Assembly: GCA_947184155.2 (NCBI GenBank)
Contig: CAMXCT020006582.1
Coordinates: 15,001-79,000 of the forward strand
DNA length: 64,000 bases
From: Cladocopium goreaui
Lineage: Eukaryota; Sar; Dinophyceae; Suessiales; Symbiodiniaceae
Reading direction: 5' to 3'
The translations under genes and the position numbers were made by a program. The notes under the pieces were generated by a model that was not told where the DNA came from, searched no databases, and was given only the letters and a program-made list of their open reading frames with translations. Positions within the stretch are counted from its first letter, which is position 1. Each line of letters starts with the position of its first letter. Positions 1-64,000 of this stretch are shown in pieces.

Positions 1-344
1 TGGAACTGAATGGAAGATCATGAATTGTCTGGCTACATAGTGGTTAAAAGTGATTAATATTGTTAAATGTTCACTAATAATATATAGTCGGTTAATAGTT
101 GATAATCATCCCATACATCTGGGTAAATAGTGGTTAATAGTGAGGAATAGTGATTAATAATGGCGTCTATAATGGTGAATAATGGCTCATCCATATATTA
201 TTATTGAAGCATAACAAATCAGATATCAAATCCAAACTGGACCTTGGAATGGCTATTAAATTTAATATTTGAACAAATTTAGTTTAATATGTTAAATTGT
301 TAAATAGCCCGGGAGACTTCAAATTCAATGTGCCCTAAGGGACC

Positions 345-668
345 TCAACGACCAGGGTTTTGACTAGCTTGTTTTTGAATAGGGGCGTCGGTACCGCAGT
401 GCCATGTCGGGACGCAAATGCAGTTGCATGAGCCATGAATGGTCAGGAACAAAGTTGGACAATGAAGTGATAACGATTTGTGCTTCAAAAGCCTCTTGAA
501 TCCGAGCCAACTCAAAAAGTTAAACAAGTTCCAGCCGCATGACATCATGAATGCAACAACCTTCTTAGGAAGTATGTACTTGGGGTCTTGGGGTATTGCC
601 TGAGGATACAAGTCCTTGCTCATGATGTATTTGGGGCAACCGCGACTGTGAAAAAACGTGTTCTTCAT
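345..668 (-). CDS. Possible terminal exon of the oxygenase gene
   Basis: A 107-codon open minus frame downstream of the oxygenase exon, containing CPKYIMSKDLYPQAIPQDPK. It has no recognisable domain and only fair coding character. The rest of 1-860 shows nothing further. Confidence 0.25.
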   Translation of the reverse strand: MKNTFFHSRGCPKYIMSKDLYPQAIPQDPKYILPKKVVAFMMSCGWNLFNFLSWLGFKRLLKHKSLSLHCPTLFLTIHGSCNCICVPTWHCGTDAPIQKQASQNPGR

Positions 669-863
669 TCAAAAGACAAAAGACACTGTAGACACAACAA
701 CATGGGCACTAACGTGATGTAAATAGCATTGCAAAGCATTAAACAGCAACAAAAGAAAACCAGTTCCTCCCCCATCCCCTCCAAATCCAAAGCATTTCCC
801 CAAAAAAACATGTTATGTTTTCTCTGTTATAAGCTGGTTTGCCCATCAAACTCCTAGCCTTAC

Positions 864-995
864 CAGACCACGCCTTCAGCCGGTGCCGCTGCATGGCCAC
901 ATGCCGCGCCAACTTCGGTGGCTGGCAACTGGGCGACTCCGGAACATGCCGGCGCCAGAAGTTGAAGATGAAGACTTTCCGCGACATGTCGGTGT
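864..995 (-). CDS. Oxygenase exon: closing strand and tail
   Basis: Begins after GGTTAG and reads TDMSRKVFIFNFWRRHVPES then PSCQPPKLARHVAMQRHRLK. The RxxFxFNFWRRxPxxPxC pattern follows the distal histidine and includes a candidate 2OG-binding arginine. Strong donor TCTG|GTAAGG, so at least one further exon follows. Confidence 0.72.
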
Positions 996-3900
996 CTAAC
1001 CTCACAAGGAGCGCCTCATTGAGGATGATATCATGATAGTAAAACAATGTCATAAACCACCCATAGTTTGATGGTTTATAGCATCCATAAAAATTGTGAT
1101 TTGGGGGATTGTTTTCTATTGTTTTACCAACATGTGTTTATCTATGCTTAAGCTTTAGTTAAGCTAAGTTGGGGTCTAACTGGGGTATAACATGCTATAA
1201 CCAAGATGGAGTATTCATTCACAATTAATGTGGATCGTTGATGGGTTATCATACTGGATTGTCAGGGGGCTATTGGTTATTATATATATTGGGTTATGAA
1301 TAGATAAATGAGGGGGACAGTCACGGGACTATTGATCATTCATGGACTATAAATGGATTTTAAGTTGTACCCTCCAGTAAATTGACATAGACCCTGCCAG
1401 ATAGGGGTTGGAAGATTATACAGTTTCTTCTAACAATTGGTGATTTTCAGGGTCTATGTTAATTTACCAGAGGGTAAGTTGTAAATGAATATGTTTGGGA
1501 TTTATTAAAGCGTCTGGCCTCACCACCAATAGCACAATGGTATCATGTGGGGCCCCCTTAGCTAAGTTGGCTTGTTTGGTGGGTCTTAGATCACATTGAC
1601 AGCCAGGAAAAGATGGGCGCTGATGGTTGACATCTTTGTTTGAGTCATTTGGGTAGTTCCAACACAAACGTGAAAATTGAGGGTCTTTAAACATGGCCAG
1701 CCACAGTGAATCTCATTGGAACTGAAGTTTACCCGTTGCATGGTTGTCCAGAAAAAGTCTTTCAGTGGCGACTGACACCCCACCATAACAATCATTCACC
1801 ACTACTCCAGTCGATGGGCACTACCGGCACTACCATTGCAAATAAGGTTGTAAATGCCCCCAACCCCAAGTATCAAAAGAAGAGTTATCAAGCAGCGATC
1901 AGATAAAATAATCCAAATTAATCCAAATTATATAACTGGCAATTACTATATAATTAAGTGACCATCAGAAGCCTCGTAGCCACGGCAGTGACATTCAAGC
2001 CAACCCCTTTTCAACGGCATGGTTTTAATGAGGTCAAATGAGAAAAGTTGTTTTTTCTTATCGTCTCTGTTTTTCCTTCTCTCTCTCTCTCTCTCTCTCT
2101 CTTCCTTCTTGGAATTTACCAGATTGATTTGCTATGTCTCCAACTTCATCATGATCAAACTGTCAAACCTCACACAGAATAGGTTTTACCATTGGTTTTA
2201 CCATGTTTTACCACATTTTCACATTTACGTACATTTACATACCGGTTTCGCTGCTTCCTGTCTGCTATTGCAGCCCCAGCGCCAGATTTTCTCCGGCAGT
2301 GATCCATGGAAGAGATCGGCGCGGAAGATCAGGAGCCGATTGCGACGTGCCATGCACAAATGCCCCGCAGCCGGAAGCACCGGGTCCACATAACCTGCGA
2401 GCCGTCACCCCCGAAAAGTGCAGCCTGGCAGCTATGGGATCTTCCTATTTCCCGGAAAGAAAAACATGTCCTCGCGAACCAGAAAAACCATCCTCAAATC
2501 CATTGCCATTCAGTCCATGGGTTGGACACACACACACTATATATATAATATAATCATATGCAATATAGGTTGTTTCAAGGTGTTTCGACTCATCCCAACC
2601 GCCGCTACTGTTGATCATCCCCGGTATGGAAATCACCCCCATCCCATTCTACTGGCTGGTAAATGGGACTCCCTACTGTAGGTTATACATGGTTATACTA
2701 CTGAACCCCTAGCTTAATGATGAATAAGCCCTAAAAATCCCTAAAAATTCCTCAAATCTATCCATCAACAGCTTTCACTGGCTCCAACTGGCCAGCCATC
2801 TACAAGCGGTCGACATCCAACCCTCGGCCTGCGTCACAATGGACCTGATCCAAGACCAGCGTTGGACCTCCATCAGTCAAGTAGAGGACACAGGACCATT
2901 GAGGCCGCCAGGGGTTGCCATGGATCCAATCACCGTGGACATCCTGGAGCCAAAAAAAAACAACCCAAAAAAATATCCAAAAAGCTCAGGTGTTGCAAAA
3001 ATGTCTACAGGTTGGCTGATTTTAACTGATTTTAATTGATTTTAGGTGATTTTATGTGATTTTTTATCTGATTTCATGTGTCTATTTGCAATGTTCCAGC
3101 GAAGGTCCCCACGTTGATGACCGTTTTTTGCTGAAATTTGATGGTTGGGGCAAGGAATGTCGAATGCCCCAAGAAAATCAACACAGGGGCAGAATGGCCA
3201 ATATTGGATATCCTTTGAGAGGGCCAACTGCAAGAGTTAGATAAAGATGATACAGCAAGAACCTGTATATGGTGTGTATGTATGTATGTATGTATGTATA
3301 TATATGTGTGTGTGTATATATATATATATATGTATATATATATGGGGTATGGTTACGCACTATTCATCAGCATCAATGGCGAGGTTTTTGTTCAGAACGC
3401 CATACTACGCACATGCTTCGCGAAGGTCCTTTGCATCCACGGCCGTGTCATAGTGAAAGGCCGCGCCCAGATTGAAAGACCTCACCTCGAATGCCATGAA
3501 ACATGTGGCAAAGCCCGCTGTTTATTTGGACCATTTCAAATTGCCGTGATCAATAGGGAATGGTAGTACTTTTGAGATTATTGTTTTAGGGTAAACCATG
3601 GGTAAACCATGGAAATATACAACATTACTAACATTACATTATATACATGTGCTCAAATTATGAAAGATAAAGACATAGAAAGGTAAACTTATTCCAATGC
3701 AGTATCTTGTGTACTGCTGCATATATTTATGCATATTTGAATGTACATGTAATATATCGTGTAATTGTGATTAACTGCTCGCCCTTTCTGCGGGTTTTTA
3801 CCTGCAAAAATCCAATCTTTTAGGGTGATTCCCATGTTTGAAGATGGACTGTGATGGACCCAGTGACTCTGGCCCAGTACTCCACACCGCTGAACTCCGC

Positions 3901-6900
3901 CGCATCTTCTTGCAGCACGTGCTGCAGAATGCCTCGGGAACTGAGTTGCCTGGAAAAAGGAAAGGATATTCCCTGCAAAGTTATGATGAGCCAAAATGCT
4001 GGAACCTAAAACAATCGAAATGTAAGTCACTGGGTGCATCCCCTATGTTGAAACCATGCTAATTACCAGTTTTCTCTCACACAAAGATAGAAGAAACACG
4101 AAGAAAATCGAAGAAACATGCATTTTTTGAGGATTTGGGAGGATTTGGGGGGTTCTTAAAATGCGGGATCCCTAAGTCAAAATGGGTTTCAATGCGGGTA
4201 GCCTATCCGAAACCTGGCAAGGCACCCAGTGCCGCCACTTCTGGAGCACTGCGCGGAGCTCTCTCAGATGGGAGCCACCTCAACATAGCGATGCACATAC
4301 CCAAAGTCAGTGGAAGCTACTGGTACATGAAATGTAAATCATACTAGACATGCCCCTCCCCAACACAGAGTTCTTGGAAAATGGTCCATTTTATGGATGT
4401 TTTGCCTATTCAAAACTGTGAAAGTGTTCATTTTACAGTGCTATATGTTAAACTACCAGAGGGTACAAACAATAATTGGGCAAAATCTTCGATTCCCAGC
4501 CAATGAGTTCATCGATTTTTGTTAGTGCTACCCTCCGGTGTCATCAAACATGGCAAGCCGGGAAATCCGAAAAAATCATGGAGGTTTATAGCTGGGACCA
4601 TCATCTATAACCCATAGGATCCATGGTGCTGGTATATATGCTAACATTTGGGGTATATTGATGGTAAATGTTACCATATATATAGCATACATGGATCCTA
4701 TGGGAACGGGTATAGTTTTCAATTGCCATGTTTGATTACCGGAGGGTGCATTTGCGCACATGGATCAAGGCGAGATACATATTTGCTGCAGATCCCGGAA
4801 AGTCCTCGTCGGCCCAGAAGACACGACGATGGGTGAAAATGTAGTGGAAGTGGTCGTCAACACACGCATCCAGTTGCCTGCTGTCTCCACTAGCGAATCC
4901 ACCATCCGGCAAGGTTTGGTGGGATTGGATCGAGGAAATGAAACAATTTGAAAAAACGAACGACAGAAAGGTGAATGTCCTCGACCACAACATGTGAGTG
5001 GCCAACCTTACTTGCTGGCTCCTTTCAGCAACTGGTGCTGCCCAATAATGTTCAAGGCTTCCCGCAGGAATGATAGTCTGAATCCGGCTTACCCTCCGGT
5101 AATGTCAAACGATGGGAAAATCATCGAACTAAATCGGGGATTGATGACTTTCCCATTGCCATTTTCGATGACCGGAGGGTACTGTATAGGCAACATTGCC
5201 GTTGCAAGATGTTGCAAGTAGTCTCACCCCCGATGTCTGTGGGTCGTGGCATTCGGGGTCATCACTTGAGTCATCACCACAAGGCAGGATGGGAAAAGCT
5301 GGGAAAAGCTGGGAAAATCATAAAATCACCAAGCAATTGTTGAACCATTGTGGTTTGTGATGGTTGGTCATCCCATACTTGTGGATGAAGAACCCCCGCC
5401 GGGTTTTGTTGGATGACTCAAACCACCAACTAGATTACTCCCGTCTCCACTCACGATAAACCCTGCCCAAATGGGACCCCAACGCGAACAAATTCAATAC
5501 ATCGCACAAGGGTGTCAACTATAAGCATATGCTAAGCCACGAGTAAGCACAACTATATATACTATATACGGTATATAAGCATATATATATAAGCCGGTTT
5601 ATCCTTTTTTGGTAGGGATCCCCCAGCTTTTTCGGGAGCAACATCTGCTGCGGGACCTCAGCAACTCCTCGTTCAACACCTGGTCCCATGCAGCCACTCC
5701 GCCCTTCAGTGCAGCTGGAGCCGCGCTGGGCTCTGGCTTTTGAAAGTTCTCCTGCCACTCTGTCTGAAGCGGCCTGGCCCAGAGGCGCAAAGACATCTTT
5801 ATGATGTTTGTTTGCCACTTTAGGTAATTAATCGATATACTCATCAATCCACCAAAGGCTAGAAAAAACATGAAGAACAATTGTACTTGAGTAGGATGTG
5901 CTTTTCTATCTTTCTTGGTGGATGCTATAATCATGCATTTTCTATCATGAATTGAACATTTTGAAAAATGGTGGGAACCAAACTGATCCAAAAAGGTCAT
6001 ACCGTCATACCCCAGCCTGGCCGAAACAGTTAGGTCTTCGGCCACATTTTCGCTCCAAACGTCCATGGGAATGATGTAAACCTCCACATGCGGATGCTGC
6101 TCCACTGTCCAGCGCTTGCAGCAAGCCAGTTCCGAGTCCTCTACAATTACATTCTTTGAGTGCAAGTTCAATCAAGTTAAAACCTCGATGTTTTCAACCT
6201 CATTTTAAGTCCACGCTTTTAGGCTTTCGCCATCTTGAAACTACCTGGATTATATTTCTTCACGAAACTTCAGGGTTAAAAAGCACCGGAAAAAGTGGCA
6301 ACAACTTCATTCTGCAGGAACTTTAATATTCCACCAACCTGAAAAGTTCGGCCATTTTGGGATAGTCACCGCTACAATTCCCGTCATTCCGATGACGTCC
6401 CAGTGTCAGGTCGTTCTAGTTATTATGTCATTCATCCAGATCAATGGATTATGAATGGAGGATAGATGGATTAGACATGCATTATTCATGGATTATTCCG
6501 TATATTCATGGGTTCCCCCTACTAACCATCCAGTAATCCATGGGATTTTATGGGATTTATGGGATTTTATGGGATTTTCTTCCTGGATTTCCCATGATTC
6601 CCTATGATTCCCCTAGATCTTTGGATCAAAATTGGGCCCAACCGGCTTCGAACCCGGACGGAACCTGCTGATGATCCAAGAGCCCATCCCTTCGCCGGGT
6701 GAGGCGGCCATCCAGACGGCTCAGGTGGCGATAACCCGCCAGCGCCTCCAAGGGAGCAGTACCAGGGTTTCTGCATGGTCCCCACCCTCACCAGTAAAAT
6801 GTATCAGAACATTATTCACATATACATATATATATATATAACTATATATATAATATATATATATATCATATATACATATATATATATATATATATGCACC

Positions 6901-8551
6901 AGTGGGGATCATACGAAGTAATTTTGTTCACCCCTTTTCGGAGAAAAACATGTCTCCTGAAGGCCAAATTTAGCGATGTTCCGGCAGAAATGGTTATTGC
7001 ATGTCATTGCCAGTGAAGTTACGGTTCAGCCACTCTGTCACTCTACTCGTGGAGACATTCAGTCTAATGGGGATAAGTTAACTTACAGCAAATATCAAAA
7101 ACCATGAAAAACCATTGAAAAGCCATTGAAAAGAAAACTGTACGACTTGGTGAAGACAGTTATACAAAGGGACTCAGGATTCCAACCCTCAACACCGAAG
7201 TCTTACCAGGCGTGTTGACCCTTTTTGCCAGTAAAGTGAAGTAAAAACCCAACACATACTAATATATGGAGCCGTGTGGTCTACCGGAATGATTTCACAA
7301 CATGAGATCCAGATATAATCATAAATCATAAATCATTCTCAAATATTCTGAAAAGATCATAATCATAAAAATTATAACCAACCAGTTATTCAATATGATC
7401 TGGGCAAATTATCATAGTTCACTAAATTCACCCTGAAATGTTGGGCCATTTTGGGATTCTCCTTCTTCAGAGTCCAGTGAGGCCCCCGCAGCCTCCGCCA
7501 GGCGACCGTGGTGCTCCTGACACCTGGAACGAGCCTCCCAGGCTGCCAGGTGCCTTGGGTCCAGCTCAATGGCCAAGTCCATCCACTGCAACCTGCGGAA
7601 AGCTGCGGAGGGTTCGATATGAATCAATAAAGGCTAGGATCTGTTAAGCTATCGGACTTTTCAAACCTGAGTTTCTGATTAATGATTTATGATTTGTGTA
7701 AGTTTGTTTGGATCTTTTTGGGGAATATTCCGAAAAAAGTTGAAGGATTTCGCCACGCATAGACCCAATTGGAGGCCGGGGAACAGGGAGATGGCCTAGA
7801 AACATAGAGAGGACCCTCATGGAATTACAGGGAATATCAGGGAATTACAGTACGGGCTGGGTGATGTCAAGAATGTTTGAGCAATGTGGTCTGTAACTAT
7901 TGTGCATGTAGCATCATGGATCTGAGGGAAATCCAAAGCACTTGCATCAATTGCTGTGGTTGGAGCTATTCCACAGCTGCATCATCAACGGCCTTCACGT
8001 TTCCAATGGTTTTCACGTTAGATCTCAACGAGCCACATATTTTGCTGCAGGGTAACATCTCTGTGTGCCGGTGTGAGACTTCCAGGAACACCCCTGGCCA
8101 GGCAACCCAAATGGCGGAAGAGAATTGGTTCCAGTGGGGAAGACGTAAGCAATTCTACGATGTCAAAACCGTGGTATCTTGCAAATTGAGAAATTCTGGA
8201 TCTGTTTCTAAAAATGGGTTTGAAAGGTCAAACGGGACAAATTGATACACATTGCACAAACTTGATTGAATAATTAGTCTAGCAAACACCAACAAGTCCG
8301 AAAAAAGTGCCAGGTGCCCAACCAACAAACACAACTAACCACAACCACCACGATAACCACAACAACCACAACCGCAAGCGCTAATTACCAAAAAATAATA
8401 AAAAATAACCCTCCCAGCAGCGCTTACACTTCCCCGACACAGTTTCAAGACACCCATACCGTAGATGGCATCCACGTTTGGTGCAGCTGCGGTTACAAGC
8501 ACTGCAGATGCAAAAAGCTCTTCTGCTTGCTTCCCGTCGCCAGCACGCAAA
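864..8551 (-). CDS. TPR protein with C-terminal 2-oxoglutarate/Fe(II)-oxygenase-type fold (multi-exon; N-terminus unresolved)
   Basis: Minus-strand gene. TPR-like helices are encoded at 8428-8545 (GDGKQAEELFASAVLV) and ~7470-7592 (WMDLAIELDPRHLAAWEARS). Less certain exons follow at 6665-6745, ~6010-6160, ~5640-5816, ~4755-4925, ~3855-3960 and 3413-3485. The C-terminus is clearer: 2845-2943 (VHGDW ... VLYLTDGGPTLVLDQ), 2281-2394 (RNRLLIFRADLFHGSLP) and 864-995 (RKVFIFNFWRRHVPESPSC). Together these give an HxD, a distal FHG histidine and the closing strand of a double-stranded beta-helix oxygenase. Such enzymes hydroxylate proteins or small molecules using Fe(II), O2 and 2-oxoglutarate. The substrate is unknown. 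The linkage of all exons into one gene is inferred from order and strand. Confidence 0.7.
1368..1476. mobile_element. MITE-A (TACCCTC palindrome), copy 1
   Basis: Inverted-repeat element beginning TACCCTCCAGTAAATTGACA and ending in its complement TTACCAGAGGGTA. It has no coding capacity. Confidence 0.75.
2281..2394 (-). CDS. Oxygenase exon with distal iron histidine
   Basis: Starts after CTCGCAG|GT and reads YVDPVLPAAGHLCMARRNRL then LIFRADLFHGSLP. NRLLxFxxxLFHGSLP holds the second iron histidine of 2OG oxygenases. GC donor TGGC|GCTGGG. Confidence 0.78.
2845..2943 (-). CDS. Oxygenase exon with HxD motif
   Basis: Thirty-three codons after CTCCAG|GAT: DVHGDWIHGNPWRPQWSCVL then YLTDGGPTLVLDQ. 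HGD is the likely iron-binding HxD, and WSxVLYLxDGGxTxxLDQ is the following strand pair. The donor may be at 2845 or at 2838 (T|GTGACG). The second gives the phase needed by the next exon. Confidence 0.78.
3413..3960 (-). CDS. Exon candidates GILQHVLQEDAAEFSGVEYW and FNLGAAFHYDTAVDAKDLRE
   Basis: 3855-3960 reads RGILQHVLQEDAAEFSGVEY then WARVTGS. 3413-3485 starts after TTCGAG|G and ends GCAT|GTGCGT. Both lie just before the oxygenase exons and probably belong to the same gene. Confidence 0.5.
4529..4747. mobile_element. MITE-B (TACCCTCCGG / CCGGAGGGT) with nested palindrome
   Basis: Ends TACCCTCCGG...TCAAACATGG and CCATGTTTGATTACCGGAGGGT. A second palindrome (4611-4704) sits inside it. Confidence 0.7.
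4611..4704. repeat. Palindromic element CCCATAGGATCCATGG, copy 1
   Basis: About 94 bp with long perfect termini CCCATAGGATCCATG / CATGGATCCTATGGG. A second copy is at 13518-13615. Confidence 0.75.
4755..4925 (-). CDS. Exon candidate DDHFHYIFTHRRVFWADEDF
   Basis: The minus frame reads DGGFASGDSRQLDACVDDHF and continues past HYIFTHRRVFWADEDFPGSA. A second minus frame (VETAGNWMRVLTTTSTTF) is also open. No family was assigned to this piece alone. Confidence 0.5.
5090..5181. mobile_element. MITE-B, short copy
   Basis: Inverted-repeat ends TACCCTCCGGTAATGTCAAA and the complementary TGACCGGAGGGTA, 92 bp apart. Confidence 0.65.
5640..6160 (-). CDS. Exon candidates in the middle of the TPR/oxygenase gene
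   Basis: Two GC-rich islands. 6010-6160 reads CCKRWTVEQHPHVEVYIIPM then DVWSENVAED. 5640-5816 reads SLRLWARPLQTEWQENFQKP and later AAWDQVLNEELLRSR. Other frames are partly open in the first. The exact splice sites were not fixed. Confidence 0.5.
6665..6745 (-). CDS. Exon: ALAGYRHLSRLDGRLTRRRD
   Basis: Exactly 27 codons between GGAG|GCG and CAG|GTTCCG, phase 0 at both ends. Helical and very arginine-rich. It lies between TPR exons and the oxygenase part. Confidence 0.6.
7470..7592 (-). CDS. TPR exon LQWMDLAIELDPRHLAAWEA
   Basis: Acceptor TCCGCAG|G. LAIELDPxxLAAWxxRxxCxxxxGRxxEA is a textbook TPR unit (A at 8, P at the turn, W/Y and A at 27). The 3' end is approximate. Confidence 0.75.
8428..8545 (-). 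CDS. TPR exon AGDGKQAEELFASAVLVTAA
   Basis: The frame continues APNVDAIYGMGVLKLCRGS and ends AGT|GTAAGC. The A-E-ELF-AV-P-A-YGMG spacing follows the TPR pattern. The 5' boundary is approximate. Confidence 0.65.
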
Positions 8552-8719
8552 CACGAGAAGGCCTTCCTGGGCGATCAACTCATCCCACTGATAAGTGGGG
8601 GCCCTCTGGCCAAATAGGAACAGAAAGGATGAAGAATAACATCTCCCAAGTAATGACAATCAATGAGAGTGGAGCAGTTCAAAGATTCAAAGAAAAGTGT
8701 AGAAAAGTAATGAAAAGTA

Positions 8720-8830
8720 CCATCCAACAGCCCTGCTTGCAGCAGGAGTTTCTCCAACAAACCGCTTGTTGATCCTGTTCGTGGACATGCGGGTCTGGCA
8801 CCCAAAGCGTCCAGCATCTGATTGAGCCTT
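8720..8830 (-). CDS. Exon candidate upstream of TPR exons
   Basis: The minus frame reads MLDALGARPACPRTGSTSGL then LEKLLLQAGLLD, with a GTACTT donor. A second frame (DAGRFGCQTRMSTNR) is also open. The helical, leucine-rich first frame would suit a TPR region. Confidence 0.45.
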
Positions 8831-9179
8831 CCAGGCTGTGGCAAGTGGAACATCAACAAATGGACAACAAATGATATGCCTGTATTGCAATAATTACAGT
8901 AGACAAACAATCGAAGTACTTGGCGCCCTATCCACCTCGATGGAAAATAAAAACCTCTTGATCATCCAGCTCTGAACAAGGCCACGATGGGCCACCAGTG
9001 GAAGGTAACTCGGATGTTGAATCGATCATACCTTCTAAAAAGACATCTGTGAAAAGGGCGCCCCAGAAAAAACCATCCATTAAATTAAAGTTAAAGTGCG
9101 CGGGCTAACCCATCAAAAAGTCACACTAATCATCACTCATCAGGGAAAATCGTTACGAAAAATCAACAGTGTGATCCCA

Positions 9180-9216
9180 TCCATCCCCCATCCATCCCCC
9201 ATCCATCCCCCATCCA
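9180..9216 (+). repeat. Short tandem repeat CCATCCATCCCC
   Basis: About three copies of a 12-bp unit just before the GC-rich exon candidate. Confidence 0.7.
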
Positions 9217-9234
9217 TTCCCACCTCTCTTCATA

Positions 9235-9400
9235 TGTTTCGCCTTTCGGAGCCTTCGACTGGATCTCCGTCCCCGGCAGTGTGCCGCGGCGCGCCACCAG
9301 GTGCTGCACCGCAGCCACCACGGCGCCGGCGCGCCACCGGGCGCCCCAGGAGGCCCCCGGGGGGCCGCGCGCGTGGCGCGCTGGATGGGGATGCAGGTGC
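9235..9400 (-). CDS. Unassigned exon candidate AVVAAVQHLVARRGTLPGTE
   Basis: Very GC-rich island. The minus frame reads WGARWRAGAVVAAVQHLVAR and then RGTLPGTEIQSKAPK, ending at a possible GC donor. All frames are unusually open here because of composition. It may be a 5' exon of the TPR gene. Confidence 0.45.
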
Positions 9401-9446
9401 CATGGACGCCATGGACGCCATGGACGCCATGGACGCCATGGACGTG
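9399..9446 (+). repeat. Tandem 9-mer ATGGACGCC
   Basis: Five near-perfect copies. They create the apparent MDAMDA peptide in one frame. Confidence 0.8.
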
Positions 9447-10519
9447 GGGCTGGGAGCTGCAAAGACATGGGAGCTGGGGGTGATTGCATGTGACTGCTGA
9501 GTTGGTTGAGTTTTACTGTTGGGTGAATGTCTCCAGAACCAAATGTGTGGATAATATTGTATAGTTGTGTATAGGAACATAATTGGAGGGAAGCACATTG
9601 TGTTCTTCATGTTCACGTGCTTGATGTGTAGCTGCAAGTGATGTTGCTGGTGGTTGGCCTTACTTCAAATTGTCCAAAGTGTGGGAAGGGGTTCGACGAA
9701 ATGAAATGGTGGATGTTGTGGTAGATTTTTTTCTGAAGGGAATGAATACAATGTGCTGTCGCACGCTTACGTGGCTTTGTCATCCTTTGTCTCCCTATGT
9801 ATCCTTGCTGTTTTTAGTGAATTCCGTGCCAAAGGCTATTAGCCATTAGAAATCCAAAATCATGCAATACATTTGACAGTCAGCTATCCAAGATACTCCC
9901 AAGCTTTATGTAACCATATTATATATATATATATATATTATATTATATTAATATATAGTACATTTGACTTTGAAGCTCCTAGGCAATTCACCACCAGGTC
10001 AGCGCTGAGCATCCCGGACGGCCAATGACAGCGGTGGAAACAGCAAGTTGGACCTGGGTTTGGGCCAGCTATGGCCGGCTGATAGCAGCACTGCCGGGCC
10101 CAGCTCGTCTCAAGCACCATTTGGACCCCTAATTGGGATGAAACTGAACCCCAAGTCCCCAAGCCTCAGTTTCAATGGGCTGCCTTAGAGGTTAGCCCAT
10201 TTTTGAAGCACACCCGGGAAGTCACAGCAGTAAAAGAAGCACTGGCACATTGAGCTGATAAACACCTGGCATATCCAATCCAAAGAATTCTGTAAAAATC
10301 AGCCCATATATAAGAAAAGGGCTTTCAAAGAAGAGTACTTCAGCTACGAGTACCCAATGATTTGGGGCGCGCATGTGCTCCAAACTCATGCTCATTTGCT
10401 AGTCTAAGATTCTCGGATATCAGAACCAAATTGACATCACAATATGTCTCCAAGAAAGGGGGCAACGAAGATCATCACCGATGTTCAAACTTTCACCTTT
10501 GGTGATCATCAATTTAAGA

Positions 10520-10623
10520 TACCCTCTGGTAAACTAACATAGCTATGGAAAATCACCATTTTCAATGGGAAAATCCACTATAAATGGCCATTTTCAATAG
10601 CTACGTTAAATTACCAGAGGGTA
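10520..10623. mobile_element. MITE-A copy
   Basis: TACCCTCTGGTAAACTAACA ... TGTTAAATTACCAGAGGGTA wrong only at a few internal bases; the core is AATGGGAAAATCCACTATAA. Confidence 0.8.
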
Positions 10624-11744
10624 ACCACTTCAGACAACCCGCCGAACCACCTTTTGCACGCCATCCCAGTTGCGAGTTCCAGCCGATTCCCAGCTGACCG
10701 CCACCAGTGGAACTGGGCTGGGGAATGATGGCAAGGTCCTTGTGAGGTCTCCATCATTGACAGCTCTGTGGCTTCCATCCCGAAACTATACTTCAATGAG
10801 TTTCAATGAGATAAAGGGCCATGGTTTTCCCATGCGACCATTCTATCCCCCATCAAATATCCCATAAAGGACCACGCTTGGTTTACCTATTTTACTTCTT
10901 CAAGTGTAAAATCTCCATCTGTCATGGATTGTTGCAATCTACGTAAATTCGTCCATGGTTAAATCATGTTAAATCCCCATGTTTCATGGATAAATCATGG
11001 ACAAATCTCAATTTTGGATCTTCAAAATGTCGTTTCCATCCAAAAATATTCACGCCTCTGCCACGTCTCCATGGCGCGCCCCTCCAAGGCCTGGAGTGGG
11101 GTGATGGTTAATCCATGGCTAAGCCATCTAATAGCCCAACAAAAGGATGGGTAATGATGGTTATATAAATTGGTGATGTTTAGTATGATCCATCTAATTT
11201 CTAATTGTCGGGATACCCATATTAACATGTACTAAGTTAGTACTAAGTATCTAATTATTGGGGTTTAAAAATGCCTTGACCCGGGACCCATAGGATTTGT
11301 TTTGGGATGATGGAAGATGGATGGTTGATGGCTTTTCATGATTTGTTTCGCTATGAAATTCCATCTCTTGGAGGATCTGAAGTGTCCAGTGATGCACATG
11401 TGGCCCTTGGATCCAAGGGATCCATCTACCCGGGGACACAAACAGAACCTCATTGTAGGGGGACTGGGAGGATGCGGAGGGGAAATACCTCCACAGCCTA
11501 TGCATAAGTAGTTTTTCTCAACTTGCTGAACTGTTGATCCCCGGTCACAAAGATCTTGTTGAATGGGACAATCAATTGGTAAGCCCACTTAATTCCAAGA
11601 AGGCAATTGAACTGAGCTTATAAAGAAATGAACCCAATATAAATTATATATAGATTATATATATATAAATATATAGATAAAGAATGATAGAGACATCAAA
11701 TGGATACAATCCATCCATCAATGGCCACCCGTTTCTTCAATGCC

Positions 11745-11875
11745 CAGCCTCCCAGCCGTCCCCACCTCGCCACTCGCGTTGTTGGTCGCTGCAGATGACG
11801 CGGAGACGGAGATCAAACGCCAGGAGAAGCGCAGGGGGCTCTGAACGCACCCGGACCTGGGTCAAAGGTGGATTC
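11745..11875 (-). CDS. Unassigned exon candidate VRVRSEPPALLLAFDLRLRV
   Basis: The minus frame continues ICSDQQREWRGGDGWEAG. It is GC-rich against AT-rich flanks. No family was recognised. Confidence 0.4.
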
Positions 11876-24700: not shown

Positions 24701-27700
24701 CTTCCTTCGATTATTTATAGGACGGAATAGCAGGGTAAATGTTAGTGAATGCACCATGGATCTGGTAAATGTTAGATCATCCAACAATGGGACCCATGAC
24801 TGGGGATTGTAATGATGGATTATCATCTGGGGATACTCCGTAATCCACTGGGGATATCTGGGGATATGATTCTATCATCCGAGCTATCGCAGCTGGGATG
24901 GTGATGACTCTGATGACCGAACTTCCTCCATGAAGTCCCAACGGTGCACTGTCCACCAAGCACCGCTTGGAAGAATTCACCAAAGGTTACCCAGCCGCCT
25001 TTCAATGGGCTTTGGGGTAGATGTTTCTTCTACAGTTCTACTGGGCAACTTTTCCGAATTGGGGGAGTCACTTTGGGGGGGGCTATCCCGTTCTATCCCC
25101 ATTATGGATCATCATGGTTGGTTTTTATGCCCTGATTTTTGCTGGTTGAACCATCAATTGCCATGGATAGGGTTGGTTGAATCCAATTGTGTAAACCCTC
25201 CAGTGACTATTCAGAAACTCATGGATTTCCATAGCAAACTGTTGGAGTTCACGATTTCAATTATCTCACTTCCTGATGTTTGGTAAGTAAAACCCTGTCA
25301 CTTGGCTTCACAAATCACTATTGGATTGACAGGGATGGTGCTCTCACTCAAGCAGTGAGGAAAAAACACTATGGGACACAGTGGGAAACAAACAAGGAAC
25401 ACAGGCCATGCACCTGCCAGGTCAAAAGCAGTGCCGTACAAGCGGTGCTGCAGCCATGCAAACTCCAACAGTACAGTTTGCCGATATATCAAATATTCCC
25501 ACAATTTCCCAAAATTTTCCATGAAAAACCACCCTAGTTTCTTTGCTCAAAAAGGCAGCCGCGTGGCCGGCAGATCACGGCCCACCTCGAGGCTGGCCGT
25601 CCATCTTCGCCTTTCACCATCTTGCCTTTGCCCTTCCCTGGCGCCGTTAAGAGCATCCCGGATTTTGGTGGTGAATCTTCAGCCTAAAGTGCGTATAAGC
25701 ATTATGGTTCTAACATGTTCGGTGCAACCCTGATGTTGTTCCGCGCCTAAATCGTGGAAAGGTTGCAATTTTTTGAAGTTCGCCAAAAGTGGAATGTCGA
25801 ATTGCACACCATTCATCATCATCATCATCATCATCATGAACATAATCACGAACACAATCAGAATAAGGTACGTTCATCATCATCATCATCATCATCATCA
25901 TGAAGATAAAGTTGATGCTATCATCCCATTCAAGATATTGTTGGGAGGGGGTGGCAAGTTTTGATCCCTCATGAAGATAAAGTTGATGTTATTACCCCAA
26001 CCAAAATATTGTGCAGAGGAGGTGGCGGATTGTGATCCCTCACGAAGATAAAGTTGTGGTTATTACATGTTATTACCCCATTCAAAATATTGGTCAGAGG
26101 GGGAGGCGAATTGTGATCCCGCATGAAGATAAAGTTGATGCCATTACCTCATTCAACATACTGTTCAGTGGGGGTGACGAATTTAGATCTCGCATGAAGA
26201 TAAAGTTGATGGTTTTGCCGTTTTGCCCCAACCAACATATTGTTCAGAGGGGGTGGCGCATTTTGATCCCTCATGAAAAGTTGATGTTATTGCCGAAACC
26301 AACATATTGTTCATAGTGGGTGGCAATTTTGATCCCTCGTGAAGATATAATTGATGTTCTCACCCCAACCAACATATTGTTCAGAGGGTGTGGCGAACTT
26401 TGCTCCCTCATGAATATAAAGCTGATGTTTTACCCCAACCAACATGTTGTTCAGAGGGGGTGGCGAATTTTGATCCCTCATGAAGATAAAGTTGATGTTA
26501 TTACCCCAACTAAAATATTGTGCAGAGGAGGTGGCGGATTTTGATCCCTCATGAGGATAAAGTTGTGGTTATTACCCCATTCAACATAATGGTCAGAGGG
26601 GGAGGCGAATTGTGATCCCTCATGAAGAGAAAATTCATGCCATTACCCCAACCAACACATTGTTCATAGGGGGTGGCGAATCTTGATCCCTCATGAAAAT
26701 AAAACTGATGGTTTTACCCCAACCAACATATTGTTCAGAGGAGGTGGCGAATTTTGATCGTTCATGAAGATAAAGTTGATGTTGTTACCCCCAGTCAAAA
26801 TATTGTTCAGAGGGGGTGGTGAATTTTAATGTGATGATGATCATGAGGTGATGTGATGATGATGATGATGATGATCATGATCATGATCATGATCATGATG
26901 ATGATCATGATGATCATGATGATCATGATGATCATGATGATCATGATGATCATGATGATCATGATGATCATGATGATCATGATCATGACGGTTGTAAGTG
27001 TGGAGCAACGTCCGGGTTGGGCGGATCATGCTTTAACACCGTACATGTCATATATGTTGGTATAACATTGAAGTGCCACCAAGGTTTGGCTTGCTTGCAT
27101 TCTACATGCCAGTTGAATCGGTGATGAGGGCGACATTGATCATATTTTCTTCGCATTTCGCGGCCATGACTGTCGAAAGATCAATATCTAGTGAATTACC
27201 CTCCGGTAAACTAACATAACTATGGAAAATTGCCATTTATAGTTGACTTTCCCATTAAAAATGGGTATTTTCATATAGCTATGTTAAATTACCGGAGGGT
27301 ATCACATTGTGCCTTGGAACGCTTTTTTGTGCTGACAATGATGGATGTTGTAACACCAATGTGGTGGATCCGGCAGGGGGAAAGCTTCGATTCATCCATA
27401 TTCATCCGTGAAATAGCGCTACAGCAACACACCAATTGTCAAATGGTGCTATGCAAAGTATGCTCACCTAGACATGGGATTCATGCTGTTGCTTCTAGCG
27501 AATCCCCACTGCTTCGACTAATATTTGATTTATTTTTTCACAGTAATTCAATAGTTCGGGTGTCCTAAAATATAAATAAATAGAACCCCAAATATCCCCA
27601 AATCATCGAAAATTGGACCATGACTTACTAAACCTATGGTGACTTGGGCCCCCCATCCATCGATTTCTCACCTTTTCGACCTTTTCCTCTGCCTTTGGAG

Positions 27701-30700
27701 ATCACCTAAGTCGCTGTCGGCAGCGTTGCGCCTCTCCCCGTTATCAAATGAATAGCCTCTGGTTGAAGGCATATAACTATGGAAATCACTATTGTTCATA
27801 GGTAAATCAACATTCAGCAAATCATCGATACCTATGGGTTTTTGGCTAAGTGTCAAAGTGTTACTAGTTGTTGAAACTCAAAACTGATGGTATTGTGATC
27901 TATGGTTGATGTTTCCAAGTGTCGGATGACAAGAATGGACATCTGAAATCATCCAAGGCCACATTCCCACATGAATCTACCTGAAAAATGGAAAAATGCC
28001 AATCTAATGATGATATGCACTGCACCGGCTTGCTACATCTTGAGGATACCCTGCAAGAAATGCCAAAAAAAAGCTCGCGTGAGATCTTAAATGCCCTAAG
28101 CTCTGGGAATTTAACACGTTGTTATGGAAAAAACACAGTTTATACATCATGGAATTTCATCATATCTACTATCATGGAACTAAATGGGCCATGGCTTTTA
28201 CCGGAGGGCAATCCATTTTCCATATGTTCATCCTTGTAAAGTTTAGCAAATCACCATCTTTGTTGCTTACCTTCCTGTAAATTAGGTGTGCGAAACCCAC
28301 CATCAGCACCCACGGAAACCATGGCTTTTCCACAGCTAGCTGCTAGTTTACCCAATCGGAGATCTCCAGGATCCAACAAATGGAGCTACGTCAACGTACC
28401 ATATTTCTGGCCATATGTTGGGGCTATATCTGAAATTTAGGCCTCAAAAATGGGCCATATATATGGAATCGGTACCCTCTGGTAAACTAACGCAACTATG
28501 GAAAATCATCATTTTTTATGGGAAAACTCACTATAAATGGCAATTTTCAATAGCTATGTTAGTCATTACCAGAGGGTACCTCCAATGAATCGGTCGATTT
28601 ACCCCGTAGCCATAGCCGGCCTCCCCCCTCTGTCCATCACCGCCAGGTCCGCAGATCATGACGTAGTGCCGGTCCACCACATTCCTAGGGGCGCGCCAGA
28701 AAGGTCGACCGAGATCAGCAAAAGCTGAAAGTTAGTGACGAACAATTAATTGTGGGCATACCATCTTTAATATAATGGCATATTTAATATAATATCATCT
28801 TTAATATAATGGCTGGTGGTATTAAAGCTGAAATTCTGGTATATCATCTTTAGTATACTGTCGTTTTTCAATGTATGTCATGTCTGGTTGGTGGTTTCAA
28901 TCCCTCTGAAAAATATTAGCCGGTTGGTGTTACAGTACTATTCCCAACATATGGAAAAATAAAAAATGTTCCAAACCACCAACCGGCATGTTCTATGTAT
29001 GCATGCATAGAGTGAGAGAGGGATGTGCATTTCATCGGTAATTGCATCTTGAAGCAAATAACCATACAAACCACTAATCCAGGTGTTCAATGCCAGAATT
29101 GCCAGTAGTAATGTGGCAAACCCAATGATCAACCATCCCTCAATATCACCATACACGGATATAAATGGGTCAACATCCCAAATGGATCCAAATGGTAGCT
29201 TTGTTGCACTGGGTGAATCCCACCAAAGACAGCCAGGTCGCTGCACGTGTTGCGGGATGGAGGCGTCCGTTCCGATGCCGTTCTTGTCCATCAGGGCTAC
29301 GAGCTCGCTTTCCTTCCTCGAAACGCCGCTGCGGCGGTTTTTTCATGGGAAAACATGGAAAATTCCACGAGGAAATGGAGCTTCGAATGGGAAAATCATA
29401 GGAAATTAATGCCAAAGATGGGAAAGTTGTTCTATAAATAGGAGGTTCAAAATTGTTTTAATAATATGGACTGTTATATATATATATCCAGAAATGGAGG
29501 ATCTTCTGGCCATGTTTGATTACCGGAGGGTGCTGAGATCTGGAGTGACTGTAATAGCTCCAAGAGTTGGCCACAAATCAGTAAACATCTCAGATGTTGA
29601 GTGCCATACCATGCCATACCTATCATTGTCTATATATAATCCATACAGAGAAAACTGAAAAGGTGTAAAGTCTGGACATGTTTTTGTTTATGTACTTGGT
29701 GACGCCTCAAAATGATGTTTCGCTCAAACTTGGATGATTTGAATCATTCCCGAACTCCTGGTCTCGAAAAAAATTACCCCATGGGCCAAGCTTCAGATAG
29801 TCCGGTGGTTTCGTCGTATCGCGCGTTAGGGTCACCTCATCCACTTTGAACCTGGGTCGTTGCCAGCTGGTGAAAGCCCAAAAGTTGGGACGCGAAGACC
29901 GGCTTCAAATCGTTGAACCATGTTGAACCTATAGTTATATGGAAGAATTATGGAATAAAAAAATGAAATGTTCATGTATTTTCCTGTTGTTTGATTTATA
30001 TATTTGCACATTTCGATAAGCTTTTTCGGGAAACAGGCTCAATTCATCAGCAAGAATTGCACATCCTGCTGTCCTCAGTTCATCTTCCCGCGGGTTTGGT
30101 CCATCAACAAGAAACTGCTGCCCTTGTGCCATCTCCGGCATGTCCCAGTCAATCTCCTCAAGCTTCCTTAGGCATGCAATGGAGATGGTTTGACATCTGG
30201 AGATGCCTTTGATTCTTCCAGAGTCAAATGAAGTTTGAGGCTTCATTTCCAAGGTCTAACCATGTCTAACCACTAAGGACTGAGCCATGTGAACCATTCG
30301 AACAAATTTCCCATAGACTTTCCCATGGATTTTCCCATGATCAAACACTGAATCATTGCAGCATTGAAGTCACAGCTCGAATTGATCGAATTTTCTGGAG
30401 GATTCACGGATTCCATGACGTCGGCAGTTACACGACGTCCGTCATGATTTGATGACCAAAAACATGGAATCAACCTCCGACCATAGGAATACCATAGTAA
30501 TACCATAGCAAGTTGAAAATCATCCCAAAAAAAGTTGAAAAAGACAGTTCTCCATCTGAGGAAACATGTAACATCATTGTAACATCATGTAACCTCTGGT
30601 AAACTAACATAGCTATCGAAAATTGCCATTTATAGTGGATTTTCCCATTAAAAATGGTGATTTTTCATAGTTATGTTAAATTACCAGAGGGTAACATCTG

Positions 30701-33700
30701 CAGGTCAACTGATGATTCCTCCATAGCTCGGCGAGGCGCAGGTCCCGGGGTTTCCATGGCGTGGCGTAGAAGAAGCCGCGCTCCACCACATGGTGATAGG
30801 TGTAGGCCTCGGCGCATCGCCGAAAACATGTTTCTCCAACTGAGAAAATCTATCGATCTCGATAAGGCATATGTGTATATATAGTGATTTTTATGCATAC
30901 AAATCTAACTTGAATATGTGTATATATAATTATATATATATATGTGTGTGTGTAATTACATAAGATACACATGTAGAATTAGCATTTATGCCCGTGAATT
31001 TACCATAATTTACCTATTGAAAGTTCTTTCAGGGGCGAGTTTCCACGACTGTCACTTCCATCACTTCCGGTCACCCCCAAGCACGACTGCCCAGCAGCAA
31101 ACTGCTCTCCAGCCACGTCAAAAACCTCAAGTGGCGAGCCAAACATGGCGAAGCTATGGCAGAAATTGACGATGAAAATGATGCTTGACCCAGCTATGAA
31201 ATAACTAAATTCCAGTTCGCAAACCATTAAATGACCAGTTTGGGTACCATTCCATATCATGCATTTTTTGGGACAAATGTTCAATATGTCACCTAATATC
31301 CTATTAGTATGGTCTAGCAGTTAATTACTAATACTTAATAGCAATAGACTCCTTGAAAAAAAAAACGAAGTGGGCTATGATTGGGTTTTTCACGTCAGAA
31401 GGGTTGCAAAGGCTCCTGGGTGAACAACTTGGGGCTGCCAAAGGACATAACTGACCTCATCGTAGGCTGCATCTTCCATCAGCGATGCGATGAAATGCCC
31501 TTGGATCACCGAATATCACCGGATAGACTGTAAAAATCAATGAGAATCAGAAGGCATAGAAGACAATTTCAGGAATCTCAGCCCGAGAAATTGGTTTAAT
31601 AATGGTTAATAGATGTTAATTAATATGTTAATATGGTTTAATGATGTTTAATGGAAAATTTACAGGAGAATCTCCGAGCTTCCGACGGGATTCATTGGTT
31701 GATGCTGCTGGTCATTATCATATAAAAAATGCTCATCCATCCCACACTGGAAAGCCTTATTAAATATGGATACCCGGCCTGGTAAACGTTTACATAACGA
31801 ACTGGAAAGATCCACCATGCTATCAATGGGTAAATCCACTATAAATGTGCCATGTTCAATAGCTCGGTTAAATTACCGGAGGGTATATATACATATATAT
31901 ATATATACGTATTAATATATATAATATATATCCCTAGTAATCCATTGATTCTTCCCATCACCCAGGGACTGGGCCAAGTGTCTGGTAACATATTCATAGA
32001 GTTTCCATTCTTTGCCCTTGTTGAACTCCTCCTGCCAATGCATTTTCAGAAGGCTCTCAGCTTACACCAGCCATCACCATCAGAATCTTCAACCAGTTTC
32101 ACGGCCTTTCATTCATCAAAAATGGCAATGCAAACTCTCCATGTTCAGATCATGAACAGAATCCTCTGCAAGAGTGCAACCTAATAAAATATATCTCCAG
32201 TGCCAAGATTCATTACTCAAGTGCATGGTATTCAAAATAAATAGCATAAATATAAATAAAAATCTGGTCATCCACCCCCCCATAACCAATCCTACCCATC
32301 CCCTTTAGCATCCGCAACCAACCAATTCCCAGCCTTGTGGGCAGCCCTGATTGGCGTGATGGGCGGATGATCGCCTTTATCGGTGCCCGAGGCCGGTGCT
32401 CGCAGCTGTCGGTTGGACAAGATCATTTGCACCGTTCTTCCTGGGAAGGTCAAAAGGACACAGGCTGGTGCCCCAGTGGTCTCTCAGTTGTGTTTGTTGG
32501 GTTTAAAAAAAAAAACATCAAACCGTGACATGCAGCTACTATAAACCCTAGTTAAATATGGTTAAACTACTTGTTAAACCAACTTGGCTAAGTAGGGGGG
32601 CATCACGTTGGTTTGGAGATGTTTTGCCGAATTCCAGGGGCTGCCTCTTTCGCTTGGCATTGGAAAATCATGAGATCATCAGCTTGAACAATAGGAACAT
32701 GGACATGTTCATTGACCGGACAGCATTGATCCTGGCAATATTCTTGCTCCCAACATCAGCCCTTCGAAGCAGAAGTTTGCACGCTGGTCCATCAAAACAT
32801 CAGCAACTCCAAGCGCGCTTTGTCCTCACATCCCCACGAGGAGGAAACCTGCAAAATATCCAAATTTAGCCCCAACCTTCACCCTCTGCCAATCAAAACA
32901 CCAACACAACCATAGAAAGTCCCTTTGTCTGCATCGTTTTTCATAGTATCACCATATAATCTATCTATGTATCCCTTCATCATCTGAAAATCTTCTCCCC
33001 AGAAACCGCATCTGACCACCAGAACCTTCCACAGCAAGGTGCCCCACATGGGGTGTGCAGCTTGCTCCCTCAGCGCTGCTGCCAGGTCAAAGGTCTGCGA
33101 ATACCTGGTGGTTTCCTCAGCGTCAACGGTGATCCCTGGTGATCCACTCGGCAGCAACCGCATGACTTCAGATTCGATCGGCAGTTTTGGGCTGCAATAG
33201 CGAAAAAAAATTGGGGGTTGGTCAAGAATTGAACACCCAACAAGCCAAAATAAGCCAAAATGGCTGATCATAGTAAACTATCAACCTTTTGAATATAGCG
33301 CGTGATCAATTTTTAATCCATAATGTCACCCACCTACCCAACAGTGACTTCATCTGATACTGAAATGTTGCCTAATCAAACAGGGTTGACATTCGATGCA
33401 TTCACCATCAGAAAAATAGCATCATTTACTTTGGGGTAGGTTACCCTCTGGTAATTTAACATAGCTATAGAAAATCACAATTTTTAATGGGAAAATCCAC
33501 TATAAATGACCATTTTCCATAGTTATGTTAGTTTACCAGAGGGTATGTCCAACTCCCCATTCGCTGCTCCAAATCCATTCCCCATGTACGGCGCCATCCT
33601 CGCCCCGCCGAGACGCCGTGCGCGGATAAGAGATGTAGCCAGCGGAGTACAAGCCTTCAGCCACTCCTTGGATGGCTCAACATCCTCCTGGTTCCAAGTC

Positions 33701-36700
33701 CAAACAATGTGCTTCTAGATGCTCAAACAAAGGGGTTCGGCATATGAACATTCAATATTTAATATATTTGCTTATATTTGCTTACATTTGCTTGTACAAA
33801 TAAAGATCATGAATAATGATTAAGGATTTCTCATGGATTTCTCATGGATTTCTCATGGATTTCTCCTCGGAAAATAAGCCACGTTGTTGCTGGAACAACC
33901 CAGGGTTGTTCCACCCATCTCCGGCGAAGTCTCTCATGGTCTCTGCCGGGGACATCCCCAGTCGACTGCTGCAGGCTTTCAGCATCTGCACCGTGTTGAG
34001 GCCTACGGGGCGTCTCGCCTGCTTCCTGGTGTCAGCTGCTGCAGGCTTTCGCACTGAAAAAACTGGGTAGCCTCTGGTAATGACTGACACTTTGCAAACT
34101 GGAAAATGGCCATAGAAATAGTTGATTTACCCATTGAACATATTAAAAATGATGATTTTACATAGTTATGTTAGTTTATCAGAGGGTAAGTCACATGGAA
34201 TCAGCACCTTTTGGTTTTTGACCGATTTTTTACAAAAGGAACCACCATCGAACACCTCGTCTTTTGCGGGGCCAAAAGGGAAGTATCAGTGGGCTTGGGC
34301 GACTCCAGCCAAGGAATACATCTCACCCTCGCAAGAAGAGCTGATCAACCTCTACCAAGGACTACCACCATTTTCCTCCACCATTACCTCCACCCCCACA
34401 CCCCGACTTCTAGGCTGCGAATGTCTCTTGGTAAACAAGGGCTTGCGGATGGAATCTCTCCCACTTTCAACTGCAATAGCCAAGGAATTTTGCAAGCCAT
34501 TTATCATATACCCCAATACTACATATATATATATATATTATTATATTATTAAATATGGAAAGCCCTGGTTTGTATATATATATATATTATATTATAAATA
34601 TGGAAAGTCCTGGTTTAGTACTGGATCAATTTGGATCACGCTGAAACCTGGAGGCTGCTCTGTGAAAAACCGTCCTTGTGGAATCGATCCTCAAAAAAGT
34701 CGCCTTAGACCCACAGAGAAGCTGAAAAATGAACCAATTGGGGTTTGTTCACTGAAAAAATCCTTGCATATCTATATATATATATCATATCACTGCCAAC
34801 CCCCCTGCCAAAAAAAAAACAAAAACACTTTTTGGGTGGTTTTGAATCCTACTGAAAAATAAGTGCAGGGATGATGGAAAGTCGCCTTACATTTCAATCG
34901 ATGTGTTTTTTGCCGGGTGCAATCATATTCACCACCAACCAAAGCCGTTATGGCAGGATGCAGTTTACATGCTGGGACTGGGTTTCAGAGAGGCCACAAC
35001 AATGCAAGAAAACATACACGTTTAATCACGTTTATTGTATTTAAAGGGGCCACACATATGTGGCCATACGTGACCTTGATGTTCAATGTATGGATGCAAC
35101 CAGCAACCCTGCAGGTTTCTGAGAGGAGCCCTCCTCTCAAGACACCAACAAGAGCAACCAAGCCAGGTATCCAGATTGTCATGTTCCGGAAATCCCCAGG
35201 GATCCCAAACTGATATGCTTTCCCCGAGCCACCCAACCGGGCCCCAAAAATCTGACCCAAAGCATTTTGAGCCCAGGAACCGTGCCTGCTGCCTGGCGGG
35301 ATGGCCAAGTCCCTCATCCCTCTGTGTAGATGGTGAAACGAACCAAAATTGAAAGCCAGAGAACCACAACTGTGGGTCATGAAAGCTTTTCAGCCTTCCA
35401 AAATCCAGACCAAGATCTTTAAGACGTTTTCTCACTAGAAGCTGTGTCAAGGAAAATCTCAACCAGAAAACATGGATGTACCTACCAAATATCAATCCTT
35501 TCGCCCCCACCTGCAGTTGTTGCTCCAATTGCCCGGCTTTGGCCTCGTCGAAGGTACTGCTGGAAGACCTTGGTGATAGATTTTCAAGATGGCTTAAGGG
35601 AAAGCATCATTTTACCACTAGACATTAAGGAAACAACAAGGGAAACCATATATGATATATGGAATATGTACCACAAGTTACCACCAAAATGACCCAGTTA
35701 TGTAGGTATGTTTTCCATACACGGAGCATATGGGCATGGCTTCGTTTAAGGGAAACGAAGGCAGGTTCCCCGACCAGCTGAGCTCTACAGGGTAGTCTGC
35801 AATATTCACCTGGCTATGGATGAGGAAGTGAGCTCGGGCCGCCTGCTACCATCATGGAAGCCAACTGGCCATAGGAAAAACCGGCCATCTTGCCATTTTA
35901 TGATTAATATGACATACGTTGCTAAGCTTTTGCGGCCATAGTCTGTTAATGTCGGTTCAAGATTGGTTATACAGTTATACAATGTTATACAGTAAGTTAA
36001 TGTAAGTTATACATTCAGGTTAGATCAGGATTGATAACTTCCAGTTTACTAATATCATTATATAGGGGTTACCATCCCACTGTGCCAATAGGGACTATTG
36101 TATTCCAATCGCCAGGTTGGAATTCCGCCGAAGCCAGCCGGGCGGGCAGTTACCAAGGGTGTGAAAACTTCTCGCCGTGTGAACTGCTCAATCTCCTGGG
36201 GATTGACGATCGCCACCCCGCGTAAAAGTGGCTACAATATATGATGGAGGTATCCTGGCTGGTGGTTTCAAACCCTCTGGAAAATATGAGTTATTAGGCA
36301 GTTCGAATGATTATTCCCAATATATGGAAAAATAAAAAATGTTCCAAACCAACCAGTATATAACTACATGCTGCAGTAGATCTATGGGGGTATATCTGCA
36401 CATGACGTGCTGGAGTATATCATGGAGTATCGTTCGAACGATCCCATCCCTCTACTTACCGCGCCTATGTTACGTAACATTCCTGTGAACAAATCCATCT
36501 GGACGGGCATTTTTTTGTGATACGGGGAGGGGATTGCTTGGCCGTTCAGAATTGAATTTACATGGCCCTAGTCAAAATTCCTTGGAGCAGCTCGGCCACA
36601 GTCGCTTCCGACATTTGAGGCAATATAATTTAATTGATGCCCTAGAAAAATATCCTACCATCCTTCCAAACTTTGGAATGGAAAACAATTCCAAACGAGA

Positions 36701-39700
36701 GGGAGGAAAAAAAAAACGTAAGCCTAAAACCGTGGTTCGATATTGGATCTATAATCTATTCATTTTGGGATATTTCGGGTCCCTTACTGGGGCCATCTGG
36801 CCCGGTCCTTGTGCCGTTCCACGCAAAACCACAAGGTAGGCGTCTGGCAAGGGCCGTAGCTCAAGACCGTCCTGAGCTGGGGCAGAATGGCCATCAAACT
36901 CCCAAAGTTGGATGGCCAAAAATCATCAGAAATCGCAAGCTGAGGCGGTTTATGTAGTTCAAACATATTCAAACTTCAAACTAACTCATATAAATTAGCA
37001 AATGGCCAACCGGAATCAGAGCTTTTTCTTACCTCAAAATGTCTAATTCTAGTGATTTCTTCTGAGAATGGCAGCTTCGAAGTAGGATGCTGAAGACGCA
37101 CAAAGACGAACGTTGTGATGTCTTTTGTCGGCTTCATCCTGGGATCCACTAGCCATCGGGGGAATAGCTCCGACCAGGAACTGGTCCCAAACTCGGAACT
37201 TCTCCTTGGCATAGTTCCTGGGCGTGGGCCACCAGTGGGCCACCGTCTTGACATATCATGACAGTGTGATACCATATATTCAGTTTCCAAATATGGTTAA
37301 CAATATCAGTTGAAATAATGAAGTGTTGAAGTTTAATATGGTTTAATGGGCCGTAGATGCAAAATGATGGAGGACAGTTTGCAGGAAGTCTATTCGAGCT
37401 AGTTGATATCTGATGTATATCTGATGTGTGCTTATTATAGACTTATGGAAATACCACCACACCTACGCGACAAACGCATTGTTTGCAATGATGATGAACG
37501 CATTATGATTCAGAAAGACCCTCGTTCCTGTCCGCCATCTGCACCTGGCCCATCCCCGCCATGAGCAAAAGGACAGCAGCCATGACCGACTCCCCTAACG
37601 ATAGAAAACCATGTGCGAACCACTCTCCGAGAAAAAAAACACATCTTGAAACAGAATCGGACTGGAACATGTGTTTCCCTTAATTGAAACTTATGCCAAT
37701 GATTCCATCCAGTTTTTTCGGGATTGCAAATGATTCCAGGTTTCCACCCTCAATTTGACATTGCCAATGTATCACGATTTGCAGTGGGTAAATTAATTTA
37801 CATCTATCAGTGGGCCAAGGCTTCCAATTCTATCAGTGGGCCAAGGCTTCCAGTGAGCAAGCCGTGAAATTACTGGAGGATTTGTTTGCCAATTCTATCC
37901 CCATATATCATATAACTTAAGGTTAAATATCTATTAAATTGCCATTATTCATCATGAAACTACTGATCCTTCTACGTATTCGTCCTTTAAACCCACTAAA
38001 TCTCCATTACTATCAAATTAAATATCCGTTCATACCTCAGCAAATCTCCATTAATACTGTATTCACGCCCATCAACTTCTCCATTGGCACATTGGTATTG
38101 AATCCATTTAAATCCCATTATAGATCTGCATTAAACCATATTAAACCATATTAAACCGTATTAAACCATATTAAACCATATTAAACCATATTAAACCCAC
38201 TAATCATTCATACTCCATGAAATCCCAAGGTTGTACCAACCCCTTCCCGGATGCTACAGAAACCTGCCGAGTGTCAGGAAGGTCCGTGTCATGAGCCGCG
38301 TGAAGGCCACACCGATCTTCCTCGGAACAATGGAGGTGACCAGAGTTGCTATAGAAAATTGATATCATCATATATCATCTCTGGTTAGAATTATACTTAA
38401 GATACCGGTATAATATCTCCTAAATTATCTGAATTGAAATTATAATGATCCTAAGTTATGTAGATAGTTATACGTGAAATATGTCCGTATATGTCTTAGT
38501 TATATAATATATATATGGCATATATACATATATGTGTGTTGTGATATTTATATATATATATATGATATGTATATATATATGCATATATATATATATGCAT
38601 ATATATGTGTGTGTGTTATGGCTTGATATGGCAAACTGATCAGAAAATTTCTCGTCCTTCGAGCCCAGGCACAGGTCCAGCTCCTGTCGCGCATCCACCG
38701 CCATGGCCAGGTGCTTATCAGGTCGTCCCAGGTTGCTGAAGGCCGTCCTGGGATGAAAGATATGGAATGACTGACTCAATGGATTGGTTTACTCAATGGC
38801 CATTTCAGGAACCTAAATTGGAGGTACCTAGCATATATAAAGCCTATATAAGGCCTATGTAAGGCCTATGTAAGGGGATATCCCCAGAAAATATTGCCTT
38901 ATATGGTACAGTACCTTCAATTTAGGATCCTGAGATTCCCATTGGTTTACCCTCTGGTAAACGTTTACATAGCTGTGGAAAATGACCATTTATAGTGGAT
39001 TTTCCCATGAAAAATGGTGGATCTTTCCATAGTTATGTAAACGTTTACCAGAGGGTAAGGGAAAACCTACAGGAAAACCTACAGGAAAACCTACCGGAAA
39101 CCATCGATTTTCCCAAGAAATAGATGGCTGTTTCCTGTAAGGTTTTTCCCTTAAACCAATCCATGGACTGACTCTTCTTGGTGCAAAATGACTTCAATAT
39201 GATGCAATGTTGGAAAGGCATGGAAAGGCCAGAAATAATTAAGGACTTTAAGATTTTAAGCCTGTTTTGCGGCTTCAAACCATCGCAAGAAATACAAAGA
39301 AAGTCAGTCAGCACGGACAGGTAACGGCGGAAAACAACACCAAACAGTTGTATATTTGAACCGTTTCCTGGAATAATTTAAGTGAGCTGCCCATTCTCTT
39401 GGTGTGATCATGGCGCGCTGCGGCCGCCTTTCCAGCCAAACTTCTACAGATTCTTGCCATGATCCCCTCACTTGCACAGCATGGTGCATTGAAATAACTT
39501 CGGTCATACCGTTTGACTTTCTTCGCCCCCCAACCCCTCAAAAAAACACTCACCTATAAGCTGAACTCCCTTGGCATCTCTCTATATCCATCATAGTCAA
39601 CCATTGTATACCATTGTATCAGTATCCATCCATGCCCTACATCAACTTACATAATTTGGAGTACATTTACCTTTTCTTTTTTCAATGGCCATTTCAGGAA

Positions 39701-42700
39701 CCTAAATTGGAGGTACCTAGCATATATAAGGCCTATATAAGGCCTATGTAAGGGAATATCCCATTGATTTTTGACTATGTGACCACAATTGTCTACACAA
39801 TGTCAATCTGCTTGTCGCAGCATGTCACAATCGTCAATTTCTCGGGGAGATCCGCAAGGAAACACCTGCGCCGTCTTTAATGTGCTTTGCGTGTTTCGAC
39901 AAAGTTTCTACATGTTCTTAATTATATTTAGGAATTATATTTTATATGTATATATATATATATGTGTGTGTATGTGTATATATATATATTTATATTACTA
40001 TTATATTATATAGGATTACATATTATGTTTACCACGTTTCTTTACCATGAACCAAACAACTGGCCTTTCCCACCTTCAGCCCACCATTGGCCCACCCCGG
40101 CTGCGTCGTTCGTCAAGTCTCTTGATCTCTGGCACCGTGAGGGCCGAGAAATGCGCGCGGTAGACGTTCTCTTCGGGGATGGAGCCGCACAGCGACATCA
40201 CCTGCAACGGTGGGAAAATCATGGGGAAGCACCCAACGTTTGAAATGATCAATGGAGGGGTTAAAGGGAAAATCTACAGGAAACCATGGTTTTTACCATC
40301 AAATATAGGGTTTTCCTGTAAATTTTCCCATCATCCAATTCTATGAAATGATGTTTCTCATATAATGTCAACCCTGGATTAATAAACCCCGTTTACGGTT
40401 GTTTAATTGGGGGGATACCATAAAAAAGTATCAGATGAAATGACTATTTGGGGAGTACCCCCCTAATTAATAAACCATGGTTTATTAATCCGGGGTTGAC
40501 ATTAATCAAGTATAATCAAGTTATTAATTAAGTTCTTTTCAAAAGAATACTGGATTTTTATTGCTACACATTTCCGAGTTTTTTGCCCATGATTCGGCGG
40601 CATTTTTCTTAGGTAAGCGATGATTCGATGAACGTTGCCGCTGCAATCCTATCACTGTGGGAAGCTGATCTTGGGATCTTGGGCTTCCCACCGTGCCAAG
40701 CCAACTCATGTCAAACATGAAATATAGATAAATATAGGGGGGTTCTTAAAATATCTTTAAATGGGGGATCCATTTTAAACACCATGGCTTTCAATACTGA
40801 CATGGTCAGTACTGAATTGCAACGACTTGGACACCTCCAAGATCAGCACAGCCCAGTCATCCCCCTCACCTCGTAGCAAATGTTCTCACCCTCACCTAGG
40901 CTCAGTCATGACCTGGTGCTGCTATATCGTTGTGCCATTTGGCCATCATAAACCCTCCAAACATGCGGAAATATAAGGATGAAGCCTGAAACAGAGTCAG
41001 CTGGCTCAGGTGTAAAACTGCCAAGTCATCGCTCATCCTTACTGTTACCTAGCGTCAAAATCATCCCGAGTCATCATGAAAATTCAGGCCAATAGCCATG
41101 ATAAAGTTAAGGATACTCTAAGTTAAGTTAATGGCCATTGGCCACTATTTATATTTAGTTGGTCAGAATCACATTAATTATATATATCCCGTCATAATCA
41201 TCCATACCTGTTCCGTATCCATCTCCTCTCCAGGGACTAAACCTTAACCAATGGATAGGGCTAGCTTGCTCCAGGATGTCAGTGATGCAACATGGCATAA
41301 ATAGAGAATCATCTATATGGAGTGATCTATAAATGATGGATGGAATGGCCATCTTCAACTGATGCATCATGAATGATGGAATGTTCATCGCCATCCGAAA
41401 TGACCAGAGAAATCCAGAGACCACAATGACTACATAAAGGATCATACAGGTCCATTAACCTCAGCACTTTTGAAGCACCATGCGAAGTTTGCGGATGCCC
41501 AAAGCCTGCCCAAACCCTGCTCAAACAGCTCAAGTGGCGGTCACAATCCAGCCATAGAGCCAGGTATTCCGCCTGTTTTCCCAAGTCTTGGAGATGTTCC
41601 TCGATCGGCCATCCAGGTGAGCTGGAAAGCTGTGGCACACTGTGGCACGCTGGTTTTTGGGCCTTTGACATAATTATGTCGTACATCACAGAGAGGAAAA
41701 CAAAAATAATAATAATAATAAGGTTCAACCGGTTCAACCCATCTGGCTTTTTGATGGTTTTTTGTTTCAACTCATCGACCTCACAAGGCTTTGCCCTTTT
41801 GTCCTCGAATCGGGTCACTCCCACTTTCCGGCAAGGTTCCACAATCCGGTTCTTCGCGACACTGGCCTCCACCGTTTTCTTCACATTGCTGTAGAACCTG
41901 GGTGTCCCAACAAGCAGAACTTGGGTTTTACCCGTTGATCTCGAAGCAAGTGGAGCACCAATGGGTCCAGAATAGTGGTCATTTTGAGTAGAAAAAACCA
42001 TCCATCTACATGCCGAGGGCTGAGAATCTTGACCAGGAGGGGATATCATCCCCACTACACCAAGCATGAGTTGCTGTGATTCTTCCCATCACCCGAAGAT
42101 ATATGGGACAGCCACCCATGCGGCTGGACTAGCTTTAACCATTGACAAACCTGTGGCTGGCAGTGGGAACTCCACATCGACATGTTCTTGGCACATTCGG
42201 GCGCCTGTTATGTAATGTTGTGTAGCCCCCAGGTTTCCTTCATAGTCTCAGATCCTCACTACCACCCTCTTCATCATCTTCATCCAAGGTGCAGATCAGC
42301 GGGTTGCAGCCGTCCATTCTCGAAGTCCAGCCCGAAGATGTGTCCAATGGTTGACGTCCTTAGCATCCCACAGCTGTTGGTTCACTGGGGATGGGTCAAG
42401 TTTGCCAATGGGACAAAATTAAACTGGGTGTACCTGGTACAGCAACATATTCGAATATTATATGCACGTATATAGGTGTAATATGGTGTAATAAAATCAT
42501 GTAATCTAAAATTGCGAGGAACATTTTAGTGAGTCCCAAGCTGTCCTAAATTTGGACCCATAGGGGCTTCCCCGCTGTTGATCTCCCTGAACTAGGCATG
42601 GTGCTGACACACATCGGTGGAGAGTGCCGTTCCTTTGAGGGTTTAGTATGGTTTAGTGGCATAGAAGATAGCAGAGGCCCCTCACCCGAAATCGGGAAAT

Positions 42701-44100
42701 CCAATCCTCAACTTCAGTTTTTGGGAGAGTGTTCCTTTTGGAAAATTGGAGGTCACATCCACATTGGCCTGCAGAGTGAAGCTCAATGTAAATGGCAATA
42801 TCAGCACCAGGTTTTTCTTGGCCCCAGACCCAGGCAGACCTTGTTACCCCTGTTTTGTTTGGGGTGGGGAAAACGCTTTCCGTGAAATCCAATGAGCTAA
42901 AGTGAGGAACATCATCAAACTATGATAAAATCCATGAAAAATACCATCTGGTGATCAAACATGGCAATGGGAAATTTCCCCATTTATAGATCATTGTCAT
43001 TGTCCCAATAAAACCTCCACTCTCCTCCATTTTAGGTCATTTTCCATTGCCACAGTTGCTTTGCAGAGGCTTTCAACTTGGCATGATGCCACCAAGCATC
43101 TGCAGGATGCGGCACTTCCTCAGCCATGAAGTGCCCACGTTGAGGATCTCAGGATATTCTGCCAGAGCTACAATAAATTGTCTTCGTCCTTGAAGACGGG
43201 TATTGAATTATTGTTTGATGAATTGCTGATTGATGGCAAACCTGAACCAATCTCTCCCCATCATCTTTGGTGAAGATCTCTCTGTTGTCTCCCAAGCGCC
43301 CCAGCTGCACCGATGTATGGGTCAGTTCACCCAGGACTTGCAATTGGTCGAAGGTTTCCCAAATTGTATGATATGTTCATACATGTTCTTAGGTCGACAC
43401 ACAGTCTTGTGCTAGTTTTTGCTATTATATAAATAGTAGTAAAAAATAATAATCAATAGTTTTATAAAATAGAAATAAAAAAAAAATAATAATAATAATA
43501 TAATAATATAATAATAATAATGATAATAATAATAATATAGTAATATAAAATAATAGCAATATAAAATAATAGTAATAGTCAACTCCCCACTTGATGGACA
43601 CCTCTCCGGCCAGGCCCACTTCGGTCAGGCATGGTCAGGCGTCTGCTGCGCGGGCGGGAACCAGCCCACGAACTCAAAGACCTGCACTGCGCGGCTCTGG
43701 CCCTTGCGGGTGCCAAGGCGTCCGTTGCCGCAGAGCGACTCCGCCACGAACTTGGCTACGCTGGGCTTCTCAGCCACCTGGGGATGAGATCCCCATGGTG
43801 GATGAATGGATGGGTTTTTTCGGGAAAATCTACAGGAAACCATGGTTTTTACCATCAAATATAGGGGTTTCCTGTAAATTTTCCCATCATCCAATTCTAT
43901 GAATGGATGAATGGAAGGGGTTGAAATTCATTCAGCGGCTCAAAAAATGCGCTCATGGCATACTCATGGCATACTGTGGCTCTTAATCATTCATAATCTT
44001 TAGAGAATTATGACTGGAAAAACTGGAAGTCCCGGAGTCCCAACTATCAACCACCGCTGGGGGCGATGAAATCCAGCACTACTGCGAACGTCAAGATCAT
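21380..44100 (-). CDS. TOP3B: DNA topoisomerase III, beta-type (about 31 exons located)
   Basis: Type IA topoisomerase: it cuts one strand through a 5'-phosphotyrosine, passes another, and reseals. TOP3B orthologues also act on RNA. Located exons, 5' to 3': 44080-44100 (possible start), 43641-43777, 42293-42358, 41840-41897, 41539-41599, 40870-40895, 40122-40201, 38673-38747, 38276-38320, 37182-37217, 36808-36871, 36154-36195, 35769-35809, 35511-35556, 33934-34018, 33617-33666, 33026-33115, 32346-32405, 31983-32031, 31455-31498, ~31099-31125, 30728-30807, 30119-30166, 29792-29851, 29245-29316, 28603-28684, 23019-23081, 22671-22710, 22426-22487, 21669-21708, ~21380-21421. Almost all junction phases agree, and the joined protein follows human TOP3B order. 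Donors are roughly one third each GT, GC and GA. The zinc-ribbon tail of animal TOP3B was not found. Confidence 0.9.
21839..21950. repeat. Family D copy
   Basis: ctggttggtggtttcaaccc ... gaaaccaccaaccagtcat, complementary ends. Confidence 0.7.
22201..22290 (+). repeat. AT-rich low-complexity tract
   Basis: (TA)n/(TTTA)n stretch in an intron. Confidence 0.8.
22426..23081 (-). CDS. TOP3B: Topoisomerase exons: VPTPMG, PPIRAFMEKQ, VAQIADGLLEKSE
   Basis: Exons 23019-23081 (HMVPTPMGLSLLAAFEELDP), 22671-22710 (LCRPPIRAFMEKQ) and 22426-22487 (VAQIADGLLEKSEVTAQNLD). Joined they read FEELDPQLCRPPIRAFMEKQ and on, aligning with the LxPTxxGxxLVxxY ... P(T)IRxxxEKQ region. Donors are GT, GC and GT. Confidence 0.85.
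23590..23970 (+). repeat. GTT/GTAGTT-rich microsatellite
   Basis: Degenerate (GTAGTTGTAGTTGT)n merges into (TTGCTG)n and then (AAGTTAGTT)n. It makes spurious valine-rich frames. Confidence 0.85.
23970..24465. repeat. Tandem array, five copies of a 94-96 bp unit
   Basis: The landmark CTTCGCGCCACAACGG recurs at 24051, 24147, 24241, 24335 and 24429. Since 94 is not a multiple of 3, each unit shifts frame, yet no stop interrupts several frames on either strand. The minus peptide repeats CTPLWREAHFEVK. Similar repeated peptides are, to my recollection, common in predicted dinoflagellate proteomes. Confidence 0.88.
24590..24655 (+). repeat. Short tandem TCTTCTGA-type repeat
   Basis: Repeated tctcttctgatct units following the 94-bp array. 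Confidence 0.75.
25815..25905 (+). repeat. CAT trinucleotide repeats flanking a short spacer
   Basis: Two (CAT)n tracts at ~25815-25838 and ~25877-25900. Confidence 0.85.
25905..26830 (+). repeat. Satellite array, about 72-76 bp unit, about 12 copies
   Basis: The unit contains GATAAAGTTGATGTTATTAC, then CCAACCAACATATTGTTCAG and AGGGGGTGGCGAATTTTGAT. Copies are imperfect and a few are shortened. Confidence 0.88.
26826..26990 (+). repeat. (GATGATCAT)n microsatellite
   Basis: Near-perfect GATCATGAT repeats. They produce His/Asp and Met/Ile homopolymer frames and are self-complementary in part. Confidence 0.9.
27197..27301. mobile_element. MITE-A copy
   Basis: TACCCTCCGGTAAACTAACA ... TGTTAAATTACCGGAGGGTA. 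Confidence 0.8.
28473..28578. mobile_element. MITE-A copy next to topoisomerase exon
   Basis: TACCCTCTGGTAAACTAACG ... TTAGTCATTACCAGAGGGTA, 25 bp beyond the 28603 exon end, inside the intron. Confidence 0.8.
28603..28684 (-). CDS. TOP3B: Topoisomerase exon: NVVDRHYVMICGPGGDGQR
   Basis: Follows SIPQHV to give HVNVVDRHYV, aligned with HINNICQRNYV. Acceptor CCTAG|G, donor GGG|GTAAAT. The phase at its 3' end does not match the next exon, so a small exon in the 5.5-kb intron may be missing. Confidence 0.83.
28883..28987. repeat. Family D copy
   Basis: tctggttggtggtttcaatc ... ttccaaaccaccaaccgg. Confidence 0.7.
29245..29851 (-). CDS. TOP3B: Topoisomerase exons: PPDYL and SELVALMDKNGIGTDASIP
   Basis: Exons 29792-29851 (FKVDEVTLTRDTTKPPDYL) and 29245-29316 (ESELVALMDKNGIGTDASIP then QH). 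LMDKxGIGTDASIPxH is diagnostic of the beta class. Donors are CTGAA|GCTTGG and CACGT|GCAGCG, both GC type. Confidence 0.92.
30119..31125 (-). CDS. TOP3B: Topoisomerase exons around GFFYATPW and EEIDWDMPEM
   Basis: Exons ~31099-31125 (VFDVAGEQF; ends approximate), 30728-30807 (AYTYHHVVERGFFYATPWKP then RDLRLA) and 30119-30166 (KLEEIDWDMPEMAQG). They correspond to the GF(T)xxMPW and LExxxPxxxxG segments. GC donors CCGA|GCTATG and GGCA|GCAGTT keep frame. Confidence 0.78.
30590..30693. mobile_element. MITE-A copy
   Basis: TAACCTCTGGTAAACTAACA ... TGTTAAATTACCAGAGGGTA. Confidence 0.8.
31455..32031 (-). CDS. TOP3B: Topoisomerase exons: EWKLYEYVT and HFIASLMEDAAYDE
   Basis: Two exons, 31983-32031 and 31455-31498. 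Donor ACCA|GACACT (GA) plus acceptor CCAAG|GG rebuild an arginine codon, giving YEYVTRHFIASLMEDA. This matches YEYITRHFIATVSxDC, one of the clearest proofs of a GA-AG intron here. Confidence 0.87.
31771..31885. mobile_element. MITE-A copy, GGCC variant end
   Basis: TACCCGGCCTGGTAAACGTT ... TTAAATTACCGGAGGGTA. The left end carries the CCCGGCC variant also seen at 50139, 56770 and 61137. Confidence 0.75.
32346..32405 (-). CDS. TOP3B: Topoisomerase exon: KGDHPPITP
   Basis: Twenty codons containing GTDKGDHPPITPIR, the conserved (D)xGDHPPITP motif. Acceptor CGACAG|C, donor AGG|GCTGCC (GC type). Confidence 0.9.
33026..33115 (-). CDS. TOP3B: Topoisomerase exon: ETTRYSQTFDLAAALREQ
   Basis: Thirty codons that complete PRT-ETTRYSQTFDL and continue AAHPMWGTLLWK, matching ETTHYPENFDLxxxLRQQAxHPxW. 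Acceptor GCTGAG|GAA, donor AAG|GTTCTG. Confidence 0.9.
33442..33545. mobile_element. MITE-A copy next to the catalytic-tyrosine exon
   Basis: TACCCTCTGGTAATTTAACA ... TTAGTTTACCAGAGGGTA, about 70 bp downstream of exon 33617-33666. Confidence 0.8.
33617..33666 (-). CDS. TOP3B: Topoisomerase exon: catalytic tyrosine GYISYPRT
   Basis: Reads VAEGLYSAGYISYPRT. The tyrosine before PRT is the active-site nucleophile of type IA topoisomerases. Acceptor CCAAG|GA, donor ACG|GCGTCT (GC type). Confidence 0.93.
33934..34018 (-). CDS. TOP3B: Topoisomerase exon: PVGLNTVQMLKACSSRLGMS
   Basis: The frame reads ARRPVGLNTVQMLKACSSRL then GMSPAETM, matching PLALNTVEMLRxASxxLGMxPxxAM. The start may instead be 34053. 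The GA donor ATGA|GAGACT is needed to keep frame. Confidence 0.88.
34068..34188. mobile_element. MITE-A copy
   Basis: TAGCCTCTGGTAATGACTGA ... TTAGTTTATCAGAGGGTA, immediately upstream of exon 33934-34018. Confidence 0.7.
35511..35809 (-). CDS. TOP3B: Topoisomerase exons: VNIADYPVELSWSG and TFDEAKAGQLEQQLQ
   Basis: Two exons, 35769-35809 and 35511-35556. The first begins at GCCAG|GTG and ends TCGGG|GAACC (GA donor). The second begins AGCAG|T and ends CAG|GTGGGG. Joined they give LSWSGTFDEAKA, aligning with LDWDRxRVFDREIA. Confidence 0.75.
36154..36195 (-). CDS. TOP3B: Topoisomerase exon: EIEQFTRREVFTPL
   Basis: Fourteen codons corresponding to IxxFxPExxWxL after the QTPTL block. Acceptor CCCCAG|GAG, donor TTG|GTAACT. 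Confidence 0.78.
36256..36357. repeat. Family D copy
   Basis: gctggtggtttcaaaccctc ... ttccaaaccaaccagta. Confidence 0.65.
36808..36871 (-). CDS. TOP3B: Topoisomerase exon: SYGPCQTPTL
   Basis: Reads TVLSYGPCQTPTLWFCVERH plus K, the strongly conserved S(F/Y)GPxQTPTLxFxVxR motif. Acceptor GCTCAG|G, donor AAG|GACCGG (GA type). Confidence 0.92.
37182..37217 (-). CDS. TOP3B: Topoisomerase exon: NYAKEKFRVWDQ (36 nt)
   Basis: Small exon joining TRTFL to TVLSYGPC. Acceptor GCCCAG|G, donor GACCA|GTTCCT. Only this portion of the longer GC-rich open frame fits the family. Confidence 0.72.
38125..38200 (+). repeat. Tandem 10-mer ATTAAACCAT
   Basis: About seven copies of (C)ATATTAAAC with one variant, intronic. 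Confidence 0.85.
38276..38320 (-). CDS. TOP3B: Topoisomerase exon: IGVAFTRLMTRTF
   Basis: Matches RIGxAFTRxQTxxF of the family. Acceptor CCGAG|G, donor TTCCT|GACACT (GA type). Confidence 0.83.
38673..38747 (-). CDS. TOP3B: Topoisomerase exon: AVDARQELDL
   Basis: Reads TAFSNLGRPDKHLAMAVDAR then QELD, the ALSVDARQELDLR block diagnostic of the beta class. Acceptor CCCAG|G, donor GACCT|GTGCCT. Confidence 0.9.
38948..39057. mobile_element. MITE-A copy, AAACGTTTAC variant
   Basis: TACCCTCTGGTAAACGTTTA ... TAAACGTTTACCAGAGGGTA, nearly perfect arms. Confidence 0.85.
39061..39170. repeat. Family C copy
   Basis: Tandem acctacaggaaa units followed by the complementary tttcctgtaaggtttttccc and ttaaaccaatcca. 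Confidence 0.6.
40122..40201 (-). CDS. TOP3B: Topoisomerase exon: VYRAHFSALTVPEI
   Basis: Reads VMSLCGSIPEENVYRAHFSA then LTVPEI, matching the VxRAxFSxxTxxxI segment. Acceptor TTGCAG|GTG, donor TCAA|GAGACT (GA type, phase 2). Confidence 0.87.
40243..40348. repeat. Family C copy
   Basis: ggaaaatctacaggaaacca ... ttttcctgtaaattttccca, near the 3' side of an exon acceptor at 40201. Confidence 0.65.
40364..40504. mobile_element. MITE-E (AATGTCAACCC), copy 1
   Basis: Ends aatgtcaaccctggattaat and its complement. A second copy in opposite orientation is at 49171-49304. Confidence 0.8.
40870..40895 (-). CDS. TOP3B: Topoisomerase 26-nt microexon EGENICYE
   Basis: Acceptor CCTAG|GT and donor GAG|GTGAGG bound 26 nt that encode EGENICYE. 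This completes the conserved WLDCDREGENICxE motif exactly. The surrounding frame is otherwise not informative. Confidence 0.85.
41539..41599 (-). CDS. TOP3B: Topoisomerase exon: Toprim DxD (LWLDCD)
   Basis: Reads EHLQDLGKQAEYLALWLDCD. LDCD is the metal-binding DxD of the Toprim fold. The GC donor GACC|GCCACT leaves one base, completed by the next microexon to make arginine. Confidence 0.88.
41840..41897 (-). CDS. TOP3B: Topoisomerase exon: FYSNVKKTVEASVAKNRIV
   Basis: Nineteen codons that fill the LFxxxxKKxxExxxKxxxV segment before the Toprim aspartates. Acceptor CCCAG|G, donor GTG|GAACCT (GA type). Confidence 0.8.
42293..42358 (-). CDS. TOP3B: Topoisomerase exon: TSTIGHIFGLDF
   Basis: Reads TSTIGHIFGLDFENGRLQPA, matching the TSVxGHxxxLDF segment of the family. 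Acceptor CTAAG|G. The GC donor GATCT|GCACC joins in frame to LFYSNVKKTVE. Confidence 0.85.
43435..43580 (+). repeat. AAT/ATA trinucleotide microsatellite
   Basis: Degenerate (AAT)n in an intron. Confidence 0.9.
43641..43777 (-). CDS. TOP3B: Topoisomerase exon: Toprim start (AEKPS)
   Basis: Reads VAEKPSVAKFVAESLCGNGR and later AVQVFEFVGWFPPA. AEKPS carries the conserved Toprim glutamate of type IA enzymes. Acceptor CCCCAG|GTG. The exact 3' end is inferred (GC donor). Confidence 0.88.
43795..43905. repeat. Family C copy beside Toprim exon
   Basis: Starts about 20 bp beyond the Toprim exon acceptor: gggaaaatctacaggaaacc ... tttcctgtaaattttccc. Confidence 0.65.
44080..44100 (-). CDS. TOP3B: Candidate first exon of topoisomerase (MILTFAV)
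   Basis: An ATG followed by ILTFAV and GTGCTG would give MILTFAV-VAEKPSVAK, resembling the Mxxxxx(V)AEKPS start of the family. It was chosen only because phase and length fit. Other small ATG exons are possible. Confidence 0.4.
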
Positions 44101-44599
44101 GCTTGGAGCCACATTGCCAATATCATATAAATTCATGATATGCACAAGCGTCGGGGTGTTGGTTTCCCAACACCCCCCCCCAAAAAAAAAAATACACCTG
44201 TACGGTATTCTTCCTTTCATCACAGGGAAGTTCACTTGTTACAGTAGACGTTACCAGGTTTCATGGTCCCCACCGAGGCACCATCAGCACCTTGGGCAAA
44301 TCGTCCCATTTCTGGTCCCGCAACTTTGCTTGTTCCTGTCTCCTTTGGATACCTCGAGTCAATGATTGGGTTTGAGGGAATTTTATGGATTTTTTATCAT
44401 CAAACATGGATGAATTTTACAAACAATCATCAACAACATGGATCTTACATGATACCAATAAGAGTGGGGTTTGAGTTGATGGGTATTAGTTTACAGTGTA
44501 GTATGGGGCCATTATGGGCCATTTATGTTTGAAACTTATTGTTTTTGCGAAATGTGAGTGTTTCCTGCAGATTTTCGCTTCAGCCAAATCTGGGATAGG

Positions 44600-44700
44600 G
44601 TTGCATCACGGCAAATGCAGGTGTCTTCTGCGCAATCCTCCTGGTACCCTCACTGGGGTTGCTGGTCAAAACGATGCCGGACGGCTTGCGGTTTGCTCAG
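44600..44700 (-). CDS. Unassigned exon candidate downstream of helicase
   Basis: The minus frame reads ANRKPSGIVLTSNPSEG, followed by GTACC. It could be the helicase tail or a 5' exon of the topoisomerase. No family was recognised. Confidence 0.25.
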
Positions 44701-45559
44701 AAATAGGGGGTGTGGAATGTCTCTAACATTGATTTCCTATACTGCAAATACACCACGCTGGACACAGCACAAACCAACAGAAATCTGCAGTGTATTTTAC
44801 AAATGATTTCTTTCAGGCAACCATGGGGCCATACAAACGTGTAAAATCGTATAAACTGGTTGTTTGAGAAACCACTAGTTCAATTCGGCGCTTCAAATTC
44901 AAAGGTCCAAGGGCCATCAATTCCGAATCTATAATGTTTGCTAATCAAGCTAATCATTAATCACCTTCCACCTGCCCCACCAAACACCTTGCATGGCTCA
45001 CACAGCTTCAACTCAAGAGATTTACATTTGATATTGACACAGGTGGCACGAAGTCAATGGAGCCAATTGAGATCGACTCCATGAATTAAGTAACAAGACT
45101 GAAAATCAAAACTGGCAAACTTGACACTATGTGATTAGGATAGCGATATTTATTTAAAAATTTAGGTTTCCAGCTTCAAATTTGAGCTTAGTAGTGGGAA
45201 TTGATCTGCAAACAAAACCTCAAACTTGCGGCAATGCCATGACTTCCCCCACCATGGGGTTTCTTATGCTTTCTCCACACACACACACATTCTAGACACT
45301 GGAAAACGAGGCCACTACTGTTTTACTCACCATTAGCCTCCGGTAATCTAACATAGTCATGGAAAACGGCCATGTCTTTTTAGCTAAATCCCAAATCATC
45401 TACAAGTTTACTCCTTAAACGTTGCTTAAATGGATCATCTTCCATGGTTAAACTATGAAGTTGAAAGAGGCAAACTGCTAGTTTCACCATGTTTCCATGT
45501 TTCACCGTTTCACCCCAAAAATTGGGAGAACTCCAGACCCAGTGATAGAAATCCAGGGC

Positions 45560-46768
45560 ACGTTCCACCAGTTGCTGCATCTCCGCAGGGATGGGGCATC
45601 CAGCTTTCTCCATCACGGCGGCCATGCCAACCGCCTTGAAGGCATCTTCACCTGGACCCCGAGGCTAGCATTGTTTAATGTTGTTTACCCTCTGGTAAAC
45701 TAACATAACGAACTGGAAAGATCCACCATTTAGTTCGTGAATTTTCCCATGAAAAATGGTGGATCTTTCCATAGTTATGTAAACGTTTACCATGTTGTTT
45801 ATCCCTGGAAATTTAACATAACGAACTGGAAAGATCCACCATGCTATTAATGGAAAAAACATGAAAAAAACAACTATATATTTAACTATGGCAATTGTCA
45901 ATAGCTATGTAAACGTTTACCAAAGGGTAACTTTCGAAAACTAAAATAACAACTCAAACCAACTCAAACCCTCAAAGCCTGAAACCCTAAACCATCCTAA
46001 ACCCTAAAACCCTGAAACCCTAAATCCTGAAACAGGCAATGTTTTCGTGCATCCGCATGTGACAAGTGTATGACATTGTCTGGGTATGTATGGGTGTCTT
46101 ATTTGGGGAATGCCCAATAAGAAACCTTGATTCGGAATGGTTTATTCTTGGGTTTAACCTGCGTACTAAGTCCCCTAACTGGATCATCCCATGCATAACT
46201 GGGTTATAAGTTATAAGTTATAACTCGACTTATTAACCATTTGCTAATTGGGATGATCCTCCAAGTATTGACTTGTCTTGGATTGGCTTCAGGGCCCCCC
46301 CAAAAAAAAAAAACAATTCGCCAGTCATGCTGGATTAACCACTGGGAAATAGGAAATCGCAGACTCAGCAAACCTAAGTTGTTCTTAAAATGTGTATACC
46401 CCCCAAATGGCTATATTTGTGTGGGAAAAATGATGATACGCCAATGAATTATGGTGCAAAAAAAACACTCTTTTCAGACAGACCCACAAATACATATACT
46501 TATACATACATATACTACCTAATTGACCAGGGATTATGATAACCCATAGGATCAGGACACCGTTTTCAACCAACTATAGTATAATGAATGAAATGGGAAA
46601 ACAGGCTATCTATGCTATCTTTAATACCTCACTTGTAGCCAGTCATTTCCCCTCGGTCTCAGGCCTGACCGCGTCAGGAAGGTCAAACTCCTTCCTTTCT
46701 GCCCCGCACGGCCCGTGCGCCCGATGCGGTGCACGTAGTCCTCTGTGCTGTTGGCGCTGTCGTAGTTC
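45560..46768 (-). CDS. DEAD-box RNA helicase, C-terminal fragment (two exons)
   Basis: Exon 46665-46768 encodes [20 protein letters not shown] then [14 protein letters not shown], i.e. helicase motif VI (HRIGRTGR). The donor TCAG|GCCTGA (GC, phase 1) joins exon ~45560-45651, [20 protein letters not shown] then [11 protein letters not shown], the usual segment after motif VI. The family is an ATP-dependent RNA helicase that unwinds RNA or remodels RNPs. Motifs Q, I, Ia, II, III, IV and V should lie upstream but were not seen between 46.8 kb and the end of the channel. The fragment may be a 5'-truncated duplicate, or its other exons may have been missed. The 3' end is approximate. Confidence 0.75.
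45686..45929. mobile_element. Compound MITE-A (two arms sets)
   Basis: Two MITE-A units end to end: TACCCTCTGGTAAACTAACA at the left, an internal AAACGTTTACCATG and a final AAACGTTTACCAAAGGGTA. It lies directly upstream (5' side) of the second helicase exon. Confidence 0.7.
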
Positions 46769-47289
46769 CTGGGGATCGAACCCCCCAAAAAAACAGTGGG
46801 GATGTTCCTCCGCCAAAATGGGGGATTGGACCATGAAAAAGTGTGATCTAACTTTATATTAGTTGTAATTATTGATTCAAACATCAAGAACGGGTGATTT
46901 AGGTCACAAACACATTGATTTAACGAAACTCAGCAACTATGATTCAACCAACAAACCCCGATTTGATTTAACCCACAAAAATTGTGATTTAACCAACAGA
47001 AACGGCGATTTTACCAACAACATTTTGGTTCTAATCATCAACCATGAGGATTTCGCCAACATTTTTTTGGGGGAAAAACCTGGGGAAATCTTAACCGGAA
47101 ACCCCCAGTTCCAGGGCTGCAATGGTGTCCTTCAAGGTGCACCCGTTGAAACAAACCATTCCCTTAAATTCACTATAAATGGGTGGTATAAACCTATAAC
47201 CCCGCCAAAACTGGAGGTTTATGAGTTGGTTTAGCAGTTTAGCACCTGAATTTCTTCCATGTCGGCCAATTTATTTCTTGCGGATCCCA

Positions 47290-47380
47290 AGGCCTGAAAA
47301 TCGCCAAGGCTGGGGCCATGTTTTTCATCGCGGCGGCCAGGCCTGGAACCTGCTCAGATGTCATCTGCGCCGACGAAACG
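47290..47380 (-). CDS. Unassigned GC-rich exon candidate
   Basis: The minus frame reads AQMTSEQVPGLAAAMKNMA and onward. The plus frame is also open and ends in ACG|GTGAGT. Neither was assigned to a family, and it does not look like the helicase core expected upstream of 46768. Confidence 0.3.
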
Positions 47381-47813
47381 GTGAGTCTGCGACTACTAAA
47401 ATGTTCATGGCTTCAGAACAGTTCAGATTCCAGTTCAGATCCCCAAGACTACAGAGTTGGTCATAGATACAGTTATTGGATTTTTGTTTGGAGAGGTTCG
47501 GGTCTATCTTTTTGTCTCTGTGTTTTATGTGTATCTTTCACGGTGTCTTAGATCGCGACTTTGCTGAAGAATCTGAGACTTTTCAGTGAGACGGCTCCAT
47601 CGCAGCTTCGCTGTGATGAAGTCGACTGCTACGCATTGGAATGCCTAAAAAAAACTATATGAAAAACGGGAATCTCGGGTTAATGCCAGAACAGGTTTCG
47701 TTCAAACTGATTTAGCTGGACGGCGGGCGTGCAAGTATGTTTATGATTTATATATGTCGAATTATCATATCATCTATCTAGATTCTGTATGCCTTTCACA
47801 AGTAGTTGCAACT

Positions 47814-47900
47814 GTCAGAAGTTATTGGAACGCTCTCCCGGATGCCTTCCCGGAGGCCTCTCTCGGAGCCTTTAAAGGCTCCGAATTCCTTTCGAGATGA
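47814..47900 (+). pseudogene. Possible relic of a non-LTR retrotransposon reverse-transcriptase C-terminus
   Basis: The plus frame reads VRSYWNALPDAFPEASLGAF and ends at a TGA. The WNxLPxxxxxAxxxxxFK pattern is typical of the extreme C-terminus of LINE-type polymerases. No upstream RT motifs were seen, so this would be a short, dead fragment. Confidence 0.4.
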
Positions 47901-47953
47901 GCTTAAATACTAACGATCATCCTTGGAAAGGATGTGAAATAAAAGAATTACAG

Positions 47954-48068
47954 TACCCTCTAGCTATGTCAAAATAGCTATTGAAAATGGCCATTGAAAT
48001 AGTGGATTTACCCAGCTAGAACATGGTGGATCTTTCCAGTTCGTTATGTAAACGTTTACCAGAGGGTA
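47954..48068. mobile_element. MITE-A copy
   Basis: TACCCTCTAGCTATGTCAAA ... AAACGTTTACCAGAGGGTA. Confidence 0.7.
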
Positions 48069-48354
48069 AAACAATTATGGGTTTCAATGAGCTGGTCTGA
48101 GATTGAAATAGAGTACCCCCCGACATCCGGCAGAGTCATCTAACATTGCTGGAGGAAGCCGCTTATTTTCAGTCATGAGATTCCCATCCCAACAAAAACC
48201 ACTGGTTTACCAGTGATCAAACATGGCGAAAATCCCCCATTCATAGCTCATGTTCCTTCATTTTCCCACTCAAAACTCCATTCAAGCTAGGATGTTCATG
48301 GATTTTCCAGCTTGCCACGTTTCATTACAGGAGCTTATGGGAAAATATAAAGAC

Positions 48355-48480
48355 TATCTGTTAAAGGCACCGTGGCCAGCTCCAGTTTCCTGGCACTTCC
48401 CCGAGAAATTTTCTGCGGCAGCTCTTTGGCTTGGACGGCTGTCGAATGGAAGAGGTCGCGAAACCAAAGGCTGTAAGGTT
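48355..48480 (-). CDS. Unassigned exon candidate (possible channel tail)
   Basis: GC-rich island whose minus frame reads FRDLFHSTAVQAKELPQK and onward. No family was recognised. It lies between the channel and the helicase exons, so it could be the channel's C-terminal tail. The boundaries are approximate. Confidence 0.3.
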
Positions 48481-49170
48481 TACAATAGCCAAAAAAAAAC
48501 TCAACTTCTGTCTCTAGTTTCATGATGTTTCTAGATTTTTTTGGGGTTACCAAGTGTCAATGGGGGGTTGTGTCCAATCTGCTTCTGGGATATGGATCAA
48601 GGCAACCCAGCGCCGTGGCTGTTTCACTATCCACAACTGGCTGATTTTGTGGATGGTGATTGATCATATGGATTTGGAGTAATTACACCTCATTGCTGCA
48701 CAATCCAATCATTCCAGAAGTTCAGTCATCACCGCCAGGTTCACGCTCAAGCCAAAGTCCGAGATTTCTATATATATATATTATTATCTTGGGGTTCGAT
48801 TCACATTTCGTGTATTTCCGAAAGAGTTCAAACAAATAAGATCCAGTACAAATCACCCAAAGATGGGAAGATTTGGCATATAATGTTTAATCAAACCATG
48901 AAAACTAGGTTCCCCTCCTATTTTTAATCAAAAATGCGGATATTATCTATATACTATATATATTATATATATATATATAACGTTGGTAGCATAACTCCCA
49001 GTGCCGAAGCCCTGGGCTTCGATTCAACAGGCCGCCGTGTGTCTTCTCCGAGGCCACCGTTGTCCGTGTTTTTTTTGGGACCACGGTGGCGCTAGGGAAC
49101 TGAGTTGGCACCCAGCTCTTGGGAAAATTCTATTGGGAACTCACGGGATTCCAATCCCTATAGGGCTATT

Positions 49171-49304
49171 AATGTCAACCCCGGATAAACCATGGTTTAT
49201 TAATTAGGGGGGTACTGCCCAAATAGTCATTTCATCTGATACTTTTTTATGGTATCCCCCCAATTAAAGAACCGTTTGGGGTTTATTAATCCAGGGTTGA
49301 CATT
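49171..49304. mobile_element. MITE-E, copy 2
   Basis: aatgtcaaccccggataaac ... ttaatccagggttgacatt, the reverse orientation of the copy at 40364. Confidence 0.8.
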
Positions 49305-49787
49305 ATACCATATACCAGGCTTGCATGAGGACTGCCAAGGAGGCTAACATCTTTCATCATCTTTCCAAGTGGTGCTTCGTTTACAGTAATCCACCAGCTC
49401 AACACCCTTGGATCAAGCTGACCCAGTACAGCGGACGGCTCATTTCATTAAGTCGTTCTTTTCTTCCTCACGGGCGGCAATTCTGTGACCCAGCTGGGTC
49501 TGGGCAAAACATCTGGGAAAACCTACCTTTCGGCTGACGTGACCGCAAAAAAAATACGCAAGTCAACTGGCGTCATCGTCCCAGGTGGAATCAATCGCAT
49601 CGCATTCAAAGAGCACAAAATCGCTATGTCACAGGACCTTCAAAAAACGTTAACGTACAAAACCTTCAGTGTTGACCTTTGTACCTAGGACAAAGGCTAC
49701 AAACATCGGAGGGGCCATGCCTGGACCATGCTTCCAGCAACCCACCGACCCAAGTCCATTCCCAAAATGGTGACCTTTGCAACGAGC

Positions 49788-49836
49788 TTCGCTTTTGTTT
49801 AAGTCCTTTACAAACTGCGACGCATACTTGACTATC
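49788..49836 (-). CDS. Channel exon: YASQFVKDLN segment
   Basis: Reads IVKYASQFVKDLNKSE after acceptor CTGAG|G. A GC donor at GAA|GCTCGT is likely. This is the last channel exon recognised; the tail continues downstream but was not resolved. Confidence 0.65.
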
Positions 49837-52800
49837 CTCAGCTGGCCGTCAGTGACCAGAGGGCCTCATGTATGCAGTTCATCCAGTCTCAACTATTAGG
49901 GCAAAACATCACAAAAATTATACAATTGATGACTGGTGACTTGAACTTGGGAATTGGGAGAGAACAAGAGGGGCTACGCTACAAATCCCAGGGTTCATTG
50001 GAAAAAGTTTATTCCAAAACAACATTGCTGAGTTACCCTCAAATAATTTAACATAGCTATGGAAAATGGCCCAGTTATAGCTGATTTACCTCTGAAACTG
50101 GTGATGTTCCATAGCTATGTTCGTTTACCAGGCCGGGTATGATTTGAAGTTTCCGCATTCCTTCCGCAAAAAAATGCTGCAGAAAATCTATGGTGCAGCA
50201 AAGGCTCTTCACTCCCGCGGCGTCACTCTTTCTCATGAACCGCTGGCTGATGTCGATGAAACCTGGCTCGGGACCAGTGGAAAACATGGGGAGAGTCTTC
50301 TCCCACCCCGCGATTTGTGACCGTCACGGCCGTAACTATAACACAGTCAGAACATGTTATCAATGCGACCACCTCAGGAATTGGAACTACTTGCGCAAAG
50401 GACATTGGTTTGTCCAAACATGGTGGTGATGGTGCCCCTAACTCATTCAAAAATCCACTACGAAACCCATCAGTTTAGGAAAGTTTAAGATACTTCCCCG
50501 CCTTGTGAAAAAGCTAGCCATACAGCCCATTTTACATATAATTTCCCACATGACATAGCCTTAGTCTTTTCCATAAAATACCACGCCAATTTCAGCACAA
50601 ATTCCACACCATAGTTACCAGTCAATGGATTGGTGTAAAAATCGGAACCGGAAACCATAGATTTTCCTATCAAATATGGGGCTTTCCTGTAAATCTTCCC
50701 CTAAACCAATCCATTCAACCGCACCTTGGACATCCAGCATAGCCAGCTTCGCATCACTGAGAGCCGTCCTTAAAGATGCCGCTCGCCGCTCCGGCTGAGG
50801 TTGTTCCGCGCAAGCTGAAAATGATGGGAAGTGTTGTATTTTGGGGTGTGGTTGATTAATTACTCTTGTGTTTTTTCATTCAAACATAGTTGAATAATGT
50901 TGCATAATGTTGAATATATTGGATATATTTGGATGGTAAAGAACCATCGCCTCCTACAAAGATTCCACACAACATGCAGGCCGTCACTGTCCCGAAGCTA
51001 TTACGTTCAACTGCTCCAACCAGACCCATCATCCGTCATCCGTATCTATCCATGTCTTCCCATGGATTCATCTATCTTCCAACATGTTGATGACAAAAGA
51101 ATTGTAAATATTGTACAAATATATACAAATATCATAGGTTTTTCATCCGTTCCATATCTGTCCCATCTTCATTTAGACAAATCATGACGGAACGCATTCA
51201 TTTGTATAGAATCCGAATTTAACATTCTGTGACATATCCTATTGTTTTAATAAAAAATAACATCGTATACGGTACATATTTTGGCTGTCATATCTACGAA
51301 AATCCTAACATAGTGTAACTGGGTAAGTGTATAAATTTGTAAATAATATGTATTCAGTATTCATCATAGTATCACCAACACTAAGTGACTATAACGATCT
51401 ATGATAACCTTCATCATAGTCGAACAATCTGGGTAAATTATAATGTCATTAACCTGAAATGTTGGGCCATTTGGGGATAATTCCCCCAAGAAAACCATGA
51501 TTCCAGGGTTCGGAAGAACAGTGAGGTGGTTATAATTATCCCAGAACAGTTAGTATAACATCTGAACGATATGTATTCATCGTAGCATCACCAACACTAA
51601 AGCATACTAAAACTATAACAATCATAACCTTCATCATACGGTGGATGGTTGCGAAATCCTGCACCAGTTGGTAGGTGGTAACTATTCCATTATTTATAGG
51701 GTTTCAACCATCCCTTTGATGATGCAGGATTTCGCAACCATCTACAGTATGATTATTAGCCGCTTGGTCAACTCTTAGATCTACTTACTTCAGGACCCTA
51801 ATCTCAGCAAAACACGGATTGATGAAACTTCATTCAGATAAATAATGGAATATAGAATGATATAGATCGGTCATATCAGAAAATCCCCATTCAATCCCCA
51901 TTAAATCCCCATTCAATCCCCATTAAATCCCCATTCAATCCCTATTAATCCACTATATAAATCTGTTATAAATCCACTATAAATCCATATAAATTCACTA
52001 TAAATCTGTTATAAATCCCTATTAAATCCCCATTAAATCCCCATTAAATCCCCATTAAATCCCCATTGGTAAAGCCTTTATTTTTGCCCCAGCTACAGGG
52101 TGCCCCGATGCTTCCAGGTCGTCCACAAGGCCGCTTCGGAAACGCAGCGCTTTTCACCCACCATGGTCACCTGGCAGGGGAGAATCCTCCAGTCATAGTG
52201 GATTTATAGGGATTTATAGCAGATGTATAGTGGAATTATATGGATTTATAGGGATTTATAGTAGATTTATAGGGATTTATAGTGGATTTATAGGGATTTA
52301 TAGTGGATTTATGGGTATTTATATTGAGTGCTGAGAGCTTCTCATGGAAAAGCCTTCCCTTAGTGTAGCTGAGGGTACAGTAACCATTGGTTTTTCGGCC
52401 AAGATTTGCTCAATATATTTGCTGGGATATGCTGGGGTTCAACCTAAGGCAAAAAATAGCTGTCTGTAGTTGATAATGAATCAGACCTCCAGGGCTTGAT
52501 CTGGCTTGATCTGGCTTGATCTGGCTTGTCACGGCTGGTCAGTGCCTGCTGATGGCCAGTCAGGGCCGCCTCGAACTCATGGGCATTCAACAGTTCCCCC
52601 GTTCCCCCAATGGTCATGCTGAGTGAGCTAGTTGTGATGTAGCCCCTTCCAACTTGGAGATCTCATGTTAAACAAATCTAGATGAAGGCCCTGCACATCT
52701 CCCCCGGCCCTGCACCTTGCCCCATCCCGGCCGTCCCAGGGCCGTCCCGCAACGCCACGCCGCAACGCCCGTTGCGCCTCGCCGTAACTGTCGGTGTATT

Positions 52801-55800
52801 CCAAGGTGCCGCTCACCACGATATACCTGGTGGATCAGAGGATCATCCACTGGGAACTAAAAGACAGAAAAGTATAAATATATGTAATTATATGCAGAAC
52901 ATATTATAATATATAAATATATATATTGTTCTACTAACACAGTATTATAAATTCAGTATTCATCATAGTATCACCAACACTAAGTTACTATAACGATCTA
53001 TGATAACCTTCATCATAGTCGAACAATCTGGGTAAATTATAATGTCATTAACCTGAAATGTTGGGCCATTTGGGGATAATTCCCCCAAGAAAACCATGAT
53101 TCCAGGGTTCCGGAGAACAGTGAGGTCGTGAAATAATTTACCCAGATATATGTAATTAATATGTACAACATATTATTTAAATATATATATATAGTTCTAC
53201 TATAAATATACACATATATATCATATATCAATATTAATGGTATTATGAAAATTTCCTGTATATAATTTTTATGTCACGATTTTAGTGGGATTTTACTTTC
53301 TATCTTTTTGGGGGCTATACAATGTTGGGAAGGAGTCCACTGTTCTATCATCAAACAACGGAGGTTGAACACTGCCCAACTGTTCCAATTTGTTTACACA
53401 AAATCCGTACAGAAGCATGGCGGTGTCCGAAAACCTGGAAACTTGATTTCACAATCATATTGAATCCGATCTGCCCTCTGGTAAACTAACATAACTATGG
53501 AAAATCACCATTTTTAATGGGAAAATCAACTATAAATGGCCATTTTCAATAGCTATGTTAGTCATTACCAGGGTAATCCCATCAATTTTGGGGGCTAGTC
53601 ATTACCATCTTCTCCCAATCCTCACCATCCTACTCTGCCGATGCCAGGCAAGCGTCATCTTGGGCTCTGGTGGCAAATCACCCAAGCTGAAAATCACATC
53701 CGTGCTGGACAGCAACCTACAGGCTGATGCTTTAGCGGGAATTTTTTCCTTTACCCTCCGATCTCATCAAACATGGTTTGCTCTAAAATCGTCATTTGTA
53801 TATGATTTTCCCATGAAATTTTCAATTTCATAATATGTAATGTATGTATTATATATATATGTGTGTGTATGTGATTGTATATGTATATATCGGGGATGGG
53901 GATTTATGGGAAACTCCCATTGCCAAGTTTGATTACGGGATGGTATCTGGATCATATCTACATGGTTCCATATGTTTGGAAGTATTGTATACACGGGGAT
54001 GTGCCCTCAGTCCCTGAATGTTCAAGGGATCATCCTGACAAAGCCAAAACGAAGAAATTCCCGTAGGCTTCGGCCACTTGGGGATCAAAGGTCAAAGTGC
54101 TTCAAGGGTTCCTTTCCAGTCACCAGAATCAGTCTGAGAACCGTTCCGTTTGGTTATGATCCAGGTCCACTTGACATGAAAAAACTGTGCCTTGAGATTC
54201 AGGTTTTCCATCTTCATGAGTGTTTGTCCTATCTGATTTCACTATGGCATACTATGGCTACGGCAAAGAAACAGTGAGACAGTGAGGCGAGAAAAAAAAA
54301 ACTCCGAAAAGCAACAGTAGACTTAAAACAGAGGTTGAAAGGAGTGGTTCAAATGGTGTGTCGCCCCACGTTTCCCCCGTGAACCAAACCCAAGAAACAC
54401 CAGCCCCGGGGCCCCACGTCACGAAGCCAGGTCGCAACATCGACATGGCGCGGTGGCACACTGGTCGCATCATAGGACCCAACTGCTGCAGGAGTTCCAG
54501 GAAAAAATGGTGCGTTTGCAGCACCTGGGAATACATGTCCTGGACGCCACCGAGTCACCGCGGTCGGTTAAGGGAACCGGGTCGAATTGGAGGGTTGTAA
54601 CATGTGAGGTAACAAGATGTAACAACCCAAGGCACTTGCGATGTCAGGGATGCAGCCTCAAGTACGGTGATGTCTTGGGTTGGAAAATTGATGATGGGTG
54701 GTTGGTGAAACGTAGGAACCTTTTTTAAAAAAACACCGGCCAACCATCTTTGTGATCTCTCCAAATTTGGATCTGTCTAGGGTTGCAATTGAACATCGTC
54801 GTCCCATCTTTGTGATCTCTAAAAAAAACACTTCTCAAATATCCCAAACATAAGGTCATCGGTAAAGATATCATTCGAAAATCTCAAGTATATAAGTATA
54901 TATTTGGTATAGTTCATCCTTAAAACAAAACCAAAAAAAGCACCATTCGGATCTTCTCAATACCACTTTGTATTTTTCAAATCCCTGTTGTTGATTGGAT
55001 TTTTCCTCTGACAAGGGCGCAGTTGTCCCACTTTCAACAGCGCCGTTGACCGCGCCGTGGTAATTTCCGCAGAGCTTCGAAGGACAATTCAATCTTCAAC
55101 GGTTCGGAGATGACATGCAAGAGTTCGACGGATTCCTGCAGCAAATTGGGCAGGGTTCCATGGGGGATCCCTGGAAAAATCCCAAAGAGCTGGATGTTTT
55201 ACCTTGAAAAACTTGTGAAAATCCTATGAAAATGGATGATAACTAGGGGTACCCTCCATGAACCCGCCATTGGGAAAGAAAACACAAACATACAAGAGTA
55301 AAACCACTCATGGTTTGATTCATCTATAGCTTATTATCGTACAGTACCTGAAGCGACTTATTATGATCTTAATTATATATACAATACAAGATCGTACTTC
55401 CGTACAAGAGTGGCTTTGAGCAGCTTTTTTCGGACTATTCCTGACTACTGACAATATCTGTAGCGCTTAGGACATCAAACGGGCGATAAATAGATTGAGT
55501 CATCCATCTCTTGAAACTCAAATGACTCAGTTGACCTCCCATACCATACCACTTTTTCACGTGGCGAACACGATGATCAGTTATTTGGGGTTGAATGGCG
55601 TATGTATATATATATTATATAATGTATATATATATATATTATACACCTCGAAATAGTACATTGGTCATGGTTGACTGTTGGATTGGTCTAACCACATGAC
55701 CTGATTCATTCTGGCCTCAACTACCCTGGCCTCAACTACCCCACAGTGCCACACTTGGAGCTTTTTTCATAATCCCTACGTAACTGGGGTAATTATATCC

Positions 55801-58800
55801 CATTATAATCCATATAACGTTGAACAGGATTCTTGCACATGGTTATGACCTACTTACACCTCCAAAATTCAACATGGAACCCCAAAAAAAGATCTGAAAA
55901 AATTAGAATATCCTTTGGATGTGGCCATCAAAATGTGTTCCATCCGTGGTTTCACAACCCCACAAATTACTGGGGGTATATCCCATTAATATCTGACTGA
56001 TTTCATCTGTTTGCTACCATGCTACTAAATAAATATAATATAATGTGGCAAAACTCAATAATAAACCAGCGCAGTAATTATATATGTAAAGTAGGGGGTC
56101 CCTTTTAATCATCCCATGACTATACTCAGTTCTGATGACTTGGGAGTTGGTGAGGCCCTTTTTGGCGCTGGAATTTGGAAAGTCGTCCGACAACTCCGAC
56201 AACTCTTGTGACAATTTGAACTGAGTATACCCAATAATTACTGAAAATCTAGCACCTTGCATTTTGGCAATGGTTTCCCATGAAATCCCATTTTCAATCC
56301 CCACATTTAGGGGGGGATGGGGAAACCCACATCCAATGAAAAGCCAATAATTACTGGAAACCTAGCATTGGAATATGAAATTTGCATGGAAATTCCCATG
56401 TTTTCTTCGGATTGAAAAAATCCTCCCATCCTCGTGAAAGGTGGTTTGCTGCCTATTTCTATGGCCGAAAGTCTCATTGGTCAGAAGTTATTTCCACATG
56501 ATACTTATTATAGAAACCTCCAAGGACACCCAAAAAAAGAGAGAAAAGCAAAACTATATTGGTCAGTTGGGATGATCATTCCCAATATATGGAAAGTCAT
56601 AAAGACGCCATGTTCCAGTCACCACCAACCAGATTTTTCAGCCCTGCGACCGGGGTGAGGTCTCCAGAGATGGCGTGCTTGGCGTTGCGGCACACGCGCC
56701 TAACGTTCGAGGAGGATTGAACCACCAAGAGGATCCGACTCTTGGAGTTTGAATAGGCACCAAACATGGTACCCGGCCTGGTAAACGTTTACATAACTAT
56801 GGAAAATCACCATGTTTCATGGGAAAAATCACGAACTAAATGGTGATTTTCCATAGTCATGTTAAATTACCAGAGGGTAGCTGACTTCAACAAAAGTGGT
56901 GACCAGCACAAATGCAGCTGAAAAACATGAGTTTGGCCATGATGTAACCAATGGATTTCATTAATTGATATGGGCAACAGAGTTTCTACCCTCCAACATC
57001 GGCTTTTACTGTACATGGTAACTTCAACCAACTTAAGGGAGACCCTGCCAGTTCAAGACTTCTGAAATGGTCTTCGAGTACCTACTTGGAATATCTTGGA
57101 ATGGAGGGCTCAGCAGCAAAACTCAATATCTAATATATCTAGCAATTATCTAGCAGTGATGTGATAGTTAGATATACCCTCTGGTTATTTAACATAGCCA
57201 TGGTATAGATAGCCCATAGAAATAGATGGTTTACCTATTAAAAATGGTGGATCTTTCCATGGCTATGTTAGTCATAACCAGATGGTAGATATAGTTGGCT
57301 AGTGATGCTTCAAACCCATTTGTTTCGGAAAGTGATCGACTGTCTGCAAGACCAATGGAGCAATTTGACAGAAAGCCCACCGCCTTGAGGTCCTAACGTC
57401 ATCTAAAGTCCACTTATCTTGCCAACTTAGATGGGCCACGGCCATGGAGTTAATTAAATATATAGTAAATGGATCTATATATATATAAATGGATTTTCAT
57501 TGGGATATAGTTGGTGAAAACCGGCTGAATAACTAGTTAGCAAATCCGGGCCATTTAGAGTACAGCACTCTTTTCGATGGATCCTTCCTCCAGGGCTCTG
57601 TTTTTTTTGCCAAGTCGCTTGGTGATCACTTTGGACACCTTAGAGGTGTCAAAGGTTGGTGAAAAGTCAGTCCTCAACTTTATCAATGGATTGGTTTAAG
57701 GGAAAATTTACAGGAAAACCCCATATTTAATGGGAAAATCTATGATTTCCTGTAAAGTTTCCCTTAAACCAATCCATTGACTTTAGCGATCCCATTTTAA
57801 TCATAGGTTTCCTAAGTCCATGGTATCCCCAAATCATCATAGATCCGGGGCATGGATGGACCATGACAGTATTGAAATTCATGGGGAATCCTCCATTTCT
57901 CAGCTGGGCCCCTTGGCTACATTACCACCCTGCATGTGGGACCTCGTAGAACCTAAGGCGTTCAGAACATTTCAGAACCGTTACTGTCACACAAGCATTC
58001 GAATGTACCCATGTTCGATCTTAGACACCCTGCTTAGTAAAATATATATTTATATATATTATATATTATATGTATATATATATTATATAATGTATATTAT
58101 ATATATAACATATGAATGAATCTGAAGCACCGCTCCATGTTCAACCATCAACGATGATTTTGCAGCATACCAGTCAATCCAGTCGACGCAGTCTACTCGG
58201 GACACCATCCTCCGGCCATCCAAAGGGGCAGCGGAACCAGTGAGTTGCCCACTAAAACATCCATAGGTTTGATTACCGGGGGCTATTGAAAGAAACCATC
58301 CCAATAGTGGCACACCCAATCATCAACCGAAACTGGGGATGGGTTATGGCATTGGGTTTACTAAGTTTACCGATGTAATCAATAAGAATCTATCTTTTCA
58401 CATCTTTTGACCATGGCAAAAGTGCCCTAAATGATCCTAAATGGCGTACGGCCCCCGCCAGGCCACGTTATTCTGCTTCAGATATCGCTTCAATGTCGCC
58501 AGTTGCCTCGCACCGCTCCCTCCGATGATGTACTGCTGGGTGAGGCCAGAGGTGAAGACGCCCAGCATGACCTGCCGAGCCAAGGGGCTGCTCTTGAAAA
58601 GTTGCTGCTGGGCACCATATGGCAGTGTGTCAAAACCTTGTACCCCTGGTGAACATCAAAATAGCTGGTAAATGGATGTTCAACCCCCTAAAAATGGTAT
58701 TAATAGGTATTGATCCATACCCATATTTGAGTAGCAAATCATCACGGTCTTGTGGCTTAGCCACTTAGCCCCCTAAGTAATTCATCCACGAGTAAATCAA

Positions 58801-59886
58801 CATCCGGAGATAATCCGGAGTGGACATGTTACTTGACCTAACTTAGATGGGCCATGACTATTTAATTGGTGGGTCATCCCTATTTTGTGAAAAGGTTTCA
58901 CGGATAAATGCCGATGTTTGAATGCTACATCCATATTTTTGAATAACTATTCTTCACGGATGATTAATCCATATTCTGAATGTGTTTCACTCATTAAAAC
59001 CCAATGTCTGAACATGTTTGATGGAAATTCATGGATCAATTCATGGATCAACAAAAATCCTGATGTTTGATGCTTCGATCCCCTTTTTTGGGGGGGGCCC
59101 AACAACACGGCTCAACAGCTCCGAATTTTCGCGGTCCCACGGGCACCAGGGCGATGACGAAAATGGCGCCCCCCACGGCCACCGCGAAGAGCCGCTCAAT
59201 GGGCGAGGCCGGCGAGATTTCGTCCATGCCACCGGAGAACCTCACCGCGTTATGCGCGTGGCAAGGCCACGGCAATGGCCATGGAGGGGGTGAACCATGG
59301 TGAACCATAGGTAAGAAATAATAAATAGGGGAATCATCCATTTTATGGAGGAATTAACCATTCTATGGTGGAATAACCATAGAAATAACCATAATAAATA
59401 GGGGAATCAACAATTTTATGGTGGAAAGTACCATGGAAAGTGAGTTTGTTGGATTTTGTGGGAGAAATTAACTCCTTTTACATCTCACAACAATGATAAA
59501 TCTAGTGTTACTAAAGAGCTGTGACTAGCTATCGGTTTCTTCGGGCCGCTTGGATCAAGAAGGTGTTCCCCAGTGATAGATGAGTGGGTTAAGTTTTCTA
59601 AGTGATGCACAGCCATGTTTGCCGCATCGGTTGCCTCAATCCTAGGAATCCAGGCAGGGCCTGTACCAAACCTCGCCGGGGTCATGTGGGATGCCGCTGG
59701 CACTGTTCTACTCAAGGTGAAACACCCTGCAAACTCTCCCTGGGAGCAATCATCTAACTCAGGTTGAATTCAAAAACCATTCAATTTTCTACATATATAT
59801 GTATATATATAAATATATATGCAGTATTATTTTGGTATGTGTACATATATATATACATACATATGTTATAATTATAATATATTGAG

Positions 59887-59920
<34 letters not shown>

Positions 59921-62806
59921 TGTATGTATGCATGTATGTATGCATGTATGTATTTATGTATACATATATATACATCTCTCTCTCTCTCAATGATGCAGCA
60001 TAGGAACTGCGAAAGCGCCCAGTGGAGGGAGGCCAGGTACTGGGCATCCACTCCTGGTGGCACAGCAAACATCGACATCAAAAACACACAACTTCAGGGA
60101 TTAAAAAAAAAAAACGCCAGTATAAATGACTTAAAATGACCAAACATTGAGGGATAAATGTTAGAGGATGTTTAGTCATTTTAAGTCAGAGATACTCATT
60201 ATACTGGCGTTTTGTTATAATGAGTATCTCTGACTTAAAATAACTAAACATCCTCTAAAATCTTTTTTTTTAGTATAAATAGATTATACCTATTTATATC
60301 TGTATTTTTTGAGAATCTAACGGTAATCTAATCTAAGTCTAACTCCATTCTAACTCCATCTTCCCAGCATCGTTGGTTTTTTTGTGCGGATCGTCTTGGG
60401 GAACCTCCATTGACTCAGTCCTTGAGTGTTGTAGCCCAAGACTTGGACCCAGGTGCTGTCCGTGGTGTCTCGCGCCCCTATGGCAAACCAGAGGCCTCAG
60501 AGCCATGGCAGACATAGAGCTATGACCTCTGAAGGATGGTGGCTTTATAGATGGCTAATAGACTGATGGCTGAGAGTTGCGTTTGTTTTTTTGATTTCTT
60601 GGGATTTTTGTGATAGCGCCTTCAGGCTTATGGTGTCAAAGATTGATCTATTGTAAATAAATAGGGATGGGCCCGTCAAGCATTAAGCGCACCAATGAGC
60701 CGTACAAGTTGTTCTTGATTACGAGTGGAGAAAGCAATCTGTCGGCATCCACTGTTAGGGTCAAAAGTTCATCTAACTATGGTGGGATTCCTTACGAAGG
60801 TCATAATCATAATATCTCATAATGGCAACCCAATGGATGTCCACGCTGGTCTGGATTATCCGATCATATCGCCAGCGGCTCATATGGTCTGCGCCGAGGG
60901 GCACCCAGTGAAGTGCGAAACCGCAAGCAGAACGATGAGGACTTTGCCTGGCCGCGGGCGTAGTTTCCGAGAAACAGCCACAGAAAGAGGCAAAATAGGC
61001 ACAGTGGTAGTCCCGGTCAACTCACTTCAGAATACCCTCTGGTAATTTTTAACACTATTGAAAATGGCCCATCTATAGTGGATTTACCCATTGATAGCAT
61101 GGTGATTTTCAGTATGTAAACGTTTACCAGGCCGGGTCCCTCCAAAAGCATCCGGAAGCCACGCACATCACAGGTGGAACATCTTGGAAACCACCCCAAC
61201 TTCCTTCGTGGATCATCCCAGTGAATATCTGGCACACCGAATAAAAATATCATGTTGAGACTGTTTTTATCACCTACCCTCTGGTTATTTAACATAGCCA
61301 TGGTATAGATGGCCCATTTATAGATGGTTTACCTGGGTTTACCTATTAAAAATGGTGATTTTCCATGGCTATGTTAAATTACCAGAGGGTATGTCTGGAT
61401 TTTAAAACATGATGTAGTTTAATATTAGCGTCTATTAGTTTGACCAAATTAATCCACTAACTCAGATGATCCAAAAAATGCGGCTTCGTCTAAGAATGTT
61501 GGCAACCCCCCAATTTTGCTGGGTTCGAAATCTTCAGAACGTCATTTTCCCACAAAACTGACCATGGCCTTGCATATACATATGTGTATGTATATATTAT
61601 AAATATATATATGTGTGTGTGTATTTATTTATATATATATACATATTTATATTTATTTTTTTATTGTTATTTTTTTATTTATAAATCTCCAAATTTCAAA
61701 CACAGTTCCATTTTTTGACGATATCCTATGCATTCCATTTCATTCCACATCTATCTATATAAGTCTATATACTCCAGGATATACATCATAAATAAATATA
61801 CATATGTATAATATTATGTATATATATATATCATAATGATGTGTGTGGGGGCCTTCCCAGCCCCCTTTTTTCCTAGGCACCCCCGATTCGCAGTGCAGCA
61901 GCGGGACTCACTTGCAGCAGCGGGCCCAGCGTCTCCGACTGGATGCGCTCTGTGACGTTGGCCATGATCTCCTGGAGGGTGATGCCACTCGGCAGCAAAG
62001 GTTGGTTACAAACATCTTTGAAAACCATGTTTGTGGGTAAAATAAAATCTAAAATAATATGTTAAATGAATCTGGTAGATAGCAACAAAAAAGAACTTGG
62101 ATAAGTTCCAATTCTAGGAAATATAGTGGTAAATTCTAAGTTTGTGAATCTTTTAGGGGGGCGGCTTTGTAGATTTAATGGATAAGAATAGTATGCAATA
62201 GCTGGAAATGACTTGGAGTGATAAATTGTTGGTCCATGGAATAAATGGGCAGAGAAAATCAATGGATAGAAAGTTGGATATAGAGTCCTTGAGCAAACGC
62301 AAAATGATGCACCTTTTACCACTTTATTTAATGCATATACAGTATATATATATGTTAGCATTGGTTTTGTCTTTTAGTAATTTTGGGGGTTGCTACAATA
62401 ATTTCGATCCAGATTAATGTGGTAAACCTTATTATAAATCATCCCCAATATGACCATAAATGGGTGGTACAAAGTACAAACCATGCCCAATTTAGATCCC
62501 TCCCGTAATAACAGGTAATTAATCAAACATGGCAATGGAAATCAATCTGGTTGGTGGTATACCTACCCCTCTGAAACATATGAGTTCGTCAGTTGGGAGT
62601 ATGAAATTCCCAACATATGGAAAGTCATAAAATTCATGTTCCAAACCACCAATCAGTCAATCATTTACAAATGATTTCCCATATCTTCCCATTCAACTTC
62701 CATTTCCAGGGGCCACGTTTGATTACCGGAGGCAATGGGGCGCTCCTGCATACGCACCAAGCGCAGTAGCCGGACGATTCGTATAATCCGTGTGGTGCGG
62801 GCAAAG
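49788..62806 (-). CDS. Voltage-gated cation channel with C-linker and cyclic-nucleotide-binding domain (partial, 17 exons located)
   Basis: Six-TM channel of the CNG/HCN/EAG-like class, an integral membrane protein. Located exons, 5' to 3' on the minus strand: 62746-62806, 61912-61971, 60903-60947, 60415-60495, 60008-60053, 59147-59240, 58467-58571, 57619-57638, 56651-56699, 55076-55135, 54436-54524, 53654-53716, 52778-52826, 52097-52170, 50725-50756, 50229-50262, 49788-49836. All but one junction keep frame (61912 to 60947 does not, so a small exon may be missing there). The joined protein gives S4, S5, turret, pore helix, filter, S6, C-linker and a CNBD beta-roll, about 330 residues. S1-S3 and the true N- and C-termini were not resolved. 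Donors mix GT, GC and GA. The pore lacks GYG and has GGMDE. Ion selectivity and ligand are not deducible. Confidence 0.88.
50034..50139. mobile_element. MITE-A copy
   Basis: TACCCTCAAATAATTTAACA ... TTCGTTTACCAGGCCGGGTA. Confidence 0.7.
50229..50262 (-). CDS. Channel exon: post-CNBD FIDISQRFM
   Basis: Begins after GAGCCAG and encodes FIDISQRFMRK. The GA donor (AAA|GAGTGA) is chosen because it restores phase to the next exon. The 3' end is less certain than the start. Confidence 0.62.
50622..50716. repeat. Family C copy
   Basis: tggattggtgtaaaaatcgg ... cttcccctaaaccaatcca, complementary ends. Confidence 0.65.
50725..50756 (-). CDS. Channel exon: CNBD C-helix start (32 nt)
   Basis: Encodes DAKLAMLDVQ. 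Joined after HRGTL it gives the usual HRGTLxAxxxxxLxxLD arrangement. Acceptor CTCAG|T, donor CCAAG|GTGCGG. Confidence 0.72.
51352..51536 (+). repeat. Direct duplication, copy 1
   Basis: About 180 bp starting attcagtattcatcatag and containing gttgggccatttggggataa. It is nearly identical to 52951-53131. A partial relative lies near 14810-14910. Confidence 0.8.
51635..51751. mobile_element. MITE-like hairpin CATACGGTGGATGGTTGCGA
   Basis: Arms catacggtggatggttgcga and tcgcaaccatctacagtatg around a 70-bp centre. Confidence 0.75.
51885..52075 (+). repeat. CATTAAATCCC / TATAAATC short tandem repeats
   Basis: Runs of a 12-bp unit cccattaaatcc with an intervening ataaatccactat run. Confidence 0.85.
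52097..52170 (-). CDS. Channel exon: CNBD SEAALW / HRG segment
   Basis: Reads VTMVGEKRCVSEAALWTTWK then HRGT. It occupies the phosphate-binding-cassette position, with SEAALW in place of the usual GExALL. Acceptor GCCAG|GTG, donor ACCCT|GTAGCT. Confidence 0.8.
52195..52325 (+). repeat. Tandem GGATTTATAG repeats
   Basis: Alternating agggatttat and agtggatttat units, complementary in character to the repeats at 51885-52075 on the other side of an exon. Confidence 0.85.
52778..52826 (-). CDS. Channel exon: CNBD YIVVSGTLEY strand
   Basis: Reads YIVVSGTLEYTDSYGE. The frame stays open to about 52690, but a GC donor at GGCGAG|GCGCAA joins smoothly to VTMVGEKRCVSEAALW. The 3' end of this exon is therefore inferred. 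Confidence 0.8.
52951..53131 (+). repeat. Direct duplication, copy 2
   Basis: Matches 51352-51536, one copy in each of two different channel introns. Confidence 0.8.
53472..53575. mobile_element. MITE-A copy
   Basis: TGCCCTCTGGTAAACTAACA ... TTAGTCATTACCAGGGTA. Confidence 0.75.
53654..53716 (-). CDS. Channel exon: CNBD beta-roll part 1
   Basis: Reads LLSSTDVIFSLGDLPPEPKM, the DxIFxxGDxPxxM pattern of the CNBD roll. Acceptor TGTAG|G. Donor ATGAC|GCTTGC (GC) joins to TYIVVSGTLEY in the next exon. Confidence 0.87.
54436..54524 (-). CDS. Channel exon: start of CNBD
   Basis: Contains HHFFLELLQQLGPMMRPVCH and then RAMSM, matching the A-helix region of channel CNBDs. The surrounding open frame is longer, but the donor ATGTT|GCGACC (GC) gives the in-frame join to the next exon. 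Confidence 0.83.
55076..55135 (-). CDS. Channel exon: C-linker SEPL segment
   Basis: 20 codons, ESVELLHVISEPLKIELSFE, typical of the C-linker just before the CNBD (VxLLxxxSEPLxxEL). Acceptor CTGCAG|GAA. The donor GAA|GCTCTG is of GC type and keeps frame into the next exon. Confidence 0.85.
56651..56699 (-). CDS. Channel exon: C-linker RNAKHAISGDLTP
   Basis: Reads RVCRNAKHAISGDLTP. Acceptor CGTTAG|G, donor CCCCG|GTCGCAG. It is followed in phase 0 by ESVELLHVISEPLKIEL in the next exon. Confidence 0.82.
56770..56879. mobile_element. MITE-A copy, GGCC variant
   Basis: TACCCGGCCTGGTAAACGTT ... TTAAATTACCAGAGGGTA. Confidence 0.8.
57175..57287. mobile_element. MITE-A copy
   Basis: TACCCTCTGGTTATTTAACA ... 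TTAGTCATAACCAGATGGTA. Confidence 0.75.
57619..57638 (-). CDS. Channel 20-nt microexon in the C-linker
   Basis: Only 20 nt, encoding VSKVIT plus two bases. Acceptor CTAAG|GTG, donor ACCAA|GCGACT (GC type). Joining it to the flanking exons gives YLKQNN-VSKVITK-RVCRNAKHAISG, a continuous C-linker. Without it the linker would have a gap. Confidence 0.72.
57683..57782. repeat. Family C copy, near-perfect palindrome
   Basis: caatggattggtttaaggga ... tcccttaaaccaatccattg, the best-preserved member of the family. Confidence 0.75.
58467..58571 (-). CDS. Channel exon: end of S6 and start of C-linker
   Basis: 35 codons. VMLGVFTSGLTQQYIIGG completes S6, and QLATLKRYLKQNN is the classic (L)RxYLxxNN start of the C-linker. 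It joins the pore exon in phase 0. Acceptor CGGCAG|GTC, donor AAC|GTGGCC. Confidence 0.87.
59147..59240 (-). CDS. Channel exon: selectivity filter and first part of S6
   Basis: Reads FSGGMDEISPASPIERLFAV and then a hydrophobic S6 stretch, AVGGAIFVIAL. The ISPxxxxERxFAV part matches what follows GYGD in K+/CNG channels, but the filter itself is GGMDE. Acceptor GTGAG|G, donor CTG|GTGCCC. Confidence 0.87.
59779..59990 (+). repeat. TATG / TA microsatellite
   Basis: (TGTA)n with TA tracts in a channel intron. Confidence 0.9.
60008..60053 (-). CDS. Channel exon: pore helix
   Basis: Reads VDAQYLASLHWALSQ. The SLHWALSQ stretch occupies the position of the SLYWSxTT pore helix of potassium-type channels. 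Donor TCGCA|GTTCC. The next exon completes the glutamine codon and starts the filter. Confidence 0.85.
60114..60256. mobile_element. Nested inverted repeats ACGCCAGTATAA
   Basis: Outer arms acgccagtataa / ttatactggcgt span 60114-60210. A second 40-bp inverted pair lies at about 60163-60201 and 60215-60256. Confidence 0.75.
60415..60495 (-). CDS. Channel exon: S5-pore turret
   Basis: Reads LWFAIGARDTTDSTWVQ and onward, the outer turret that follows S5 in this channel type. Acceptor CTGAG|GC, donor CTGA|GTCAAT. Both phases fit the neighbouring exons. Confidence 0.8.
60903..60947 (-). CDS. Channel exon: S5 helix
   Basis: Encodes KVLIVLLAVSHFTGC, a hydrophobic S5 ending in the HFxxC signature of EAG/CNG-type channels. 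Acceptor GGCCAG|GC, donor GGGT|GCCC (GC type). The phase does not match the preceding exon, so a tiny exon may lie between them. Confidence 0.8.
61033..61137. mobile_element. MITE-A copy
   Basis: TACCCTCTGGTAATTTTTAA ... AAACGTTTACCAGGCCGGGT. Confidence 0.75.
61275..61391. mobile_element. MITE-A copy
   Basis: TACCCTCTGGTTATTTAACA ... TGTTAAATTACCAGAGGGTA. Confidence 0.8.
61912..61971 (-). CDS. Channel exon: S4-S5 linker
   Basis: Exactly 20 codons, reading EIMANVTERIQSETLGPLLQ. It is flanked by CTCCAG|GAG and CAA|GTGAGT. The charged amphipathic sequence directly follows S4, as expected for the S4-S5 linker. Confidence 0.8.
62547..62659. repeat. Family D copy
   Basis: atctggttggtggtataccta ... 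ttccaaaccaccaatcagt, near the S4 exon. Confidence 0.65.
62746..62806 (-). CDS. Channel exon: S4 voltage sensor
   Basis: Encodes ARTTRIIRIVRLLRLVRMQ, with six arginines spaced every third residue, the hallmark of a voltage-sensing S4 helix. Acceptor GTTAAG|C. The best donor is CAG|GAGCGC (GA type), which joins in phase 0 to the next exon. Confidence 0.88.
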
Positions 62807-62859
62807 CTTAACATGGCCACACCTGCACGGCTTGGGTTTGGATGGTTTGGTACCTGAAA

Positions 62860-64000
62860 ATGCTGCAACATCCATCAAGATCCGACAAATTTGCATGGGA
62901 GAAATATGGAAAATGATGATGAACCAGTGGGCTTGGGGTGGCCCATTTGACAAACCCACGGAAGCTCCCAGATCTAGGGCATGGCCAAGAACCGAGGTGT
63001 GTCATCCGAAACTGGCTTCAAGCCACCTGAAACCAAGCGGTATGTCATTAGCATAGTGAGGATAATCATCTCAAATAAGGGGCTGGCAATAAGAAAATTG
63101 AAACACCAGCCATCACCAGCCTCTAAACAGATCACCTTGTTCAATGGATGCCAGGGAAAATTACAGATGCCACTGTTTTCTACTCCAAAAAAAGGAGGAG
63201 TCTTGCAGATGTTCTCTTAAACCAATTCTTGGGTCTCTGGTGATACCCACAAAAATGGATGGTTGGTGCAACTTGTCAAGTTGTGCTTTTGTGAGGGTCT
63301 GACATCTCTGAAATGTCGGCCCATCCACCACCCCTTTGTGGCCAATCCCTCAGAAGGTAAATTTTGCGGAGAATATGACGGATTACCTTCCAGTAATTCC
63401 AGTAAATAAACATAGACCGATCATAGACCGTGAAAATAGTCCATGTGGAAACTAGTCTTTCAACCCCCTATTTGGCGGGATTTATGCTTGTTGGTGAGAT
63501 GGAAAAAAAATCGAATCCTTCTCCATGAAAATTGATCAACGAATCACTTACTGGCACCAAGCTGCAAAGGTTTTTTTTGCCCTCCTCCGTCTTTGATGGT
63601 TTGCTGATATGTTCACATATTTTCCGGATCCATGTTAGAAAAACGGTAGGAGAACCGACTGTAGTGTTGGGGACTTCAGCTGATAAAAAAGCCAAGGTTG
63701 ATGAATTCGAAATTTACATTTTCTCACACCCACCACCACAAAAACTGCACCAAAAATGAATCAAGACATATCAAGACATATCAAGACTCATTAAGATTCA
63801 TTAAGATCATTACCCGCTGGTAAACAAACATGCCTATTGAAAATGATTATTTATAGTTGATTTACGAATGTTGAAAATGGTGATTTTCCATATGATTTTC
63901 CATAGTTTACCCATTAAAAATGGTGATTTTCCATAGTTTACCCATTAAAAATGGTGATTTTCCATAGTTTACCCATTAAAAATGGTGATGTTCCATAGTT
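62860..64000. other. Region upstream of S4 exon, no supported exon
   Basis: S1-S3 of the channel should lie here or beyond. The short frame ICRILMDVAAFS before GTACCA (about 62860-62890, minus) could be part of S3, but it is weak. A MITE-A arm with repeated TAGTTTACCCATTAAAAATG starts at 63811 and runs off the end. Confidence 0.4.

Follow-up and report, generated by a model that had tools for sequence, protein, structure and literature searches.

A six-transmembrane channel gene of the dinoflagellate Cladocopium goreaui with GGMDE at the selectivity filter, and its non-GYG relatives in the same assembly

The stretch of DNA analysed here (the window) comprises 64,000 nucleotides of contig C5941 of the C. 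goreaui assembly GCA_947184155.2 (1.17 Gb and 6202 contigs examined), window base 1 being contig position 15001. Its minus strand carries a channel gene made of short exons separated by repeat-rich introns. The S1 exon lies outside the window, at about 82310-82411 of C5941. Within the window, the S4 voltage-sensor exon VAMLSFARTTRIIRIVRLLRLVRMQ (62746-62820), with six arginines, one at every third residue, is conserved in a paralog on contig C432, and the S4-S5 linker exon EIMANVTERIQSETLGPLLQV (61909-61971) is 95% identical to that of C432. The region from S5 to the C-linker is encoded by five exons: S5 (60975-60903, its 5' limit provisional, ending in ...KVLIVLLAVSHFTGC), the turret LWFAIGARDTTDSTWVQVLGYNTQG (60495-60421), the pore helix GVDAQYLASLHWALSQ (60053-60008), the selectivity filter with the first part of S6, (Q)FSGGMDEISPASPIERLFAVAVGGAIFVIAL (59240-59147), and the end of S6 with the start of the C-linker, VMLGVFTSGLTQQYIIGGSGARQLATLKRYLKQNNVA (58571-58461). 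The four introns have the donors GC (T/GCCCCT), GA (AAG/GACTGA), GT (GCA/GTTCCT) and GT (CTG/GTGCCC), and all the acceptors are AG, including those of the pore-helix exon (CACCAG/GAG) and the filter exon (GGTGAG/GTT). Spliced from S5 on, these exons read VLIVLLAVSHFTGCLWFAIGARDTTDSTWVQVLGYNTQGVDAQYLASLHWALSQFSGGMDEISPASPIERLFAVAVGGAIFVIALVMLGVFTSGLTQQYIIGGSGARQLATLKRYLKQNNVA. The last of them shows 97% identity to C432 over 36 residues, and its first 23 residues are identical in a further paralog, on contig C159. A single open frame covers S5, turret and pore helix in C432.

Downstream, two C-linker exons, RRVCRNAKHAISGDLTP (56651-56701, collinear with C159) and ESVELLHVISEPLKIELSFEAL (55070-55135, matched at 79% over 14 residues of C159), are followed by an exon at the start of the CNBD region, HHFFLELLQQLGPMMRPVCHRAMSML (54435-54512), and by a first beta-roll exon, LLSSTDVIFSLGDLPPEPKM (53656-53715), both collinear with C159. 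The second beta-roll exon, YIVVSGTLEYTDSYGE (52778-52825), is matched in C159 and in part also in C432, and the exon standing where the phosphate-binding cassette would be, VSEAALWTTWKHRGTL (52096-52143), another CNBD exon, TALSDAKLAMLDVQG (50723-50767), and the C-terminal exon, GFIDISQRFMRKSDAA (50216-50263), are matched in both. Altogether, a comparison of open reading frames places the exons in collinear order with these two paralogs from S1 to about 50216, with S1-S4 matched in C432, and with counterparts in C159 alone for the exons at about 56.7-53.6 kb. Scans of the window for Rfam families and for tRNAs returned nothing. The introns hold long, near-perfect, MITE-like hairpins with arms of 32-46 bases (60158-60261, 57683-57780 and 61272-61394); one arm (61363-61394) translates to MAMLNNQRV-like letters, and C432 matches there too.

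By its sequence, the gene encodes a six-transmembrane channel of the KCNH/HCN/CNG (CNBD) kind, with a six-arginine S4, a C-linker and a degenerate CNBD. The composite of the C432 exon peptides matched Pfam Ion_trans at 40.4 bits (E 2.5e-10, cut-off 25), and the S4-to-C-linker fragment of the window alone reached 22.7, under the same cut-off of 25; composite joints outside the S5-C-linker region are predicted ones. Against the PDB, the C432 composite found KCNH2 (E 1.9e-6), CNGA1 (1.5e-5), HCN4 (1.9e-5), KCNH1 and HCN1 (3e-5), and AKT1 (4.6e-5), together with T-type calcium channel chains that match the S4-S5 part only (2.9e-5). The pore by itself is less telling: a profile of the three paralogous pores found KCNH1 as its best match at E 0.008, and three of its eight matches up to E 10 were unrelated proteins. 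Of the solved sequences, those of KCNH1, KCNH5 and AKT1 come closest to the pore. The CNBD composite of the window, built with predicted joints, scored 18.5 bits against Pfam cNMP_binding (E 0.002, cut-off 27.5) and had no match in the PDB up to E 10, and a GC3 scan of C432 for CNBD exons gained none. In animal CNG and HCN channels, the phosphate-binding cassette carries the motifs FGE and R[TS]A; the corresponding place here, located by eye, reads SEAALWTTWKHRGTL, without FGE and RTA. Outside the assembly, a viral contig collection searched with one protein and with an alignment gave 15 and 7 matching stretches, none of them a relative, and a second alignment matched 13 stretches of prokaryote genome contigs, again with no relative among them.

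The feature that sets this gene apart is its filter. A preliminary description of the locus had proposed that two phase-matched exons form a pore in which SGGMDE replaces TxGYGD, and the limits that it gave, 59147 and 60053, are the exact outer limits of the two motif exons. Joined in phase 2 across a GT-AG intron of 767 bases (59241-60007), 60053-60008 and 59240-59147 give SLHWALSQFSGGMDEISP, and the joined pore-helix and filter exons read GVDAQYLASLHWALSQFSGGMDEISPASPIERLFAVAVGGAIFVIAL. We tried every in-frame, stop-free join between GT, GC or GA donors up to 120 bases after SLHWAL and AG acceptors up to 120 bases before the DE codons. In the window there is one acceptor and there are four such joins, all four giving FSGGMDE; only one of them is GT-AG, the one used, and it yields SGGMDE as proposed. 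C159 allows 12 joins, the shortest of which (GC-AG) is the only one with the family length and gives QFSGGMDEIYP. C432 also allows 12, among them a family-length GC-AG join giving QCRGGMDEISP and an in-frame GT-AG join, one residue shorter, giving QCRGMDEISP (CRGMDE). The GC-AG join that gives GGMDE in C432 was selected by length, and the filter joins in both paralogs are our choice, so that the first G in C432 and C159 rests on that choice and GMDE is independent of it. C432 differs in having CR before GGMDE, where the window gene and C159 have FS. The intron of the window gene interrupts the codon for Q; that of C159 and, with the family-length join, that of C432 interrupt the codon for the first G, so that one motif goes with two intron positions.

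An alternative join restoring a GYG filter, the outcome that the preliminary description had named as evidence against itself, is rejected on genomic joins: the TxGYG or TxGFG filter of potassium-selective channels is absent from every join examined, with GYG or GFG in none of the 28 in-frame joins across the three genes. All minus frames of the 767-base intron also lack G[YFLI]G, and the only G[YF]G in the minus frames of 61974-58400 is LKYGYGSIP, in the next intron and without channel flanks. The observation of GGMDE is thus correct. The accompanying claim that the flanks are standard for potassium and CNG-type pores fares less evenly: the pore is of the six-transmembrane CNBD type, but its helix ends in SQF and not in TxT, and it is one residue short relative to potassium channels.

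A search of the assembly with the C-linker, up to E 1, found three loci, the window gene, C432 and C159, and all three have GGMDE by the preferred joins, the counts being lower bounds. From their sequences, the two divergent paralogs thus appear to share the motif, which is, on these three of three loci, a conserved trait of a subfamily. Over 99 aligned codons, the three genes differ pairwise by 37-42 synonymous and 14-18 non-synonymous codons, with NG86 estimates of dN of 0.095, 0.102 and 0.132 and dS of 1.25, 1.38 and 1.23. The resulting dN/dS of about 0.07-0.11 is rough, since dS is near saturation. With dN of 0.09-0.13 against dS of 1.2-1.4, the sequences clearly point to purifying selection and constrained genes. 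A motif arisen by chance is rejected, because the exons form a chain collinear with C432 and C159 and the motif is kept through 37-42 synonymous differences in 99 codons. Taken alone, GGMDE as a DNA pattern is uninformative, with 143 places matched in the assembly and 32 matched by the reversed control. Of the 143 places 100 were listed and 30 read, two of which are channel pores, C159 and C432; the other 113 matches, the window's own included, lie outside that reading and may hold further GGMDE pores. One place, L022 (C17:250589), has GGMDEIHPP in another open frame with no pore helix directly in front.

To judge from these sequences, GGMDE belongs with several other non-GYG filters to a larger family within the same assembly, where more than 20 further pore exons have filters such as TPASM[DE], TPATNN and GVGxxE and where ordinary TVGYGD pores occur too. 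Unlike filters came up as early as the first genome search. A query modelled approximately on the C1006 pore, one of these (two residues differ), gave 28 matches up to E 10, and 27 of the 28 were read. Where potassium channels have T[TS][VI]G, each of the 27 reads Q[FLM][TAM]P; ten continue as TPASM[DE] or near forms (TPAAMD, TPASCE), eight as [TAM]P[AS]T[NT]N, and nine read otherwise or are cut by the end of the exon. A query of the GVG type found five loci (GVGQTE twice, GVGSTE, GVGNVE and GVSSSD), to which C1125 adds GVGLSD. Canonical TVGYGD, TSVGYGD and TVGFGD pores are present in the assembly as well. Many TPAS-type pore exons (L061, L062, L064, L066-L069, L087-L089) seem to stop within the filter or directly behind it, so that this family may often have an intron at that point. 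Identical pore exons were seen on the contig pairs L006/L007 (C428, C548), L055/L056 (C199, C1577) and L073/L074 (C2028, C5821), which are either recent duplicates or uncollapsed haplotypes.

The non-canonical pores also have a length in common. Of 17 non-canonical pores measured, 16 have a spacing of 13 from the aromatic dyad to the proline, against 14 in each of the 12 canonical pores measured in the same assembly; the identical pairs C199/C1577 and C2028/C5821 count twice. The sole exception is L065 (C308:259110-259202), with the filter TPASKPDIDP and the potassium-channel spacing of 14. The 17 were measured among 36 non-GYG loci seen (three GGMDE, 27 from the C1006 query and six of the GVG type); those left out have an exon that ends before the proline (C256, C30, C1876, C1125:236599, C2118, C1445, C4557:1185927, C598, C963, C502 and C1086), no proline at either place (C428, C548, C168, C3179, C3708 and C1402) or no aromatic dyad (C2583 and C5885). 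For the canonical exons, 20 matches were found, 15 were fetched and 12 were measured, leaving out C1245 (no proline), C719 (a stop) and C4446 (cut); five canonical matches on contig C1, and C2512 from the C1006 query, stand outside the spacing count. HMMER alignments to KCNH1, KCNH5 and AKT1 likewise open a gap of one residue in the filter, and the three-paralog profile does so against KCNH1 and KCNH5. The CNGA1 pore, its sequence confirmed letter for letter in the PDB, spans 52 residues against 53 in SthK, and 51 against 52 in KCNH2; it shows no length change relative to PDB chains of CNGA1 and TAX-4 length, and it is one residue under KCNH2, SthK and NaK. From the spacing, the HMMER gaps and the CNGA1 spans, it follows at the sequence level that the non-canonical pores share their length with CNG channels and not with potassium channels.

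Aligned without gaps, the GGMDE pore and CNGA1 share 7 of 29 residues, a number reached by 12 of 20000 letter shuffles, and the aspartate of GGMDE falls on what we take to be Glu363 of CNGA1. Glu363 has a role in the block of CNGA1 by divalent ions. With just 7 of 29 identities, the equivalence of the two residues is weak. In the gapped alignment to potassium channels, it is the glutamate of GGMDE that stands at the D of GYGD.

Among known systems, the animal CNG channels (CNGA1, TAX-4, with TIGETP) offer a likeness in architecture: six transmembrane segments, a filter one residue under that of potassium channels, an acidic filter residue, and a C-linker with a CNBD-like region. Contrary to them, the window gene has SGGMDE with two acidic residues, the helix end SQF and a CNBD under the Pfam cut-off; when tested against a TIGETP-type filter, the length matches and the letters differ. 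The KCNH channels (EAG, ERG) are the nearest solved sequences to the subfamily of the window gene, which differs from them in the replacement of the SVGFGN filter and in the loss of one residue. KCNH CNBDs are not known to need cyclic nucleotides, which would fit the degenerate CNBD found here. HCN channels resemble the subfamily in that the C432 composite matches chains of HCN4 and HCN1 in the PDB; their filters, as given in a survey of CNBD channels, are CIGYG (PMC7576140). The protist CNBD channels of the same survey, which include those of dinoflagellate species, have the filter consensus TVGY/FG, and the filter is described there as highly conserved across the superfamily, significant deviations being rare and individual with the exception of metazoan CNG channels (PMC7576140). 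The potassium-channel homologues of pathogenic protozoa have filters altered at or after the second glycine, but GYRD, GYSD and GYSE retain GY, and GYX occurs in a KCa2/3-like group (PMC3283738). The strings QFTPASM, LHWSLTQF, LHWALSQF and QFTPATN are absent from the literature searched, outside of which most subscription papers and bioRxiv preprints fall, and the letters GGMDE led there to no evident channel of such kind. Within this literature, the non-GYG pore class looks undescribed.

Potassium selectivity is tied to TVGYGD (PMC6768053). Our preferred reading, to which we give a probability of roughly 60%, is that the gene product is one subunit of a tetrameric six-transmembrane channel of the CNBD superfamily with an acidic filter of CNG length, which would not prefer potassium and would pass sodium, potassium and calcium with block by divalent ions. 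S1-S4, with the six-arginine S4, would sense voltage, S5-P-S6 would form the pore of the tetramer, and the C-linker and the degenerate cyclic-nucleotide-like domain would couple the cytoplasm to the gate. The pore would belong to a lineage-expanded class with a filter one residue shorter than in potassium channels, placing four aspartates of GGMDE at the gap-free position of Glu363 and four glutamates just outside. With one residue missing, Tyr-Gly lost and an acidic pair present, a four-site potassium-selective filter should be impossible, and a wider acidic filter would then pass sodium, potassium and calcium, with divalent ions blocking it. Because of these three features and the CNGA1 alignment, a voltage-sensing channel that interacts strongly with calcium is to be expected, probably a cation channel that does not prefer potassium and is either calcium-permeable or calcium-blocked, with rings of Asp and Glu at the filter. 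We infer the tetramer, voltage gating, selectivity and little or no cyclic-nucleotide gating from sequence; control by cyclic nucleotides is doubtful. The sister genes appear to share GGMDE and many relatives have odd filters, so a little-known channel class without selectivity for potassium is probably at work in the cell.

Three other explanations deserve weighing. The product could be a non-conducting or modulatory subunit that works in heteromers only, its filter freed to drift away from GYG. The protozoan homologues with GYRD, GYSD and GYSE, which their authors consider likely non-selective or non-functional (PMC3283738), offer a precedent, and the CR of the C432 paralog in place of FS would suit a drifting filter. 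Drift is hard to reconcile, however, with GMDE (GGMDE by the preferred joins) being held through 37-42 synonymous differences in 99 codons and with related pores mostly keeping an equal length, so we regard this explanation as rather unlikely. Even less probable, in our judgement, is a channel that still mainly conducts potassium as HCN or KCNH channels do, through an unusual permeable filter or in heteromers with TVGYGD subunits. The closest solved relatives of the pore are all potassium channels, and selectivity has been called unpredictable from primary structure, a remark made about tandem channels of the superfamily (PMC7576140); against this, GYG has lost its tyrosine and its second glycine, the pore is short by one residue, and SQF takes the place of TxT at the helix end.

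That the gene is dead, or that its exons are never joined and the model is an artefact, is very improbable. The gene model is predicted from genomic sequence, with short exons and repeat-filled introns, but dN/dS among the three paralogs is low (about 0.07-0.11), the exons are collinear from S1 to the C-terminus, and splice sites are usable and frames open from S5 to the C-linker.

Going further than the preferred reading of a non-potassium-preferring channel, a large class of CNBD channels that sense voltage and have shortened filters of polar or acidic residues (SGGMDE, TPASM[DE], TPATNN and GVGxxE) may have arisen in dinoflagellates independently of the CNG channels of animals, and within this class the GGMDE type would form a calcium-selective or strongly calcium-permeable tetramer providing calcium entry beside or instead of four-domain calcium channels. 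We offer this only tentatively, as a possibility on the unlikely side. An assembly that by itself has more than 20 non-GYG pore exons, the majority of those that could be measured being short by one residue and several showing recurring motifs, would mean that nature has reached the shortened filter of animal CNG channels a second time. This raises the question of which currents dinoflagellates run through CNBD channels, which can be tested directly by expression.

Two further observations concern the canonical pores. At L084 (C4446:569355-569411), SLYWAIMTLTSIGYGA has an HCN-like GYGA filter, apparently cut by the end of the exon. Contig C1 (G000:C1), of more than 7 Mb, holds five canonical pore matches between 935313 and 7105530; their open frames of 273-392 amino acids, on a contig of this size, suggest a bacterial genome co-assembled with the host.
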